Below are positions 1 to 64,000 of a stretch of 64,000 nt of DNA, piece by piece. The notes below the pieces were generated by a model that was given only the letters and a program-made list of their open reading frames with translations, was not told where the DNA came from and searched no databases. The DNA is from Nocardioides sp. Kera G14 (GTDB taxonomy: Bacteria; Actinomycetota; Actinomycetes; Propionibacteriales; Nocardioidaceae): contig NZ_CP085839.1 of the NCBI RefSeq assembly GCF_020715565.1, positions 2,790,001-2,854,000 of the forward strand, given 5' to 3'. Position numbers and translations under genes: made by a program. The first letter of the stretch is position 1. The number at the start of each line of letters is the position of its first letter.

Positions 1-543
1 GGTCACCGAGCCGACCAGGTCGGGCAACAGAAAGCCCACCCCCTGCCCCGGCCCGATGTGGTTGAACGGCCGCACCGTCACGACGTCGAGTCCCCGACGC
101 CGGTAGTAGGAAGCCTGCAACTCCGTGAGGAGTTTGGAGACGACGTAGGGCGAGGACGCGACGGTCGGCGCGGATTCAGCGATCCCGGTGCCAGGTGCGT
201 AGACCGCACCCGTCGAGACATTGAGCAGGCGGACAGGCCTACCGCCGACGAGCAGCGCCTCACAGAGCGACGTGACGGGAGCGCTGTTCGCCTCGAGATA
301 ACGCTGGGGAGCGTCGAAGGATGGACCTACTGCCGCCAGGGCCGCGAGGTGGACGACCGCGTCAACGTGACCCACCTCCGCGGCCGGCCAGCCTTCGATC
401 AAGTCGGCCCGGACATACCCGGAGGCGCCCTCCGGCCCCTCCGGCTCTCGACCGACCCCGAGGACCTCGTGACCAGCGCCCACCAGCTCGTGGGTTAGGT
501 GCCGACCGACGAACCCGCTCGCGCCGGTGACGGCTACCCTCAT
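1..543 (-). CDS. NAD-dependent epimerase/dehydratase, GDP-6-deoxy-D-mannose reductase-like (C-terminus beyond window)
   Basis: The 181 visible residues are an extended short-chain dehydrogenase. The N-terminus has a GxxGxxG nucleotide-binding loop (TGASGFVG, residues 6-13), a serine in VSTGAVY and the catalytic YVVSK pair. The rest of the gene lies left of position 1. Its ATG at 543 overlaps the stop of the upstream gmd gene by 4 nt (ATGA), so the two are probably translationally coupled. With gmd immediately upstream, the likely job is reduction of GDP-4-keto-6-deoxy-D-mannose to GDP-D-rhamnose. Reductase versus epimerase cannot be settled from the fragment, so the substrate is inferred from context. 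Confidence 0.8.
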   Translation of the reverse strand, partial: MRVAVTGASGFVGRHLTHELVGAGHEVLGVGREPEGPEGASGYVRADLIEGWPAAEVGHVDAVVHLAALAAVGPSFDAPQRYLEANSAPVTSLCEALLVGGRPVRLLNVSTGAVYAPGTGIAESAPTVASSPYVVSKLLTELQASYYRRRGLDVVTVRPFNHIGPGQGVGFLLPDLVGSVT

Positions 544-1532
544 CGATTCGGATCCGTGACCTTCAAGTCGTGCTGCACCATCCGGGAGACCAAGCCCGGG
601 AAGTCCACGTCGCGCTTCCAGCCGAGGTCCGTCTCGGCCTTGGTCGGGTCGCCGAGGAGGATGTCCACCTCGGCGGGACGCATGAACTCAGGGTTCTGCT
701 GAACGTAGGGACGCCAGTCATCGACGCCGATCTCCTCGAACGCGAGGGTCAGGAACTCCTCGATGGAGTGGGTCTCGCCGGTCGCGAGCACGAAGTCGTC
801 GGCCTCGTCGTGCTGCAACATCTGCCACATGCCACGGACATAGTCGCCCGCGTAGCCCCAGTCGCGCTTCGGCCACAGGTCTCCGAGCTCGATGTGGTCT
901 TGCAGCCCGTGGTGGATGCGCGCCACGGCGTCGGTGATCTTGCGGGTCACGAACTCGACTCCGCGGCGCTCGCCCTCGTGGTTGAAGAGGATGCCGCACG
1001 CGACGAACATGCCGTAGGACTCTCGGTAGTTCTTGGCGATCCAGTGCGCATAGAGCTTGGCCACGCCGTACGGACTGCGTGGGTGGAACAAAGACATTTC
1101 GTTGTAACCCTTGCCGGGCCGGTTGTAGTCAAGGCCACCGAACATCTCCGAGGTCGAAGCTTGGTAGAACCGCACCTCCTCCGCACGTCCCGTCTGGCGA
1201 ATCGCTTCGAGGAGGTTCAGCACGCCCTTGGCTGTGATGTCAGCAGTCAGTTGCGGATTGCGGAAGGAGTAACCGACGTGGCTGATCGCACCGAGGTTGT
1301 AAACCTCGTCGGCGTCGGAGGTCTTGAGAGCCCCCAAGAGCGAGCTCGGGTCGGTGAGATCTGCTTCGACAAGGTGGACGAACGGAAACTCCGCGACGAA
1401 GGCCTCCCTTCGAGCGTTCCGCTGGCCCCGGATCAATCCGAAGACCTCGTAACCCTTCTCATTCAGCAACTCGGACAGGTGCTGGCCGTCCTGGCCCGTG
1501 ATGCCCGTGATAAGAGCCCGCTTCGATGTCAT
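540..1532 (-). CDS. gmd: GDP-mannose 4,6-dehydratase
   Basis: This 330-aa extended SDR converts GDP-D-mannose to GDP-4-keto-6-deoxy-D-mannose. The start carries TGITGQDG, the form of the Rossmann loop characteristic of Gmd. Further motifs are STSEMFG (catalytic Ser/Thr), SPYGVAK (Tyr and Lys) and NHEGERRG. The ATG at 1532 gives a family-typical N-terminus (MTSKRALITG); an in-frame ATG at 1565 would add 11 unlikely residues. No strong ribosome binding site is visible before either. The gene overlaps the following reductase gene by 4 nt. The pair starts a sugar-nucleotide module that continues left of the window. Confidence 0.93.
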   Translation of the reverse strand: MTSKRALITGITGQDGQHLSELLNEKGYEVFGLIRGQRNARREAFVAEFPFVHLVEADLTDPSSLLGALKTSDADEVYNLGAISHVGYSFRNPQLTADITAKGVLNLLEAIRQTGRAEEVRFYQASTSEMFGGLDYNRPGKGYNEMSLFHPRSPYGVAKLYAHWIAKNYRESYGMFVACGILFNHEGERRGVEFVTRKITDAVARIHHGLQDHIELGDLWPKRDWGYAGDYVRGMWQMLQHDEADDFVLATGETHSIEEFLTLAFEEIGVDDWRPYVQQNPEFMRPAEVDILLGDPTKAETDLGWKRDVDFPGLVSRMVQHDLKVTDPNR

Positions 1533-1681
1533 GGAGGGATGATAGCGACGCAGCGCGCGTGGCATGAGGTTGCATCGAGCGCCGAGTGGTCTTCTTCACA
1601 TACTCCCACCGAGCGCGCCATGGGGATACCGGACCGCTAGGCTCCCTTATCGGCAAGCGACCGTTCGGCGGAGGGGGGAAG

Positions 1682-2821
1682 GTGGGAGCGACCACGTGGC
1701 AGATTGCGCTCGCCATGATCACTCTTCTGTGCTGGACCTTGGTCATTTACCCCTACGCTCTTTACCCCTTCATCCTTCGTCTCCTTCCCCGAGCCGACAT
1801 CCAGCCATCCGGCGTGCTCCCGTCGACTGTGACACTGCAGTTCTGTGCCTTCAACGAGGGCGCCGTGCTCCAGGAGAAGCTTGACAACATCGAGGTCCTC
1901 AAGGAACGGCACCCCGGTCTGGAGGTGCTGGCCTACGACGACGGCTCGACCGATCACACCCGCGACATGCTCGCCTCCCGGCCCGACCTGCTCCAGGTCA
2001 TCGACGGCGCCGGCCGCACCGGCAAGGCGCATGGCATGAAGCGGCTTGCCGCGATGGCCACCGGAGACATCCTCGTCTTCACCGATGCCAACGTCCTCCT
2101 GCAGGACGATGCGATCGACCGGCTGCTCGCCTGGTACGAGGACCCCGAGGTAGGCGGCGTGTGCGGGACGTTGCGTTACATCAACCCGGGTGAGAGCGCG
2201 ACCGCCTCGGTGGGGGGCGCCTACTGGCGGCTCGAGGAGAAGCTGAAAGCGCTCGAGTCTCGCACCGGCAACGTGATGGGCGCCGACGGCTCCATCTTCT
2301 CCTTGCGCCGCGAGCTGTACCCGAGCTTTCCCGACACAGTCCTCGACGACCTTACGGTGTCGATGGCCTCCGTCTTCGCGGGTAGGCGCCTTCTGAAGGT
2401 CGATGACGTTGTCGCGTTCGAGCGTCTGGTCTCCGGAAGACAGGACGAATTCGCTCGCAAGGTGCGCATCGCCGCCCGCGCCTTCCACACCCACCTCTAC
2501 CTCCGACCGCAACTGCGGGCGATGGGCAGGCTCGACAAGTTCAAGTACCGCTCGCGAAAGCTGGTCCGCTGGTTCGGGGGACTCTTCCTCATTGTGGGAG
2601 CCCTCTCCGCGTTCCTCCTCGCTGCCACATTCTCGCCCTGGGCGGGACTCGGGTTCGCCGTGGTTCTGGCAGCAGCGGCATTCGCGGGCTCGCGCATCCA
2701 CAACGGGCCGGCCGGCCTTGTCACGGAGACCGTGCTGGCTCTGCTCGCCACGCTCATCGGCGTCCTGAAGGCGGCGCGGGGGCAGACTTTCGTCACCTGG
2801 TCGCCGGCGAAGTCACGATAG
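1682..2821 (+). CDS. Membrane-associated family 2 glycosyltransferase
   Basis: This 379-aa protein has an N-terminal hydrophobic segment (about residues 3-30), a GT-A catalytic domain and three C-terminal hydrophobic segments (about 300-378). Catalytic-domain motifs are CAFNEG near the start, YDDGSTD, the metal-binding FTDAN, GADGSIF and LDDLTV, with RQDEFARK downstream. This layout matches processive or membrane-docked GT2 enzymes. I chose the GTG at 1682 because a GGAGGGGGG tract ends a few bases before it; an ATG at 1586 would place unlikely sequence in front. The gene is divergent from gmd and heads the plus-strand polysaccharide run. The sugar transferred is not predictable. Confidence 0.85.
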   Translation: MGATTWQIALAMITLLCWTLVIYPYALYPFILRLLPRADIQPSGVLPSTVTLQFCAFNEGAVLQEKLDNIEVLKERHPGLEVLAYDDGSTDHTRDMLASRPDLLQVIDGAGRTGKAHGMKRLAAMATGDILVFTDANVLLQDDAIDRLLAWYEDPEVGGVCGTLRYINPGESATASVGGAYWRLEEKLKALESRTGNVMGADGSIFSLRRELYPSFPDTVLDDLTVSMASVFAGRRLLKVDDVVAFERLVSGRQDEFARKVRIAARAFHTHLYLRPQLRAMGRLDKFKYRSRKLVRWFGGLFLIVGALSAFLLAATFSPWAGLGFAVVLAAAAFAGSRIHNGPAGLVTETVLALLATLIGVLKAARGQTFVTWSPAKSR

Positions 2822-2829
2822 GGTTTAGA

Positions 2830-4047
2830 GTGCCCACTTCCGAGCGGCGGCCGCGCGTTCTTTACCTGAGCCAGGTGTTTCCCTACCCTCCCGCCGTGGC
2901 CGGAGACGCGGTCTACAGCCAAGGGATCATCGAAGCGTGGTCGGCCTTCGCTGACCTGACGGTGCTCTGCGCCGACAGCGGTGCTGACCCCTCGGTCGGC
3001 ACCGACGAGGTCGCGTGGCACATCGTCGGTCCCCAGCGCTCGGGCCGCGCGGCCTCGGTGCCGTCGCGCTTCCCGCTGATCGCGTGGAAGGGCGCCACAC
3101 GCCAGTATCGGAAGAAGCTCGGCGAGTTGCTGCAGGATCCCGGTTGGGACGCCATCGTGCTCGACAACCTCGGGCTCACCCACGCACTGCCGAAGGCCGA
3201 GGCGTACCGCCGGCAGCATCCCGATACGCGGATCGTCTACGTCTCCATCGAGTGGGAGTATCCCACTCGCGCCGGCAAGTACGACTCATACCAGATGAGC
3301 AGGGTGAAGCGGTTCGCCGCGACGCTGGACCTGGCCAAGGTCCGACGCTGGGAGGAGGCGCTGATCAGGCGCAGTGACATTGTCACCGTGATCAACCCCT
3401 CCGATCTGGAGCCGTTCCGGCGGATCGACGCCTCCCGGAAGTACCTCACCGTCCTGCCCGGCTACTCGGGCCCGGTGGCGGCCGACCGCGACATCACCGA
3501 TGCCGTTCCTCGCCGCGTGCTGATCCTCGGAGGCCGCCGCCCGGAGCAGAAGCAGCAGGTTCTGCTCGACTGGCTCGCCGTAAGCAACGAGGCGATCAGT
3601 ACCGCTGGGATCGAGGTGGTGGTCGTCGGCGACATCCCCGACGACCTGCGCACTCGCGTCGAGAGCACCTACCCCGACGTCGTCGTACTGGGATTCACCG
3701 ACCATCTCGATGAGCTCATCGCAGAGGCGCGAGCGGGCCTGATCGTCGATACGCTCGGCAGTGGCTTCAAGCTCAGGCTCCTCTCCCACGTCTTCCAGCG
3801 CCTGCCGATCGTCGGCCTCAGCGATGCAATCGACGGCCTCCCCACGCCCGAGGGCGAGGGATACCTGGCGGCCCCGACGCTCGTCGAGCTCGTCGAGCTC
3901 GTCTGCCAGGCAGTCGACAGGCCAGAGCAGCTCGACGCCGTCCAGAAGCGCGCCTTCACAGACTGTGACTCGCAGTTCTCGTGGGCCCAGCGCGGTGAGT
4001 TGCTCGCCTCGCTGCTCGACCCGACCGCAGAAGACAACTTGGTGTAA
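2830..4047 (+). CDS. Glycosyltransferase, GT-B fold (group 1/GT4-like)
   Basis: This 405-aa soluble protein starts PRVLYLSQVFPYPP, typical of GT-B transferases, then AGDAVYSQG. The second half holds RRVLILGGRRPEQK and VVVLGFTDHLDELIAEARAGL, like the donor-binding domain of group 1 glycosyltransferases. The usual E-x7-E signature is not clear, so the exact CAZy family is uncertain. The start is a GTG at 2830, 8 nt after the previous stop, with only a weak ribosome binding site. Position in the run suggests cytoplasmic assembly of the lipid-linked repeat unit. Confidence 0.75.
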   Translation: MPTSERRPRVLYLSQVFPYPPAVAGDAVYSQGIIEAWSAFADLTVLCADSGADPSVGTDEVAWHIVGPQRSGRAASVPSRFPLIAWKGATRQYRKKLGELLQDPGWDAIVLDNLGLTHALPKAEAYRRQHPDTRIVYVSIEWEYPTRAGKYDSYQMSRVKRFAATLDLAKVRRWEEALIRRSDIVTVINPSDLEPFRRIDASRKYLTVLPGYSGPVAADRDITDAVPRRVLILGGRRPEQKQQVLLDWLAVSNEAISTAGIEVVVVGDIPDDLRTRVESTYPDVVVLGFTDHLDELIAEARAGLIVDTLGSGFKLRLLSHVFQRLPIVGLSDAIDGLPTPEGEGYLAAPTLVELVELVCQAVDRPEQLDAVQKRAFTDCDSQFSWAQRGELLASLLDPTAEDNLV

Positions 4048-4072
4048 CAGTGCACGAGGAAGGTGAACAACC

Positions 4073-4849
4073 ATGAAGGTGGTCATTCTCGCCGGCGGCT
4101 TGGGAACGCGCCTCGCCGAAGAGACGTCCGTCCGACCGAAGCCCATGGTGGAGGTGGGCGGGTTCCCCATCCTCTGGCACATCATGAAGATGTACTCCGC
4201 CCACGGGCTGAATGACTTCGTCGTCTGCCTCGGCTACAAGGGCTACTACATCAAGGAGTACTTCGTGAACTACGCGATGCACAACTCCTCGATCGAGGTC
4301 GACATCAAGAACCGATCGGTCAGCTATCTCACTGAAGGGGACCTCCCTAACTGGAAGATCCAGCTCATCGACACCGGTGCCGAATCCCTCACCGGCGGGC
4401 GGCTCAAACGCGTCCGGCCCTACCTCCCCGATGATGAGCCGTTCTGCATGACGTACGGCGACGGCGTGGCCGACGTAGACCTGACAGCTCTGATCGCCTT
4501 CCACAAGGAGCACGGACTGGACGCGACCCTGACCGCGGTCCGTCCGTCGGGCCGATTCGGCTCGACCGTGATCACCGACGGACGGGTGCAGAAGTTCGAA
4601 GAGAAGCCGGCCGGCGACGGCGCTCAGATCAACGGCGGATTCTTTGTGCTCCAGCCGCACGTTCTCGATCGGATCGAGGGTGACCACACGATCTGGGAGC
4701 GCGAGCCACTCGAGGGGCTGGCCCAGGACGGCCAGCTCGCCGCCTTCGAACACAACGGCTTCTGGCAGCCGATGGACACCCTGCGGGACAAGATGCACCT
4801 GGAGGAACTGTGGACCGAGGGCGACGCTCCCTGGAAGATCTGGGACTGA
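4073..4849 (+). CDS. rfbF: Glucose-1-phosphate cytidylyltransferase
   Basis: This 258-aa nucleotidyltransferase makes CDP-glucose from CTP and glucose-1-phosphate. The N-terminus has LAGGLGTRLAEET then RPKPMVEVGG, the activator and substrate-binding signature of this family. CLGYKG, YGDGVADVD, INGGFFVL and WQPMDTLRDK follow, and the last segment is highly characteristic of RfbF. The length matches the family. The next gene, CDP-glucose dehydratase, starts 2 nt after the stop, which supports the CDP-sugar assignment over a dTDP- or UDP-sugar enzyme. Confidence 0.96.
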   Translation: MKVVILAGGLGTRLAEETSVRPKPMVEVGGFPILWHIMKMYSAHGLNDFVVCLGYKGYYIKEYFVNYAMHNSSIEVDIKNRSVSYLTEGDLPNWKIQLIDTGAESLTGGRLKRVRPYLPDDEPFCMTYGDGVADVDLTALIAFHKEHGLDATLTAVRPSGRFGSTVITDGRVQKFEEKPAGDGAQINGGFFVLQPHVLDRIEGDHTIWEREPLEGLAQDGQLAAFEHNGFWQPMDTLRDKMHLEELWTEGDAPWKIWD

Positions 4850-4851
4850 GC

Positions 4852-5940
4852 ATGCCGACTCGAGAATTCTGGGCCGGCCAGCGCGTCTTCCTTACCGGCC
4901 ACACCGGCTTCAAGGGGAGCTGGGCCTCCCGCTGGTTGTCGAAGCTGGGCGCGACGCAGACCGGCTACGCCCTGGCGCCCGACTCCGAGCCGGCGTTGTT
5001 CCCGCTCCTGGACACACCGGGCCTGACCTCGGTGATCGGCGACATCCGCGACCCCGAGCCGTTGGCGGCCGCGGTCGCGGCCTGCGACCCGACCATTGCG
5101 ATCCACATGGCGGCCCAGCCGCTGGTGCGGCTCTCCTACCGCGAGCCGGCTGCGACGTACGCCACGAACGTGATGGGTACGCTCAATGTGCTGGAGGCGC
5201 TCCGCCACCACGCCCCGAGCCTCAAGGCCGTGCTTGTCATCACCACCGACAAGGTGTACGCGAATGACAACTCGGGTCATGCCTTCGTCGAGGAGGACCG
5301 CCTCGGTGGGCACGACCCGTATTCGAGTTCGAAGGCAGCGTGCGAGGAGGTCGTCTCCTCCTATCGCCAGAGCTTCTACGACGAGAAGGGTGTCCGCCTC
5401 GCTACGGCGCGTGCTGGCAATGTCATCGGTGGCGGCGACTGGTCGGAGGACCGACTCATCCCCGACATCTGGCGCGCCATGGATCGAGGTGAGGCCGTTG
5501 TTCTCCGCAACCCGGACTCCGTCCGCCCCTGGCAGCACGTACTCGACCCGGTCAGCGGCTATCTCGACTATGTCGAAGCCATGACCACCGATCAGTGGGC
5601 CACGCTGCCCCGGGCGCTCAACTTCGCCCCTGTGCCCGACAGTCCCATGACGGTCCGCGAGGTCACGGAATCGCTGGGTGACGCCATGGGGATCGAGCAC
5701 CCGTGGCTCCTTGCGGAGGGCGCCCAGCCCGTCGAGATGAAGCTCCTGACTCTGGACGCATCGCTGGCTAATCGGGCCATCGGATGGCGCCCGCGGCTCA
5801 CCGGTCGCGAGGCAGTCGAGTGGACCGCCGACTGGATCCGGGCCACCCGCGGCGGCGAGTCCGCGGAGGCGGCGGTCGACGCACAGATCCGGCAGTACGA
5901 AGAGCTCCTGAGCACCGACCAGTTGGGAGTTTCCCAGTGA
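4852..5940 (+). CDS. rfbG: CDP-glucose 4,6-dehydratase
   Basis: This 362-aa extended SDR converts CDP-D-glucose to CDP-4-keto-6-deoxy-D-glucose. Diagnostic sequence is FLTGHTGFKGSW at the N-terminus. HMAAQPLVRLSY, the catalytic TTDKVY, DPYSSSKAA (Tyr and Lys) and GNVIGGGDW follow, all strongly conserved in RfbG. The ATG at 4852 is 2 nt after the rfbF stop and gives the normal family length. The stop overlaps the GTG of the following epimerase-like gene by 4 nt. RfbF and RfbG together commit the cluster to a CDP-linked 6-deoxysugar. Confidence 0.96.
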   Translation: MPTREFWAGQRVFLTGHTGFKGSWASRWLSKLGATQTGYALAPDSEPALFPLLDTPGLTSVIGDIRDPEPLAAAVAACDPTIAIHMAAQPLVRLSYREPAATYATNVMGTLNVLEALRHHAPSLKAVLVITTDKVYANDNSGHAFVEEDRLGGHDPYSSSKAACEEVVSSYRQSFYDEKGVRLATARAGNVIGGGDWSEDRLIPDIWRAMDRGEAVVLRNPDSVRPWQHVLDPVSGYLDYVEAMTTDQWATLPRALNFAPVPDSPMTVREVTESLGDAMGIEHPWLLAEGAQPVEMKLLTLDASLANRAIGWRPRLTGREAVEWTADWIRATRGGESAEAAVDAQIRQYEELLSTDQLGVSQ

Positions 5941-6491
5941 AGTTCACCGAGACCAGCCTTCCGGGCGTCTTCACCATTGATCTAGAGCCCAGGGGCGACG
6001 ACCGAGGCTTCTTCGCCCGGATGTACGACGTCGGCGAGTTCGCTGAGCACGGCCTAGAGACGGACTACGTTCAGTTCAACACCTCATTCAGCCGGATCAA
6101 GCACACCTTCCGCGGCATGCATTACCAGCTCGGTGCGAGCGCCGAAGTGAAGGTGGTCAAGGTCATCCGCGGTGAGCTCGTGGACTTCGTCCTCGACCTG
6201 CGGGACGGCTCTCCGACCTTCGGGCAATGGACCTCCGTGACTCTCTCGGCAGAGAACCGGACGATGATCTACATCCCTCGCGGCTGCGCACACGGCTTCA
6301 TGTCGATGACCGAGGACGTCGAGATGCAGTACTTCGTGTCGAACTACTACGACCCTGCGGCCGAGCGCTGTGTGCGGTGGAACGATCCCATGTTCGATGT
6401 GACCCTTCCTGCCAAGCCGGCGATCATCTCCGACAAGGACGCCGGCGCCCCGGACTTCGATCCGGTGTGGCACTTGGGCCGAGAGTCCTGA
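5937..6491 (+). CDS. RmlC-like sugar 3,5-epimerase acting on a CDP-keto-sugar (predicted)
   Basis: This 184-aa cupin-type protein belongs to the dTDP-4-dehydrorhamnose 3,5-epimerase family. It keeps the catalytic His (H62 in FRGMHYQ), the second histidine in CAHGF and the tyrosine pair in SNYYDP, as well as SAENRTMIYIP and RWNDP. It sits inside a CDP-sugar module with no dTDP-rhamnose genes in view, so its probable substrate is CDP-4-keto-6-deoxyglucose (inference). A GGGAG element precedes the GTG start by 7 nt, and the start overlaps the rfbG stop (GTGA). Confidence 0.85.
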   Translation: MKFTETSLPGVFTIDLEPRGDDRGFFARMYDVGEFAEHGLETDYVQFNTSFSRIKHTFRGMHYQLGASAEVKVVKVIRGELVDFVLDLRDGSPTFGQWTSVTLSAENRTMIYIPRGCAHGFMSMTEDVEMQYFVSNYYDPAAERCVRWNDPMFDVTLPAKPAIISDKDAGAPDFDPVWHLGRES

Positions 6492-6495
6492 CGCC

Positions 6496-7389
6496 ATGCG
6501 CATTGCCCTGACTGGGTCCTCCGGCCTCATCGGGTCGGCCATGGCCCGCCATCTCTCTTCCGAACATGAGGTGATCACCCTCGGCCGCCGCGCCACAGCG
6601 GATATCCAGGTGGACCTTTCCGACCCCAGTGCCGTTGCCGCACTCGACCTTGGCGAGGTGAACGCGCTCGTCCACTGTGCAGGCGTGGTCGACGAGGACT
6701 TCCGCGACCATCCCGAAGCGGCCCTGCGGATGGCGGTGTTCGGCGCCGACGCCCTGGTCAAGGCAGCCGTCGCCTCTGGCGCGACCCACCTCGTCTACGT
6801 CTCCTCGGCGCACTCCTACGGTCCCTTCGTGGGAAAGGTCGACGAGTCGACACCTATCAACCCTGTCTCCGACTACGCCATCGCCCACTTCGCCACCGAG
6901 CAGGTCTTCCGGCGGCAGGTAAAGGAGGGCGTCGCAGGCGTTGCCTTGCGACCGTGTGCTGTCTTCGGCGATCTCCCCGACGCGAGCCAGTTCCGCCGCT
7001 GGTCGCTCATCCCGTTCTCGTTCGCCCGCGATGCAGTGCGCGACCACACGATCGTGATCAGGTCGACCGGTGAGCAGCGGCGGAACTATGTCGGCACAGA
7101 GGACATCGCCGCCTGCGGCACCCGCTGGCTCGGGAGCAACGCGGGCGGGTGGGGAGCCCTCAATCCGCTGGGGCAGCTCTCAGCGACGGTCTACGAGTTC
7201 GCCGAGCTCTGCGCCTCGCTCTCTGAGGAGCTCACCGGCATCCCTTGCGCGATCACACGCATGCCGCCCAGCGGCCGCACGGCGGGCGACGACTTCGAGT
7301 ACACCAGTCTTTCGGCCATCACCGACGGGACCCAGAGCGTGAGCGACACCACGAGGCGCCTGATGCAGGCCCTCCTGCAGGAGGTGTGA
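6496..7389 (+). CDS. SDR-family NAD(P)-dependent oxidoreductase, atypical YxxxH active site
   Basis: This 297-aa extended SDR has the Rossmann loop TGSSGLIGSA, HCAGVVD and the serine motif VSSAHSYG. The catalytic Tyr is present (Y127), but the residue four positions on, normally lysine, is histidine (H131, codon CAC at 6886-6888). It starts 4 nt after the epimerase-like gene, so it may reduce the epimerised CDP-4-keto sugar to the final CDP-6-deoxyhexose. The missing lysine makes activity, or the type of activity, uncertain. It could instead be an accessory or degenerate member. Confidence 0.75.
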   Translation: MRIALTGSSGLIGSAMARHLSSEHEVITLGRRATADIQVDLSDPSAVAALDLGEVNALVHCAGVVDEDFRDHPEAALRMAVFGADALVKAAVASGATHLVYVSSAHSYGPFVGKVDESTPINPVSDYAIAHFATEQVFRRQVKEGVAGVALRPCAVFGDLPDASQFRRWSLIPFSFARDAVRDHTIVIRSTGEQRRNYVGTEDIAACGTRWLGSNAGGWGALNPLGQLSATVYEFAELCASLSEELTGIPCAITRMPPSGRTAGDDFEYTSLSAITDGTQSVSDTTRRLMQALLQEV

Positions 7390-7396
7390 GCGACCG

Positions 7397-8308
7397 GTGC
7401 CCCGCCTGACCGTTGGACTCATCACCTACAACGGCGCCGCGCACATCCGGCGCGCCGTGGACAGCATCTTGGCCCAGACGTTCACCGACCTGGAGCTGCT
7501 CATCTTCGACAACGCCTCCACCGACGGGACGAGCGAGATCTGCGAGGAGTACGCCTCCGCGGATCCTCGTGTGCGCCATGTGCGTCATCCCGAGACGATC
7601 CCGCAGAGCGCCAACTTCCGGGGTGTGCTGCTCGCCGCCGAGACCGAGCTCTTCATGTGGGCGACCGATGACGACGTACGCGGGCCGAGCTTCGCCGCGG
7701 ACTGCATCGAGGCCCTCGACGCCCATCCCGACGCCGCCTTGGCCTGTACCGAGGCAGAGTTCCTCTCCCCCGACGGTTCCCGTGAGCGCGCGAGGGGGAC
7801 CTTCACCATCACCGGCACGCCGACCGACCGCGTGAGGGCCTACTTCCTGAATCCGCGGGACAGCTGCCGCCTCTTCGGTGTCTACCGGACCGAGCGCCTG
7901 AAGCGCGCCTACCCGGCGGACGTAAACGTCTTCGGCTACGACTGGCTGGTCGTCGGCCTCGCCATGCTCGAGGGCGACAGCATCGAGGTACCCAGCGTCG
8001 AACTGGTCCGCACGGCCAACCCGCCAGGAAAGTACTTCGAGCGATACGACCGCCACTTCGTGCGGGAGCCCGGCCTCATCGGTCGCGCCTCCTACCTGTT
8101 GCCACTGCTGCCGTTGACTCGCGCACTCAAGACCTACCTTCCGCGACGAGCGTGGCGCGCTGTCCGTTGGCGGCTCCTGCGCCTCAACCTCCACCAGTCA
8201 CTGATGCTCGTAAGGTGGAAATACCCCAGGTCCGGCGGCGCCTTCAATGCTGTACGCCGCATCGATCGCGCTCTTCGACGTAAGGATCGTGGTCGCCATG
8301 ATGCGTGA
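7397..8308 (+). CDS. Family 2 glycosyltransferase
   Basis: This 303-aa protein opens with a classic GT2 domain: VGLITYNGAAHIRRAVDSIL, then FDNASTDGT and the metal-binding WATDDDV. No transmembrane segment is obvious, and the C-terminus is basic. The start is a GTG at 7397, 7 nt after the preceding stop. The end overlaps the following acyltransferase by about 11 nt. It probably adds one sugar to the lipid-linked repeat; donor and acceptor are not predictable. Confidence 0.86.
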   Translation: MPRLTVGLITYNGAAHIRRAVDSILAQTFTDLELLIFDNASTDGTSEICEEYASADPRVRHVRHPETIPQSANFRGVLLAAETELFMWATDDDVRGPSFAADCIEALDAHPDAALACTEAEFLSPDGSRERARGTFTITGTPTDRVRAYFLNPRDSCRLFGVYRTERLKRAYPADVNVFGYDWLVVGLAMLEGDSIEVPSVELVRTANPPGKYFERYDRHFVREPGLIGRASYLLPLLPLTRALKTYLPRRAWRAVRWRLLRLNLHQSLMLVRWKYPRSGGAFNAVRRIDRALRRKDRGRHDA

Positions 8309-9389
8309 CACGCTGGAATCTAGGTTCACAGCCCGCAACGGCCTCAACCTCTTTCGAATCATCTTGGCCACTGGCGTGATCTTCACGCACTCATATCCGC
8401 TGACCGGAGACGTCATCGGCTCAGCGCCGCTACGGCAGTTCGCCGGATCCTTCTCAGTCGACGGTTTCTTCGCGATCTCGGGCTTTCTGATTACCATGAG
8501 TTGGATGCGGCGCCCGGATTGGCGGGACTATCTTCGATCCAGAACGCTTCGTATCTTTCCTGGGTTCTACGTCTGTCTCCTCGCGACAGTCTTGGTGCTC
8601 GCGCCGCTTGGCATCCTCGTCGGAGCAGGAACGTGGCCCTCCGGATATCCGGATTCGGGGGTCACCTATCTCCTCAAGAACTCATTACTGTATATCGGGC
8701 AACTGAAGATCGCCGGGACGCCCGACGCCGTACCCTATCCGGAAGCATGGAACGGGTCCTTGTGGACGCTCTTTTGGGAATTCCTCTGCTACTTAGCCGT
8801 TCTCGCCCTCGGAATGTTGGGACTGCTGCGCAAACGCTCCTTCATGGTCGCTGCGTTCGTTGCGATGCTCGTTCTGGTCGGGATCGTGATCGTGCTGCAC
8901 ATCGACAGCTGGTGGGTGACGAACACCGCCCGGTTCGGGACCATGTTCCTGGCCGGCTGCCTGGTCTTTCTCTTCCGAAGTCGAATCCCAGTGAGACTGC
9001 CACTCGTGCTAGGCGCCTTCGCCATCGTCGCAGCATCAATGCTACTGCCGGACTACCGCGTGGTCGGCGCCCTTCCTTTCGCCTACGGACTCATATGCGC
9101 AAGCACGTACGTCACGTCGCCGCGACTGGAGTTCCGTCGCAACGATTGGTCGTACGGCGTGTACATCTACGCCTTTCCAGTGCAGCAAATTCTCGCTGGC
9201 ACATCGATAGGAGACCTCCCGCCCCTTATCTTCGGAGTTGTCGCGTTCCTCGCGACCCTCCCTCTCGCAGCCGGCTCTTGGTACCTGATCGAACGCCCAG
9301 CTTTGAAGTTGCGCCACCGAAGATCCACAGCTCGTCACGTCGGGATGAATCCATCGGAATCTCGTGCCGTGAGAGGACCAAGTAGATGA
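8298..9389 (+). CDS. Acyltransferase family 3 (OafA-like) membrane O-acyltransferase
   Basis: This 363-aa integral membrane protein fits the acyltransferase-3 family. It has NGLNLFRIILATGVIFTHSYPL near the N-terminus with the catalytic-type histidine, FFAISGFLI, RTLRIFPGFY and about ten hydrophobic segments. Members transfer acetyl or other acyl groups to surface glycans. Two ATGs at 8298 and 8301 are possible; both overlap the end of the GT2 gene and are preferred over an ATG at 8247. The stop overlaps the next gene by ATGA. Base composition starts to become more AT-rich here. Confidence 0.88.
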   Translation: MMRDTLESRFTARNGLNLFRIILATGVIFTHSYPLTGDVIGSAPLRQFAGSFSVDGFFAISGFLITMSWMRRPDWRDYLRSRTLRIFPGFYVCLLATVLVLAPLGILVGAGTWPSGYPDSGVTYLLKNSLLYIGQLKIAGTPDAVPYPEAWNGSLWTLFWEFLCYLAVLALGMLGLLRKRSFMVAAFVAMLVLVGIVIVLHIDSWWVTNTARFGTMFLAGCLVFLFRSRIPVRLPLVLGAFAIVAASMLLPDYRVVGALPFAYGLICASTYVTSPRLEFRRNDWSYGVYIYAFPVQQILAGTSIGDLPPLIFGVVAFLATLPLAAGSWYLIERPALKLRHRRSTARHVGMNPSESRAVRGPSR

Positions 9390-10774
9390 GAGAGGCGTTT
9401 CGACCTCGTGCATGGGCTGGCAGCATCACGGGGCCGATGACCGGCAGCGAAGAAGAAAGGGCCAAAGGCCGTAACTTCCGCATCCTCGCCGCCTCCGTTG
9501 TCAGCATCTTGGCCAAAGTCGTCGCGGTGGGAACGACGCTCATTACAGTCCCTCTGACGCTGCACTACCTTGGGACCGAGCGGTACGGGCTGTGGATGAC
9601 AGTGACAACATTTACCGCCATGCTTACTTTTGCCGACTTGGGGCTGGGAAGCGGGCTCCTCTCCGCGGTCTCCCGGGCTCACGGCAGGGAGGACGTGGCG
9701 GAGATCCGCGGCTACATCTCCAGTGCGGTCGTCATGCTCACCGGCATCGCCATTGCCTTGCTAGCGATCTTCTTCTCGGCTTACGCCTCGATAAGTTGGG
9801 CGTCATTTTTCAACGTGAAATCTGCGGAAGCCTCATCCGAAGCCGGACCGAGTGTCGCAGTCTTCGTCATCTGCTTCGGTGCCTCCCTCCCTGTCACCGT
9901 GGTTCAGCGCGTACAAATGGGACTGCAACTGGGATTTATCGCTAGTTTCTGGCAGTGCGTTTCAAGTCTCGCAACCTTACTTTCTGTCCTTGTCGCGATC
10001 TATTTGAGAGCCGACCTGCCGGTGTTGGTGGCGGCTTTAGTGGGAACCCCTGTGTTCGTAGGGTTCATAAATACAATTCTATTTTTTCTAAAGAACTCTG
10101 AATTTTCACCCGCTTTGAAACTCTTCTCGAAGACTCAGTGTCGCCAGCTATTTTCAATCGGATTCCTCTTTCTCATACTTCAGGTCTCAGTTTCAGCAAC
10201 ATTCCTTTCTGATAATTTTGTCATCGCCCGCTTGCTTGGAAGCGATAACGTTGCAAGTTTTTCGATCCCCGACCGAATGTTTTCCACCGCCTCGATTTTA
10301 GTCTCCTTGGCGGCTCTACCATTGTGGCCCGCGTTCGGCGAAGCGATGGTGCGCGGCGATCATGCATGGGCTAAACGAGCCCTGAGGCGCGCGACATGGG
10401 CCTCACTCGCCTTCTCCGGAGTCATGTGCAGCCTGCTCTTATTGCTCGCCCACCCGCTCGTCCGCCTCTGGATTGGAAAAGACTTGGATGTTCCGTTCGC
10501 TCTGCTGGCAGGCCTTGCGCTTTGGCGCGTCGTCGATTCGACCGCGAGCGCAGCTGCAATGTACCTCAACGGGATGCACGCCATCGGCTTTCAAGTCACG
10601 ATTGCCATCGCTACAGGGATCGTTTCTCTAGCGTCCAAGATCCTATTAATCCCTCACCTGGGATTGGCCGTCACTCCATGGTGTACCGTGATTGCATACA
10701 TCGCGTTCGCGGGGATTCCTACACTTGTCTATCTCCGACGAAACACGGAGCGGAGGCAATCTAATGTCTTTTAA
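9386..10774 (+). CDS. Wzx-type polysaccharide flippase (MOP superfamily)
   Basis: This 462-aa protein has about 12-14 hydrophobic segments. An N-terminal block ([20 protein letters not shown] then ERYGLWMT) is typical of O-antigen flippases. It would move the undecaprenyl-linked repeat unit across the membrane. The ATG overlaps the acyltransferase stop (ATGA). An alternative ATG lies 17 codons on ([11 protein letters not shown]). From about 9.95 kb the sequence contains AT-rich codons rare in the flanking genes, consistent with horizontal exchange of the serotype-defining part of the cluster. Confidence 0.85.
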
Positions 10775-11351
10775 TCCTATGAATTGGCTGCGACACGGCG
10801 TTAATTTGTTCTACAAATTTGCCATCCGGAGGGCGACCAATATAGATATTCACCCAAGCGCCCGGTTATCCTTCCGACGGCTTGCCCGGCTCAAGGGGTG
10901 TACTGTGTCCATCGGCGAAGGCACAATATTCGGCGGGTGGATTGCCTCGGATAGGGCAGGTAGCGAAGTTAAGATCGGCACGAACACATACGTCGGAAGT
11001 TCCCGAATAGTTTGCGCCTCTTCTGTGACTATCGGAAACGACGTCCTCATTTCGTGGGGCTGCACGCTCGACGATCACCACTCACATGCTGTCAGGTGGG
11101 CACATCGGAGCCTTGACGTCCGGGACGAATACAGAGGTCGTCCCAAGGACTGGACCAACGTCAAAGTCGCGCCGATCGTCGTAAACGATAAGGCTTGGAT
11201 CGGATTCAATTCGATCATTCTCGCCGGCGTCACGATCGGGGAGGGTGCGGTAATCGGCGCGGGAAGCGTGGTGACAAGGGACGTTCCGCCCTACACGATC
11301 GTTGGAGGAAATCCGGCCCGCGTCATACGAGAGATCGAAGAGACCGACTGA
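10764..11351 (+). CDS. Hexapeptide-repeat acyltransferase (WbbJ/Maa-like)
   Basis: This 195-aa protein has left-handed beta-helix hexapeptide repeats ([19 protein letters not shown], then [20 protein letters not shown]). It ends [20 protein letters not shown], the usual C-terminus of sugar O-acetyltransferases. The ATG at 10764 is preceded by GGAGG at 7 nt and overlaps the end of the flippase gene by 11 nt. It is the last gene of the plus-strand run and ends 16 nt from the convergent minus-strand gene. Confidence 0.87.
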
Positions 11352-11359
11352 TACAGAAC

Positions 11360-11377
11360 CTCCGTCCTCAGACGGAA
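11360..11377. terminator. Small hairpin between convergent polysaccharide operons
   Basis: A 6-bp stem (TCCGTC at 11361-11366, GACGGA at 11371-11376) with a 4-nt loop lies in the 16-nt gap between the two convergent runs and overlaps the stop of the minus-strand gene. It is weak and has no T-tract, so the terminator role is tentative. Confidence 0.3.
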
Positions 11378-12519
11378 TCAATGATATCGGCAAACTCACT
11401 GCCGAAACGGGCAATCCGCTCCGGCAATTCCCTTTCTGCCCTCTCGCGTAGTTCTCGGCGACGCTCCTGATCATCGGACTGAAGCAGCAGAAGCTCAAGC
11501 TTGTCCGCCAGAGAAGCCGCATTCCCAGCACTGAAGTAGGTTCCCAACGTGGGGGCCTGCTCCGCGTGTACCTCGATGTCCGAAAGTACAATCGGTATCC
11601 CGAGCGATTTGCTCTCTTCAACCGAAGTACTCCAGCCCTCGAAGTCGGAAGGGTTGAGAATCGCCTGCGCATTCCGCATGAGCGCGACGAGATCTGACAG
11701 ACTCACGGCGCCAAGTGCCTTGAAATTCCCGTCCAGCCCGTGCGCGCTGACACGCGCCATCAACGACCGGAAGTAGTCGGGGTTGCGGTAATCCGCAGTT
11801 GAGCCAGTGGCGACCACCAGTGGATTGAAACCGCGGTCCTTCATCTGCTCCAACGCGTCCAGCACAAGGTCATGCCGCTTGTGCCGCCAGAACTGATTTG
11901 GCAGATGAAAGTATGGGCCCTCAAGGTCGTATCTATTCCGCAGTGTGACGGCCTCGGTCTCGGCGATGTCATCGCCGAACCAGGAAACAAATCGCAAGAC
12001 ACGCGCCTTCTCGGCGTTTCCGGGCGCGAATCTGTCGAAGTCGTCCCTCGCCGAGTAACTGCTCAGCACGATCGCTTGGCTGTCGCGAACCAACCGCTTG
12101 AAGTATCCGTCACGCTTCTTCCGTTCCTCGGTCGGGAAATGATCAGGCATACGCACGTGCTGGAAGTCTGGTATCCAGCTAATCGTTGGGACGGAACTCC
12201 GCGTTCCGATGGCGACGGTATGGAACATCACGTCGATTCCGTTGCGAGAGAGAAGGCGCTCGACGGCGATATTGCGCCCGAGCAACGCGCGGGATCCCTT
12301 GCCAACTAAACCCCCCAGACCCGAGAAAATCGCCGGGTCGAAACGAATCACTTCCGCATCGGGAAATCCCGAAGGCATACTAGCGTCCGTCGGGAGGAAG
12401 CAGACAGGGGTGATCCGATCGGCGGCGCCGGCATAGATGGCGGACACCAAGTTACGTCGGTAACTGATGCCCCCCTGCCAACCATTACCCGGATCAAGGA
12501 AGACTGCGACGCGCTTCAC
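11368..12519 (-). CDS. Glycosyltransferase, GT4/group 1
   Basis: This 383-aa GT-B protein starts VKRVAVFLDPGNGWQGGISYRR. The C-terminal half has YFHLPNQFWRHKRHD and NPSDFEGWSTSVEESKSLGIPIVLSD, which contains the E-x7-E-like signature of retaining GT4 enzymes. The GTG at 12519 overlaps the previous stop (GTGA) and has AAGGA upstream; an ATG at 12540 is less likely. It is the last gene of the minus-strand polysaccharide run and probably a mannosyl- or rhamnosyltransferase-type enzyme, though the donor is not predictable. Confidence 0.85.
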   Translation of the reverse strand: MKRVAVFLDPGNGWQGGISYRRNLVSAIYAGAADRITPVCFLPTDASMPSGFPDAEVIRFDPAIFSGLGGLVGKGSRALLGRNIAVERLLSRNGIDVMFHTVAIGTRSSVPTISWIPDFQHVRMPDHFPTEERKKRDGYFKRLVRDSQAIVLSSYSARDDFDRFAPGNAEKARVLRFVSWFGDDIAETEAVTLRNRYDLEGPYFHLPNQFWRHKRHDLVLDALEQMKDRGFNPLVVATGSTADYRNPDYFRSLMARVSAHGLDGNFKALGAVSLSDLVALMRNAQAILNPSDFEGWSTSVEESKSLGIPIVLSDIEVHAEQAPTLGTYFSAGNAASLADKLELLLLQSDDQERRRELRERAERELPERIARFGSEFADIIDSV

Positions 12520-13430
12520 AGATCTAATCCTTGGAACCACTGGGCATACTCCGCAACTCCGTCCGAGAAGCTACGCTCCGGTCGCCATCCCAACTCGGCA
12601 GCTTGGGTGATGTCGGCGATAAACCGTGAAGGGTTACCACTACGAGCCACCCCAGTGAACTCAGGTGGTGGACACTTGGGCAATACTTGAGCCAGCGCCT
12701 CGACCACTGTTCGGATCTTTAAGCCTACTCCGGACGCGCCGTTGACAAGTGGAGCGGACGTTGAAGCGCAATCCGCTGAACTGACAATCAATCTTGCCGC
12801 GTCATCGACGTGAATCCAATCGCGTACCTCTTCCCCCGTGCCGCCGAAAGCGAATTCACCACGCTTCCATTTGCCGCACGCGTCCCACAGCAGTTGCTTG
12901 CGCAGGCCGACGCCGTAGACGGAGAACAGACGGACGATCGAGGCGGTCACTCCAAAATGCTCGGCATACTCGCGACAAACGTCTTCCGCGAGCTTCTTGT
13001 GGACTCCATACGGCGAGATGGGCTTCAGGGTGCTGTCGATCCGGATCGGAAGATCCGCGGCGTCACCGTAGACCGCGGCACTTGAGGTCAGGACCAGCCG
13101 ACAGTCTGGAGCATCAGCACGAATGAATTCCAACAAATCCGCGGTGGAGTCGACGGTTCTCTTGAAGTCGTTCCATGGGCGCGTCATCGAGTGGCCAACG
13201 TCGCTTCCTCCCGCGCAGTGGATAATAACGTCCGGAAGGCTATCCAAGTCGCGGAGTGCGTCCAGCGACACCGTCGCCTCGCGCCACGATTTGAGGCCCC
13301 AATCGCTCTGTTCCTGCCGCGTCCAAGACCCATGGCCGATGCCAGCAACCCTATGTCCACGGCTCGCGGCCTCGCGGGCAACGTGACGGCCGATGAATCC
13401 GTATGCGCCGGTTACCAACACGGTCGTCAT
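12516..13430 (-). CDS. NAD-dependent epimerase/dehydratase
   Basis: This 304-aa extended SDR has the loop TGAYGFIGRH, then HCAGGSD, LTSSAAVYGD and the catalytic SPYGVHK. It probably makes or modifies a nucleotide sugar used by this cluster; the family covers UDP-glucose 4-epimerases and 4-keto reductases and cannot be narrowed here. The ATG at 13430 gives the usual N-terminus MTTVLVTGAYG. Its stop overlaps the glycosyltransferase start by 4 nt. About 140 nt without a recognised element separate it from the acetyltransferase upstream. Confidence 0.83.
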   Translation of the reverse strand: MTTVLVTGAYGFIGRHVAREAASRGHRVAGIGHGSWTRQEQSDWGLKSWREATVSLDALRDLDSLPDVIIHCAGGSDVGHSMTRPWNDFKRTVDSTADLLEFIRADAPDCRLVLTSSAAVYGDAADLPIRIDSTLKPISPYGVHKKLAEDVCREYAEHFGVTASIVRLFSVYGVGLRKQLLWDACGKWKRGEFAFGGTGEEVRDWIHVDDAARLIVSSADCASTSAPLVNGASGVGLKIRTVVEALAQVLPKCPPPEFTGVARSGNPSRFIADITQAAELGWRPERSFSDGVAEYAQWFQGLDL

Positions 13431-13573
13431 TCGCACCACTTCATTTCCATGGAGCCGGCCTTTCGCTATCGTCGGTGCGGGCAGTTCGGTACCCGCCGGT
13501 ATGCATGCTATCGGTCGACACTTTGCGCCGGCGGGAGTCCATCCTGCCGAATCGCGTTCATCCGCATCGAAAC

Positions 13574-14185
13574 CTAGCCACGAGCAGTTCCGACTATCCG
13601 AGCTGGGTTTCCCACCACGATCGCATACGGGGGCACGTCCTTCGTGACAACTGCGTGTGCGCCCACGACGGCTCCTCGGCCAACCGTGACACCCTTCATG
13701 ACAGCCGCACCGAACCCGATCCAAGCATCATCTTCGATAATCACGGGCGCCGAAGGAACGTTGGGAAGTGAGGTGGGGTGCCCGATTTCCGAGAACATAC
13801 TGTCAAAGTGATCCCGCCGGTCGGCGACGGAGAGCGAGTGCGAAATTGTGTCATGTATGTTCGCGTCGTGCGAGATGAGGACGTTGTTTCCGACCGTGAC
13901 CATCTCTGCCGACCAGATCCGCGAGTTTTTTCCCATGAAGCACCTCTCGCCCATCTTGATTTTCCCGCCGTGCCCGAACGTGTTTAGTTGGCCTGCCACG
14001 ATACTCCCGGCCCCTACGTAGATGTTGGCTTTGCCTCGGGGATTATGGATCTCGCTGGCTGCGAGCAAGCGCGCACCAGGTCCAAGGGTGCAGTGACTTG
14101 CCTTCCGCTTGAAGGCGACGTGTTGCCCGATTTTAGTGGGAAGGTCGTATATCGCCAGCATCAACTTTACTAGTTTTCTAATCAT
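13574..14185 (-). CDS. Hexapeptide-repeat acyltransferase
   Basis: This 203-aa left-handed beta-helix transferase contains [34 protein letters not shown] and [20 protein letters not shown]. It resembles the acetyltransferase at 10.8-11.35 kb in layout, so the glycan may carry more than one O-acetyl group. An AAAGG element lies about 10 nt before the ATG. It sits in the AT-richer part of the locus next to the Wzy-like gene. Confidence 0.86.
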
Positions 14186-14215
14186 CTATTAATCGCCTTT
14201 CGCCCACCCTACGAC

Positions 14216-15556
14216 CTACTCGCTCGACTTCCTAGGCCGTACCAGTTCCGTCTTCTTGTTCAACCGATCGTCCTCGAGGCCATTGATGTCACGAACGCCG
14301 GAACTCGATCGGTCCGGCGCATACGCGACCGTCTGAAGCGCGAACAGTATCCATATGCCGAACTGCCACTGCAGAGGCTCGTTGAAAGCCGCGGTACATA
14401 TACTAGCAGCGAGAAGGAACACTGCGGGAACGGAAAAGTTTCGCGCCAAGAATACGCAGGCCAGTACGATTGCGACCGCCAATGCGGCTGTCTCGAATTT
14501 GTAATGTTGGATTCCAACCAGCATATTGACATTGCCTGCCGCGAGCGTGTCGCCACCGCCGAGTCCTCGATCATGGACGGTGTTGACCGAATTGTCGACC
14601 CGAAATGCCACGGCCGCCTTCGCAATGAAGAGAAGGCTCGCTGATCCTGCCGCCACCGCGACAATCGCTGCCAGGCGCCGGCCCCGCCGCCACATGAAAA
14701 CCACCGCCGCTGCGGCCACACCTCCAAGCGTGCTCAGATAAACACCGAAAGACTGGGAGGCCACGCCTACGACGATGACCATTAGGAAACCGAACCGGTT
14801 GAAAGCCCCCTTCCTCAAGAAGAAATATGAGGCCGCGATCGCTAAGGAGAAGATGCTTAATCCAGGCTCCTGCGTGAAAACAACGATACGCGGGATGCTG
14901 TGTTCACCGCCTAATACGCGCGTGCCAAACCATGTCATCGTGAAGGGCGAGAATATATTCCAGATATTTCCGTTCGCAAACAAAATTACGCGATCAGGCG
15001 CCCCGCTGAATCCTCCTCCAACCAAGGACGCGACGAACGAGCACGACTCAAGGACGACCAACCACGAGATGCACCCGAGTATTCGTCTTGCCAATTGCTG
15101 GCGAATGGAGAATTCGTATGTCGGAACGGACAGAAATGCAACCAAAACCAAGAGTTCTGAGCCTGCGGAGCCGGAGAGGAACAGTGCTGGCGTCACAGCC
15201 ACCGGAGCCAGCGCGATCGCCCTCGATGCCTTCGTTTCTCGATGATCAGGTTTGACGAACAGGGGCGCCAACGCAATGACAATCGCCGACGCAACGAACG
15301 CCGTCCCGCTACGTGCGAGCGCGCCAGGGGGAAAGGCCAGCAGAGCGGTTCCGGCGAGGACGGCGACGAAACCGAAGGCCAAGATCAATTCCCCGAAAAC
15401 AATGAGTGAAGCGCTGATAAGAAGGCCAAGACTTTCATCAAGCGTCAACAATGAGATCAGGGCGAGAGTTACCGTCAGAACACGCAGCGTCCACTTCAGA
15501 CCCGAATCCTGTTTGGCTATCGATTCTCTCCCCATTTCCGCTTGGGCTCCTGTCAC
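14216..15556 (-). CDS. Wzy-like polysaccharide polymerase (predicted multi-pass membrane protein)
   Basis: This 446-aa protein has about ten or more hydrophobic segments and a larger polar loop in the middle (GAPDRVILFANGNIWN, then TRVLGGEHSIPRIVVFTQEPG), which suits an O-antigen polymerase. Sequence identity in this family is always low, so the call rests on topology and on the flippase and BY-kinase in the locus. I chose the GTG at 15556 because AGGAGG lies exactly 6 nt upstream; an ATG at 15574 would have that motif inside its coding sequence. The gene is AT-richer than its neighbours. Confidence 0.68.
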   Translation of the reverse strand: MTGAQAEMGRESIAKQDSGLKWTLRVLTVTLALISLLTLDESLGLLISASLIVFGELILAFGFVAVLAGTALLAFPPGALARSGTAFVASAIVIALAPLFVKPDHRETKASRAIALAPVAVTPALFLSGSAGSELLVLVAFLSVPTYEFSIRQQLARRILGCISWLVVLESCSFVASLVGGGFSGAPDRVILFANGNIWNIFSPFTMTWFGTRVLGGEHSIPRIVVFTQEPGLSIFSLAIAASYFFLRKGAFNRFGFLMVIVVGVASQSFGVYLSTLGGVAAAAVVFMWRRGRRLAAIVAVAAGSASLLFIAKAAVAFRVDNSVNTVHDRGLGGGDTLAAGNVNMLVGIQHYKFETAALAVAIVLACVFLARNFSVPAVFLLAASICTAAFNEPLQWQFGIWILFALQTVAYAPDRSSSGVRDINGLEDDRLNKKTELVRPRKSSE

Positions 15557-15580
15557 AACACTCCTCCTGGTCATGCGGAC

Positions 15581-16870
15581 TCAGCCTTGGTGCCGTATCA
15601 GCCGTTCCAACGGCTTGGGGGCGCCGCCGTACGGAGCACCTCCTCCGTGGGTCCCGGGGATCGGCCCCAGTGGGGTAAAAGTGGTGGCCGGCTTGGTCGC
15701 GACGCCGTCAGGCCCGGCGCCTTGCACGAGGAGGGTCAATTCGTTGATGTGCATAAGGAAGTCAGGCGACAGGTACTGCGCCTGGCCGTCGCGGATTTCA
15801 CGAGCCATCTCGGCTATGCCTGCGAACTTGTCCTGGGCGTAGACTTCACGTCTGCGGAGGGCGCCAACGATGCGCTCCTTCAGAGAGGGCCGCACCAGCA
15901 GGTTCCTCTCCACGGCCCCCGACTTCCAGTTGCGGGCGAGACGGAGCCTCCGCCCGCCGATCCCGAAACGTCGGCCGAGGCTCGGGCGTGCGCGAAGGCT
16001 CTGGAACTTCCTCGCGTTGAGGCTTCCCGCGCTGAAGCGCTCGAGGAAGACGGGTGCCCGGTACTGCCGGTAACTGTCGGTCGAGATCTCGCCCGCCCGC
16101 CCGATCACCCGCATCCGGTGATCTCTCGGAGCGACGACACTGCACGTGATGCGCGCCACGGCCCCGTTGGCGAATTGAAGGTTGGCGACCGAGAAGTCGG
16201 GCGTCCCGACGCGGGCCGGCAGCCCCGCCATCTTGTCTTCGATCAGCTCGCTCGAGAAGGCGGTGACGGAGACCGCCGGGCCGAGGAGTCCGCAGATCCA
16301 CACGAGGTGGTAGCCGAGGTGCTCGTAGGTACAGCCCTCGAGAATCTCCTCGCGCAACGGCCACGGGGCGCCGGTGGGACTGACGACCTTGTCGAAACCC
16401 ATCAAGTGGATGGGGTTGTCGTCGAGCTCGGCGTAGACCAAGAGCGGCTTGCCGATCGCGCCCTGCTCCACGGCCTGGAAGATGGTCCGGACGCTGTCAC
16501 TGAAGATGTTGCACGGCGCACCGTAGAGCCGGACGCCCCGTGCGGCCGCAAGCTCGAACAGCTGGCGGGACTCATCGACACTCGTGGTGAGGGGCTTCTC
16601 GGAATAGACGTGCTTCCCGGCGTCGAGCGCGCGGCGCGAGACCTCGAAGTGCGAGCCGATCGTCGTGAGGTTGACGACGGCCTCCACCTCGGGGTCACCG
16701 AGCAACTGCTCGTAGCTGTCGTAGGCGCGAAGACCGTAGTGCCCCGAGACTGCCGCCATGCGCTCCGCCTTGAGGTCGAAGACACCGACAAGCTCCAGCT
16801 CGGGATGGGCTCTGAAGGTTCGCATGTAAATATCGAACACGAATCCACACCCGACCACCGCGATCTTCAC
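15581..16870 (-). CDS. Gfo/Idh/MocA family oxidoreductase
   Basis: This 429-aa NAD(P)-dependent oxidoreductase starts VKIAVVGCGFVFD and has the conserved EKP motif (YSEKPLTTS) followed by the family's C-terminal beta domain. In glycan clusters such enzymes oxidise or reduce a ring hydroxyl of a nucleotide sugar, for example on the way to a 3-keto or amino sugar. The GTG at 16870 overlaps the stop of the heparinase-like gene (GTGA), and GAGGAG lies upstream at 9 nt. The pairing with a heparinase-like gene is common in polysaccharide loci, as I recall. Confidence 0.88.
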   Translation of the reverse strand: MKIAVVGCGFVFDIYMRTFRAHPELELVGVFDLKAERMAAVSGHYGLRAYDSYEQLLGDPEVEAVVNLTTIGSHFEVSRRALDAGKHVYSEKPLTTSVDESRQLFELAAARGVRLYGAPCNIFSDSVRTIFQAVEQGAIGKPLLVYAELDDNPIHLMGFDKVVSPTGAPWPLREEILEGCTYEHLGYHLVWICGLLGPAVSVTAFSSELIEDKMAGLPARVGTPDFSVANLQFANGAVARITCSVVAPRDHRMRVIGRAGEISTDSYRQYRAPVFLERFSAGSLNARKFQSLRARPSLGRRFGIGGRRLRLARNWKSGAVERNLLVRPSLKERIVGALRRREVYAQDKFAGIAEMAREIRDGQAQYLSPDFLMHINELTLLVQGAGPDGVATKPATTFTPLGPIPGTHGGGAPYGGAPKPLERLIRHQG

Positions 16871-18636
16871 GAGTCTTCGCTCCTCATCTCGTCGGCGGGC
16901 GTTCCCGCACGAACCTCCCACACCACCCGGCCGTACGTGTCGTCCACCTCGGCCGGACGCAGGTCGAGGACGCTCGCCCCGCGGCTCTCAAGGTAGTTGC
17001 AGGACCACTCTCCCGCCGTACTATCCGCAATGAGCCCCTCGGTGACACGGATCTCAGCTCGGACGCCCTCTTGGTCGAAGACAGCTCGACCGGCGTCGAC
17101 GTGCTCGAGCTGCCAATCCCCGGGCACGGTGAGGCCGACACGAGCGCCTGACGGCTCTCCCACCCACTCGTCGGTGACGATCACGAGGCCGGGCGAGACC
17201 TCCACCGTCCGGCGCAACTCGCCGCCCCCGGGCAGAGAGAGGCGGCCTCGGGCCATGCCTCCCGACCCGGACGCAACGTGCTCTAGGATCTCAGCGTCAC
17301 GCAGGCGACCGACCCGGAAGCAGCCGAGATAGTCCACCGGCTCCACCCCGTCTCTGACCGGGCCGTTGTGGCTGGCAGCAGAACGCTCGAACGCCCGACG
17401 CGGCCCGGTGGAGTACTGGTACGTCCCCGGGTCGACCAGGAAACGCTGGCCCATCACGTCCATCTCGGCCGACAGGAAGTCAGCGTGCCCATGGCCAGGA
17501 TTCCATCGCGGCCCGATGGGCCCCGCGTCCATCAGGACGAAGACTCCGTCAGCTTCGAATCGCACGTACCCTGCGTCGGGAAGCAGGCTGACGGGTCGCG
17601 CCGAAGTGCCGCCGGCAATCTTTCCGGCCACCGGAACCTCGCCGAACCAACTGTCGTTGAATAGGGCGATTTGGCCATCTGGGTGGGTCATCGTCAGCCA
17701 CGCCGAAAGCGCCTTCTCATGCATCGCGCCGGCTAGCGCACGGGTGCCGCTCGATAGGAACGGTGCACGGCTGAAGACGTCGGCGGCCATCACGGCCAGT
17801 CCTTGGTACATCGCCGACCGCTCAGCGATGAGCCCGTCTGGCAGCAGGCAGGCGCTGATCACGCGCCGCACCTCGCGATCGAGGCGCCGCCCGATCCTCC
17901 GCGGAACGGACTCGGCGAAGCTGAAGTAGAGGCACAACGCGGCCAGGTTCCGTTCGACATGGTTGTTTCGCAGCTCGTGCTCGACGTTGACCAGGATGAA
18001 ACCGACGTTCCATCGCAGGAACGACTCGATCTCGTCGCGAAGCGACTCGGGGATCCTTCTCCCCGCCTCCGCGGCCACGACATATGCGCTCAGGATGGCT
18101 AGCACGCGGTGCGAGACGCTGTAGGGGAACCAGTACGACGAGAAACAACCCGAGACCCCGAAGTCCGAGCTTTCACGGTAGGACTTGAGCAGGTGGCCAA
18201 CCGCGTTGAGGTGCTCGTCGTCGCCAGCCATGAGCATCGGGCCGACGAAGCCCATGTGCGCGAGTTTCATCCGCCAGAGATGGAAGTCACTCTCAGCCGG
18301 GACCTCATGATGCCAGTCGACGGCGGACGGCGAGCCGAAGTCCGCAGTCTGCCCGAAGAAGGTGAAGCGCCCCTCCGCGACGTCGTCGATATGCGCGAGG
18401 TACTCCTCGAAGTAGAAGGGCGTGACGGCTTCGGCGAGGGCGAGCAACTCAGGTCCCGAGCCCTGGACGGTCAGCGGCGGGATGGAGGCCGCAACCCGAT
18501 CCACATGCCTCGCGTAGAGCGCGGGGAACCGTCGTGCGGCGACGTTCCGGATTTTGCGTTTGACGTGGTAGGCGAGCTGTCGCGGCGAGAGCCGCAACCC
18601 TGCGCGTACCGATGCCTCGATCACAGCCGGCGACAC
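16867..18636 (-). CDS. Heparinase II/III family protein
   Basis: This 589-aa protein has an alpha/alpha-toroid N-terminal half (NNHVERNLAAL, DGLIAERSAMYQG) and a heparinase II/III-like beta-sandwich (GHGHADFLSAE, LVDPGTYQYS, RAFERSAASHN). The family cleaves uronic-acid-containing polysaccharides by beta-elimination, or has lost activity in biosynthetic clusters. No signal peptide is visible, so export is unclear. Adjacent GTGs at 18636 and 18639 follow an AAGGG element. The stop overlaps the Gfo/Idh gene, so the two are probably co-translated. Confidence 0.87.
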   Translation of the reverse strand: MSPAVIEASVRAGLRLSPRQLAYHVKRKIRNVAARRFPALYARHVDRVAASIPPLTVQGSGPELLALAEAVTPFYFEEYLAHIDDVAEGRFTFFGQTADFGSPSAVDWHHEVPAESDFHLWRMKLAHMGFVGPMLMAGDDEHLNAVGHLLKSYRESSDFGVSGCFSSYWFPYSVSHRVLAILSAYVVAAEAGRRIPESLRDEIESFLRWNVGFILVNVEHELRNNHVERNLAALCLYFSFAESVPRRIGRRLDREVRRVISACLLPDGLIAERSAMYQGLAVMAADVFSRAPFLSSGTRALAGAMHEKALSAWLTMTHPDGQIALFNDSWFGEVPVAGKIAGGTSARPVSLLPDAGYVRFEADGVFVLMDAGPIGPRWNPGHGHADFLSAEMDVMGQRFLVDPGTYQYSTGPRRAFERSAASHNGPVRDGVEPVDYLGCFRVGRLRDAEILEHVASGSGGMARGRLSLPGGGELRRTVEVSPGLVIVTDEWVGEPSGARVGLTVPGDWQLEHVDAGRAVFDQEGVRAEIRVTEGLIADSTAGEWSCNYLESRGASVLDLRPAEVDDTYGRVVWEVRAGTPADEMRSEDS

Positions 18637-18658
18637 CACTCCGGCCCTTCCCTGCGAA

Positions 18659-19516
18659 TCATGCGTCGTGCGACCTGGCCAGGCGTGCCGCCTCGACCGT
18701 GGCAAGCAGACTCGTCACGCGGGTTGCGCCGACGAGGGGGATCGAGATTCGCGGGTTCCGCACGGCCGCCAGGATGGACTCCTTCGCAAAAGCGCCTGGA
18801 TCGGGCCGCGACACGGCGACACCGATCCCGCCCAGGAGCTCCCGGCCGATGATGATGACGCCGGAGGTGTGGGCGGACTCGAGTACGTCGTCGTAACTCC
18901 GGTCGCCGGGATGCAACGGGACTTGGAGTGCCCGGACGCGCTCGTCCGCCAAGCACGCTCGTGCTGTGTCGACGTCATCGACCGAGACGCCGACTACGTC
19001 GACCTTTCCAGCCTGCCGGGCCTGCTCCAAGGCTCCGACAGCATCGCCGGTGCGGATCACCTCGGCCGGCGGGCTGTGCAGCATGAAGAGGTGCACCTGC
19101 TCGCGCTTCAGCCGCTTCAGGCTGCCTTCGAGGCTGCGAGTGATGTAGGCAGAATCCCAGCGGGTCGGCATCGGCTTAGAGCGGGCCAACGCCACACCCT
19201 GCTTGGCAGAAGAGGAGCGCCGGACCGAGGCGCGGACGACGCCCTTCAGCGGTACCAGCGCCCGGCGGTGCCACGCGACGTACTTGCCTGCCTTTGACGC
19301 CACTACCGCATCCGACTCGCGTCCCAGGACCTCGCCCAACAGCCGCTCGCTGTCGCCCTGGCCGTAAATGTTGGAGGTGTCGAAGAATCGGATGCCCTCG
19401 TCGAGGGCGCGCTTCAGCAACACCCGCGCCTCGTCCCACGATGCACCATTCACGGAGCCGAGCCTGCTGCAGCCGAGGCCGATCGCGAGCGCCCCAGGAG
19501 GCAGGACGACGCTCAC
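18659..19516 (-). CDS. Aldo/keto reductase
   Basis: This 285-aa TIM-barrel oxidoreductase has the expected tetrad: Asp and Tyr in FFDTSNIYGQGDSERLLG, Lys in ASKAGKY and His in FMLHSPP. It ends in a typical SIPLVGATRV region. The GTG at 19516 overlaps the BY-kinase stop by 4 nt (GTGA). Its place between the kinase and the heparinase-like gene suggests a role in the sugar chemistry of this glycan, but the substrate is unknown. Confidence 0.88.
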   Translation of the reverse strand: MSVVLPPGALAIGLGCSRLGSVNGASWDEARVLLKRALDEGIRFFDTSNIYGQGDSERLLGEVLGRESDAVVASKAGKYVAWHRRALVPLKGVVRASVRRSSSAKQGVALARSKPMPTRWDSAYITRSLEGSLKRLKREQVHLFMLHSPPAEVIRTGDAVGALEQARQAGKVDVVGVSVDDVDTARACLADERVRALQVPLHPGDRSYDDVLESAHTSGVIIIGRELLGGIGVAVSRPDPGAFAKESILAAVRNPRISIPLVGATRVTSLLATVEAARLARSHDA

Positions 19517-20901
19517 TCCGCTTTCCGCTTTCCAATGTCGGGCGCGTAGCCGTAGCCGTAGCCGTAGCCGTAGCCGTAGCCGTAGCCTCGGCCCTTGGTC
19601 GGGACCATGTTCATCACTACACCAACAAGGCGGGCATCGACCTGCTCAAGTCGGTCCTTGGACAGGCGCACTTGGTCCTTCGTGACCTTTCCGTGCCGGA
19701 CGACAATGATGGCCCCATCCGCGTGAGTTGCGAGGAGCGCGGCGTCGGTCACCGGCAGGAGCGGCGGGGCGTCGATGATCACGACGTCGTAGATCGAGCG
19801 AAGGTGAGCGAGTAGCTCGTGCATCGCCCGGCTCTGCAATAGCTCGGCGGGATTCGGCGGCACAGGGCCTGAGGCAAGAAAGTCGAGCCCCGTTGTGTCG
19901 TCGTTTTGCAGCGCATCATCGAACTTCACCTTGCCCACGAGAACGCTGGTCACGCCGACCGCACCGTCAAGGCCGAGACGGATCGCGGCCCGCGGCCGCC
20001 GAAGGTCGCCTTCGATGAGGAGCGTTTTGACGCCAGCTTGGGCCATGCTCAGGGCGAGATTGATCGCGGTCGAGGTCTTGCCCTCCTCGGGCACGGCGCT
20101 GGACAGAACGAAGACCTTGTTCGGCGTATCAACATCGACGAACTGCAGATTGGTCCTCAGCACCCTGAAAGCCTCGGCGCGAGGCGAGTGGGAAGGGATC
20201 GCGGTGACCAAGGGTGTGTCCTTGGCGGTGGAATCGAGCCCAATCGTGCCTAGGATCGGCCGGTCAGTGATCTCTTGGATGTCGTTGGCTGAATTGATCC
20301 GGGTATCCAAGGTTTGGCGGAGAACTGCGAGACCGAAACCGAGTAGCAGACCCAGGACCAGACCCAGGGCGAGATTACGCTTTGGCTGAGGACTCACCGG
20401 CGTATCCGAGAAGCTGGCTTGGTCCACAATCGTCGCCTTCACCGGCGCTACAGTCTTGCCCGGAGGCGTCTCCAGTTGGCGGACCATATCCACCAAATTG
20501 CTGGCGTAGCTCTGGGCGATCTGCTGCGCTTGGTGTGCGTTCGGGTCGGTAACCCGAAGGCTCAGGTTCACCGTGTTAGCAGCAACCTGAGCGGTCACCT
20601 TTCCCGCCAGCTCCTCGGGACCCATCGCAAGGTCCAAGTCGCCGATCACGCTGGAGGCGAGCTCGCGGCTCGAAATCAAGTCCGCATATGACTGCACTCG
20701 CGCGATAGAAAACTGGCCGCCTTGTGCGATTTGGGCGGTGTCGTCTGCAGTGTTCACCGAGACAAAGAGGCGCGCGGTGGATGCATACTGCTTGGTCTGC
20801 GTCAGAGTTAGAGCCAATGCGACACCGGCGCAGATCGCAGCGATGATCAGGATCGAGATCCAGCGTCGGCGAAGGATTTTGAGGTAATCAGCGAGTTCCA
20901 C
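19513..20901 (-). CDS. Polysaccharide co-polymerase with BY-kinase domain (Wzz-CapB fusion)
   Basis: This 462-aa protein fuses a Wzz domain (membrane segments at about 14-34 and 178-198) to a cytoplasmic tyrosine autokinase. The kinase has Walker A VPEEGKTS (around residue 272), a Walker A' region LLIEGDLRRPR and Walker B VVIIDAPP. The C-terminus is a (Gly-Tyr)7 run, which is the autophosphorylation cluster. It controls chain length and export of the Wzy-dependent glycan. The GTG at 20901 has GGGAGAG upstream; an ATG at 20988 would overlap the DUF4012 gene. The tyrosine tail is encoded by a hexanucleotide tandem repeat. Confidence 0.93.
   Translation of the reverse strand: MELADYLKILRRRWISILIIAAICAGVALALTLTQTKQYASTARLFVSVNTADDTAQIAQGGQFSIARVQSYADLISSRELASSVIGDLDLAMGPEELAGKVTAQVAANTVNLSLRVTDPNAHQAQQIAQSYASNLVDMVRQLETPPGKTVAPVKATIVDQASFSDTPVSPQPKRNLALGLVLGLLLGFGLAVLRQTLDTRINSANDIQEITDRPILGTIGLDSTAKDTPLVTAIPSHSPRAEAFRVLRTNLQFVDVDTPNKVFVLSSAVPEEGKTSTAINLALSMAQAGVKTLLIEGDLRRPRAAIRLGLDGAVGVTSVLVGKVKFDDALQNDDTTGLDFLASGPVPPNPAELLQSRAMHELLAHLRSIYDVVIIDAPPLLPVTDAALLATHADGAIIVVRHGKVTKDQVRLSKDRLEQVDARLVGVVMNMVPTKGRGYGYGYGYGYGYGYAPDIGKRKAE
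19545..19586. repeat. Seven tandem hexamers encoding the Tyr-Gly tail
   Basis: Seven uninterrupted copies of CGTAGC (plus-strand reading) encode the (Gly-Tyr)7 tail of the BY-kinase on the minus strand. The unit is six bases, so gain or loss of copies by slippage would change the number of tyrosines without shifting the frame. Confidence 0.95.
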
Positions 20902-20914
20902 AGGTGCTCTCCCT

Positions 20915-22663
20915 TTAGCAGGCGGACGTGACGGTGGCGCTGGTCGGGGCACCGGGGTCGATACTGGGTGTGAAGTTGACGCGGGCATCGCCGGTCTGGC
21001 CGGGCCCTGTGGTCATTCGCCAACTCATGTCGACGGATTCACCCGGTTTGAGCTGGATCCAGGTGCGACGCACGGTGCGGCCATCGATGGTCAGCCTGTC
21101 CTGGCGGTAGTTCAAGCTGTTGATGTCAATGGTCGAGACTGTGCCGCCGACGGGCGCGACGAACATGATGTAGACCAGCTGGTCCCCCTTCGGGACGACG
21201 CCTGTCTGGTCGCCCAGCACGTAATCCGGCAGCGACGTCGCTGCGTCCGCGGGCGCGTTCGACGTGATCGTCATGGTGGCGCGCAAGCCCTGCACCCCTC
21301 CTCGGCAGTAGGTCGCGTTGACGGTGGACTTGTAACGCAAGTAGTAGGACATCTTGCTCAACGTGCCATCCGACAAATAGACACCGACCTGTGGCGTGGT
21401 CTTCGCCGCAGCCGTGAGCTCGCCGGCGATCGTCGTGCCGGCGATCTTGGCCTGCTCACTGTCGTGGAAGTCGTGGACCAGGATGCGACGTTCGTTCGTC
21501 GCCTTGGTCAGCGCGTTGAGCAGGGCCGAGCGGGTGGCCTTCCCGGTGGTCACCTCGTCGAAGATCGCCGCCGTCACCTTGCCGAAGAAGAGGTCCTGCG
21601 CGTCAGGGTCCTTCACCCGGGCGTAGACCTTGCTCAAGAGCTCGTCGACCACGTTGTCCTGAGTGAGCTGAATTCCGTCGACCGTCACCGGACCATAGGC
21701 CCCGAGGAGATACGAGAGCGTCACGGCGTCGATCGAGAGGACACCGTCGATGTCGCCTGGCACCTCCTGCTCCCAGCGGGCCTTCCACAGGTCGGCGCTA
21801 CGCGGGAAGTCGGGCGTCAGATTCGCGTCGAGGAAGTAGCGGCCGAGGTTCTCACCGAAAAGAGCCGTCTCCTCGTCGCTGAGCGGCAACACCGGCTTCG
21901 GCGCCTGCCCGAAGGAAGCTCCTGACCGCTCGTTGATCATCAGGAGCTTGCCATTGTCGGCCTGGAGCTCCGCCACCGCGCCGGGCAGGCCGCCCGTCGC
22001 GCGGATCTCTGCGTTGTTCTGCATGACGAGCAGGTAGTTCCGCTTGCCCTCGCCGCCGAGCATGGCCGGCAGTACCGCCAGCGCCTTGTCGGCCGAGCTC
22101 ATCGAGCCGGCCGCCGAGTCGATCTGGGACTGGAGGTCCCGGAACTTCAGTTTCACCGAGTCCACGAAGTGGCTGGCGTCCTCGGACTCCAGGTCCTTCT
22201 GCGCCTTGGCGAACGCCTTGTTGCTGGCCGCGACGGGGGCCTGCAGCGCCTTGACCTGGGTGAGGTCGATGCCACCGCTGCTCGGCAGCAGGGCGTCGAG
22301 ACCGCCCACGTGATTGATCAGCTCGCCGAGGCCGCTCGAGGCGAGCTCGTCGGCGACGCGGCTCACCGTCTGGACACCGTGGGCGTCGTCGCCGTAGCCC
22401 GGCAGCTTGGTCACCAGCGACCACACCGGAGACTTCGTGCGGGAATGCGCCGTGGAGGCGTCGGCCGCGAAGTCGTTGAAGGCCTTGCGGGTGGCGGCGT
22501 CATCGCCGGCCAGAGCCGCAGCCTTCAACGCGCGGGCCTCATCAGCGGCCGAGCCGAGGCTTCTCGCCGTGCTCCAGGCCAGCCAGCCGGCGTACGCAGC
22601 CACCAGGACTGCGAGGACGATCAGGACGCCGATACTCCAACGCCATGGGTGTTGCACTCGCAC
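20915..22663 (-). CDS. DUF4012 domain-containing membrane-anchored protein
   Basis: This 582-aa protein has one N-terminal hydrophobic anchor (residues 9-30) and a long extracytoplasmic region with GEGKRNYLLVMQNNAEIRATGG and DANLTPDFPRSADLWKARW, the hallmark blocks of DUF4012. The family is recurrent in actinobacterial polysaccharide clusters, but its biochemical role is not known to me. The segment NNAEIRATGG-PG also recalls LytR-CpsA-Psr-like surroundings, without a clear LCP motif. The start is a GTG at 22663. It is the first gene of the minus-strand run, 13 nt before the BY-kinase start. Confidence 0.85.
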   Translation of the reverse strand: MRVQHPWRWSIGVLIVLAVLVAAYAGWLAWSTARSLGSAADEARALKAAALAGDDAATRKAFNDFAADASTAHSRTKSPVWSLVTKLPGYGDDAHGVQTVSRVADELASSGLGELINHVGGLDALLPSSGGIDLTQVKALQAPVAASNKAFAKAQKDLESEDASHFVDSVKLKFRDLQSQIDSAAGSMSSADKALAVLPAMLGGEGKRNYLLVMQNNAEIRATGGLPGAVAELQADNGKLLMINERSGASFGQAPKPVLPLSDEETALFGENLGRYFLDANLTPDFPRSADLWKARWEQEVPGDIDGVLSIDAVTLSYLLGAYGPVTVDGIQLTQDNVVDELLSKVYARVKDPDAQDLFFGKVTAAIFDEVTTGKATRSALLNALTKATNERRILVHDFHDSEQAKIAGTTIAGELTAAAKTTPQVGVYLSDGTLSKMSYYLRYKSTVNATYCRGGVQGLRATMTITSNAPADAATSLPDYVLGDQTGVVPKGDQLVYIMFVAPVGGTVSTIDINSLNYRQDRLTIDGRTVRRTWIQLKPGESVDMSWRMTTGPGQTGDARVNFTPSIDPGAPTSATVTSAC

Positions 22664-22748
22664 AAGGACCCTCTTCCGTCATCCACAGGGACCCGCCGAC
22701 CCTAGCAACGCGACGTCACCAACGGGGGGTCACTCATGTCACAGAAAG

Positions 22749-22782
22749 AATGGGCCCCCGGTCATGAGACCGGGGGCCCATT
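22749..22782 (-). terminator. Rho-independent-type hairpin downstream of the small secreted protein
   Basis: A perfect 15-bp GC-rich stem (arms 22749-22763 and 22768-22782) with a 4-nt ATGA loop. On the minus strand it is followed by a T-rich stretch, and it separates the 97-aa secreted protein gene from the DUF4012 operon. Confidence 0.82.
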
Positions 22783-22804
22783 CCAGCGATGTGGGGAACG
22801 AGGC

Positions 22805-23098
22805 TCAGTGAGACTTGATGAAGCGGATGAGGTTGTTCTTGCGCTTCTTGGTGATCAGGCCGGCGGCACGGAGCGCCTTGACCTGAGCGATGAACTTGCG
22901 CTTCTTGGCCTTGCTGAGCTTGCCCGACTTGTTGCCGAGGTTCTTGATGTGGCCGATGGTGGGCTTCTTCGGCGGCGTCTGGATCGGCGACGGCGACGGC
23001 GGGCCGTAGGCCGCGTGCGCCTCGCCGGCACCGAGAGCCATACCGCCGGTGGTCAGGACTGCGGTGGCCGCAGCAGCGGCGACGAACTTCTTGATCAT
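22805..23098 (-). CDS. Small secreted basic protein, copy 1 of a tandem pair
   Basis: This 97-aa protein has a signal peptide (MIKKFVAAAAATAVLTTGG, then AHA-A cleavage near residue 29) and an AYGPPSPSPI segment. A lysine-rich mature part contains KSGKLSKAKKRKFIAQVKALRAAGLITKK (20-residue core around residue 58). I do not recognise the family. GGAGGAG precedes the ATG by a normal distance, and a strong terminator follows. The neighbour at 23349-23642 has the same length and architecture, so the pair arose by tandem duplication. The C-terminal half looks like a compact two-helix unit, possibly cell-wall binding (inference). Confidence 0.8.
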   Translation of the reverse strand: MIKKFVAAAAATAVLTTGGMALGAGEAHAAYGPPSPSPIQTPPKKPTIGHIKNLGNKSGKLSKAKKRKFIAQVKALRAAGLITKKRKNNLIRFIKSH

Positions 23099-23211
23099 GG
23101 TTTTCTCCTCCTGTGCCCGATCCCCTACCCGAGCATCGCTGGTCGAGTCCTTATCAGATCAGAGATCGGCGCCGAATGCACATCGACGGGCGACATTCCC
23201 CCAGTCGGAAA

Positions 23212-23238
23212 CCGGGACTTCACCGACCTGTCTAGACC
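23212..23238 (-). promoter_or_regulatory. DasR-site-like conserved block upstream of secreted paralogue 1
   Basis: The minus strand reads GGTCTAGACA followed by a spacer and GTCCC. The same block lies upstream of paralogue 2, with 18 of 27 positions identical. The palindromic GGTCTAGAC core resembles the Streptomyces DasR element (consensus ACTGGTCTAGACCACT, as I recall). The first base of this block is 140 nt upstream of the first base of the start codon. Confidence 0.45.
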
Positions 23239-23298
23239 GCCCGTTCGGGCTACGTGACTGGGGTCACTGGTCCCACGTGGTCACTCGGGCAAAGGAAG

Positions 23299-23324
23299 CG
23301 GGCCCCGGTCGAGACCGGGGCCCG
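23299..23324 (-). terminator. Hairpin terminator downstream of secreted paralogue 2
   Basis: Arms at 23299-23310 and 23313-23324 form a GC-rich stem (CGGGCCCCGGTC and its complement) with a tiny loop. On the minus strand a CT-rich stretch follows. It lies 25 nt after the paralogue 2 stop. Confidence 0.75.
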
Positions 23325-23348
23325 TTTCACGCCTCTGCGAGGCAGTGC

Positions 23349-23642
23349 TCAGTGGGTCAGCACGTAGGTGATCAGGCGACGGTGGCGCGTGAACGTGATC
23401 TCGCCGGCGGCGTAGAGCGCGTCGATCTTGCGGATCAGGCGAGCCGACTGCTTGATGTTCAGCTTGCCGGGCCTGTTGGCGAGCCCCTTGATGTGCTTGA
23501 TCGTCTTCTTCTTCGGCAGGCCATGGATCGGGCTCGGGGTGGGCGGGCCGTACGCAGCGTTCGCCTCGCCGACATTCAGGGCCACAGCGCCCGAGCCGAG
23601 GACGACCGCAGCCGCCGCAGTGGCGATGAACTTCTTGATCAT
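23349..23642 (-). CDS. Small secreted basic protein, copy 2 of a tandem pair
   Basis: This 97-aa paralogue of the 22805-23098 product starts with a near-identical signal peptide (MIKKFIATAAAAVVLGSG), then AAYGPPTPSPI and TIKHIKGLANRPGKL. The C-terminal halves have diverged more than the signal peptide and the proline segment. AAGGAG lies 6 nt before the ATG. Each copy has its own terminator and upstream motif, so they look independently transcribed. The function is unknown. Confidence 0.8.
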   Translation of the reverse strand: MIKKFIATAAAAVVLGSGAVALNVGEANAAYGPPTPSPIHGLPKKKTIKHIKGLANRPGKLNIKQSARLIRKIDALYAAGEITFTRHRRLITYVLTH

Positions 23643-23710
23643 GGAATCTCCTTCTTCGCCAACGGTCCCCATGTGGCGTGAGCTGTCGGGGCTCAATGAC
23701 ATCAGATTTC

Positions 23711-23737
23711 TTGGGACCTTAGTCCCTTGTCTAGACC
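23711..23737 (-). promoter_or_regulatory. DasR-site-like conserved block upstream of secreted paralogue 2
   Basis: The minus strand reads ACTGGTCTAGACAAGG including flanks, which matches 13 of 16 positions of the Streptomyces DasR consensus as I recall it. It begins 95 nt upstream of the paralogue 2 start. The downstream GTCCC block is shared with paralogue 1. Confidence 0.5.
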
Positions 23738-23837
23738 AGTTGTTGAGGTGAGGTGGCCTGGCCGCGGCCCCGAGATGGGCCTACGCATGCCTAACCGTGG
23801 AGGGCGGAGCACGTTACGGCCGCGGCAAGAAATAAAT

Positions 23838-23870
23838 GTGGCGCCCAGTCCCTCAGGGACTGGGCGCCAC
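23838..23870 (-). terminator. Terminator of the thioredoxin-rhodanese-DUF1416 operon
   Basis: A perfect 15-bp stem (23838-23852 and 23856-23870) with a 3-nt loop is followed on the minus strand by ATTTATTTCTT. This is the clearest intrinsic terminator in the window, placed just after the DUF1416 gene. Confidence 0.88.
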
Positions 23871-23884
23871 TCTGCGGCACGATT

Positions 23885-24184
23885 TCAGGCGAGGGCGATC
23901 TCGATCTCGGCGATCTCGCCGGTCTGGGCGACAACCTGACGGTCGGTCACCTCAGCCCGAGGAGCGAGGGTGCGCAGGGTCCACTGGCCGTCGCCGGCGA
24001 AGAACCGGAAGTGGCCGGTCGCGCTGGTCGGCACCTCGGCGGTGAACTCCCCCGTCTTGTCGAGCAGGCGGACGTAGGCGCCGCTCACCGGCTCACCGGA
24101 GCGCGTGACCTGGCCCTGGATGATGGCCTCCTTCGCGACGTCGACGCCGGCGAGGGAGAGACCACCCGTGGTGGCTCCGCACAT
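23885..24184 (-). CDS. sseC: DUF1416 / SseC-like protein
   Basis: This 99-aa protein starts MCGATTGGLSLAGVDVAKE and has a carboxypeptidase-regulatory-like beta-sandwich pattern (IQGQVTRSGEPVSGAYVRLLD). It matches the actinobacterial SseC family always found beside thiosulfate sulfurtransferases. Its ATG is one base after the rhodanese stop, so it is certainly co-translated. A role in sulfur transfer is inferred from the linkage; no catalytic residues are known. Confidence 0.9.
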   Translation of the reverse strand: MCGATTGGLSLAGVDVAKEAIIQGQVTRSGEPVSGAYVRLLDKTGEFTAEVPTSATGHFRFFAGDGQWTLRTLAPRAEVTDRQVVAQTGEIAEIEIALA

Positions 24185-24185
24185 G

Positions 24186-25034
24186 TCAGGCCTCCCCGGG
24201 CTCGTCGCCCAGGACCACCGGCACGCCGACGAGGCTGCCGTACTCGGTCCACGAGCCGTCGTAGTTCTTCACGTTCTCCTGGCCCAGGAGCTCCTTGAGC
24301 ACGAACCAGGTGTGCGAGCTGCGCTCGCCGATGCGGCAGTAGGCGATCGTGTCCTTGCTCCAGTCGATGCCGGCCTCCTCGTAGAGGGCCTTCAGCTCGG
24401 CGTCGGACTTGAAGGTGCCGTCGTCGTTGGCCGCCTTGCTCCACGGCACGTTGACCGCGGTCGGGATGTGGCCGGCACGCTGCGCCTGCTCCTGTGGGAG
24501 GTGGGCCGGGGCCAGCAGGCGACCGGCGAACTCGTCGGGGCTCCGCACGTCGACGAGGTTCTCCTTGCCGATGGCGTTGACGGCCTCGTCGCGGAAGGCG
24601 CGGATCGACAGGTCCTGCTCCTGCGCGGTGTAGGTGGTGGCCGGGCGCTCGACGACCTCGTCGGTCAGCTCGCGGGAGTCGAGCTCCCACTTCTTGCGGC
24701 CGCCGTCGAGGAGCTTGACGTCCTGGTGGCCGTAGAGCTTGAAGTACCAGAAGGCGTAGGCGGCGAACCAGTTGTTGTTGCCGCCGTACAGCACGACGGT
24801 GTCGTCGTTGCTGACGCCCTTGCTGCTCAGGAGCGCCTCGAACTGCTGCTTGTTGACGAAGTCGCGACGGACCTGGTCCTGCAGCTCCGTCGACCAGTCG
24901 AGCTTGATCGCACCCTTGATGTGGCCCTTCTCGTAGGCCGTGGTGTCCTCGTCGACCTCGATGAGGACGACCTTGTCATTGGTGAGGTTCTCCTCCACCC
25001 ACTGGGCGGAGACGAGCGAGTTCTCGCGAGTCAT
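24186..25034 (-). CDS. sseA: Thiosulfate sulfurtransferase (two-domain rhodanese)
   Basis: This 282-aa protein has two rhodanese domains. The N-terminal one contains GHIKGAIKLDW and LYGGNNNWFAAYAFW. The C-terminal one has VDVRSPDEF, the characteristic CRIGERSSHTW active-site loop (catalytic Cys) and NYDGSWTEYG. It transfers sulfur from a donor to cyanide or a protein thiol acceptor. It follows the DUF4395 gene by 33 nt and precedes DUF1416 by one base. As I recall, M. tuberculosis cysA2/cysA3 sit in the same arrangement. Confidence 0.94.
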   Translation of the reverse strand: MTRENSLVSAQWVEENLTNDKVVLIEVDEDTTAYEKGHIKGAIKLDWSTELQDQVRRDFVNKQQFEALLSSKGVSNDDTVVLYGGNNNWFAAYAFWYFKLYGHQDVKLLDGGRKKWELDSRELTDEVVERPATTYTAQEQDLSIRAFRDEAVNAIGKENLVDVRSPDEFAGRLLAPAHLPQEQAQRAGHIPTAVNVPWSKAANDDGTFKSDAELKALYEEAGIDWSKDTIAYCRIGERSSHTWFVLKELLGQENVKNYDGSWTEYGSLVGVPVVLGDEPGEA

Positions 25035-25067
25035 GTGTGTTCTCTTTCTTCTTTGAGAGATCTGTGA

Positions 25068-25508
25068 TCAGTGGGCGGGGTTGAGGCGTTTTCCGAGGAG
25101 GTACAGCTCGCAACCCAGACAGAAGCCGAAGGCGGAGTTGAGGATCGCGGCGATGAGCGCGAAGGCGAGGGCGACGTAGGCCAGCGGCGCGAGGCCCGTG
25201 ACGATGCCGATCAGGGCTGCTGCCCCGAAGACCAGACCCACGGTCTGCGCGAAGCGCGGCGGAGCCGGGTCCTCGAGGTGGTCCGGCTTCTGCAGGCGCG
25301 GCCGGACCGCGGTCCTGAAGACGTACGCCGTCGGCGTGTGCTGCACGCCGCGGACGGCGCCGATCGCGAAGAGCAGCGTCTGCAGCGCGGTGATGACCAG
25401 CGCGACCGGCTGAGCCGAGTCAAGCGTCACGAGAGCCGCGAGGACCAGGACGACCGTCACCGCGGCCGTGAACCGCGGCCCGCGAGGGTCGATTCCGGAA
25501 GTGGACAT
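25068..25508 (-). CDS. DUF4395 membrane protein
   Basis: This 146-aa protein has four hydrophobic segments. It begins with IDPRGPRF and ends FGFCLGCELYLLGKRL, a conserved cysteine-pair tail of DUF4395. It lies between a membrane-anchored thioredoxin and a rhodanese, so a membrane role in thiol or sulfur redox chemistry is likely (inference). The ATG at 25508 gives the family-type N-terminus; an upstream in-frame start at 25544 is less likely. Confidence 0.87.
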   Translation of the reverse strand: MSTSGIDPRGPRFTAAVTVVLVLAALVTLDSAQPVALVITALQTLLFAIGAVRGVQHTPTAYVFRTAVRPRLQKPDHLEDPAPPRFAQTVGLVFGAAALIGIVTGLAPLAYVALAFALIAAILNSAFGFCLGCELYLLGKRLNPAH

Positions 25509-25585
25509 GGCTGTAACCGTAGGGCGGCGCGAGGGGGCCACCAAGGCCGCGTCCCAACATGTGGACGCAGATCCAGTATGTGAGA

Positions 25586-25987
25586 TCAGGAGGGGTGGGG
25601 CAGTGCTGAAAGCACCTGCTCCTTGCGCGGAGCGCCGGCGGCGCGGGCGATCTCCTCACCGGCGCTGTTGAGGATCAGTGTGGTCGGCGTACGGACGATG
25701 CCGAGCTCGCGGACGAGAGCCAGCTCCGCCTCGGCGTCGATGTCGACGTGCACGACGCCCTCCTCCGTCGCGGCGACATCCTCGAGGATGCGGCGGGTCA
25801 CGCGGCACGGGGCGCAGAAGGCGCTGGAGAACTGGATGAGCGTCGCGCGCTCACCCAGCTCGTGGCCGTGCCAGGCGGCCGGAGGAGCCGGCGTCGACGT
25901 ACGGAAGCGCCCGTCGGTGCGAGCGCGATAGAGACCGAAAGCCACGGCAAAGAGAACGGCGCCCGCGGCAACCCACACACCGATCAT
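25586..25987 (-). CDS. Membrane-anchored thioredoxin-like protein
   Basis: This 133-aa protein has an N-terminal hydrophobic segment (residues 2-20) and a thioredoxin fold. The active site is FCAPC at about residue 57-61, where classical thioredoxin has WCGPC, and the cis-proline is in RTPTTL. It heads the operon with DUF4395, rhodanese and DUF1416 and corresponds in position to M. tuberculosis thiX as I recall. It probably reduces or relays persulfide on the membrane or sulfurtransferase partner (inference). Confidence 0.88.
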   Translation of the reverse strand: MIGVWVAAGAVLFAVAFGLYRARTDGRFRTSTPAPPAAWHGHELGERATLIQFSSAFCAPCRVTRRILEDVAATEEGVVHVDIDAEAELALVRELGIVRTPTTLILNSAGEEIARAAGAPRKEQVLSALPHPS

Positions 25988-26033
25988 GTGGGGTCAACGC
26001 GGGCGCCGACTCAGTGATTCCTGACGTGGAACC

Positions 26034-26843
26034 TCAGCTGCCCAGCAGGCTCGTGAGCAGCTGGGTCAGCACACCGAGCTGCGTGGTGTCGAGCTGTGAG
26101 GTGTCGAAGCTGCCGAAGAGAGCCGTCAGCTGCGACGGGTCGAGCAGGTCGGTCAGCGTGCTGAGCTGGCTCGGGTCGAGCAGTGCCGTCAGCTGGTCGG
26201 CGCTGAGCAGGTCGGCGACGCCGCTGAGCTGTGACGTGTCGAAGCTGCCGAAGAGAGCCGTGAGCTGCGACGGGTCGAGCAGATCGGTCAGCGTGCTGAG
26301 CTGGCTCGGGTCGAGCAGCTCCGCGAGCTGGCTCGCGTCGAACTGGCTGCCGAGCGAGCTGAGCGTCGACGGGTCGAGCAGGCTGGCGAGCGAGGCCAGC
26401 TGGGTCGGGTCCGTCAGGAGCGCGAGCAGGTCAGCGGGGCTCGAGGGCAGCGTGGTCGTGTCGCCGCCGGTGCTGCCACCGCCGGTGGTGGTGCTGGCGT
26501 GGCACCTCTTCGAGGCGTTGTAGGCGTCGCCGTAGGCCTTGGCCCACGCCGCGTTGCGCGCGTTCGCACGGCGCAACCTACGCTTCGCCTTCTTGAGGCG
26601 CTTCTTGTTGGCCTTGGTGTGGTGCTTCCTGTACTTCTTCTTGGCCTTCTTGACCTTCCTGGCCGCCTTCTCCTTGGCCGCCGTGGCCTTGGCGTAGTTG
26701 GAGCCGGCGGACTTGGCCGCGTTGTCCTGGGCCGTGCAGTTGGTCGCGGCCTGAGCCGAGCCGGTGGTGAACGTGCTGAGTGCGCCGATCGCGAGCAACA
26801 GCGCGACCATCACCCCCACGAACCGCTTGAGTGCGGTGGTCAT
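26034..26843 (-). CDS. Secreted protein with basic coiled coil and leucine-rich DPSQL repeats
   Basis: This 269-aa protein has a signal peptide (MTTALKRFVGVMVALLLAIG, cleavage near AQA-AT at about 32). A very basic helix (KKAKKKYRKHHTKANKKRLK, about 64-84) and a Thr/Gly/Ser linker follow. The C-terminal half is built of short units ending in SQL or DQL (DPSQL, DTSQL, DASQL). A 45-residue block is duplicated, matching the 93-bp DNA repeats. Two cysteines (in TNCTAQ and KRCHAS) may pair. GGGAGAG precedes the ATG. I do not recognise the family; an anionic cell-wall-polymer interaction through the basic helix is plausible. Confidence 0.78.
   Translation of the reverse strand: MTTALKRFVGVMVALLLAIGALSTFTTGSAQAATNCTAQDNAAKSAGSNYAKATAAKEKAARKVKKAKKKYRKHHTKANKKRLKKAKRRLRRANARNAAWAKAYGDAYNASKRCHASTTTGGGSTGGDTTTLPSSPADLLALLTDPTQLASLASLLDPSTLSSLGSQFDASQLAELLDPSQLSTLTDLLDPSQLTALFGSFDTSQLSGVADLLSADQLTALLDPSQLSTLTDLLDPSQLTALFGSFDTSQLDTTQLGVLTQLLTSLLGS
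26091..26318. repeat. Two 93-bp direct repeats inside the DPSQL-repeat gene
   Basis: Positions 26091-26183 and 26226-26318 are nearly identical (three differences that I see), offset 135 bp or exactly 45 codons. They encode the duplicated leucine-rich block and keep the reading frame. Confidence 0.92.
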
Positions 26844-27035
26844 TTTCTCTCCCTTCGGGCCCACCCTGGCGGTGCGCCTGTGACATGACCCACAACGTAA
26901 CGCTGAACGAAAGGTCACGGAGTGAAACGGTTCTAGCCATGTGACCTCGGTGTTTCGGTAGAGTGGCCGCACGATCAACACACCGAGGCTCAGCGTTGCG
27001 TCTTGGTGCTCCTGAATGGCAACGGAGGTTTCGCC

Positions 27036-27785
27036 ATGAGCACCCTGCTTCTGCTGACCAGCGCCCTGCAGCCCTCGGTCGAGGTCCTGCCCGGGCTTTC
27101 CCTGCTCGGTCACAACGTTCGCATCCTGCCCGCGGAGGGCTCGGCGCTCTTGGAGGCGCCTGACTCCGACCTGCTGCTGGTGGATGGCCGGTCCGACCTG
27201 GCTCACGCCCGGGACCTGTGCCGTCTCATCCGTACGACGGGCTCCGATGTTCCTGTCATCCTGGTCGTCACGGAGGGTGGCCTCGCGGTCGTCTCCCACG
27301 ACTGGGGCATGGACGACGTCGTCCTGCACACCTGCGGTCCGGCCGAGCTCGAGGCTCGGATCAAGCTCTCGATCGGTCGCCTGGCGGCCCTGCGCGAGGC
27401 TGCCGACCCCGAGGCTCACGTCATCCGGTCGGGCGAGGTCGTCGTCGATGACGCGACGTACACCGCCAAGGTCGGCGGGCGTCCTTTGGATCTCACCTTC
27501 AAGGAGTTCGAGCTCCTGAAGTTCCTCGCCCAGCACCCGGGTCGCGTCTTCTCCCGCCAGCAGCTGCTGCAGGAGGTGTGGGGCTACGACTACTTCGGTG
27601 GCACTCGCACCGTCGACGTGCATGTACGTCGCCTGCGCGCCAAGCTCGGCCCCGAGAACGAGACGCTCATCGGCACCGTGCGCAACGTCGGCTACCGGTT
27701 CGTGCTTCCCACGAAGGGCTCTACCGCCTCGTCCGCCGAGGCCGACGCCCGTATCGTCTCCCCCCGGGTCGACGAGACCGTCTGA
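27036..27785 (+). CDS. glnR: GlnR-type OmpR-family orphan transcriptional regulator
   Basis: This 249-aa protein has an atypical receiver ([42 protein letters not shown]). It is joined to an OmpR winged helix ([47 protein letters not shown]). The receiver matches actinobacterial GlnR, which works without a cognate kinase and controls nitrogen assimilation. GGAGG lies 7 nt before the ATG at 27036. Linkage to mshD downstream is the same as I recall in mycobacteria and supports the identity. It is divergent from the secreted-protein gene. Confidence 0.9.
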
Positions 27786-27792
27786 GTCTCCC

Positions 27793-28629
27793 TTGCTCCT
27801 GACTGACGTTTCGGCCGTCCTCGCCATCGCGGGGGCGGCCGAAGCTGTCGATGGGGTGGCACCGCTCGACGAGGCGTGGCTCTTGGCGCTGCGCAACCGG
27901 CCGGAGTCGATCTCGGCGGAGGTGCGTCCCGACGGGTTCGCCCTGCTCCTCGGGACGGAGGTGGCGGTGGTGGTACGCCCTACGGCGCGCGGGCGCGGGC
28001 TCGGGGGCTCGGTCACTGCAGCGCTCCTCCACGATCTGGCCCCCGGGCGGCTGACGGCGTGGATGCACGGTGACTCTCCCGCTGCACGTGCCCTGGCGGC
28101 ACGGTTCGGGTTCGTGGCGGAGCGTGAGCTGTGGGTGATGCGGCGCCGCTCGGCGGGGGTGAATGGATCCGGCACCCCTGGGCTCCCGGATCATTCCCCC
28201 GGCGTCGAGATCCGGGGGTTTCGGGCCGGGGACGAGGAGCAGATCGTGCGGGTCAATGCCGCAGCGTTCTCCTGGCACCCCGAACAGGGCTCGATGGACC
28301 TGGCCAACCTCAAGGAACGGATGAGCGAGCCGTGGTTCGAGCCGGAGGGACTCATCGAGGCGTGGGAGGGCGAGACGCTCCTGGGCTTCCACTGGACCAA
28401 GCGGCACAATGATCGCCTCGGCGAGGTGTACGTCGTCGCGGTCGATCCCGCCGCTCAGGGCCGGGGGCTCGGGCGCCTGTTGACGGTCGCCGGCCTGGAG
28501 CACATGCGGGAGCTCGACGAGGTGCATCTCTATGTGGAGTCGGACAACGTCGCCGCCGCACGGCTCTATGAATCGCTCGGCTTCACCCACTCCCCGGTGG
28601 ATACGCACGTGCAATTCGTGCGCCCATAG
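27793..28629 (+). CDS. mshD: Mycothiol synthase (MshD)
   Basis: This 278-aa protein has two GNAT domains and acetylates Cys-GlcN-Ins, the last step of mycothiol synthesis. The C-terminal domain carries AAFSWHPEQGSM, GFHWTKRHND, GEVYVVAVDPAAQGRGLG and HLYVESDNVAA, all diagnostic. The N-terminal domain is more degenerate (RPTARGRGLG). No good ATG or GTG exists at the right place; a TTG at 27793, 7 nt after glnR, is the best start. The linker between the domains (about residues 122-137) coincides with a palindromic repeat of family B. Confidence 0.9.
   Translation: MLLTDVSAVLAIAGAAEAVDGVAPLDEAWLLALRNRPESISAEVRPDGFALLLGTEVAVVVRPTARGRGLGGSVTAALLHDLAPGRLTAWMHGDSPAARALAARFGFVAERELWVMRRRSAGVNGSGTPGLPDHSPGVEIRGFRAGDEEQIVRVNAAAFSWHPEQGSMDLANLKERMSEPWFEPEGLIEAWEGETLLGFHWTKRHNDRLGEVYVVAVDPAAQGRGLGRLLTVAGLEHMRELDEVHLYVESDNVAAARLYESLGFTHSPVDTHVQFVRP
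28156..28199. repeat. Degenerate family-B palindrome inside the mshD linker
   Basis: The left half reads GTGAATGGATCCGGCACCCC and the right half GGATCATTCC; both resemble the family-B palindrome at 57365-57408. It is imperfect and in frame, encoding a Gly/Pro/Ser-rich linker between the two GNAT domains. Confidence 0.65.
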
Positions 28630-28638
28630 ACTCGGGGG

Positions 28639-29151
28639 GTGGCTTTCGAACTCCCCGACAACCTGCACCCCGACTGTGGCCCCGTGGCGTGGCTGCTCGG
28701 CACCTGGCGCGGCAACGGGCACGGGGACTACCCGACGATCGACGCGTTCGAGTACGGGCAGGAGCTGATCTTCACCCACGACGGTCGGCCGTTCTTCCAC
28801 TACATGAGCCGCGCGTGGGTGATCGATCCGGAGACCAAGGAGAAGGTCCGCGACGGCGCTATCGAGACCGGCTTCCTGCGGTGCAAGCCGGGCCCGGAGA
28901 CCGGGTCGGCCGCGCTGGAGTTCGTGCTGACGCACAACACCGGCATCATCGAGATCTGGTACGGCCTCGCCGCCGACGGCAAGATCGAGATGCACACCGC
29001 CGGCGTCGCCCACACGGAGACGGCCAAGGAGGTCACCTCCGGCAAGCGGATCTACGGCAACGTCGAGGGCGACCTGCTCTACGCCTATGACATGGAGGCG
29101 GTCGGGCAGCCGCTGCAGCCGCACCTCTGGGCACGGTTGAAGCGGGCCTGA
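28639..29151 (+). CDS. FABP family / nitrobindin-like heme-binding domain protein
   Basis: This 170-aa beta-barrel protein carries the nitrobindin signature LLGTWRGNGHGDYP near the N-terminus. It also has FFHYMSRAWV, RCKPG, and a conserved His in the IEMHTAG region. Nitrobindins bind ferric heme in a ten-stranded barrel and react with NO or peroxynitrite. It starts at a GTG 9 nt after mshD, and the next gene starts 1 nt after its stop. Heme-ligand identity cannot be confirmed by eye. Confidence 0.88.
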   Translation: MAFELPDNLHPDCGPVAWLLGTWRGNGHGDYPTIDAFEYGQELIFTHDGRPFFHYMSRAWVIDPETKEKVRDGAIETGFLRCKPGPETGSAALEFVLTHNTGIIEIWYGLAADGKIEMHTAGVAHTETAKEVTSGKRIYGNVEGDLLYAYDMEAVGQPLQPHLWARLKRA

Positions 29152-29152
29152 C

Positions 29153-29599
29153 ATGGGCGACTGGCGCGAGGAGCTGCGCGCGCGGGGGTACCGACTCACC
29201 CCGCAGCGCGAGCTGATCCTCGGCGCCGTCGAGCGGCTCGGACATGCGACGCCGGACGAGATCTTCGCGTGTGTCTCCGCGGAGTCGTCGGCGATCAACA
29301 TCTCCACCGTCTATCGGACCCTCGAGGTGCTCGAATCATTGGGGCTGGTGCGGCACCTGCATCTGTCCGATCGCGCGCCGACGTACCACTCCGTCACCAC
29401 CGGCCCCGTCCACTTCCACCTCTCCTGCCGGAATTGCCAGCAGGTGATCTCCGTTGACGAGGAGAGGGCCGCCGAATTCGTCGGCTCGCTGCGCGAGGGG
29501 TTCGGCTTCGAGGCGGACGTCGCGCACCTGACGATCTTCGGCATCCACACGCCGACGTGTCCCGAGGAGTCAACGCATGAGCACGCCCACCACCACTAG
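29153..29599 (+). CDS. Fur family transcriptional regulator
   Basis: This 148-aa protein has a winged helix (RGYRLTPQRELILGAVERLG, then INISTVYRTLEVLESLGLV) and a metal-binding dimer domain (HFHLSCRNC, then DVAHLTIFG). The C-terminus is His-rich (HEHAHHH). Only one CxxC is present; a lone Cys (TPTCPEE) follows. The metal could be Fe, Zn or Mn, and the tail suggests zinc or nickel (weak inference). It overlaps the following ygfZ gene by 23 nt and is 1 nt after the FABP gene. Confidence 0.9.
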   Translation: MGDWREELRARGYRLTPQRELILGAVERLGHATPDEIFACVSAESSAINISTVYRTLEVLESLGLVRHLHLSDRAPTYHSVTTGPVHFHLSCRNCQQVISVDEERAAEFVGSLREGFGFEADVAHLTIFGIHTPTCPEESTHEHAHHH

Positions 29600-30617
29600 C
29601 CCGCTGCTCTCGCTGCCGGGCGCGGTCGCCGGCTCCGGCATCGATGCTGCGGTGCCGGCGCACTACGGGTCGTTCAACGCCGAGCAGCGGCGGCTTGTCT
29701 CGGGCGAGGGCTTTGTCGACCTCTCCCACCGCGACGTGCTGCGGGTGTCGGGTCCGGACCGGCTGACGTGGCTGCACTCGCTGACCTCCCAGGCTTTCGA
29801 AGGTCTTGCTCCGGGGGTCTGGACCTCCGCCTTGATCCTGTCGCCGCAGGGGCACGTCGAGCACTTCTTCTCCGGCGTCGACGACGGCACGTCTTTCCTT
29901 GCATGGACGGAGCCCGGCCGCGGCGCTGTTCTTGTCGCCTTCCTCGACCGCATGAAGTTCTGGTCCGACGTGACGGTCACGCTCGAGCCCGCGACCGCCG
30001 TGGTGTGGCGCCCGGCCGGCACCATGTTCGTCCCCCGCTCCGAGCTGCCCTCCATGCCCGCCGCCCTCGGTGACCCCGCGGGCACGTGGGCGTACGACGC
30101 CCTCCGCATCGAGCGCGGAGAACCGCGCTTCGGCGTGGACACGGACGAGCGCACCATCCCGAACGAGGTCGGCTGGCTGCCCGGCGGACCGGTGTCGGCG
30201 GTGCACCTCGACAAGGGCTGTTACCGCGGGCAGGAGACGGTCGCGCGGGTCCACACCCTCGGCCGCCCGCCGCGGCGACTGACGCTGCTGCATCTCGACG
30301 GTTCGGAGAACCGGTTGCCTGCTGAGGGGTCGCCGATCTATCTCGCAACGGACGTGCACACTGGTGGGTCGGCTGCTGCGGACGAGGCGGCTGGCGCGTC
30401 GGATGCCGTCGTGGACTCGGCGGCGGGTGCGCCTGCCGCGCGGCCGGTCGGTTTCGTCGGCTCGTCGGCACGGCACCACGAACTCGGCCCGATCGCGCTC
30501 GGCCTGGTCAAGCGGAACGTCGATGTCTCGGCTCTGCTCTCGGTCGACGGGATGCCGGTCTCGCAGGAGATCCTCGTCGACCCGGAGGTCGGGCTGCACG
30601 TGCGGCCATTGCGCTAG
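29577..30617 (+). CDS. ygfZ: Folate-binding protein YgfZ (GcvT-like, Fe-S cluster maintenance)
   Basis: This 346-aa protein is GcvT-like, with LTWLHSLTSQAFEGL and SPQGHVEHFF in the N-terminal half and the YgfZ signature KGCYRGQE at about residue 216. YgfZ helps assemble or repair certain Fe-S enzymes in a folate-dependent way. The start lies inside the end of the Fur-family gene, so expression is coupled. A low-complexity Ala/Asp/Ser stretch (about 262-282) interrupts the C-terminal barrel and looks like a lineage-specific insertion. Confidence 0.92.
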   Translation: MSTPTTTSPLLSLPGAVAGSGIDAAVPAHYGSFNAEQRRLVSGEGFVDLSHRDVLRVSGPDRLTWLHSLTSQAFEGLAPGVWTSALILSPQGHVEHFFSGVDDGTSFLAWTEPGRGAVLVAFLDRMKFWSDVTVTLEPATAVVWRPAGTMFVPRSELPSMPAALGDPAGTWAYDALRIERGEPRFGVDTDERTIPNEVGWLPGGPVSAVHLDKGCYRGQETVARVHTLGRPPRRLTLLHLDGSENRLPAEGSPIYLATDVHTGGSAAADEAAGASDAVVDSAAGAPAARPVGFVGSSARHHELGPIALGLVKRNVDVSALLSVDGMPVSQEILVDPEVGLHVRPLR

Positions 30618-30637
30618 GCGCCACCGCGGCCGAGTGC

Positions 30638-31228
30638 TCAGGCACTGCGCTGGTTGGCGCGAGAGAAGATCCCGTCCGCTACCGAAGGGTCGAGCACGAC
30701 GGCCTCGTGGCCTGACCCCAGCGCGAGCCGCACCTTGTCGAACGCGAGGGTCCACGCTCCGGGGCTCTTCAGGGCGAACGAGCAGCGAATCTCTCCTCGC
30801 ACCCTCTCGGTTGAGATGGCCGTGGCGTTGGCGCAGACCGCCGGGAAGCCTGACACCGTGGCGATGAAGGGATAGATGCCCTTCCTCCTGACCTTTGCGT
30901 GCACAACGATCCGAGGAATCTGACCCAAGCGCCACCCACTGCCGACCGTCGCCACCTGGTCGGCCCAGTCGTCTGCGATGTTGAGCGCGCGCTGTGGATT
31001 CACCCGGACGACGATCACGCCCTCCGGCATGGCCCTACGGGCGTCGGCTGACGTCCAGGTCTTGCGCATCTCCAGCTCCGCGACCGCCTCCGAGGCGAAG
31101 AGCCGAGCCTGTCCGACCCTGGTCTCGGGACCGGCCAGGCCGGAGATGAGCGCCTCTCGCGCACGCCCCGGTCCCATGCCGTGGGCGCTCACGAGACGGC
31201 GGACTGCTTCGGTCTGAGTGATGAGCAT
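30638..31228 (-). CDS. Hypothetical protein, possible N-terminal helix-turn-helix
   Basis: This 196-aa protein has no family I recognise. The first about 50 residues (TQTEAVRRLV, then REALISGLAG, then LFASEAVAEL) look like a MerR/excisionase-type winged helix. The rest is a mixed alpha/beta domain with IPRIVVHAKVRRKGIYPFIA and GEIRCSFALKSPGAWTLAF. It is convergent with ygfZ and only 20 nt from its end. Upstream it faces a 560-bp repeat-rich non-coding stretch. The ATG at 31228 is the only sensible start. Confidence 0.6.
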   Translation of the reverse strand: MLITQTEAVRRLVSAHGMGPGRAREALISGLAGPETRVGQARLFASEAVAELEMRKTWTSADARRAMPEGVIVVRVNPQRALNIADDWADQVATVGSGWRLGQIPRIVVHAKVRRKGIYPFIATVSGFPAVCANATAISTERVRGEIRCSFALKSPGAWTLAFDKVRLALGSGHEAVVLDPSVADGIFSRANQRSA

Positions 31229-31294
31229 GGCCGGACCGTAGGCCGATGTGGGCTCCTCCGCGAGGGGCGTGTCGCGTTGCTGTGGATAACCCGG

Positions 31295-31393
31295 GCGCGT
31301 GCCCGGCAAGGGCCCGGGACCGCAGTCGCGCGTGCCCGGCAAGGGCCCGGGACCGCAGTCGCGCGTGCCCCGCAGGGGCCGGGTCAGGCAGCG
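31295..31393. repeat. 33-bp tandem repeat, two perfect units plus a degenerate third
   Basis: Units 31295-31327 and 31328-31360 are identical (starting GCGCGTGCCCGGCAAGGGCC). The third unit from 31361 has diverged. Each unit contains a GGGCCC-centred palindrome (GGGCCCGGGACC). Confidence 0.9.
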
Positions 31394-31612
31394 GGGCGGT
31401 CCGGGGCGCGCGAGCCGGGAGAGGGCGCAGCCGCCGCAGGGGCCCGGGCCCGGGGGTCGCGCATGCCCGGCAGCAGGGGGCGAGCCCGGATCGCGCGAGC
31501 CCGGAGGGGCGGCGGCCAGCACGGGATCCGGCTGCCCGGACTTCCCCGGCAGTCCGGTGCAGGGTGGCCGTGGCGACTGCTGCATTGGTCGCAACCGCTA
31601 CCCACTCGGCGC

Positions 31613-31731
31613 GCAGTGGGTGAAGAGCGTCACCGATGCGTCAGTCGGGCGCCAAGTAGGCCCGGTCGGGCGGTCGGAGTGGCTCGGCCGGGAGTCCGCA
31701 GTGGGTCACGGTTTCGACCGATGCGTCAGTC
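31613..31731. repeat. Two 34-nt direct repeats upstream of the coiled-coil gene
   Basis: Copies at 31613-31646 and 31698-31731 share GCAGTGGGT at the left and ACCGATGCGTCAGTC at the right, with a variable middle, offset 85 bp. The second ends 60 bp before the ATG. They may be paired regulatory sites (inference). Confidence 0.75.
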
Positions 31732-31791
31732 CATTTCGGCGCCTCCGAGGCGGCCGCGAGGCAGGGTCTGCGCGGATAGACTCGGCGCGCT

Positions 31792-34700
31792 ATGTCTGAC
31801 TCCTTCCCCTCGCGTGATCGCCGCTGGTTCCGACGCAGCGCCGACAGTGCCGACGACAACCGCCCTGCGGCACCCGAGAGCACCGAGAAGGATGCCCGCG
31901 ACGATGCCGTCAGCGGCGCAAACGCCCAGTCCCCGTCGTCTCAGCACAGGCCCGTCGCGCCCACGGGCCCCGCGGAGCCTGCCGCCCCGGCCGGCCCTGC
32001 CGCGCCCACCGGACCTGCCGAGCCCGCCGAGCCCGCCGGTCCTGCTGAGCCTGCCAACGCCCCGATTCCCACAGCACCGACCGACCCATCCGGAAACGCT
32101 CCGCAGCCTCCGGCCAACCGCGACCGCGGAATGCCCGAGCGAAGGGAACGAACCGAGCAATCCTCGGCCGACGCCGCTCACCAACTCCGTGCCCTCGCCG
32201 AAGAAGCAGCCGCCATGCAGGCAGCCGAGCGGATCGCGGCCGAGGAGACTGCGACGAAGGCACACCAAGCTGCAACGGAGGCGCACGGGCGCGCCGTACA
32301 GCATGCGGACGCTGCCACCCAGGCCCACGCGTCGCGTACCCAGGCCGAAGAGGCACTCGCGGTCGTGCTGCGGCGCCACGCGGACACCCAATCTGCGGTG
32401 GAGAACGCCGAGCGGGCGCGGAGTGAGGCGGAGCAGCGGGCGGCGCAGCAGTACGTGGCGGCGGCGGATGCGAGTCGGCGCCACCAGGAGGCGGTCGAGT
32501 CGGCCCAAGCGCGAGAGGCCAAGCTGCGGAGGAGCTTGGCCGAGCTGACCGAGGCGCGGGTAGCGGCCGAGGAGTCGGCCCGCAGCATGGCCGACACGAT
32601 CCGAGCGGCGCACGAGGCCCGGAACGAGGCGGAGGCACAGGCCGTCGAGCACGCCGCGGCCGCGGCAGCCGCCTACGCCGCCCGGGCGGAGGCCGAGCAG
32701 CTGGCGCACGAGGCTACGACCGAGGCATTCACGCGCGTCCAGACGGCGGCCGCCGAGGCGGAGCATGCGCACCGCGCCCGCGTCAGGGCCGAGCAGTCGG
32801 CGGCGGCCGCACACGACGAAGGAGCCGAGCGGCTGCAGAGCGCGCTCGACCAGACCGACTCGCGGTTGGCGGCCGTCGGCGAGGAGACCGAGCGCCGGTT
32901 GGCGGCGGCGGCAGCGCAGGCCGAGGCGGCTACGAAAGCACGGATCGCTGCCGAGGAGGCCATCGCCCAGGCGCGGCGCATGGCCGAGCAGCAGATCGCG
33001 TTGGCCCATGCCGAGACCGAGCGTCAGCTGGCCGAGATCCGGAGCCAGTCCGAGCAGCGGGCGGCAGCCATTCGGGAGGAGTCCGAGCAGGCCGCGGCGA
33101 CGCTGCGGGCCGAGGCGATGGGTGACACCCAGCAGCTGCACGACCAGACCCGTGCCCTCCTCGAGCAGGCGCAGACCGAGACCGCAGCGCTCCACGAGAG
33201 TCAGCGTTCGAGTCTCGCGGCCGCTCAAGAGAACCACCGCAACAGCCTCGAGCAGCTCTCCGCCGAGGCCGCTGGGATTCACGAGTCGCACCGCCAGTCC
33301 CTCGATGATGCCCACGACGCGCACCACGCGTCGCTCAAGGCACTCGCCGACCAGACGGCTGCGACGCACGAGGAGCTCCGAGCGGAGCTCACGGCCGCGC
33401 AGGCGGCGTACCTCGGAGAGCTGACCGAGCGGACCGAGGCGACCGTCGCCCTGCACGAGGAGCAGCTCACCAAGCTCGCCGACGCCGGCGACGCCCACCA
33501 GGCGTGGCTGCAGGCTCTGGCCGAGGAGACCGAGCAGACGCACGTCGAATTGCGCGGGGAGACCGCCGAGACGCTCGCCCGTCTGGCCGGGGACACGGCG
33601 GCCCGTCACGCGGAGCTTCGGGAGGAGACCGCGGAGCAGCACGCACAGCTCCAAGCGACGACCGACGCGCACCACGAGGCGCTGCGCGCCCAGATCGCCC
33701 GCGAGCACGACACCCTGCGCGAGGAGACCGCTCGCCAGCACCACGACCTGCGGGCCGAGATCGCCGAGCACCACCAAGGGCTCATGGCCGAGACGACCGG
33801 CCTGCACGAGAGCGTTCGCGAACAGATCGAGCAGCAGCAGCGCGCCCTCCTCGACGAGACGACCACGCAGCACGAGTCCGTCCGCAACGAGATCACCGAG
33901 CACCAAGCCGCGATGGAGCGCGCCTTCGCCGAGCACCACCAGGGATTGAGCGCCGAGACAACAGAGCAGCACGAGACCGTCCGCGACGAGATTGCCCAGC
34001 ACCACGCCAGGGTCATGGGCGAGACCACGGCCCTCCACGACACGATGCGCCGCGAGACGGCCGAACAGCACGACACGCTCCGTCGTGCAACCGCCGAACA
34101 GCACGACCGCGTCCGCGGCGAGACGCGAGAGCAGCACGACACCTTCCGCACCGAAGCCGCCGACCTCCACACCGCCCGCCTCACCGAGACCGCAGAGCTC
34201 CACGACCGTCTCCGCGAGGAGACGACCCAGCAGCACGAGCAGGTCCGTACCGAGGCGGCCGAGAAGATCGCAGAGGCGCGCGAGATCGCGGAGGCCGCGG
34301 CGGCGGCAAGCGTCCAGGCGCACAGCGAGGCGGACCGGAAGTTCGCCGAGTTCGTCGAAACGCGGACCGAGTTGGAGAAGACCGCGACGCTCAACCTCGA
34401 GACCGCGATCGCCGCCCACGAGTTGCGCCTCAAGGCCGAGGAGGCGGCCCGCGCGAGGGCCGAGGAGTTGAGCGAGGCGCACGGGGCGCGGACGGCGCTC
34501 GAGGAGACCTACAACGCGTTCGTCGCGGAGGCCGAGGAGCGCATCCGTCTCCGCACTGAAGAGGCGGCGACCGCCCATCAGGCCCGCGCAGCGGCAGAGC
34601 AGGAGGCCCGCTCGCAGAGCGAGGCCGCGGCTGAGGCGTACGCCAAGCGGGTCGAAGCCGAGGACGCCGCCTCGCGCGCCACGGCCGAGCGCGAGCAGAT

Positions 34701-36408
34701 CGCGGCGCGTGCGCACGCCGACCGCGAGGAGGCCCTGGCCACCGCCGCGGCAGCTCGGGTCGAGGCGGACGAGCTCGTCACGCAGCACGCCTCCGCCCGC
34801 GCCGAGGCGGAGAACCAGACGGCACAGGCCCTGGCCGCCGTACATGCCGCGCACCAGGCGCGCCTCGCCGCCGAGGAGGCGGGCGCGGTGACGGCCAAGG
34901 ACGCCGACGCCGCCCACCACGCGCGGCTCGAGGCGGAGACGGCCGGCGCCCAGCACGCCCAGGCGGCGGTCCAGGCGCACGCCGATCGCGAAGCGGCCGA
35001 GCGGGTGGCCTACGAGCGGGCCGAGCAGGTCCGGCTCGCGCAGGACGCCCGCATCCTGGCCGAGCAGGCCGCGGCTGAGGCGGTCACCCACCGCACCGCG
35101 GCCGAGTCGACGGCCGCCGAGGCGCTTCTCGCCCGCCAGGAGGCCGAGGAGGCTGCCCGTAAGCAGGCCAACGCGGCCCACGCCGCGCACGAGCTCCGCG
35201 CCCGGGCCGAGGCGATGGCGCGTACGGCGGCCGCAGCTGCCAAGAGCGCGCACGCGTTGCGCGAGGAGGCCGAACAGACCGTCCAGAAGCACTCGGCCCT
35301 CACCCAGCACGCGCAGGAGGAGACCCGGGCGGCGCTGGCCCGCGTGGACGAGGCAGCTGCGAGCGCGGCCGCCGCACACGCGTCTGCCGAGGAGGCTCAC
35401 CGGGCGCGCGAGGCGGCCCTCGCCGATGCCCGCGCCGCGAGCGGCAAGGTCATGGAGGCCCTCACTGCACGACTCGAGGCCGAGGAGGCCGCGATGATCG
35501 CGCAGGCCTCCCGCGAGGCGGCCGAGCAGGCCGCGAAGTCGCGGGTCGAGGAGTCCATGGCCGCGGTGGTCGCGCGTGAGCAGGCCGAGGCCCGGACCGC
35601 GGCTGCGCTCGCCCAGGTCGAACAGGCCGCGGCGGAGGCGGCCGAGGCTCACCGGCTGCGGGTCGAGGCCGAGGACAAGGCCGCCCAGGTCGCCATCGAC
35701 CGGCAGGCGATCGAGTCCTCGATCCGGCACAACACCGAGCTCGTCGAGACCGCCCTGGCCGAGCGGGTCGCCGCCGAGCAGAAGGCAGCGGCGCTCGCAA
35801 CCGAGCTCGTCGCCCTGCGCGGGGCTGTCGTGGACGCGCTCAAGGACCGTGGTTCGAAGCGCTCCCTCTCCGCCCTCCAGGAGGCGGTCGACCGCCCGTC
35901 CGCGTTGACGACGCCTGCGGTGACCGAGTCGGTGGAGGCGTTCGACCACACCGGCTCCATCCCGGTCGTCTCGGCGTTCGCGGCGCCGGTCGTCGACTCT
36001 CCCCCACCGGGCGTCGGCTCCGCGCAGGACCGGTGGATCAAGTCGCAGTGGGACCGGACCGCGTCGGAGTTCGGCCGCGGGACCTCTGCCGGAGCGGGCG
36101 CCGGGGCTGGGGCGGGGACCGGGGCCGGCGCCGGGACCGAGGAGAGGGCCGAGACGTCGAGCGCGCCCGTTGAGAGTCGTGCGATCGGCGAGCTGAGCGT
36201 CTCCGAGGACGGTCTCCTGACACTGCCCGACGGCAAGACGTTCGACCTCTACGACCGGGCAACCAGCGTGAAGATGCAGGGCCGCCCGGGCCAAAGGAAA
36301 TGGAAGGTCGAGCTCTCCGACGGCCGCGGCCAGGCCACCGTGGATGCCCGGGTGACCGATGCCGAGGAGTTCACCCGCGAGCTCAGTCGCTGGCGCACCG
36401 ACCTCTGA
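31792..36408 (+). CDS. Giant coiled-coil protein with 22 hendecad repeats
   Basis: This 1538-aa protein starts with a basic/disordered N-terminus (about 1-110, Pro-Ala-Gly-Glu repeats such as PAEPAEPAGPAEP). A nearly unbroken Ala/Glu/Arg/His-rich coiled coil follows (about 120-1360). At residues 582-823 there are 22 consecutive 11-residue units of the form xxHxxLRxETA (for example EQHDTLRRATA). A Gly-Ala linker comes next, then a small beta-rich C-terminal domain (LTLPDGKTFDLYDR, KWKVELSDGRGQATVDAR). No signal peptide or membrane segment is seen. The layout recalls actinobacterial cytoskeletal or polarity proteins (DivIVA/Scy/FilP class) but I see no clear DivIVA domain. Confidence 0.85.
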   Translation: MSDSFPSRDRRWFRRSADSADDNRPAAPESTEKDARDDAVSGANAQSPSSQHRPVAPTGPAEPAAPAGPAAPTGPAEPAEPAGPAEPANAPIPTAPTDPSGNAPQPPANRDRGMPERRERTEQSSADAAHQLRALAEEAAAMQAAERIAAEETATKAHQAATEAHGRAVQHADAATQAHASRTQAEEALAVVLRRHADTQSAVENAERARSEAEQRAAQQYVAAADASRRHQEAVESAQAREAKLRRSLAELTEARVAAEESARSMADTIRAAHEARNEAEAQAVEHAAAAAAAYAARAEAEQLAHEATTEAFTRVQTAAAEAEHAHRARVRAEQSAAAAHDEGAERLQSALDQTDSRLAAVGEETERRLAAAAAQAEAATKARIAAEEAIAQARRMAEQQIALAHAETERQLAEIRSQSEQRAAAIREESEQAAATLRAEAMGDTQQLHDQTRALLEQAQTETAALHESQRSSLAAAQENHRNSLEQLSAEAAGIHESHRQSLDDAHDAHHASLKALADQTAATHEELRAELTAAQAAYLGELTERTEATVALHEEQLTKLADAGDAHQAWLQALAEETEQTHVELRGETAETLARLAGDTAARHAELREETAEQHAQLQATTDAHHEALRAQIAREHDTLREETARQHHDLRAEIAEHHQGLMAETTGLHESVREQIEQQQRALLDETTTQHESVRNEITEHQAAMERAFAEHHQGLSAETTEQHETVRDEIAQHHARVMGETTALHDTMRRETAEQHDTLRRATAEQHDRVRGETREQHDTFRTEAADLHTARLTETAELHDRLREETTQQHEQVRTEAAEKIAEAREIAEAAAAASVQAHSEADRKFAEFVETRTELEKTATLNLETAIAAHELRLKAEEAARARAEELSEAHGARTALEETYNAFVAEAEERIRLRTEEAATAHQARAAAEQEARSQSEAAAEAYAKRVEAEDAASRATAEREQIAARAHADREEALATAAAARVEADELVTQHASARAEAENQTAQALAAVHAAHQARLAAEEAGAVTAKDADAAHHARLEAETAGAQHAQAAVQAHADREAAERVAYERAEQVRLAQDARILAEQAAAEAVTHRTAAESTAAEALLARQEAEEAARKQANAAHAAHELRARAEAMARTAAAAAKSAHALREEAEQTVQKHSALTQHAQEETRAALARVDEAAASAAAAHASAEEAHRAREAALADARAASGKVMEALTARLEAEEAAMIAQASREAAEQAAKSRVEESMAAVVAREQAEARTAAALAQVEQAAAEAAEAHRLRVEAEDKAAQVAIDRQAIESSIRHNTELVETALAERVAAEQKAAALATELVALRGAVVDALKDRGSKRSLSALQEAVDRPSALTTPAVTESVEAFDHTGSIPVVSAFAAPVVDSPPPGVGSAQDRWIKSQWDRTASEFGRGTSAGAGAGAGAGTGAGAGTEERAETSSAPVESRAIGELSVSEDGLLTLPDGKTFDLYDRATSVKMQGRPGQRKWKVELSDGRGQATVDARVTDAEEFTRELSRWRTDL

Positions 36409-36448
36409 CCGCCGCGCGGCTCTGGCAGTGCGGGCGGTGCCGGCAGTG

Positions 36449-36506
36449 CGTCCGGGACGAGATCACCCGGCTGCGAGCCAGCGACCGGGTCGGGTCGTCC
36501 CGGACG
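36449..36506. terminator. Nested inverted repeat between convergent genes
   Basis: Outer arms CGTCCGGGACGA (36449-36460) and its complement (36495-36506), with inner arms ACCCGG/CCGGGT, form a two-stem hairpin. It lies between the coiled-coil gene and the convergent esterase, so it could stop transcription from both sides. No T-tract is present. Confidence 0.5.
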
Positions 36507-36508
36507 AC

Positions 36509-37576
36509 TCAGGCGAGCGCGCTCTTCAGCGCCGCGGCAAGATCCGCCACGGCGGCGCGTGAGGAGCGCAGCACGATCGTGTTGAAGAACCCATGGATCT
36601 GGTCGCTGTAGCGCCACGACTCGACCGCGACACCGGCGTCGGCGAGCTTGCGCGCATAGGCCTCACCCTCGTCGCGGAGCGGGTCGAAGCCGGCCGTCGC
36701 GATGAACGCGGGGGCGGTGTCGGCCGGGATGTCGGCGTACAGAGGGGCGAGCCGTGGGTCGGCGGGGTCGTGGCCGGCGGCCGGGTCGACGTAGTTGCGC
36801 GACGCAAGGTCCATGAACGTCCCGGTGAGGTAGAAGCCCTCCGCGAACGCCTTGCGCGACGCGGTGGTCGCGTCGGTCCGCTCCGTGACGGGGTAGATCA
36901 GCAACTGGAAGGCGCAGTCCTTGCCCACTGCCAGCGCGACACCGGCCGCGAGGTTGCCGCCCGCGGAGTCGCCGGAGACACCGATCCGGGTCGGGTCCGC
37001 ACCCAAGGCCGAGGCGTGGCTCACCGCCCAGCGAAAGGCGGCGACGGCATCGTCGTACGCCGCAGGGAAGGGATCCTCCGGAGCGAGCCGGTAGTCGACG
37101 GAGAGGACACGGACCCCCGACTGCTCGCAGAGGAAGCGCACCGCGGCGTCGTGGGAGTCGAGGTCGCCGTAGATGAAGCCGCCGCCGTGGAAGAAGACCA
37201 GCAGCGGTCCCGGCTGGGTCTCATCGACGAACGTGGGCGTGTAGAGCCGGCCCTTGCCGCCGTCGGTCTCGACCGTCTGGACCTTTCCGATCCGCTGCTC
37301 GCCGCCGGCGAGGAGCGACTGTCGCAGCAGCGCGACGCGACCCTTCTCGATCGGCAGCGACTCGACCGCGGGGCCGGCGACCTTCGCCAGCTTGAGCATC
37401 ATCTGTACGTCGGGCGCCAGTGTCTGCCCGTCGACGACGATCGGACGCCCGACCAGTCGACGGAGCACCGGATCGGGCAGCCCGACGGAGGTGGTGAACG
37501 TGACCCGCTCTGCGGTGGAGAGCGTGCCGCCAACGACTGAACCGGCCACTTCGCCGGGCTTGGAGAGGAGGTTCAC
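36509..37576 (-). CDS. Alpha/beta hydrolase (hormone-sensitive-lipase family esterase)
   Basis: This 355-aa protein has the HSL oxyanion motif HGGGF, the nucleophile motif GDSAGG, YRLAPEDPFPAAYDD, and a late DPLRDEGEAYA (acid) and QIHGFF (His). This is the full catalytic triad of an acetyl-hydrolase-type carboxylesterase. The N-terminal about 90 residues are an extra cap-like extension. No signal peptide is evident. It starts at a GTG 17 nt from the divergent ppk1 start, so the two share a short promoter region. Confidence 0.9.
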   Translation of the reverse strand: MNLLSKPGEVAGSVVGGTLSTAERVTFTTSVGLPDPVLRRLVGRPIVVDGQTLAPDVQMMLKLAKVAGPAVESLPIEKGRVALLRQSLLAGGEQRIGKVQTVETDGGKGRLYTPTFVDETQPGPLLVFFHGGGFIYGDLDSHDAAVRFLCEQSGVRVLSVDYRLAPEDPFPAAYDDAVAAFRWAVSHASALGADPTRIGVSGDSAGGNLAAGVALAVGKDCAFQLLIYPVTERTDATTASRKAFAEGFYLTGTFMDLASRNYVDPAAGHDPADPRLAPLYADIPADTAPAFIATAGFDPLRDEGEAYARKLADAGVAVESWRYSDQIHGFFNTIVLRSSRAAVADLAAALKSALA

Positions 37577-37593
37577 CCCACTAACCTAGCCTT

Positions 37594-39741
37594 ATGACGC
37601 TGGAGGTACCGGAGACCGAGGCTGGGCAGAACGAGGTCGGCTCGTACGACGTGGAGCCGCCGTACGTCCCCGACCACGAGGCCCTCGCGGCGGTCGAAGG
37701 ATTCGAGGACCGCTTCCTCGACCGCGAGCTCTCGTGGCTGAAGTTCAACCAGCGGGTGCTCGAGCTGGCCGAGGACGAGCGCGTGCCGCTGCTGGAGCGG
37801 GTGCGCTTCCTGGCGATCTTCACGTCCAACCTCGACGAGTTCTTCATGGTCCGCGTCGCCGGCCTGAAGCGCCGGATCGCCGCCGGCCTCGCCGTGCGTG
37901 CTGCGAGCGGCCTGATGCCGCGCGAGGTCCTCGAGCAGATCTGGTCGACCACGCGTGTCCTCTCCGAGCGGCACTCGGCCGCCTTCACCGACAAGCTCAT
38001 GCCGGCGCTGTGGAAGGAGGGCATCGAGCTCGTCCGCTGGGCCGACCTGTCCGAGGCCGAGCAGAAGCACTGCAAGAAGCTCTTCAAGGAGCGGATTTTC
38101 CCGGTGCTGACTCCGCTGGCAGTCGATCCTGCGCACCCCTTCCCCTACATCTCCGGCCTCTCGCTCAACCTCGCGGTGCTGCTGCGCGACCCGAAGAGCG
38201 AGAAGGAGCACTTCGCGCGCGTGAAGGTGCCCTCGAACTTCACACGGTTCGTGCCGCTGGGCAACGAGCGCTTCGTGCCACTCGAGGACGTCATCGGCGA
38301 GCACCTCAAGCGGCTCTTCCCCGGGATGGAGATCCTCGAGGTGCACACCTTCCGCGTGACCCGCAACGAGGACCTCGAGGTCGAGGAGGACGACGCCGAG
38401 AGTCTCTTGGCCGCGCTGGAGAAGGAGCTCCTCCGCCGTCGGTTCGGTCCTCCCGTGAGGCTCGAGGTCGAGGCCACGATCTCTGACGACGTACTCTCCC
38501 TGCTGGTCTCCGAGCTCGGCATCTCCGAGGCCGAGGTCTTCCGCCTGCCGGGCCCGCTGGACCTGCGCGGCGTCCACGCCATCGCCGACATCGACCGTGG
38601 CGAGCTGAAATTCCCCGGGTTCGTGCCGACGACCCACCACCGCTTGGCTGACGTGGAGTCGGCGGCGCCGGTCGACGTGTTCAAGGCCTCCCGACGGCGC
38701 GACATCTTCCTGCACCACCCCTACGACTCCTTCGCGACGTCGGTACAGCGCTTCATCGAGCAGGCCGCCGCCGACCCGCACGTGCTGGCGATCAAGCAGA
38801 CCCTCTACCGGACGTCGGGTGACTCACCGATCATCGATGCCCTCATCGACGCGGCCGAGGCGGGCAAGCAGGTGCTCGTGCTGGTCGAGATCAAGGCGCG
38901 TTTCGACGAGCAGGCCAACATCCGCTGGGCGCGCAAGCTCGAGCAGGCCGGCTGCCATGTGGTCTACGGGCTGGTCGGCCTCAAGACGCACTGCAAGCTC
39001 GCGATGGTCGTCCGGGACGAGGGCACCTATGGGGGCGGGATCCGGCGCTACACCCACATCGGGACCGGCAACTACAACCCGAAGACGTCCCGCCTCTACG
39101 AGGACTTCGGCCTGATCACGACCAACGAGGCGATCGGCGAGGATGTCGCGCACCTCTTCAACAACCTCTCGGGCTGGTCGCGACAGGCGAAGTACGGCCA
39201 GCTGTTGGTGGCGCCCGATTCCGTGCGCTCCGGCCTGATCGAGCAGATCCACGCCGAGATCGCCCACCACCGCGCCGGCCGGCCCGCGCGGATCCGGCTC
39301 AAGGCCAACTCGGTCGTCGACGAGGCCGTGATCGACTCCCTGTATCTCGCGTCCCAAGAAGGCGTGCCCGTGCAACTGCTGGTGCGCGGCATCTGCGCCC
39401 TGCGGCCCGGTGTGCCGGGGTTGTCGGAGAACATCGAGGTCCGCTCGATCCTCGGCCGCTTCCTGGAGCACTCGCGGGTCTTCACCTTCGAGAACGGTGG
39501 CGAGCAGGTCGCCTGGATCGGTTCGGCCGACATGATGCACCGTAACCTCGACCGCCGCGTCGAGGTGCTCGTGAAGATCCCGCTGGAGGATCATGTCCGG
39601 GCGCTCAGCGACCTCCTCGACGAGGCCTTCGCACCGACGACCAAGGCGTGGGTGCTCGATTCGAGGGGTGAGTGGACGCTCAACGACGGCACGATCGACC
39701 TGCAGGAGGAGCTCGTCGAGCGTCAGCGCCGCAAGCGCTGA
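37594..39741 (+). CDS. ppk1: Polyphosphate kinase 1
   Basis: This 715-aa enzyme reversibly transfers the ATP gamma-phosphate to polyphosphate. It has the N-terminal [45 protein letters not shown], the phosphohistidine region [27 protein letters not shown] and the C-terminal [13 protein letters not shown], all diagnostic. Length is normal. The gene is convergent with an AbiEi-like gene and separated from it by a family-A palindrome. Its association with the pst/pit genes and a MutT1-like gene in this window fits phosphate storage. Confidence 0.97.
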
Positions 39742-39756
39742 CCCTCTGCCTTTCCC

Positions 39757-39804
39757 GGTTGTGAGTGGCTGGCCACGCTCTGGCGTGGCCAGCCACTCAC
39801 AACC
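39757..39804. repeat. Family-A extragenic palindrome, copy 1
   Basis: Perfect 22-bp arms (39757-39778 and 39783-39804, core GTGAGTGGCTGGCCACG) with a 4-nt loop. It lies between the ends of ppk1 and the AbiEi-like gene. The second copy is on the other side of that gene. Confidence 0.93.
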
Positions 39805-39807
39805 CGG

Positions 39808-40704
39808 TCAGGCAGCGCGAGGAAGACCGAGCTTGATCAGATCGCGCGCGATCCGGTCAGGATCATCGCGCAGTTCGCGCGCAGTACAGCGGATGATGAT
39901 TCGGCCGGGCTCGCTCAGAGCACGTTGACGAGCCAGATCGTCCTCCCAGGACTCGACGTCCAGGTGGAAGAGGCCGTCGACCTCGAGGATCAGGATCTGC
40001 CCGCTCGGCAGCCGCCACTCGCAGTCCGTGAAGCGGGTGCGGCCCTCGCTGTCCTTGCGCTTGACCTGGCCCTTCGGTGGCGGGAAGCCGAAGCGCTTGC
40101 AGAGCCGGCGGATGTCGATTTCGGCGAGCGACTGCGCACCGCCAGCCATCTCGGACAGGGCCACGTGGAGAAGCTTGGATCGCTTCAGCGGCTTGAGCAG
40201 CCGGACCCACCTGACGAGGTCGTCGGGCGTGGTCAGTTGCTGCTGGATCACGGCCGCGAGGACGCCCTGAGCGGTGCGTTCGGAACGGTCAGCAGCTCCG
40301 AAGAGGAGGACCGCGGGTTCAATGAGCATGCGTGGCACGCCCTCGGCCGGACTGCGCATCGTCTCGATCGCCCGGCGTGAGCGCACGTATCTCACACCAG
40401 CGACCTGAGGCGGCACCTCGGCCTTGTAGGGGACGACCACCGTGATCTCATCACGGTCCCAGCGCTGGAGTCCTGCAACCGCAGCTGCCGTGAGTCCTCC
40501 GAGCATCGCTCCGTCGCCGCCGTTCAGGACGCCGAGCCATCTCCGCTGCTCGAGCGTCAGCTGCCCCGTGGATGTGCACAGCACCGTGGAGGACAGCTTC
40601 TGCCACCGGTCACTCCTGATGCGGTTGGCTATGGCAGACCAGGTGAGACCCGCCGCACGGGCTTGAGCGAAAGTGATGACACCTGCCTGACCGGTGGCGG
40701 TCAT
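39808..40704 (-). CDS. AbiEi-like N-terminal domain plus DUF559-like nuclease-fold protein (gene A)
   Basis: This 298-aa protein starts with a winged-helix-type domain (FAQARAAGLTWSAIANRI, like AbiEi antitoxin N-termini). It ends with a Vsr/DUF559-like restriction-endonuclease-fold domain: DCEWRLPSGQILILEVDGLFH, then DDLARQRAL and IIIRCTARELRDD. Candidate catalytic residues are E and D of LEVDG. GGAGAG precedes the ATG at 40704. The gene is flanked on both sides by family-A palindromes. Such proteins are abundant in Nocardioides-type genomes, as I recall, usually annotated as AbiEi-family antitoxins. No nucleotidyltransferase AbiEii toxin is next to it. Confidence 0.72.
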   Translation of the reverse strand: MTATGQAGVITFAQARAAGLTWSAIANRIRSDRWQKLSSTVLCTSTGQLTLEQRRWLGVLNGGDGAMLGGLTAAAVAGLQRWDRDEITVVVPYKAEVPPQVAGVRYVRSRRAIETMRSPAEGVPRMLIEPAVLLFGAADRSERTAQGVLAAVIQQQLTTPDDLVRWVRLLKPLKRSKLLHVALSEMAGGAQSLAEIDIRRLCKRFGFPPPKGQVKRKDSEGRTRFTDCEWRLPSGQILILEVDGLFHLDVESWEDDLARQRALSEPGRIIIRCTARELRDDPDRIARDLIKLGLPRAA

Positions 40705-40803
40705 CCGCCATCTCTCCGCTCTCGCCGACGCCAGACTCATGTCCCACAGGGTGCCCCACAGCCAGAGTTCGCGTCGGGACTCATCCACAGCCCCCTCAGC
40801 CCG

Positions 40804-40857
40804 CCGGGTTGTGAGTGGCTGGCCATGCCAGGGCGTGGCCAGCCACTCACAACCCGG
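40804..40857. repeat. Family-A extragenic palindrome, copy 2
   Basis: Arms at 40804-40829 and 40832-40857 (26 nt each, one wobble mismatch). The core is the same as copy 1 (GTGAGTGGCTGGCCA), with the loop region changed. It lies between the end of pit and the start of the AbiEi-like gene. Confidence 0.93.
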
Positions 40858-40867
40858 TCAGAGCAGG

Positions 40868-41878
40868 TCAGAGCAGGATGAAGTGGAGGATCTCGTACAT
40901 CAGGGCGGCGACGAGACCGGCGGCGGGGAAGGTCGAGACCCAGGCGAAGACGATGTTGCCGGCGACCGACCAGCGCACGGCGTTGAGCCGCTTGCTCGCG
41001 CCGGCACCCATGATCGCCGAGGTGATCGTGTGGGTGGTCGAGATCGGGGCGTGCCACGCGAAGGCGGTCGTGTAGAGCACCGCGGCACCGACGGCCTCGG
41101 CGGAGAAGCCGCGGGCCGGGTCGAGGGCGATGATGCGGCGACCGAGAGTGCGCATGATCCGCCAGCCGCCGGAGTAGGTGCCGAGCGAGATCGCGCTCGC
41201 CGCGCCGATGATCACCCACAGCGGCAACCCGTCGGACTCGGAGGCGTGACCCGAGGCGACGAGGGCCAGGAAGATCACGCCCATCGTCTTCTGGGCGTCC
41301 TGCAGCCCGTGGCCGAGGGCCAGCGCCGCGGCGGAGACGGTCTGCATCATCCGGAACCCGCGCAGCACGCGGACCGCCGGCCGGCCGCGGAAGAGCCACA
41401 TGATCGCGAGCATGACGAGGAAGGCGGCGCAGAAGCCGACGATCGGCGAGGCGACCATCGGGATGATGACCTTGTCGACGATGGTCTTCCAGTGCACCGA
41501 CGCGACGTCCGGGCCGGCGACGAGAGCTGCGCCGACCAGTCCCCCGATGAGGGCGTGCGAGGAGGAGGACGGCAGCCCGAAGTACCAGGTGATGAGGTTC
41601 CATACGATCGCGCCGAGCAGGGCCGCGAGGATGATCACGAGCGCATGTCGCGCGTCCGCGGCGGAGAGCGAGAGCGTGTCCGAGACGGTGTGCGCGACCT
41701 CCTGGCCGAGCAGCGCGCCGACGAAGTTCATCACCGCGGCGAGGATGAGTGCCACGCGAGGGGTCAGCGCCCGGGTCGACACCGAGGTGGCGATGGCGTT
41801 GGCGGCGTCGTGGAAGCCGTTGGTGTAGTCGAAGGCGAGCGCAACGACGACGACCGCGATGACGATCGCGAGAGTCAA
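40868..41878 (-). CDS. pit: Low-affinity inorganic phosphate transporter, Pit family
   Basis: This 336-aa integral membrane protein has the PiT signature at both repeats: FDYTNGFHDAANAIATSVST in the N-terminal half, and STTHTITSAIMGAGASKR in the C-terminal half, plus GLPSSSSHALIGG. It is a proton-coupled phosphate/metal-phosphate symporter. The start is a TTG at 41878, one base after the DUF47 stop and with AAGGA upstream, so it is coupled to DUF47. The C-terminus ends close to a family-A palindrome. Confidence 0.94.
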   Translation of the reverse strand: MTLAIVIAVVVVALAFDYTNGFHDAANAIATSVSTRALTPRVALILAAVMNFVGALLGQEVAHTVSDTLSLSAADARHALVIILAALLGAIVWNLITWYFGLPSSSSHALIGGLVGAALVAGPDVASVHWKTIVDKVIIPMVASPIVGFCAAFLVMLAIMWLFRGRPAVRVLRGFRMMQTVSAAALALGHGLQDAQKTMGVIFLALVASGHASESDGLPLWVIIGAASAISLGTYSGGWRIMRTLGRRIIALDPARGFSAEAVGAAVLYTTAFAWHAPISTTHTITSAIMGAGASKRLNAVRWSVAGNIVFAWVSTFPAAGLVAALMYEILHFILL

Positions 41879-41879
41879 C

Positions 41880-42497
41880 TCAGGATTCCTTGAGTGCGAT
41901 CTGCTCGATCGTGTTGGCGACCCGCTCGAAGCCGTCGATCGCCGACTCGAGCTTCTCCACGATGTCCTTGAGCTTCAGCACCTCGACGGCCTTGAAGTCA
42001 CCGGAGAAGATCTGGGACAGGATCCGGCGGTGGTTCTTGTCGCCGGTGTTCTCGAGGCGGTTGATCTCGATCCAGTACTCCTCGAGCGACTTCATCGACT
42101 GCAGTTTCGGCATCGCCGCTGCGGTCAGCTCCGCACACCGCTGGAGTACGGCGACCTGGTCTCCGAGCTCGGCCGGCAGGACCTTCACGCCGTAGACGAG
42201 GATCATGTCGACGACCTCGTCCATCTCGTCCATGACGTCGTCGAGACCGCCGCCGAGCGCGTAGATGTCCTCGCGGTCGAACGGTGTCACGAAGACCGAG
42301 TTGACCCGTTTGACGATCGCGTGGGTCGTCTCATCGGCCGCATGCTCGGCCTCCCGCATGCGGCGCGCGACGTCCTCGCGGTCAGCGGTCTCGCTGAGCA
42401 TCTCGGCCAGCAGTGCCACTCCCACCAGAAGGTGGTTGGCCGACTCGGTGAAGAGGTCGTAGAACGAGGTGTCGACCGGGCGGATTCGGAATCGCAC
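41880..42497 (-). CDS. DUF47 (PhoU-like) Pit accessory protein
   Basis: This 205-aa all-helical protein has FYDLFTESANHLLVGVALLAE, HAADETTHAIVKRVNSVFVTPFDREDIYAL and DDVMDEMDEVVD, typical of DUF47. It probably gates or regulates the adjacent Pit transporter (inference from linkage). The GTG at 42497 gives the family N-terminus VRFRIRP. It follows pstB by 28 nt, so high- and low-affinity phosphate genes look like one transcript. Confidence 0.92.
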   Translation of the reverse strand: MRFRIRPVDTSFYDLFTESANHLLVGVALLAEMLSETADREDVARRMREAEHAADETTHAIVKRVNSVFVTPFDREDIYALGGGLDDVMDEMDEVVDMILVYGVKVLPAELGDQVAVLQRCAELTAAAMPKLQSMKSLEEYWIEINRLENTGDKNHRRILSQIFSGDFKAVEVLKLKDIVEKLESAIDGFERVANTIEQIALKES

Positions 42498-42525
42498 CCG
42501 GCAAACACTAGGGGAAGGTCCCCGA

Positions 42526-43305
42526 TTATCCGAAGCGGCCGGAGATGTACTGCTCCGTCGCCTCGTTGTCCGGGTTGGTGAACATCTTCTTGGTCGGGTT
42601 GAACTCGACCAGGTGCCCCGGCTCGCCGGTCGCCTTGAGGTTGAAGAACCCGGTGTCGTCACTCACCCGCGCAGCCTGCTGCATGTTGTGCGTGACGATC
42701 GCGATCGTGTACTCGGACTTCAGTTCGTGGATCAGGTCCTCCACCGCAGCCGTCGAGATCGGGTCGAGCGCGGAGCACGGCTCGTCCATCAGGAGCACCT
42801 CGGGCTCGACGGCGATCGCGCGGGCGATGCACAGCCGCTGCTGCTGACCACCGGAGAGGCCCATGCCCGGTTTGTTGAGCCGGTCCTTGACCTCGTTCCA
42901 CAGGTTCGCGCCCCGCAGCGACTTCTCCACGATGGCGTCGGCGTCGGCCTTCGAGAGCCGCTTGGAGTTGAGCCGGTTGCCTGCGAGCACGTTCTCGTAG
43001 ATCGACATCGTCGGAAACGGATTGGGCCGCTGGAAGACCATGCCGATCATCCGGCGCACCGCGACCGGGTCCACGGCGTCGTCGTACAGATCCTGGCCAC
43101 CGACGGTGATCTTGCCCTGGACGTGGGCGCCCGGGATCACCTCGTGCATCCGGTTGAGGGTGCGCAGGAAGGTCGACTTGCCACAGCCGGACGGGCCGAT
43201 GAAGGCCGTCACCGACTTGGCCTTGATCGTCATGTTGACGCCCTCGACGGCCTTGAAGTCGCCGTAGTAGATGTTGACGTCGGAGACGTCGATGCTCTTG
43301 GCCAT
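42526..43305 (-). CDS. pstB: Phosphate ABC transporter ATP-binding protein
   Basis: This 259-aa ATPase has Walker [10 protein letters not shown], the signature [16 protein letters not shown] and Walker [16 protein letters not shown], followed by VTHNMQQA. The end is near EQYISGRFG, as in PstB. It couples ATP hydrolysis to phosphate import through PstA and PstC. It starts 28 nt after pstA. Confidence 0.97.
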
Positions 43306-43333
43306 GGAATAGGAGTCCTTCTCTGACGCTTCG

Positions 43334-44404
43334 TCAGCGCTTGGTTTTCGGAGCGAAGATCGATGAGATGATGCGGGCCACGAGGTTGAGCAGCATCACG
43401 ATGACGATGAGGATCAGGGCCGCGGACCAGGCGTTCTGGTAGCCCTGCGGGGTAGCCGTCGAGTACTGGGTCATGATGAAGACCGGCAGGGTCATCATGC
43501 GGCCGTCGAAGAGGTTCCAGTTGACCTGCTCGAGTGTGCCGACCGCCACCAGGAGCGGCGCGGTCTCGCCGATGACACGCGAGATCGCGAGCACGATGCC
43601 GGTCACGATGCCGGCGAACGCCGTGGGGATGACGACCTTGGTGATCGTCCGCCACTTCGGCACACCGAGGGCGTACGACGCCTCCCGCAGGTCCGCCGGG
43701 ACGAGCCGCATCATCTCCTCGGCCGAGCGGACGACCGTCGGGATCATGAGCAGCGACAGCGCGATCGAGCCCATCAGGCCCATCCGCGTGCCGACACCGA
43801 AGACCAGCGAGAAGAGCGCCAGCGCGAAGAGACCGGCGACGATCGACGGGATGCCCGTCATGACGTCGACGAGGAACGTGATGATCCGGCCGATCCGGTT
43901 CCTGCCGGCGTACTCGGTCAGGTAGATGGCGGTGAAGAGACCGATCGGCACCGAGATCACGATCGCGCCGAGCGTGACCATGAGCGAGCCGATCAGGGCG
44001 TGATAGAGACCGCCGCCCACCTCGAGCTTGCCCGTCTCGGGGTTGAGCCGCTGCACCATGTCGTGCGTCAGCAGGTCGGTGTTGACGCCGGGGACGCCGT
44101 TCTTGATCACCGTGTAGAGCAACCAGATCAGCGGCACCAGGGCGACCAGGAAGGCCGCCCAGATGACGGCGGTGACGAAGCGGTCCATGGCGGCGCGGCG
44201 GTTCTCGACGATGCCTGCCCACAGCGGGATCACGACCAGCGTGATCAGGCCGCCGATGAGGACGAAGGGCACCGGGCCCCAGCCGAGGAGCAGCGCCAGC
44301 AGGCCGGCCACCGCGAAGGAGGCGATCAGCGCGAGCCAGATGGCGTACGCCGGCAGCCGGGCGCCGCCCAGCGTGGCGGTCGGGGAGAGCTGCGAGGTCG
44401 TCAT
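43334..44404 (-). CDS. pstA: Phosphate ABC transporter permease PstA
   Basis: This 356-aa permease has the core PstA motifs [16 protein letters not shown] and [19 protein letters not shown], then [10 protein letters not shown]. It carries an additional N-terminal region (about 70-80 residues) with two extra hydrophobic segments, which is common in actinobacteria. Its ATG overlaps the pstC stop (ATGA). Confidence 0.95.
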
Positions 44405-45345
44405 CGGGCATCCCTCCGCGAGGCGATGAAGCGGGCGGAGAAGTTCACGAGGAAGGTGAAGAGGAAGAGCACGAGACCGGTGGCGAGCAGCACGGTCTGG
44501 ATGCGGTTGTCCTCGGCCTTGTAGTTCGCCGCGATGTTGGAGGCGATCGTCGCCGGGTTGGTCGAGGAGATGAGGTTGAGCGTCACGATCGGCGTCGCCG
44601 ACAGGACCATCGCCACGGCCATCGTCTCGCCGAGTGCGCGGCCCAGGCCCAGCATCACGGCGGCGATCATGCCGGAGCGGGCGTTTGGGAAGACCGCGAG
44701 CCGGATCGTCTCCCAACGGGTCGCGCCGAGCGCGAGCGCCGCCTCCTCGTTGAGGCGCGGCGTCTGCAGGAAGACCTCACGGCTGATCGCGGTGATGATC
44801 GGGATGCACATGATCGCCAGCACGATGCCGGCGACGAGGATGGTGCGGCCCGTCGACGAGGCCGGGCCCTTGAAGAACGGCAGCCAGCCGGCGTGGTCGT
44901 CGAGCCAGCGCTGCACGGGCTGTGAGGAGACCGCGAGCGAGCGGGCTCCCCACAGGCCGAAGACGACCGACGGCACGGCGGCCAGCAGGTCGATGATGTA
45001 GGCGACAGGAGTCGCGATCCGCTTCGGCGCGTAGTGCGTGATGAAGAGCGCCAGGGCGAAGGAGAACGGCACCGCGATCACCAGCGCGATCAGCGCCGCG
45101 AGCGTGGTGCCGAACAGGAGCCGGCCGACGTACCCCCACGCGTTCGTGGAGGACGGACCATAGACCTCGGAATCGGCCGCGAAGCCGGGAAGACCCTTGA
45201 TGGCAAGGAAGATGAAGACCGCTGCCAGGGTGACGAGGATGGTCAGGCCGGAGGCAAGGGCGACACGGGAGAAGACCCGGTCGCCCTTGCCGTAGGACCC
45301 GCCAGCCGTCAGCTCGGTGGAGTCAACGGTTGGCGCGGTGGTCAC
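44401..45345 (-). CDS. pstC: Phosphate ABC transporter permease PstC
   Basis: This 314-aa permease contains LLAAVPSVVFGLWGA, PRLNEEAALALGATRWETIR and GRALGETMAVAMV, diagnostic for PstC. About six membrane segments are visible. The GTG start overlaps the pstS stop (GTGA) and the 3' end overlaps pstA. Confidence 0.96.
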   Translation of the reverse strand: MTTAPTVDSTELTAGGSYGKGDRVFSRVALASGLTILVTLAAVFIFLAIKGLPGFAADSEVYGPSSTNAWGYVGRLLFGTTLAALIALVIAVPFSFALALFITHYAPKRIATPVAYIIDLLAAVPSVVFGLWGARSLAVSSQPVQRWLDDHAGWLPFFKGPASSTGRTILVAGIVLAIMCIPIITAISREVFLQTPRLNEEAALALGATRWETIRLAVFPNARSGMIAAVMLGLGRALGETMAVAMVLSATPIVTLNLISSTNPATIASNIAANYKAEDNRIQTVLLATGLVLFLFTFLVNFSARFIASRRDAR

Positions 45346-46451
45346 TTCGCAGCGATCTTCTCGAGGATCGCGTTGGCCTTGTCAGCCACGTCCGACGGGA
45401 GCGGAGCCGAGAGGGCGTTGGCCGCAGCCGCCTTCTGACCCGTCTCGGAGACGACGAACTCGCCGAAGCCCTTGACGATGTCGGCGGTGGCCTTGTCGTC
45501 GTACGTCGGGCAGGCGATCAGGTAGGACACCAGGAAGACCGGGTAGACCGACGCGTCGGTGCCGTCACGCTTGATGTCGTAGACGAGCTGCGAGTCGGCG
45601 CCGTCGACGACGGTCGACGCGGCGAGACCGGCGGCAGCCCCGTCGGCCGACGGGGCGACGAAGGAGTCGCCGACCTTGACCGAGACCTTGCCGAGCTTGG
45701 TGGAGGCCACGGCGGAGTCGTCGGCGTAGCCGATGGTGCCCTCGCCGTCCTGGATGGCGCCGACGACACCGGAGGTGCCCTCAGCGGCCTCACCGGTCTG
45801 GACGGGCCAGTCGCTGCTGTGCTCGGTCTTCCAGGCACCGCCCGACGCCTTGAACAGGTAGTCGGTGAAGTTGTCGGTGGTGCCCGAGGAGTCGCTGCGG
45901 TGCACCGGCGAGATGGCGGTGGCCGGAAGCTTGGCGTCAGGGTTCAGCGCGGTGATCGCCGGGTCGTTCCACGTCTTGATCTGGCCGGCGAAGATCTTCG
46001 CGATCGTCGAGGCGTCGAGGTTGAGCGTGGAGATGCCCGTGAGGTTGAACGCGATGTCGATCGGGGACACGAAGACCGGGACCTCGATCGGGTCCGAGCC
46101 GCCGCACGCGGCGGTGGCCTTGGACATGTCCTCGTCCGGGATCGCGGAGTCGGAACCGGCGAACTTGTAGGCGCCGGAGTAGAAGTTGTCGCGACCCGTG
46201 CCGGAACCGACCGGGTCGTACGTGATCGTCACGTCGGGGTTGTCGGCACCGAAGCCGGCACGCCAGGCCTCCTGGGCCTTCTCCTGCGCGGACGAGCCAC
46301 CAGCGGCGACCGTGCCCGAGAGGCCCGACGAGCCGGAACCCGAGTCACCGGCGGAATCGCCGTCGGAGGAGCCGCAGGCGGCGAGGCTGGCAACGGCCGC
46401 GAGGGCGGCGACGCCGGGGATGAGCACCCGGCGGAGGGAAGTGGTGGTCAC
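45342..46451 (-). CDS. pstS: Phosphate-binding lipoprotein PstS
   Basis: This 369-aa lipoprotein has an N-terminal signal with lipobox LAAC (near residue 26). Motifs GTVAAGGSSAQEKAQEAW, YDPVGSGTGRDNF, SDSAIPDEDM, HRSDSSGTTDNFTDYL and WPVQTGEAAEGTSGV line the phosphate pocket. AGGAG precedes the GTG at 46451 by 8 nt. It heads the pstSCAB-DUF47-pit run, and two GTTCAC-type motifs lie upstream. Confidence 0.96.
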   Translation of the reverse strand: MTTTSLRRVLIPGVAALAAVASLAACGSSDGDSAGDSGSGSSGLSGTVAAGGSSAQEKAQEAWRAGFGADNPDVTITYDPVGSGTGRDNFYSGAYKFAGSDSAIPDEDMSKATAACGGSDPIEVPVFVSPIDIAFNLTGISTLNLDASTIAKIFAGQIKTWNDPAITALNPDAKLPATAISPVHRSDSSGTTDNFTDYLFKASGGAWKTEHSSDWPVQTGEAAEGTSGVVGAIQDGEGTIGYADDSAVASTKLGKVSVKVGDSFVAPSADGAAAGLAASTVVDGADSQLVYDIKRDGTDASVYPVFLVSYLIACPTYDDKATADIVKGFGEFVVSETGQKAAAANALSAPLPSDVADKANAILEKIAAK

Positions 46452-46525
46452 TTCGGGACTCCTAGATCTTTCGAGGTTGTCGCGGCTGACCGTAGGTAGC
46501 CGAGATGACCTCACGGAAGGCCAAG

Positions 46526-46597
46526 GTGAACGGGAGGTGTACCGGGCATGCCGTCTCAGTAACGGCGAGCGGGAGGCGCGGCGAAGCTCACGTGAAC
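46526..46597 (-). promoter_or_regulatory. Possible PHO-box motifs upstream of pstS
   Basis: On the minus strand, GTTCACCTTGG (46521-46531) and GTTCACGTGAG (46587-46597) resemble single PHO-box units (Streptomyces-type GTTCACC repeats). They are not adjacent direct repeats as in a full box, so the assignment is weak. Confidence 0.3.
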
Positions 46598-46617
46598 AAG
46601 GCAGCCGGGACCTTGAC

Positions 46618-47484
46618 TCACAGCCGCTCGGTGGCGCATACAACGCCTTTTCGGAGGTGTACGACGACGACCTCCCCCTTCTCCAGGCCGGGATCCTTCA
46701 TCCCCAGAGCACGGAAGACCTCGGGGAGGACGGGCCGGTGGCTGCAGACCGCCACGGGCCTCCGGCCCGGCAGCGTCGCGACCAGCTGGTGGATCGCGGT
46801 GGGGTCCTCGAGCTCCTCAGTCAGCGCGGATTCGCGCTCCATCGGGAGGTCGGCAGCGCCGGCGTAGGGCGCGAAGGTCTCCACGCAACGCGTGCTGGGG
46901 CTCGTGACGAGTCGGGCGACGCCGTACGCCTCGAGGACGGCGACGAGCTGGGCGGCCTGGACGCGGCCGGTCGCGAGCAGGGGTCGGAGCCGGTCGTCCC
47001 CGTGCCAGGTCCGGCGCGCACGGGAGAGCGCATGCCGGACGACGATCACGGTCTCGGTGCGCTTGGGCTGCACGAGCGCCTCGCTCAGGGTGGCGCGGTC
47101 GTGCGGATAGGTGAGCCGGCGTCGCGCCTTGTCGACGGGGACCCAGGCGACCTCGTCGATCTCGTCGTTGGGCACGTAGTCGTCGATGTCGACGACGTTG
47201 TCGGGGCGGACGCGGCCGATCCAGTAGAAGACCTGCTTCATCCCCCGGCTCGTGCGATAGCGCTGGGAGGCGAGGGGGCGCGCCAGTCGGATCCGGAGCC
47301 CGGTCTCCTCCTCGACTTCGCGCACCGCGGCGGCCACCGCGAGCTCGCCACGGTCGCGCTTGCCCTTGGGGAAGGACCAGTCGTCGTACCGCGGGCGGTG
47401 CACCAACAGCACCTCGCCACCCTTGCTGCCGGGGCGGAACACGACCGCACCGGCCGCGATGATGTCCGTCTTCCGCAGCGTCAC
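46618..47484 (-). CDS. mutT1: MutT1-like NUDIX hydrolase fused to histidine phosphatase
   Basis: This 288-aa fusion has an N-terminal NUDIX box (GELAVAAAVREVEEETGL, with upstream FPKGKRDRG). The C-terminal half is a histidine phosphatase with VRHALSRARR and VCSHRPVLPEV. It resembles M. tuberculosis MutT1, which sanitises 8-oxo-GTP and hydrolyses ApnA-type compounds and lies next to ppk there, as I recall. The GTG at 47484 gives VTLRKTDIIAAGAVVF; an ATG at 47505 would overlap the divergent gene start. Confidence 0.88.
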   Translation of the reverse strand: MTLRKTDIIAAGAVVFRPGSKGGEVLLVHRPRYDDWSFPKGKRDRGELAVAAAVREVEEETGLRIRLARPLASQRYRTSRGMKQVFYWIGRVRPDNVVDIDDYVPNDEIDEVAWVPVDKARRRLTYPHDRATLSEALVQPKRTETVIVVRHALSRARRTWHGDDRLRPLLATGRVQAAQLVAVLEAYGVARLVTSPSTRCVETFAPYAGAADLPMERESALTEELEDPTAIHQLVATLPGRRPVAVCSHRPVLPEVFRALGMKDPGLEKGEVVVVHLRKGVVCATERL

Positions 47485-47503
47485 CCCAATAGTGTGTCTG
47501 ATC

Positions 47504-48511
47504 ATGCTCAGGACTGTGGAGGCGCGGCGCCGGCTGGCGGTCGTCGTGGCCGCGGTCGTCGTGCTGCTGCTGATCTGGGGCGGCGCCTCGTGGTGGAGTG
47601 CCGCGCACCGCTCGCAGCTCGTGCGCGGCCTGTCGCTGGTGCCGGGCGATGCGCAGCGCGTCTCCTGGACCGACTGGTCCGCCGTCACCGACTCCGTCGG
47701 CACCAAGGGCGGCACGGAGGGGGTCCTGTCGCGTGCGTACGACGCCGACCTCTCCGCCGTCTCGGCGCTGACTACCTCGGCGCCGGCCCTCGACAAGCTC
47801 GGCCTGCCGCTCACCGACGTCGACTGGGAGCTCTTCGCCCAGGCCGACGACGGCGCGGTCGAGCTCCTCCACCTCGCCGACGCCTCGCGCTGGGAGTCGC
47901 GCCTGGCACAGGCCGGGTGGACGAAGTCCGGAGGCGTGTACGACGGCTCCAACGTCGTTCCCGACCTGGACCTCACGCCCGAGCTCACCTACGTGACGCG
48001 ACGCGGTGACGTGTTGGTCGCCAGCGACAACCCCGACTACGCGGTGAAGGTCGCCGACCAGGACTTCATCCCGCCCTCGGCCTCCATGGTCGAGGCCGCG
48101 AAGGGCCTCGACTCCCCGGTCGCCGGCGTCGTCTTCAGCGGCGACTACACCTGCGGCCACCTCGCGATGAGCCAGGCCGACGACGTCGACCAGGCCCAGG
48201 CACGCGTGCTGCTCAAGGCCGCCGGGACCGTCGATCCGATCGACGCCTTCGCGTTCGCCTATGCACCCGACGGGGACGCGCGGGTCTCGATGGAGTTCGA
48301 GAACGACGACGTCGCCAAGCACAACGCCGACGCCCGTGCCACGCTCGCCTCAGGGGATGCGCCCGGACAGGGCGGCAGCTTCCGCGACCGCTTCACGCTC
48401 GGCCGGGTCGAGGCGCACGGCTCCCGCGTCACCATGGACCTGAAGCCGAAGAAGGGCCAGTCGGTCCTGTCCGACCTCTCCAGCGGCCCCGTGTTGTGGG
48501 CGTCGTGCTGA
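47504..48511 (+). CDS. Membrane-anchored exported protein of unknown function
   Basis: This 335-aa protein has one N-terminal hydrophobic helix (RRRLAVVVAAVVVLLLIWGG) and a large extracytoplasmic domain with no motif I recognise (SWTDWSAVTDSVG, FAQADDGAVELLHLAD, GVVFSGDYTCGHLAMS). Two cysteines are present, one in DYTCGH and one at the C-terminus. It is divergent from the MutT1-like gene with a gap of only 19 nt between the two start codons. Function unknown. Confidence 0.78.
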   Translation: MLRTVEARRRLAVVVAAVVVLLLIWGGASWWSAAHRSQLVRGLSLVPGDAQRVSWTDWSAVTDSVGTKGGTEGVLSRAYDADLSAVSALTTSAPALDKLGLPLTDVDWELFAQADDGAVELLHLADASRWESRLAQAGWTKSGGVYDGSNVVPDLDLTPELTYVTRRGDVLVASDNPDYAVKVADQDFIPPSASMVEAAKGLDSPVAGVVFSGDYTCGHLAMSQADDVDQAQARVLLKAAGTVDPIDAFAFAYAPDGDARVSMEFENDDVAKHNADARATLASGDAPGQGGSFRDRFTLGRVEAHGSRVTMDLKPKKGQSVLSDLSSGPVLWASC

Positions 48512-48513
48512 GG

Positions 48514-48660
48514 TCAGCGCGCGAGCCCCAGGATCTCGTCGATCTCGCTCTGGGACAGGTGCTCGTCGGTCTCTGAGGCGGCCACGATCAGGTTGGTGGT
48601 GAGCTCCACCTCATGCATCAACTCAGTGTCCTCGAGCGAGGAGTCGAACGACTCGGTCAC
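48514..48660 (-). CDS. Small acidic protein of unknown function
   Basis: A 48-aa acidic protein (VTESFDSSLEDTELMHEVEL, ending EIDEILGLAR) would start at a GTG at 48660. Codon use and acidic helical character look coding, and it is convergent with the exported-protein gene 2 nt away. The ribosome binding site is weak. It is followed upstream by the cspA terminator. Confidence 0.45.
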   Translation of the reverse strand: MTESFDSSLEDTELMHEVELTTNLIVAASETDEHLSQSEIDEILGLAR

Positions 48661-48728
48661 GGGGACCTGTCTACCCCATTCCGACGGTGCGCAAACACCG
48701 AACGGAGGGACAACAGGAGGAAATGCCA

Positions 48729-48760
48729 AAGGCCGGTGCCCCCGTGGGGACACCGGCCTT
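48729..48760 (-). terminator. Terminator-like hairpin downstream of cspA
   Basis: Arms AAGGCCGGTG (48729-48738) and CACCGGCCTT (48751-48760), extended by CCCC/GGGG, form a strong stem. It lies 17 nt after the cspA stop on the minus strand. The T-tract is short (TTT). Confidence 0.7.
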
Positions 48761-48777
48761 CGTCGTCTCAGATGAGA

Positions 48778-48981
48778 TCAGAGGGCGCGAACGTTCTCCG
48801 CCTGCGGACCCTTCGGGCCCTGCGTGACGTCGAACTCGACCTTCTGGTTCTCGTCGAGGGACTTGTAGCCATTGGTCTGGATGGCCGAGTAGTGCACGAA
48901 GACGTCGTCGCCGCCGTCCTCCTGCGCAATGAAGCCGAAGCCCTTCTCAGCGTTGAACCACTTAACGGTGCCCTGAGCCAT
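48778..48981 (-). CDS. cspA: Cold-shock protein
   Basis: This 67-aa OB-fold protein has RNP1 KGFGFIA and RNP2 VFVHYSAI, and starts [12 protein letters not shown]. It binds single-stranded nucleic acid and melts RNA structure. AAGGAG lies about 10 nt before the ATG. A 220-nt leader with nested inverted repeats separates it from the DUF3073 gene. Confidence 0.97.
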
Positions 48982-48996
48982 GTGCTCTGTTCTCCT

Positions 48997-49059
48997 TCGT
49001 TTGGGCGAGAGACTGCCAGCTTCGGCAGCCTCACAACTCATGCTGCCTTCGCCAAACGA
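48997..49059 (-). promoter_or_regulatory. Structured 5' leader of the cold-shock gene
   Basis: TCGTTTGGGCGA (48997-49008) pairs with TCGCCAAACGA (49049-49059) with one bulge, and CTGCC/GGCAG (49013-49017, 49024-49028) forms an inner hairpin. The outer stem directly abuts the AAGGAG ribosome binding site, so it may affect translation with temperature. Confidence 0.45.
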
Positions 49060-49201
49060 CGGAACTGCACCTGTTGCATGAACGACCCTACCAATGTCGA
49101 CCCGAATGCAAACCATCCCGGCGAAGGAAATTCACGACGACCGCGTGAAGGTTCTGCAACAGACGTGTGACGGAACGTTCCGCGCACGTCCGCGAGCCAC
49201 C

Positions 49202-49387
49202 TCAGTCGCGCGAGTCCTCCGAGTAATCCGACCAGACGCCGTAGTCGACGTCCTGCTCGCTCTCTACAGGATGCTCACTTCCGCCGTGCAACTCGCGCGC
49301 CAAGGCACCGAAGTCGGTGTCCTGAGTGCGGTACTTGAGGTCGCGTGCGACCTTCGTCTGCTTGGCTTTCGCTCGGCCGCGCCCCAT
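49202..49387 (-). CDS. DUF3073 protein
   Basis: This 61-aa basic-then-acidic protein starts MGRGRAKAKQTKVARDLKYR, a perfect DUF3073 N-terminus, and ends in an acidic tail. The family is confined to actinobacteria and its function is unknown. It lies downstream of purM, in the order I recall for M. tuberculosis (purF, purM, Rv0810c). Confidence 0.92.
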   Translation of the reverse strand: MGRGRAKAKQTKVARDLKYRTQDTDFGALARELHGGSEHPVESEQDVDYGVWSDYSEDSRD

Positions 49388-49555
49388 AGGGTCAGCCCCC
49401 TCGCACGTAGGCCGGGGCCACAGGCTCCCGGACGATCACAGTATTTTCGTGAGGCCCACGGTACCTGTTCGGATGCCACCAACGCACACCGACGTCCGAA
49501 TCTGTGTTCGCCTCTGGCGAAAGTAACGCTCGAACGTGTTCTACATCACAAAGAA

Positions 49556-50617
49556 CTACCAGCCGGCGTGCTGGCCGGTGAGCGTCACGCGGCCCTCGAG
49601 GCCGTTCGAGGCCGTCGTGACCTCGCCCGCGACCCAGGCGTCGATACCGCTCTCCTTGAGTACGCCGAGCGCCTGCTCGACCGCCTCGGGCGCGGTCAGC
49701 GCGACCATGCCGACACCCATGTTGAGCGTCGCCTCGATGTCCGGCTGCGGCACGTCGCCGGTGCGGCGGACGAGGTCGAAGATCGCACCCGGGGTCCAGG
49801 TGGAGCGGTCGATGGTGACGCTCACGGACGTCGGCAGGACGCGCTCGAGGTTGTTGGCCAGGCCGCCACCGGTGACGTGGCTCATCGCGTGCGTGGCCGT
49901 CTCGCGAGCCAGGCGGAGCGAGGGCTTGGTGTAGAGCCGGGTCGGCACGAGGAGCTCCTCGCCGAGGGTCCGGCCGAGCTCGTCGATGTGCTTGTCGAGC
50001 GGGATCTGCGCGTTGGTCAGCAGGACGTGCCGCACGAGGCTGTAGCCGTTGGAGTGCAGGCCGCTGGAGGCCATCGCGATCACGACGTCGCCCGACTGCA
50101 CCTTGTCGGGGCCGAGCATGCCGTCGGCCTCGACCACACCGGTCGTCGCGCCGGCGACGTCGTACTCCCCCGGCTTGAGCAGGCCGGGGTGCTCGGCGAT
50201 CTCGCCGCCGACGAGGGCCACACCGGCCTCGGCGCAGGCGTCGGCGATGCCGGTGACGATGGCGGTGATCGTCTCGGGAACGACCTTGCCGGTCGCGATG
50301 TAGTCGGTCATGAAGAGCGGCTCGGCGCCGCAGACGACGAGGTCGTCGACGACCATGCCGACCAGGTCGAAGCCGATCGTGTCGTGGAGGTCGAGGGCCT
50401 GCGCGATCGCGACCTTGGTGCCGACGCCGTCGGTGCTGGTCGCCAGGACCGGCTTGTCAAAGCGCTTGAGCGCGCTGGCGTCGAAGAGGCCGGCGAAGCC
50501 GCCCAGGCCGCCGATGACCTCAGGCCGCCGGGTCTTCGCGACAGCCGCCTTGAACATCTCGATCGCCGCATCCGCGGCGTGGATGTCGACACCGGCTTGG
50601 GCGTAGGCATTCGTCAC
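49556..50617 (-). CDS. purM: Phosphoribosylformylglycinamidine cyclo-ligase
   Basis: This 353-aa enzyme closes the imidazole ring to make AIR in purine synthesis. Motifs are STDGVGTKVAIAQAL, DLVGMVVDDLVVCGAEPLFMTDY, ALVGGEIAEHPG and SHVTGGGLANN. The GTG at 50617 gives the N-terminus VTNAYAQAGVDIHAAD, with AAAGG upstream. It follows purF, as expected. Confidence 0.97.
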   Translation of the reverse strand: MTNAYAQAGVDIHAADAAIEMFKAAVAKTRRPEVIGGLGGFAGLFDASALKRFDKPVLATSTDGVGTKVAIAQALDLHDTIGFDLVGMVVDDLVVCGAEPLFMTDYIATGKVVPETITAIVTGIADACAEAGVALVGGEIAEHPGLLKPGEYDVAGATTGVVEADGMLGPDKVQSGDVVIAMASSGLHSNGYSLVRHVLLTNAQIPLDKHIDELGRTLGEELLVPTRLYTKPSLRLARETATHAMSHVTGGGLANNLERVLPTSVSVTIDRSTWTPGAIFDLVRRTGDVPQPDIEATLNMGVGMVALTAPEAVEQALGVLKESGIDAWVAGEVTTASNGLEGRVTLTGQHAGW

Positions 50618-50663
50618 TGGCTGGGCCTTTCGTCGATCGAGTAGCGCGCAGCGCGTATCGAGA

Positions 50664-52130
50664 TCACGGGTTGTTGAGGACGGGAAGGGCCTTGCCCATC
50701 GTCGGGGACTGGAGCGAGACCTCGAGCAGGTGCTTGCCGAGCTGGCTCTCGTCGGGCAGCGGGACGGGGTACTCGCCGGTGAAGCAGGCGGCACACAGCG
50801 ACGACTTCGGCTGCCGGGTCGAGTCGACCATGCCCTGCAGGGAGATGTAGCCCAGCGAGTCGGCGCCGATCGAGGAGGCGATCTCGTCGACCTCGAGGCC
50901 GTTGGCGATCAGCTCGGCCCGGGTGGCGAAGTCGATCCCGTAGAAGCACGGCCACTTCACCGGAGGTGACGAGATCCGGACGTGGACCTCGGCGGCACCG
51001 GCCTCGCGCAGCATCCGGATCTGGGCACGCTGGGTGTTGCCGCGGACGATCGAGTCGTCGACCACGACGATGCGCTTGCCGCGGATCATGTGCTCGAGCG
51101 CGTTGAGCTTGAGTCGGATGCCCAGCTGGCGGAGGGTCTGCGAGGGCTGGATGAACGTGCGGCCGACGTACGAGTTCTTGACGAAGCCCTGCCCGAACGG
51201 GATGCCGGACTCCTCGGCGTACCCGGTGGCGGCGGGGGTGCCGGACTCAGGGACCGGGATGACCAGGTCGGCGTCGACCGGGAACTCACGGGCGAGCTGG
51301 CGGCCCATCTCGACGCGGGCCTCGTGGACGCCGCGGCCGGCGATGTCCGCGTCGGGGCGGGCGAGGTAGACGTACTCGAAGACGCAGCCCTTGCGGTCGG
51401 GCTGGGCGAACTTGCGCGAGCGCAGACCGTCGGAGTTGATCACGATCAGCTCGCCGGGCTCGACCTCGCGGACGACGCTGGCACCGATGGTCGCGAGGGC
51501 GGCGTCCTCGGAGGCGACGACCCAGCCGTTGTCGAGTCGGCCGAGGACGAGCGGCCGGATGCCGTGGGGGTCTCGGGCGGCGTACAGCGTGTCCTCGTCC
51601 ATCCAGACGAGGCAGTAGGCGCCGCGGATCTGCGGGAGCAGCGCCATCGCGCGCTCCTCGACGGACTCGTCGGGGTGGTGCGCGAGGAGCTCGGTGAGGA
51701 GGCTGGTGTCGTTGGTGGAAACGGCGCCGGCTCCGTTGGAGCGCTGCATCTCCAGCTCGTCAGCGGGCGAGGGCAGCAGGTCGACCATCTCGCGCAGCTC
51801 GTGCGTGTTGACGATGTTGCCGTTGTGGCCGAGCGCGATCGAGCCGTGCGAGCTCGGGCGGAAGGTCGGCTGGGCGTTCTGCCAGGTGCTGGCTCCGGTG
51901 GTGGAGTAGCGCGCGTGACCCACGGCCATGTGGCCCTTGAGCGAGTCCAGCGTGGTCTCGTCGAAGACCTGGGAGACCAGGCCCATGTCCTTGTAGACGA
52001 GGATCTGTCGGCCGTTGCTCACCGCGATGCCAGCGGACTCCTGACCACGGTGCTGCAGGCTGTAGAGCCCGAAGTACGTCAGCTTGGAGACCTCTTCGCC
52101 CGGCGCCCATACGCCGAATACGCCGCACAC
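50664..52130 (-). CDS. purF: Amidophosphoribosyltransferase
   Basis: This 488-aa enzyme makes phosphoribosylamine from PRPP and glutamine. The GTG at 52130 is followed at once by TGC, so the N-terminal nucleophile Cys (CGVFGVW) is exposed after Met removal; longer starts would bury it. Motifs are LQHRGQESAGI, GHARYSTTG, GHNGNIVN and the PRPP loop VVVDDSIVRG. Typical Fe-S cysteines (RPDRKGC, CGIDFATR-like region, CAACF) are present. Confidence 0.96.
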   Translation of the reverse strand: MCGVFGVWAPGEEVSKLTYFGLYSLQHRGQESAGIAVSNGRQILVYKDMGLVSQVFDETTLDSLKGHMAVGHARYSTTGASTWQNAQPTFRPSSHGSIALGHNGNIVNTHELREMVDLLPSPADELEMQRSNGAGAVSTNDTSLLTELLAHHPDESVEERAMALLPQIRGAYCLVWMDEDTLYAARDPHGIRPLVLGRLDNGWVVASEDAALATIGASVVREVEPGELIVINSDGLRSRKFAQPDRKGCVFEYVYLARPDADIAGRGVHEARVEMGRQLAREFPVDADLVIPVPESGTPAATGYAEESGIPFGQGFVKNSYVGRTFIQPSQTLRQLGIRLKLNALEHMIRGKRIVVVDDSIVRGNTQRAQIRMLREAGAAEVHVRISSPPVKWPCFYGIDFATRAELIANGLEVDEIASSIGADSLGYISLQGMVDSTRQPKSSLCAACFTGEYPVPLPDESQLGKHLLEVSLQSPTMGKALPVLNNP

Positions 52131-52203
52131 GTCGATTAGTCTACGGTCGCCGCCGGGATACACCGATTCCACAGGCAAGACCCACCGAACCCCAAGGTGC
52201 CCC

Positions 52204-54018
52204 GTGCCCGACCTGTTGCCGCGTCTCCCGGCCACGCCCTACGTCACCCCGCCTGCGACGTCCTCCTGGCCGGACGAGCTGACCCGGATGTCGCTCAAGG
52301 TCTTCGTCGACGGGCTGATCGAGTTCGCCGGCTTCGGGATGGCCGTCGTCTCGGTGCTGCGCGAGGACGGCGCCCTGCACGCGGCCGCCGTCGGCGGTGC
52401 GACTCCCGAGGAGGAGGGCGAGATCCGGACGCTGCGGACGCCCTTCACCACCGTGCTGGACGCGCTCCGCGGCGGCGAGCAGTGGGGCCGCTTCACGTTC
52501 GTCTCGGGCGCGGAGACCGAGGGAGGTGAGGACTGGGGGTGGATCCCTCCGATCGACGCCAGCCCGGACCCCGAAGCCTGGCACCCGCTCGACGTCCTGC
52601 TCGCCCTTCTGTACGACGACGCCGGCACACCGATCGGCACCCTCAGCCTCGACCTTCCGCTCGACGGGCGGCGTCCGGGGCAGGCGACGCGGGACCTGCT
52701 CAACCGCTATGCGGAGCAGGCGAGCCGGGCGATCGTGGCGGCCATCGAGCGCCGCCGGCACACCGAGCAGGCGCGTCTCGCGCAGGCCGCGCGGGTGCTG
52801 GTCAACGAGGCGACCGTCAGCGCTCCGCTCGAGGACGACTTCGAGTCGCTGTCGGGGCGACTGATGCGCCTCTTCGACCTCACCGCCGTGTGGATCACCA
52901 TCCACGACCGTGACGGCGGTCCGGTGACGTTCCTGAACCACGGGCGGATCGCCCCGATCCCCCACCAGTTGGTCGCGCAGCGCTCCGAGGAGACCGGGCG
53001 GATGCTGTGGGAGCTCCAGCAGACACTGGTCGTCTCCGCGGAGCAGCGGGCCGGCGACGTACCGGCGGAGGTGTGGGAGCGGATCCAGGGCTATCTCGAC
53101 GCGATGGGCGCCGGGTCGTTCATGGCGGCGCCGATCGGGGTCGGGGACGAGTCGCTCGGGCAGATCACGCTGATCCGGGACAGTCGCACGCAGCTGTGGT
53201 CGGAGGTCGAGCAGGTCGCGCTGCAGGAGATCTGTCGCGATCTCGGCCGGGTGCTGATCAACGCCCACCTCGCGCAGGAGCAGCAGATGCTCGCCCGGGA
53301 GCTCGGTGAGCTCGACATGCTCCGCTCGACACTGGTCCGGACGGTCGCGCACGAGCTGAAGAACCCGCTGACGATCATCGGCGGTAACCTCGAGCTGCTC
53401 GAGATGGGCGGGCTCGAGCCCCCCGAGGCCGACTCCGCGGTGACGCGGATGCAGGCGGCGAGCCAGCGGATGGCCCGGATCGTCGATGACCTGACCACCC
53501 TCACCCAGGCCTCCGGTGAGCACGCCCTCTCCCGGCCGAACGACCTCGGCCTGATGGTGCGCGAGGCGTGCTACCTCGTGAACCCGCGCGGGCAGGGCCT
53601 GCGGCTGCGCGTCAGGACGCCCTCCGCGCCGGTGCTGGTGGCCGGGGACACCGGCTCGCTCGACCGGCTGGTGGTCAACCTGATCAGCAACGCGGTGAAG
53701 TACACCGACACCGGTGGTCTGGTCGAGGTCACGCTGCGGACCGAGGCCGACTCGGCCGAGTTCACCGTGCGCGACACCGGGATCGGCATCCCGGCCGAGG
53801 ACCAGAGGCGGCTCTTCCACGAGTTCTTCCGCGGGACCAACGCGCGTGATCGCCCCGGCACCGGTCTCGGGCTGACGATCGCGGCACGCATCGTCCGCCG
53901 GATCGGCGGCACGATCGAGGTCGAGTCGGAGGTCGGCGTCGGCAGCACCTTCCGGGTCGGGCTGCCGCTGTACACGCATCCCGATGACACCCACCCCGAC
54001 GGGCAGCTCGATGGTTGA
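52204..54018 (+). CDS. Soluble histidine kinase with two GAF-like domains (partner 1, intact H-box)
   Basis: This 604-aa protein has two GAF-like sensory regions (about 30-190 and 215-360), then a dimerisation/phosphoacceptor helix with H383 in VAHELKNPL. An ATPase domain follows with N box (NLISNAVKYT), G1 (DTGIGIPAED) and G2 (GTGLGLTIA). No transmembrane segment is visible, so it senses an internal signal. No response regulator is adjacent. A GTG at 52204 has AAGG upstream. It is divergent from purF. The downstream gene overlaps it by 8 nt. Confidence 0.88.
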   Translation: MPDLLPRLPATPYVTPPATSSWPDELTRMSLKVFVDGLIEFAGFGMAVVSVLREDGALHAAAVGGATPEEEGEIRTLRTPFTTVLDALRGGEQWGRFTFVSGAETEGGEDWGWIPPIDASPDPEAWHPLDVLLALLYDDAGTPIGTLSLDLPLDGRRPGQATRDLLNRYAEQASRAIVAAIERRRHTEQARLAQAARVLVNEATVSAPLEDDFESLSGRLMRLFDLTAVWITIHDRDGGPVTFLNHGRIAPIPHQLVAQRSEETGRMLWELQQTLVVSAEQRAGDVPAEVWERIQGYLDAMGAGSFMAAPIGVGDESLGQITLIRDSRTQLWSEVEQVALQEICRDLGRVLINAHLAQEQQMLARELGELDMLRSTLVRTVAHELKNPLTIIGGNLELLEMGGLEPPEADSAVTRMQAASQRMARIVDDLTTLTQASGEHALSRPNDLGLMVREACYLVNPRGQGLRLRVRTPSAPVLVAGDTGSLDRLVVNLISNAVKYTDTGGLVEVTLRTEADSAEFTVRDTGIGIPAEDQRRLFHEFFRGTNARDRPGTGLGLTIAARIVRRIGGTIEVESEVGVGSTFRVGLPLYTHPDDTHPDGQLDG

Positions 54019-55564
54019 CCGGCATCCGCTGCTGAAGGTCCACACCGGACTGCTGCCGTTCCTCCAGTTCACCGCGGATGCGGTGGCGGAACTGCTCGGT
54101 TTCCAGCAGTGCGTCATCAGCCTGCGCGACGGCGACCGCATGGTCGTGATGGCCACGGCGGGTGATCCGCCCGACGACGGGCTCGGGCTTCGCCCGCTCG
54201 AGCTCCCGCTGTGGGACGAGTCGCACGAGACGGTCGGCATGCTCACCGCCGTGATGCCTGCCGGAACGCCGACCCCCGCCCAGGTCGACCTGGTCCGCCG
54301 ATACGCCGCCCAGGCCGGGACGGCCATCCGCGTCTCGTTGGGCCTACGGGACGACCTGCGGCAGATCCGGGTGTCGGACAACAGCCGCGCCGCCGTACGG
54401 GCCCTCGCCAACGCTGACGACCTGGATGCGGAGTGGCCGCGGGTGCTGAGCCAGGTCGCGGAGGCCTACGAGGCGGACGAGGTCTTCGTGCACAGCGTGA
54501 GGGCGGACGGCGGGTGGCGGATCGCCACGACCCATGCCGCGGCGATCGACGTGCCGGCGGCCCTCGACCACCTGACGGCCCGCGGGCGAGCTGCCTGGGC
54601 GCGCGGGGAGGTGCAGGTCATCAGCCCGGCGACCGTAGCCGCAGCGGGCTTCGGCGGCGACGTCGAGGCGCTGATCCTGAGCTGGTTCGAACGGGGCGGG
54701 GTGGGCTCGGTCCTGCTCGTCCCCATCGGCGCCGGTGAGGAGCTCCTCGGCACTCTCGTGATCAGCCGACGCGCGGGCGCCCACGAGTGGAGCGAGACCG
54801 AGCTGCAGGGGGCGACCGCCCTGGGGGCCGACCTCGGCCTCGTCATCCTCACCCGGCGGACACTCGATCAGCAGGCGAAGTTCGTCGCCGAACTACAGGC
54901 GATCGACGCCTATCAGGACCAGCTGGTGAGCACGGTGACGACGATGCTCCGCGCACCGCTCGGCCGGATCCAGAGCCAGCTCGAGACGCTCCCGGTCACG
55001 CCGGATGCCGACGAGGTCTCCGGCATCGACCAGGACGTGCAGGAGATGAACCAGCTCGTCGACGATCTGCTCTTCTTCTCCCGCGTCACCGACCCTCGGC
55101 GTTCGCGCGAGGTCGAGACGGTCAACCTCACCTCCGTCGCGCGGCGGGCCGTCGACCTGATCGCCCCGATGGCCGAGCGCGACGGGCTCGCCCTGACCGT
55201 GCGCGTGCACGGCGTCGATCCCCTGGTGAGCGGCGACGAGTCCGAGTTGACCCGGATGCTGCTCAACGTCGTCTCCAACGCCGTGCGCTTCACTCCTGCC
55301 GGTTCGGCGGCCGTCACCGTCGCCCGCGGTGCGGCGGAGGCCGAGATCACGATCCGCGACACCGGCATCGGGATTCCGGTCGAGGACCAGTCGCGTGTCT
55401 TCGACGAGTTCCACCGAGGCGGCAACGCCCTGGGCCTGCCTGGCTCCGGGCTCGGCCTGCCGATCGCCTCGCGCATCGCCGCGCGTCACGGCGGCCGGGT
55501 GATGCTCGCCTCCGAGCTCGGCGTGGGCACCACCGTGCGGATCAACCTGCCGCTCGCGCCCTGA
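54011..55564 (+). CDS. Soluble histidine-kinase-like protein with degenerate H-box (partner 2)
   Basis: This 517-aa protein resembles partner 1: a GAF-like N-terminal region, a second GAF-like region (about 125-275), a helical linker and a complete ATPase domain (NVVSNAVRFT, DTGIGIPVED, GSGLGLPIA). The expected phosphoacceptor motif HELxxPL reads TMLRAPL, with Thr311 where His should be. It cannot autophosphorylate in the usual way. It overlaps partner 1 by 8 nt, so equimolar synthesis and heterodimerisation are plausible. Confidence 0.85.
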   Translation: MVDRHPLLKVHTGLLPFLQFTADAVAELLGFQQCVISLRDGDRMVVMATAGDPPDDGLGLRPLELPLWDESHETVGMLTAVMPAGTPTPAQVDLVRRYAAQAGTAIRVSLGLRDDLRQIRVSDNSRAAVRALANADDLDAEWPRVLSQVAEAYEADEVFVHSVRADGGWRIATTHAAAIDVPAALDHLTARGRAAWARGEVQVISPATVAAAGFGGDVEALILSWFERGGVGSVLLVPIGAGEELLGTLVISRRAGAHEWSETELQGATALGADLGLVILTRRTLDQQAKFVAELQAIDAYQDQLVSTVTTMLRAPLGRIQSQLETLPVTPDADEVSGIDQDVQEMNQLVDDLLFFSRVTDPRRSREVETVNLTSVARRAVDLIAPMAERDGLALTVRVHGVDPLVSGDESELTRMLLNVVSNAVRFTPAGSAAVTVARGAAEAEITIRDTGIGIPVEDQSRVFDEFHRGGNALGLPGSGLGLPIASRIAARHGGRVMLASELGVGTTVRINLPLAP

Positions 55565-55566
55565 GC

Positions 55567-55618
55567 CCGCGGGTGAATGGTTCCGGCAGCGATGGCTGCC
55601 GGAACCATTCACCCGCGG
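55567..55618. repeat. Family-B extragenic palindrome, copy 1
   Basis: Perfect 24-bp arms (55567-55590 and 55595-55618, core GGTGAATGGTTCCGG) with a 4-nt GATG loop. It sits between the convergent ends of the second histidine kinase and the SCP-like gene and could serve as a bidirectional terminator. Confidence 0.94.
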
Positions 55619-55620
55619 AC

Positions 55621-55974
55621 TCAGCTCAGGGGCAGGTACGCCGACAGGTCGGTGCGCTCACCGCTGGCCCGCACCGCGGGGCCGGTGTCGGACCAGTCCA
55701 GCTCGCCGGTGGCAACGCGGATCCACGTGATCGCATCGGTCTCGATGACCGCCGGAGGGGTGCCACGCGTGTGCCTGACCCCCTCGATGCACTGGATGGC
55801 GGCGTACGGGGGGACGCGGACCTCGACGCTACGGCCGGGTGCGCGGGACTCGAGGAGGGCGAGGAAGTGCTTGGTCAGCAGCTTGAGATCGGCCCTCTCC
55901 GCAGCGTCGGCGCGGAAGCGGGTGAGGGCCTCCGTGACGGCCCCCGGATCGGCGGGCTTGAGGCGGGCAGGCAC
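55621..55974 (-). CDS. Sterol-carrier-family-like small protein
   Basis: This 117-aa protein (VEVRVPPYAAIQCIEG, RHTRGTPPAVIETDAITWIRVATGE) matches the actinobacterial SCP2-like proteins that lie next to purF, as I recall for M. tuberculosis Rv0807. It starts at a GTG at 55974. The ligand is unknown. Confidence 0.82.
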   Translation of the reverse strand: MPARLKPADPGAVTEALTRFRADAAERADLKLLTKHFLALLESRAPGRSVEVRVPPYAAIQCIEGVRHTRGTPPAVIETDAITWIRVATGELDWSDTGPAVRASGERTDLSAYLPLS

Positions 55975-56013
55975 CCGTCAAGCCTGCCATGTGGCCTGAC
56001 TAGGCTTGTCCGC

Positions 56014-57357
56014 ATGCTGAGCACCGACGAGCTGAAGTCCCGCATCCAGGCCGCTCTGCCGGGAGTCCTCGAGGACCTCAAGGCGCTGGTGCGGATCCAG
56101 TCCGTCTCAGCCGACCCCGAGCGGCTGACCGAGGTCGAGAAGTCGGCCTCAGCCACCCTCGAGCTCTTCCGCGCCGAGGGTGTGGAGGCCCGGATCGTGC
56201 GTGCCTTCGACGGCGCCCCGCCGGCAATCATCGGCTCCAAGCAGGGCCCCGCCGGCGCCCCGACGGTGCTGCTCTACGCCCACCACGACGTCCAGCCGGA
56301 GAACGACCCGGCCGACTGGGACTCCGCCCCCTTCGAGCCGACCGAGCGCGACGGGCGGCTCTACGGCCGCGGTGCCGCCGACGACAAGGCAGGCGTCCTC
56401 ACCCACGTCGCTGCACTGCGGGTCCTGGGTGACGACCTGCCCGTGACCGTGCGGCTCTTCATCGAGGGCGAGGAGGAGGTCGCCTCGGCGACACTCCCCC
56501 AGCTGCTCGCGCAGTACCAGGAGGAGCTGCGCGCCGACGTCATCGTGATCGCCGACTCCGGCAACTGGGACATCGGCGTGCCCGCCCTCACCACCTCGCT
56601 CCGTGGCCTGATCCGCGTCGATGTCTCGGTCTCCACCCTGGACCACGCCGTGCACTCCGGCATGTGGGGCGGTCTCGCGCCCGACGGCCTCATGGCTCTC
56701 GTCCGACTCCTCAATTCGCTGTGGAACGAGGACGGCTCGCCCGCCGTCTCCGGGCTCGTGTCGGGCCCGGCCGCGCCGGTCGACTATCCCGAGGAGCGGC
56801 TGCGGGCGGAGTCCGGTGCGCTGCCCGGCCTGGAGTGGATCGGCACCGGCTCGGCGGTCGAGCGGATGTGGACCCAGCCGGCCATCACGGTCACCGGCCT
56901 CGACGCCCCGAAGGTCGCTGGTGCGTCCAACACGCTCGTCCCCTCCGCACGAGCCCGCGTGACGATCCGGATCGCGCCGGGCGACACGTCGGCCAACGCG
57001 GTGGCTGCGCTCCAGGCCCATCTGGAGAAGCACCTGCCGTGGGGCGCCTCGCTCTCCACCACCGTCGTCGACGCGGGCGAGCCGATCGCGCTGAAGGCCG
57101 AGGGGCCAGCGTACGACGCCGCGCGCTCCGCCTTCACCGAGGCCTGGGACGGCACGGCCCCGATCGACATGGGCGTCGGCGGCTCGATCCCGTTCATCGC
57201 GGAGTTCCTCGAGGCGTTCCCAGAGGCGTCGGTCCTCGTCACCGGCGTCGAGGACCCCGACACCCGTGCCCACGGCCCGAACGAGGGCCTGCACCTCGCG
57301 GAGTTCGAGCGGGTGCTGCTCGCCGAAGCGCTGCTGCTGCGCAACCTCGGCTCCTGA
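56014..57357 (+). CDS. M20 family metallopeptidase (dipeptidase)
   Basis: This 447-aa zinc peptidase has LLYAHHDVQP (first zinc ligand and Asp), GRGAADDKAG, the EGEEEV glutamate pair and the late HGPNEGLHL. A typical dimerisation insert lies between the halves. No signal peptide is seen, so it is probably cytoplasmic. The ATG at 56014 gives the family-typical N-terminus. It is divergent from the SCP-like gene. Confidence 0.94.
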   Translation: MLSTDELKSRIQAALPGVLEDLKALVRIQSVSADPERLTEVEKSASATLELFRAEGVEARIVRAFDGAPPAIIGSKQGPAGAPTVLLYAHHDVQPENDPADWDSAPFEPTERDGRLYGRGAADDKAGVLTHVAALRVLGDDLPVTVRLFIEGEEEVASATLPQLLAQYQEELRADVIVIADSGNWDIGVPALTTSLRGLIRVDVSVSTLDHAVHSGMWGGLAPDGLMALVRLLNSLWNEDGSPAVSGLVSGPAAPVDYPEERLRAESGALPGLEWIGTGSAVERMWTQPAITVTGLDAPKVAGASNTLVPSARARVTIRIAPGDTSANAVAALQAHLEKHLPWGASLSTTVVDAGEPIALKAEGPAYDAARSAFTEAWDGTAPIDMGVGGSIPFIAEFLEAFPEASVLVTGVEDPDTRAHGPNEGLHLAEFERVLLAEALLLRNLGS

Positions 57358-57364
57358 GGACGCT

Positions 57365-57408
57365 GGGGTGAATGATCCGGGCACCCCTGGGTGCGGGATC
57401 CATTCACC
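57365..57408. repeat. Family-B extragenic palindrome, copy 2
   Basis: Imperfect inverted repeat with GGGTGAATGATCCGGGCACC on the left and GGATCCATTCACC on the right. It fills the gap between the convergent M20 peptidase and the ArsR-type gene. The left half closely matches the element inside mshD. Confidence 0.85.
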
Positions 57409-58020
57409 TCACTCCGGCGTGCTGAAGCCCTGGACGCGCGTCGGCTCCGGGACGTCCGCCAGGACATCGGGATAGGGCTGGATGAGCTGGTAGACGGAGT
57501 ACGTCGACCGCTCGGCGTCCGTCTCGCGGGCCCGGCGCCGCCACGCCTCCACGAGGTCGGCGAGCTCGCGGGTCATCGTCATCATCTCCTCGACGGTGAG
57601 CCGGACGGCCTCCTCCGTGATGACCCGCTCGACGTCCTTCTCCTCGGTGTCCGCGTAGGCCGACTCGACCAGCATGTGACCACGGGCACTCGCGCTGCGG
57701 CGGAAGACCTCCACCGCAGCCGCACCGCCAGGCTGGCTGAGCACGTCCTTCGTGCGGAAGCTGATGCCGGACTCGTCGGCCAGGCGCCAGACCCGGTCGC
57801 GCCTGTCGCGCGCCTCCTCAGGGGCCTCCTCGACGAGTCCGTACTTCGCCAGTTGCCGGAGGTGGAAGCTGGCCTGGTTGGCGGGGATGTCGAGGGCCTG
57901 CGCGAGGTCGGCGGCGCGACTCGTCCCGGCTGCACCGAGCTCCGCGAGGATGCGGTTGCGGGTCGGGTGCGCGATCGCGCGGAGGATGCGCGGGTCGTCG
58001 TACGTCGTCACAGGACTCAT
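57409..58020 (-). CDS. ArsR/HTH_20-type transcriptional regulator
   Basis: This 203-aa protein has an N-terminal winged helix (ILRAIAHPTRNRILAELGAAG, then QASFHLRQLAKYGLVEEA). The C-terminal helical domain contains many Glu/Arg residues (AYADTEEKDVERVITEEAVRL). It is divergent from an MFS gene with a two-site operator between them, so it probably represses that transporter. No obvious metal-binding cysteines are present; the effector is unknown. Confidence 0.87.
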   Translation of the reverse strand: MSPVTTYDDPRILRAIAHPTRNRILAELGAAGTSRAADLAQALDIPANQASFHLRQLAKYGLVEEAPEEARDRRDRVWRLADESGISFRTKDVLSQPGGAAAVEVFRRSASARGHMLVESAYADTEEKDVERVITEEAVRLTVEEMMTMTRELADLVEAWRRRARETDAERSTYSVYQLIQPYPDVLADVPEPTRVQGFSTPE

Positions 58021-58043
58021 CCTAAAGGAATCCGCACGCTGTA

Positions 58044-58066
58044 TTGCGCAACATCTCTTGCGCAAC
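58044..58066. promoter_or_regulatory. Tandem TTGCGCAAC operator between the regulator and MFS genes
   Basis: Two copies of TTGCGCAAC (58044-58052 and 58058-58066), each containing the palindrome TTGCGCAA, are spaced 14 bp start to start. They sit between the divergent start codons, close to the MFS start, where a bound repressor would block it. Confidence 0.75.
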
Positions 58067-58080
58067 CTATGGTGCGGGAT

Positions 58081-59316
58081 ATGGCCGGTTTCCGGGAGCT
58101 CGCTCGCAACCACGACTTCAGCGTGCTCTGGATCGGGCAGACGGTCTCCGAGCTCGGGGCGCGGATGAGCAGCTTCGTCTTCCCGATCATCGGTTTCGCG
58201 CTGACCGGCAGCGCCTTCTGGGCGGCGAGCGTGGAGGCGGTCCATCTCCTCGGCATCGTCGGCATGCTGCTGCCCGGTGGTCTCTGGGCCGACCGCCTCG
58301 ATCGCGCACGGCTGATGCGGACCTCCACCCTGCTGGGCTTTGCGGCGTACGCCTCGGTGACCGTCGCAGGAGTCTCGGGTCACCTCACCACGCCGCACCT
58401 GCTCGTCGCCGCACTGGCGGCGGGCGTGGCGACCGGCCTGTTCGAGCCCGCTGAGTCCTCGGCGATCCGATCGCTCGTCAGCGATGAGGAGTTGCCGACG
58501 GCGTACAGCCAGATGCAGGCGCGCGAGCACATCGCCTCCCTGCTCGGCGGTCCGATCGGAGGGGTGCTCTACGGCGTCGCCCGGTGGCTGCCGTTCCTCG
58601 CCGACGCGCTCTCCTACGCCTTCATGTGGGTGCTGCTGCACCGGCTGCGGACTCCCCTGCCGGGCCTCGCCACAGGAACCTCGGGGCCGCTGCAGGACGT
58701 CGCCGAGGGGCTGCGCTTCAGCTGGTCGACGCCGTTCTTCCGCGTCCTCATGGTGTGGGCGCCGCTGATGAACCTGGTCGCCAACGCCGTTGCCCTGCTG
58801 GCGATCCTCCGTCTCGTGCAGGCCGGGACGGCGCCTGCGACCATCGCGCTCGTCGAGGTTGCGGCGGGGGTCGCCGGCATCCTCGGTGCGGTCATCGCGC
58901 CGTGGCTGATCGAGCGGATCCCGACGGGGATGCTCTCCGTCGTGCTCGCGTGGTTCTCGGTGCCGCTGCTCGTGCCGCTGGCCTTCTGGAACTCGCCGAT
59001 CGTCGTCGGGGCCATGCTCGTGCTGGTGCTGCTGGTGAACCCCGCCGGCAATGCCGGGATCGGTGCCTACCGGACCGCGATCACGCCACGCGAGCTGCTC
59101 GGGCGGACGCGGTCGGCGATGCAGTTCGTCTCGATGTCCGCGATGCCGCTCGCGCCCCTGGTTGCCGGTGGGCTGTTGACGCACTTCGGCGGACGGGACT
59201 CGGTGCTGGTGATGGCGCTGCTGCTCGTCGGGGTCGCCCTCATCCCCACCCTGTCGACCTCCGTGAGGTCGGTGCCGCGGCCGGCGGTCTGGCGCGTCGA
59301 AAGGATGGCGGCCTAG
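58081..59316 (+). CDS. MFS transporter
   Basis: This 411-aa protein has twelve hydrophobic segments. It has FSVLWIGQTVSELGARMSSF at the N-terminus, GGLWADRLDRARLM (the loop 2-3 motif) and EPAESSAIRSLVSDEELPTA, typical of MFS efflux pumps of the EntS/MFS_3 type. An ATG at 58069 (MVRDMAG) is also possible. It is likely controlled by the divergent ArsR-type regulator; the substrate is unknown. Confidence 0.9.
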   Translation: MAGFRELARNHDFSVLWIGQTVSELGARMSSFVFPIIGFALTGSAFWAASVEAVHLLGIVGMLLPGGLWADRLDRARLMRTSTLLGFAAYASVTVAGVSGHLTTPHLLVAALAAGVATGLFEPAESSAIRSLVSDEELPTAYSQMQAREHIASLLGGPIGGVLYGVARWLPFLADALSYAFMWVLLHRLRTPLPGLATGTSGPLQDVAEGLRFSWSTPFFRVLMVWAPLMNLVANAVALLAILRLVQAGTAPATIALVEVAAGVAGILGAVIAPWLIERIPTGMLSVVLAWFSVPLLVPLAFWNSPIVVGAMLVLVLLVNPAGNAGIGAYRTAITPRELLGRTRSAMQFVSMSAMPLAPLVAGGLLTHFGGRDSVLVMALLLVGVALIPTLSTSVRSVPRPAVWRVERMAA

Positions 59317-59326
59317 GTTCGGTGGC

Positions 59327-59737
59327 ATGGCCACGAAACTGAACCCGTACCTCTCCTTCACCAACACCGCGCGCGACGCGATGGAGTTCTACAAGTCCAT
59401 CTTCGGCGGCGAGCTCAACGTCTTCACCTTCGGCGACATGGGCGCCGAGGACGAGACCGCGACCCTCGTCATGCACGCCTCGCTCGTCACGCCGAGCGGC
59501 TACACGCTCTTCGCCTCCGACACCCCGCCGGGCATGACGACCACGCCCGGCTCCAACATCACCATCTCGCTCTCCGGCCCACTCGCCGACGAGGCGGAGC
59601 TCCGCGGCTACTGGGACGCACTCGCCGCCGACGGCACCGTGCACATGACGCTGGAGAAGCAGGTCTGGGGTGACATCTTCGGCCAGCTCGTGGACCAGTA
59701 CGGCATCCCGTGGATGGTCAACATCGGCCAGGAGTGA
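59327..59737 (+). CDS. VOC/PhnB-like protein
   Basis: This 136-aa protein has the PhnB-like pattern LNPYLSFTNTARDAMEFYKSIFGGE, then DGTVHMTLEKQVWGDIFGQL and DQYGIPWMVNI. It folds as a vicinal-oxygen-chelate module. Metal ligands typical of glyoxalase I are not all present, so the reaction is unknown. It starts 10 nt after the MFS gene. Confidence 0.88.
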   Translation: MATKLNPYLSFTNTARDAMEFYKSIFGGELNVFTFGDMGAEDETATLVMHASLVTPSGYTLFASDTPPGMTTTPGSNITISLSGPLADEAELRGYWDALAADGTVHMTLEKQVWGDIFGQLVDQYGIPWMVNIGQE

Positions 59738-59759
59738 CCCTCCTCGTCGCCACCCCTCA

Positions 59760-59820
59760 CTTAACTGCTGGTCAACGCTCGCCCGAGGCCCTCTCGAGGG
59801 CTCGTTGACCAGCAGTTAAG
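59760..59820. repeat. Family-C extragenic palindrome, copy 1 (contains the gene C stop codon)
   Basis: Perfect 18-bp arms (59760-59777 and 59803-59820, CTTAACTGCTGGTCAACG and its complement) around a 25-nt centre. The TTA at 59816-59818 is the TAA stop of the adjacent DUF559-like gene. Confidence 0.94.
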
Positions 59821-60664
59821 CCCACGCGAGCGGCCCGAGGCCCAACTTTCGCTCGAACTCCCGGCGCCCGGCTCCTCGGTGAAGGCTTGCGGTCAGGAGA
59901 TGGACCCACGGCCAGGGATCGAGACTCCGACCCAGCACCGCCTCGATCGGCCGCAGGACCTCCTGCGGGGAGTCGAGCAGATCCCTCGAGACATAGGCCC
60001 GCCGCGGACGATCGAGGTCCGCAAGCTGCCGGTCGCGCACCAGGTCCTTCCGCTGTACCTCGGCAGCGCGGTGCTGTGCGCCGTCGTACTCCTGGATCTG
60101 CCCGGTCGCGTCGACCACAAGATCCGCTCGGGCAACGAACCGGCCGAACTCGTCGAGGATCTCGACCTGGGGCGTGACGCTCAGGCCTGCCGAGACATGC
60201 AGCAACCGCAGCCTCGTCTCCCACGGTGACTCCGATCTCGCGTCCGCAAGGGCCAACGCCTCGCGGAAGCGGACCACGCCGCGACGCTTCCGGCGGCCGA
60301 TCCCCTCCAACTCCGCCCTCGTGCACAGCTCGAAGTGGAGGGCAGCGTCGATCAGGATCACCGCGTCGAGCAGACCGAGGTAGCGGCAACAACAGACCAA
60401 CGTCTCCCCGATCGTGACGATCCGGACACCGTCCACATCCACTGAGGCCGGCGCCACAGGATGGCGAATGACCAGGAGTCCGTCGCGAACCGGAGTGGTC
60501 TCATACTGGCGACGGGCCAAGGCAGTCATGACTGGCATGTCGGTCGGCAGGCGGGGCGTCCACAGCCCATGCGCCTGGGCGGCTGACAACCCGGTGAACG
60601 CGGCGCCCTCGGGCAGCACCGGTTGCCAGGCACGCATGACCGCCAACGCCGTGGCCTGCTCCAC
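59816..60664 (-). CDS. AbiEi/DUF559-like nuclease-fold protein (gene C)
   Basis: This 282-aa protein begins with a region like the AbiEi-associated N-terminal module (FTGLSAAQAHGLWTPRLPTD). It ends with a Vsr/DUF559-like domain (VARADLVVDATGQIQEYDGAQH, then RDRQLADLDRPRRAYVSR). Candidate active-site residues are the Asp of ADLVV and Glu/Asp of QEYDG. The GTG at 60664 is my choice because a palindrome lies right upstream; a longer reading would run through it. The palindrome on the other side contains the stop codon. Confidence 0.7.
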   Translation of the reverse strand: MEQATALAVMRAWQPVLPEGAAFTGLSAAQAHGLWTPRLPTDMPVMTALARRQYETTPVRDGLLVIRHPVAPASVDVDGVRIVTIGETLVCCCRYLGLLDAVILIDAALHFELCTRAELEGIGRRKRRGVVRFREALALADARSESPWETRLRLLHVSAGLSVTPQVEILDEFGRFVARADLVVDATGQIQEYDGAQHRAAEVQRKDLVRDRQLADLDRPRRAYVSRDLLDSPQEVLRPIEAVLGRSLDPWPWVHLLTASLHRGAGRREFERKLGLGPLAWA

Positions 60665-60667
60665 TGA

Positions 60668-60728
60668 CTTAACTGCTGGTGAAGACCGTCTCGGGCGCTT
60701 CCCCGAGGCCGATTGACCAGCAGTTAAC
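60668..60728. repeat. Family-C extragenic palindrome, copy 2
   Basis: TTAACTGCTGGTGAA (60669-60683) and TTGACCAGCAGTTAA (60713-60727) are arms with one mismatch. It begins 4 nt upstream of the chosen GTG start of gene C. Confidence 0.92.
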
Positions 60729-60939
60729 GGCTGCGGGTCGACGTACGGCGGCGGCTGGATCCAGACGCCGCGGCTCGGATGGAGGGCTGTTGGATGCACG
60801 ACGGGGAGGCTCGCACCGTCGGGGAGTAGTGCGACCAGCCTCCGCGCCGGGTTGTGGAGTGCCGCGCCCTGGCTGTTCGTCGGACACGCACGACGGTCCG
60901 GTTTGGGACTGACGTGACGTGTCTGGCACGACCGCTCGC
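60729..60939. other. 211-bp stretch between two family-C palindromes
   Basis: No credible gene, RNA or terminator beyond the flanking palindromes is visible. Any promoter for gene C should lie here. Confidence 0.5.
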
Positions 60940-60998
60940 TTAACTGCTGGTCAACCGGTCCCGGAAACCGTCAGGAGCGACCGTTGACCAGCAGTTAA
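60940..60998. repeat. Family-C extragenic palindrome, copy 3
   Basis: Perfect 16-bp arms (60940-60955 and 60983-60998, TTAACTGCTGGTCAAC and its complement) around a 27-nt centre, 12 nt after the purL stop. It may double as the purL terminator. Confidence 0.93.
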
Positions 60999-61009
60999 AA
61001 GCGCGGGGG

Positions 61010-63301
61010 TCAGTGCTGGATCGCGACGACGGTGGTGTCGCCGTCGAGGGCCTGAGGCAGGGTGGCCTGCCAGGCCTGCTTGAGCTCGGCGACGGGGATC
61101 TCGAACTGGCCCTCGAGCGTGAGCGTCTCGCCCGCGGTGATGCCGATCTCGGTGACCGCCACACCAGCAGCGGAGGCGGCGCGGAGGAAGGCCTCGCCGT
61201 CGTGCAGGTGCGTGGTCACCATGATCCGGCCGGCGCTCTCGCTGAACAGGGCGAGGAACGGGTCCTCGAAGACCCCGATCTCGGCGCCGACGCCCCGGCC
61301 GAAGCTGGCCTCGGCCAACGCCTGGGCGAGGCCGCCGTCGGAGAGGTCGTGGGCGGAGGTGATCAGGTCGCGGGCGTCACGCAACAGCGAGGCGTTGCGC
61401 TGCTCGGCGGCGAGGTCCACGCGTGGCGGCAACCCGCCGAGGTGGCCGTGGACGACGTGCGCCCACTCCGAGCCCGAGAGCTCCTCGCGGGTCTCTCCGA
61501 GCACGAAGATCCGCTCTCCCTCGGCCACGAAGGCCGACGGGATGCGACGGGTCACGTCATCGATGCGGCCGAGCGTGGCGACGACCGGCGTGGGCAGGAT
61601 CGCCACGTCGCCCGTCTGGTTGTAGAGCGAGACGTTGCCGCCGGTGACCGGGACGCCCAGCGCGAGGCAGGCGTCCTTCAGGCCGCGGCACGCCTCGGCG
61701 AACTGCCACATCACGTCGGGGTCCTCGGGCGAGCCGAAGTTGAGGCAGTCCGAGATGGCGAGCGGCGTCGCCCCGACCGTGGCGACGTTGCGGTAGGACT
61801 CCGCGAGCGCGAGCTGCGCGCCGCGGTAGGGGTCGAGCTTCGCGAAGCGGCCGTTGCCATCGGTCGAGAGGGCGACGCCGACCGTGGAGTCCTCCGCGAT
61901 CCGGATCATGCCGGCCTCGGCACCCTTGGAGAGGATGGTGTTGCCGCGGACGTAGTGGTCGTACTGCTGGGTGATCCACGTCTTGTCACACAGGTTCGGC
62001 GAGGCCACGAGCTGCAGCCAAGTGGCGCGGAGCTCCTCAGTCGTCGAGGGGCGAGCCAGGGCCTCGGCCGCATCGGCCTGCAGCGCGTCCTGCCACTCGG
62101 GGCGCGCGAAGGGACGCTCGTAGACGGGGCCCTCGTGGGCGACGGTCCGCGGGTCGACGTCGACGATCGTCTCGCCGTGGTGGTCGATCACCAGCCGGCC
62201 GTCCTCGGTCACCTCACCGATGGTCGCGGCCTCGACGTCCCACTTCGCGCAGATGGCGTAGAAGGTCGCCTCGTCCTCCGGCGCGATGACCGCCATCATC
62301 CGCTCCTGCGACTCGCTCATGAGGATCTCCTCGGGAGTCAGCGTCGAGTCGCGCAGCGGCACCCGCTCGAGGTGCACGTGCATGCCGCCGTCACCGGCCG
62401 CGGCCAGCTCCGAGGTGGCGCACGAGATGCCAGCGGCGCCGAAGTCCTGGATGCCGCGCACGATGCCGCTCGCGAAGAGCTCGAGCGTGCACTCGATGAG
62501 CAGCTTCTCCATGAACGGGTCGCCGACCTGCACCGACGGGCGCTTCGCGGGGCCGTCCTCGTCGAACTCGACACTCGCGAGGATGGAGGCACCGCCGATG
62601 CCGTCGCCACCCGTCCGGGCGCCGTACATGATGACGAGGTTGCCTGCGCCGGAGGCCTTGGCCAGGTGCAGGTCCTCGTGCCTCAGTACGCCGACGGCCA
62701 GCGCATTGACCAGCGGATTGCCGAGATAGGTCGAGTCGAAGACGACCTCGCCGCCGATGTTCGGCAGGCCGAGGCAGTTGCCGTAACCGCCGACTCCGGC
62801 GACGATCCCGGGCAGCACGCGGTGCGTGTCCGGCTCATCCAACGGCCCGAACCTCAACGGATCCATGACCGCGACCGGCCGCGCGCCCATGGCGAGGATG
62901 TCGCGGACGATGCCGCCCACGCCGGTCGCGGCGCCCTGGTAGGGCTCGACGTACGACGGGTGGTTGTGCGACTCGACCTTGAAGGTCACGGCGTAGCCGT
63001 CACCGATGTCGATCACGCCGGCGTTCTCGCCGATACCCGCGAGCAGCGGGCCGGCGGGGGTCTCCTGCGGCACCTCACCGAACTGCTTGAGGTGCACCTT
63101 GGAGGACTTGTAGGAGCAGTGCTCGGACCACATCACCGAGTACATCGCGAGCTCGGCGCCGGTGGGACGACGGCCGAGGATCTCGCGGATCCTGGCGTAC
63201 TCGTCCTCCTTCAGCCCCAGCTCTGCCCACGGCAGTGCCTTGTCAGGGTCACCGGCGGCGACGGAGACGGTGTCGAGGGCAGCGATCTGAGCCGAGGTCA
63301 C
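61010..63301 (-). CDS. purL: Phosphoribosylformylglycinamidine synthase subunit PurL (small type)
   Basis: This 763-aa enzyme makes FGAM in purine synthesis together with separate PurQ and PurS. Motifs are the N-terminal [40 protein letters not shown], the later [11 protein letters not shown] and the [15 protein letters not shown] block. Length fits the actinobacterial small form. A GTG at 63301 and a TTG at 63310 are both possible starts. purQ and purS are not in the window. Confidence 0.96.
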
Positions 63302-63335
63302 GGCCGTCAATCTACCGGCGCGCAGGCTCAGAGAG

Positions 63336-63914
63336 TTACTTGAGCAGACCGTCTGCGAGCACGGCGATCAGCGGACGCACCGCATCCTCGCTGAGCTCGC
63401 TGTTGTCGACGACCGCGGCGATCCCGCCGACGAGTCGCACCAGCTCCATCGCATCGACGTCCGAGCGCAGGCTGCCGAGGCCCTCGATGACGCGCTCGTT
63501 GGCGTGGAGGTAGGTCCGGCACTTCATCGCGTACGGCGACTCCTCGTCACCCATCGCGGCGGTGATGCGCCATGCCGCGCCCTTGTGGGCGGTCAGGAAG
63601 TCGACGTACGACCGGAGCCAGGCGATCAGGCGATCACGGTCGGTGCCCTCGATCGCCAGCGCCGCGTCGGCCGCACCGTTGACCGTCTCGGCCCACCGGG
63701 CCGTGGCGGCCTCATAGAGCTCGTCCTTGGTCTTGAAGTGCCGGTAGAGCGTGCCTGCGCCGACGCCGGCCGCCTTCGCGATCTCGTCCATCGAGGTGGC
63801 GTCGATGCCCTTCTCGCGGATGAGCGTGCGACCCGCCTCGATGATCTTGTCGCGGTTGCGCTGCGCGTCGGCGCGCAGCGGACGAGGCGCCTGCGTGTCA
63901 GCGCTCACAGTCAT
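63336..63914 (-). CDS. TetR family transcriptional regulator
   Basis: This 192-aa protein has a TetR helix-turn-helix ([20 protein letters not shown], then [19 protein letters not shown]). An all-helical ligand-binding domain follows ([16 protein letters not shown]). GGAGGAA precedes the ATG at 63914 by 6 nt. A palindrome (GGAGACCGTCTCC) in its own promoter suggests autoregulation. The ligand and targets are not visible here. Confidence 0.94.
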
Positions 63915-63940
63915 GGGTTCCTCCAGCACCGTTGCAAAGC

Positions 63941-63953
63941 GGAGACCGTCTCC
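63941..63953. promoter_or_regulatory. Palindromic operator upstream of the TetR gene
   Basis: GGAGAC-C-GTCTCC is a perfect 6-bp inverted repeat with a one-base centre. It starts 27 nt upstream of the ATG and overlaps an AT-rich TATAG patch that could be the -10 element of the regulator's own promoter. Confidence 0.7.
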
Positions 63954-64000
63954 ATATAGTTCTAACCGGAGCATCTCTCCACATCAGTCTACGTCGGCGC

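What the first reader, a model, noticed from the sequence alone, without database searches (positions are those of the whole stretch)
59760..60998. AbiEi/DUF559-like gene tightly bracketed by three identical-core palindromes
Three palindromes sharing TTAACTGCTGGTCAAC arms lie at 59760, 60668 and 60940. The first contains the stop codon of the DUF559-like gene; the second ends 4 nt before its chosen start. The gene and its palindromes look like one unit. REP/RAYT systems pair a palindrome family with a transposase-like gene; here the partner carries a Vsr/DUF559 nuclease-like domain with candidate residues in QEYDG. I do not know of this pairing being described (I could not check).
Basis: partly seen in the sequence, partly recalled or inferred. 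Interest (0 to 1): 0.8.

Follow-up and report, generated by a model that had tools for sequence, protein, structure and literature searches.

The report
Nuclease genes with matching flanking palindromes
In soil bacteria of the Nocardioides group, genes for a DNA-cutting-type enzyme often sit between two copies of a roughly 55-letter mirror-image DNA sequence, each gene line has its own version, and some versions are scattered through the genome, which suggests a previously undescribed kind of mobile or self-spreading DNA.

Summary
The three palindromes are real: 57-nt cores, arms AACTGCTGGT, 7 copies in this genome, none with exact arms at that length in 214 other genomes of the genus. The central idea, a DUF559/Vsr-like gene paired with its own palindromes, holds beyond this window. 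Of 93 gene loci, 40 are bracketed by palindromes with shared arms; the cross-locus background is 3-4%, and 0 of 26 random loci score. A second AbiEi/DUF559-like gene in this window (39808-40788) has its own, different pair. Arms follow the gene lineage: 62 of 64 same-position pairs share arms, 0 of 9 paralogue pairs within a genome do. One arm family is dispersed, up to 59 copies per genome. The modelled nuclease domain best matches the EDxHD homing endonuclease I-Bth0305I. It works like REP/RAYT but is not a member: no Y1 transposase found. Nuclease action on the palindromes, and mobility, are inferred; 53 of 93 loci show no bracket.

The parts
59816..60799 (-). Gene C: AbiEi-like/DUF559-like two-domain protein, 327 aa with the 20-residue insertion; C-terminal EDxHD/Vsr-like nuclease domain (QEYDG region)
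   Evidence: Pfam gives no significant hit for this protein; P0124 gives DUF559 E 9.6e-4, just under the family cut-off
59762..59818 (.). Palindrome c1 (57-nt core), 3' end of gene C, supplies its TAA stop
60670..60726 (.). Palindrome c2 (57 nt), inserted in frame in the N-terminal part of gene C (LTAGQ...SPAVK)
   Evidence: absent from homologue P0124
60941..60997 (.). Palindrome c3 (57 nt), between the stop of a purL-like gene (61010; named by eye) and gene C start; the second bracket
39808..40788 (-). Gene D: second AbiEi/DUF559-like gene (start uncertain within the ORF), bracketed by a different palindrome family
   Evidence: PADLOC AbiEi E 1.1e-8; Pfam MTES_1575, DUF559 and AbiEi_4 all below their cut-offs
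39757..39804 (.). Palindrome d1, arms GGTTGTGAGTGGCTGGCCACGC, 3' end of gene D
40804..40857 (.). Palindrome d2, arms CCGGGTTGTGAGTGGCTGGCCA, upstream of gene D

Best explanation
Gene C belongs to a family of chromosomal EDxHD/Vsr-fold nucleases (AbiEi-like front part, DUF559-like rear part), many lineages of which are paired with their own ~50-60-bp palindrome: two inverted 12-17-bp half-sites at a fixed distance around a centre that is free to vary. SHOWN: recurrent bracketing, lineage-specific arms, dispersal of one arm family in genomes that mostly hold the gene, in-frame copies in this genome, nuclease fold of the model. INFERRED: the protein binds the two half-sites as a dimer (as the related I-Bth0305I does on a ~60-bp target), its cutting or nicking in or next to the palindrome drives duplication and spread of the palindromes and of the gene between them, and the centre varies because it is not read by the protein. 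In effect a REP/RAYT-like arrangement with an unrelated nuclease. Palindromes that land in genes survive when the one open reading frame through them keeps the host gene intact.
Confidence: 0.6

Rival explanations
1. Operators: the AbiEi-like part is a DNA-binding autoregulator and the palindromes are its binding sites (a regulon); the nuclease fold is secondary.
Against: One palindrome of the pair often sits directly after the stop codon (16 of 31 within 1-8 nt). Of 43 dispersed places 15 were classed as convergent, 17 as codirectional, 4 inside ORFs, 7 unclear and none as divergent, so promoters shared by divergent genes are not the site; four copies here are inside coding sequence. No partner toxin gene was noticed in the ORF list around gene C, though no family search for one was run.
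Confidence: 0.2
2. Hotspot: palindromes are an independent REP-like family and the nuclease gene merely inserts into (homes to) tandem palindrome arrays, so the same arms end up on both sides.
For: Tandem doublets with a 73-nt period are common (15 of 28 spacings); left and right centres are direct copies in 11 of 26 loci.
Against: Each lineage would need its own array family, and paralogues in one genome do not share arms (0 of 9). High-copy genomes all hold a strong homologue (10 of 10). It also still implies that the gene recognises palindromes. Whether families other than GGTGGCGGCA and the one of this finding have copies away from the gene was not searched.
Confidence: 0.12
3. Terminators: the palindromes are bidirectional 3'-end hairpins with no link to the enzyme.
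For: They lie at 3' ends: c3 follows a purL-like gene, d1 follows a ppk-like gene, d2 follows a phosphate-permease-like gene (names by eye), c1 and d1 follow the nuclease genes; the hairpins of the c family are very stable.
Against: Terminators need no sequence identity, yet at least 9 nt of arm match on both sides and differ between paralogues; 0 of 26 random loci and 0 of 51 window tiles show such pairs; some lie inside genes.
Confidence: 0.06

Closest known systems
REP sequences with TnpA-REP/RAYT (REPtrons, REPINs)
   Same: Small palindromes, mostly between genes, in tens of copies, often in tandem, with copies near a partner gene in some genomes (PMC8266576, passages).
   Different: Partner is an EDxHD/Vsr-fold nuclease, not a Y1 HUH transposase (no Y1_Tnp match in this genome); the repeat is two half-sites about 20 nt apart (53-57 nt) rather than a 20-50-nt palindrome preceded by GTAG (same passages); arms differ per gene lineage.
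EDxHD homing endonucleases (I-Bth0305I) and DUF559/Vsr proteins
   Same: Nuclease-domain fold and conserved acidic/histidine residues; a ~60-bp dimeric target is stated for I-Bth0305I (PMC3943268, passages).
   Different: Free-standing chromosomal gene with an AbiEi-like front domain, flanked by intact palindromes; no intron or phage context was seen around gene C.
Rickettsia palindromic elements (recalled; only a literature listing)
   Same: Palindromes read through in one frame inside protein genes, as 4 of the 7 copies here.
   Different: Here many families have a cognate nuclease gene; the host is an actinobacterium.
AbiEi antitoxins (type IV toxin-antitoxin)
   Same: Front-domain resemblance; binding of inverted repeats is known for the family (PMC7319586, abstract).
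   Different: Fused nuclease domain; palindromes also downstream and dispersed.
Integron attC sites
   Same: Length of ~57-60 nt, ends TAAC...GTTA, variable interior, gene between two sites (attC features recalled).
   Different: Arms conserved far beyond the 7-nt core; copies within genes; no integron integrase over the cut-off.

Membership tests
REP/RAYT (REPtron) | Y1 HUH transposase gene (TnpA-REP) | tested here: not met
   PF01797 search of the own genome: 0 matches; it rings in 5 of 14 control genomes. Other genomes were not searched for it
REP/RAYT (REPtron) | Short palindrome preceded by GTAG-type tetranucleotide | tested here: not met
   No common tetranucleotide in the flanks of the 7 copies (by eye); elements 53-57 nt with a non-pairing centre in the 53-mers
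REP/RAYT (REPtron) | Dispersed, mostly intergenic palindromes with copies beside the partner gene | tested here: met
   for the GGTGGCGGCA family; in the own genome 7 copies, 4 of them coding
EDxHD / Vsr-DUF559 nuclease superfamily | Nuclease fold | tested here: met
EDxHD / Vsr-DUF559 nuclease superfamily | Conserved catalytic residues | tested here: met
   E140, D172, H189, D198 invariant, E183 nearly so, in 62 sequences; which residue does what is recalled, not tested
EDxHD / Vsr-DUF559 nuclease superfamily | DNA cleavage activity | not testable with these tools
   needs protein
AbiEi antitoxin | AbiEi-like front domain | tested here: inconclusive
AbiEi antitoxin | Adjacent AbiEii/DUF1814 toxin gene | not tested
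   ORF lists show purL-like, glyoxalase-like, ppk-like and permease-like neighbours, but no family search for the toxin was run
Integron cassette | IntI integrase in the genome | tested here: not met
   TIGR02249: 0 matches over the cut-off, 6 partial matches below it, as in all 14 control genomes
Integron cassette | attC core RYYYAAC...GTTRRRY | tested here: not met
   Flanks read by eye: both boxes complete in 1 of 7 copies; consensus recalled
Transposon with target-site duplication | Direct repeats outside the ends | tested here: not met
   None longer than 1 nt around the 7 copies (by eye)

The most novel reading that the evidence does not exclude
A new class of self-spreading DNA in Actinobacteria: each EDxHD/Vsr-fold nuclease recognises its own ~55-bp palindrome as a dimer, cuts in or beside the variable centre, and thereby copies palindromes (and sometimes the gene between two of them) to new sites, including in-frame into proteins; lineages diverge in arm sequence like rival specificities.
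Probability: 0.35. Interest if true: 0.92.

Novelty: new variant of a known kind. Interest (0 to 1): 0.8.

Why it matters
Dispersed palindromes in bacteria are best known with one enzyme class (RAYT, Y1 HUH). A second, unrelated nuclease family with cognate palindromes would show that such gene-repeat partnerships arise repeatedly, would give a function to a common family of unnamed DUF559/AbiEi-like genes (209 of 214 genomes of the genus have a homologue at E <= 1e-5), and would offer many natural pairs of a protein and its predicted ~55-bp site for testing specificity.

Tried and rejected
The exact arm in relatives: no other family member at full length. Two genomes have a 42-nt hairpin with the decamer after what looks by eye like a tRNA gene, taken as a chance terminator match; no tRNA search was run. 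With 3 mismatches 83 of 214 genomes match, but the counts look like those of the reversed control and the printed list was cut. The covariance model matched 10 of 208 other genomes at up to 27 bits; I looked at 5 of these 10 and took all as noise. Viral contigs: 5 matches, with unrelated centres and four other lengths, one 56 nt long.

TA target-site duplication: rejected, because it would add 55 nt and shift the frame, and the outer bases do not repeat. attC sites: see membership test. Hairpin conserved by covariation: not supported on the 7 copies, and the 53-mer centre does not self-pair; the 7 interiors fold slightly better than shuffles (combined z -2.8). Rfam: none in 59000-61600. Plasmids: no match for P0124 or gene D; phages: one weak match for P0124.

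Mistaken first idea: that this was only an in-frame palindrome family of the Rickettsia type with gene C as a chance target. The other genomes overturned it.

Selection of the 93 loci: 29 homologue loci fetched automatically (L027-L055; the own gene L026 left out) and 2; 60 fetched by place, namely 59 further one search hits in list order, skipping three (G136, G173, G178), and one own paralogue (L154), all chosen before palindromes were looked for there; plus the two window genes. The flank windows of the bracket test were set after a first look at the first 31 loci. L024 and L039 are the same Nocardioides albus locus (100% identical), so distinct loci are 92 and bracketed 39. One of the 43 places is counted twice (L161 and L177). 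The strong/weak homologue list was transcribed by hand; one search compared it with all 214 genomes, repeats it on the 209 that one search had also searched. That the unnamed genus is Nocardioides is inferred from the locus shared by G005 and N. albus.

Literature: the ten searches listed no paper on a DUF559/AbiEi-like gene paired with palindromes; I saw listings only, except PMC3943268 and PMC8266576 (passages) and PMC7319586 (abstract and outline). Most subscription papers are not in that library.

Full report
Observation. Each has a 57-nt core TAACTGCTGGT-N35-ACCAGCAGTTA. The genome (3.47 Mb, one contig) holds seven such elements: three in the window, and four with cores starting at 390678, 2751635 (58 nt), 3147133 and 3147787. 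A covariance model built from them finds these seven on both strands at 44-71 bits, then nothing above 16.5. Among 215 genomes of the genus and 341 of the family the element with exact arms at this length is found only here.

Where the copies sit. Four of the seven are in coding sequence and are read in the one frame without stops, as a 20-residue piece xTAG[EQ]...PAVx: in gene C, in a cheA linker, in a loop of a pcaB-like gene and at the end of that gene. A pcaB-like protein of another Nocardioides (P0004, 63% identical) has a 20-residue piece of the same form at the same C-terminal place; it was the only one besides this genome's own among 333 proteins scanned. Gene C homologue P0124 (62% identical) lacks the piece in the N-terminus. 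So palindrome 2 is an insertion inside gene C, whose start is probably GTG 60799; palindromes 1 and 3 are the bracket.

A second unit in the window. A scan for inverted repeats showed another pair, arms GGTTGTGAGTGGCTGGCCA, at 39757-39804 and 40804-40857. They flank a second AbiEi/DUF559-like gene between a ppk-like and a phosphate-permease-like gene (names of these neighbours by eye). By the shared-arm test these two genes are the only bracketed places in 64 kb; 51 overlapping tiles outside the units gave none.

Other genomes. I took 93 loci (selection in Tried and rejected) and asked for a palindrome on each side of the gene with a shared arm. The strict test (>=9 nt shared) was met by 31 of 93, against 241 of 8556 left/right pairs from different loci (2.8%). 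Allowing imperfect arms, 36 of 93 reached 11 or 12 of 12, against 3.8% of 2500 cross-locus pairs; observed scores were either 0-7 or 11-12. The union is 40 of 93, in 18 of 32 synteny groups; the largest group (25 loci) has only 2. Random loci: 0 of 26 (80.8 kb); loci from an unrelated DNA search: 1 of 32, a GC-rich match; gene loci by the same unoriented test: 30 of 91. In 16 of the 31 strict cases the right palindrome begins 1-8 nt after the stop codon; the others range from -21 to +81. Named examples are Nocardioides albus JCM 3185 (L024) and N. luteus JCM 3358 (L025), arms AGTGGGCGAAAG.

Specific pairing. Arms differ between gene lineages (AACTGGTCGATGGATG, GTGGTGGGTTGGTG, GGTGGCGGCA, GTTGTGTGC, AACTGATGGGTT, GAGTGTGCAGA, AGAACTGCGGCCG and more). 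Counting a shared 8-mer in the arms, bracketed pairs at the same position in different genomes share arms in 62 of 64 cases; paralogues within one genome in 0 of 9; all others in 66 of 706. Arm similarity correlates with protein similarity across synteny groups (r 0.69, 387 pairs of 30 loci, permutation p 0.0005), largely through two groups with GGTGGCGGCA.

Dispersal. The GGTGGCGGCA palindrome occurs in 21 of 209 genomes, up to 59 copies (G198), with one reversed-pattern hit. In 40 loci read, 68 of 71 copies are exactly 53 nt although 48-58 was allowed. The ten outer bases are fixed by the search pattern; the next seven on either side still have a leading base in 51-100% of copies, the centre 32-59%, and the centre does not pair with itself (0.291 against 0.332 expected). 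Of 43 places, 15 were classed as between convergent genes, 17 between codirectional genes, 4 inside ORFs, 7 unclear and none between divergent genes; 15 of 28 tandem spacings are 73 nt. All 10 genomes with 8 or more copies hold a strong gene C homologue, against 97 of 199 others (Fisher p 0.001); with 4 or more it is 12 of 13 against 95 of 196 (p 0.002), with any copy 15 of 21 against 92 of 188 (p 0.04). At one orthologous intergenic site G044 has the element and G091 and G097 do not; four of the other genomes compared carry about 2.3-2.4 kb and one about 3.9 kb of other DNA there (coordinates).

Mechanism. A review states that I-Bth0305I forms dimers on a target of nearly 60 bp (PMC3943268, passages). 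Two half-sites around a free centre, 53-57 bp in all, fit such a dimer. I infer that the protein binds the arms and that its cutting drives duplication and spread. In 11 of 26 loci the left and right centres are direct copies above the 99% null, 4 match inverted, which fits duplication followed by free drift of the centre in a minority of cases. None of this was tested with protein, and no clean empty site was found.

Comparison. It works like REP with RAYT, but is not one: no Y1 transposase match in this genome, no leading tetranucleotide, other architecture. Ten literature searches listed no report of this pairing, within the limits of that library.

None of these required a change of odds.

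Noticed in passing
window 55567-55618: A third, single palindrome with long arms (CCGCGGGTGAATGGTTCCGGCAGC) right after the stop of a sensor-kinase-like ORF; no second copy was reported in the window.
   Followed up: no
L177:14463-14690 and orthologous loci L197, L201, L203, L205, L206, L216: The same intergenic place holds different palindrome families in different genomes (GGTAGTCCAGTGG... in G044 and G198, GGTAGTCCCCATCAAATG... in G050, a related but imperfect one in G097) and none recognised in G010, G022, G090 and G091.
   Followed up: partly
L177:3775-3900; also L075 near its middle: Another repeat, GCTGGTCGAGGA...CGAGACC with inverted ends, present in G044 and absent at the same place in G050; possibly a common Nocardioides repeat.
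   Followed up: no
L016 and L017, 1501-1542: A 42-nt hairpin with the AACTGCTGGT decamer directly after what looks like a tRNA gene in two genomes (G089, G137); perhaps a tRNA terminator.
   Followed up: partly
Synteny group of 25 loci (L104, L116, L125, L127-L130, L134-L136, L138, L140-L153): A conserved, same-position copy of the nuclease gene in many genomes that mostly lacks palindromes (23 of 25), perhaps a settled, domesticated lineage.
   Followed up: partly
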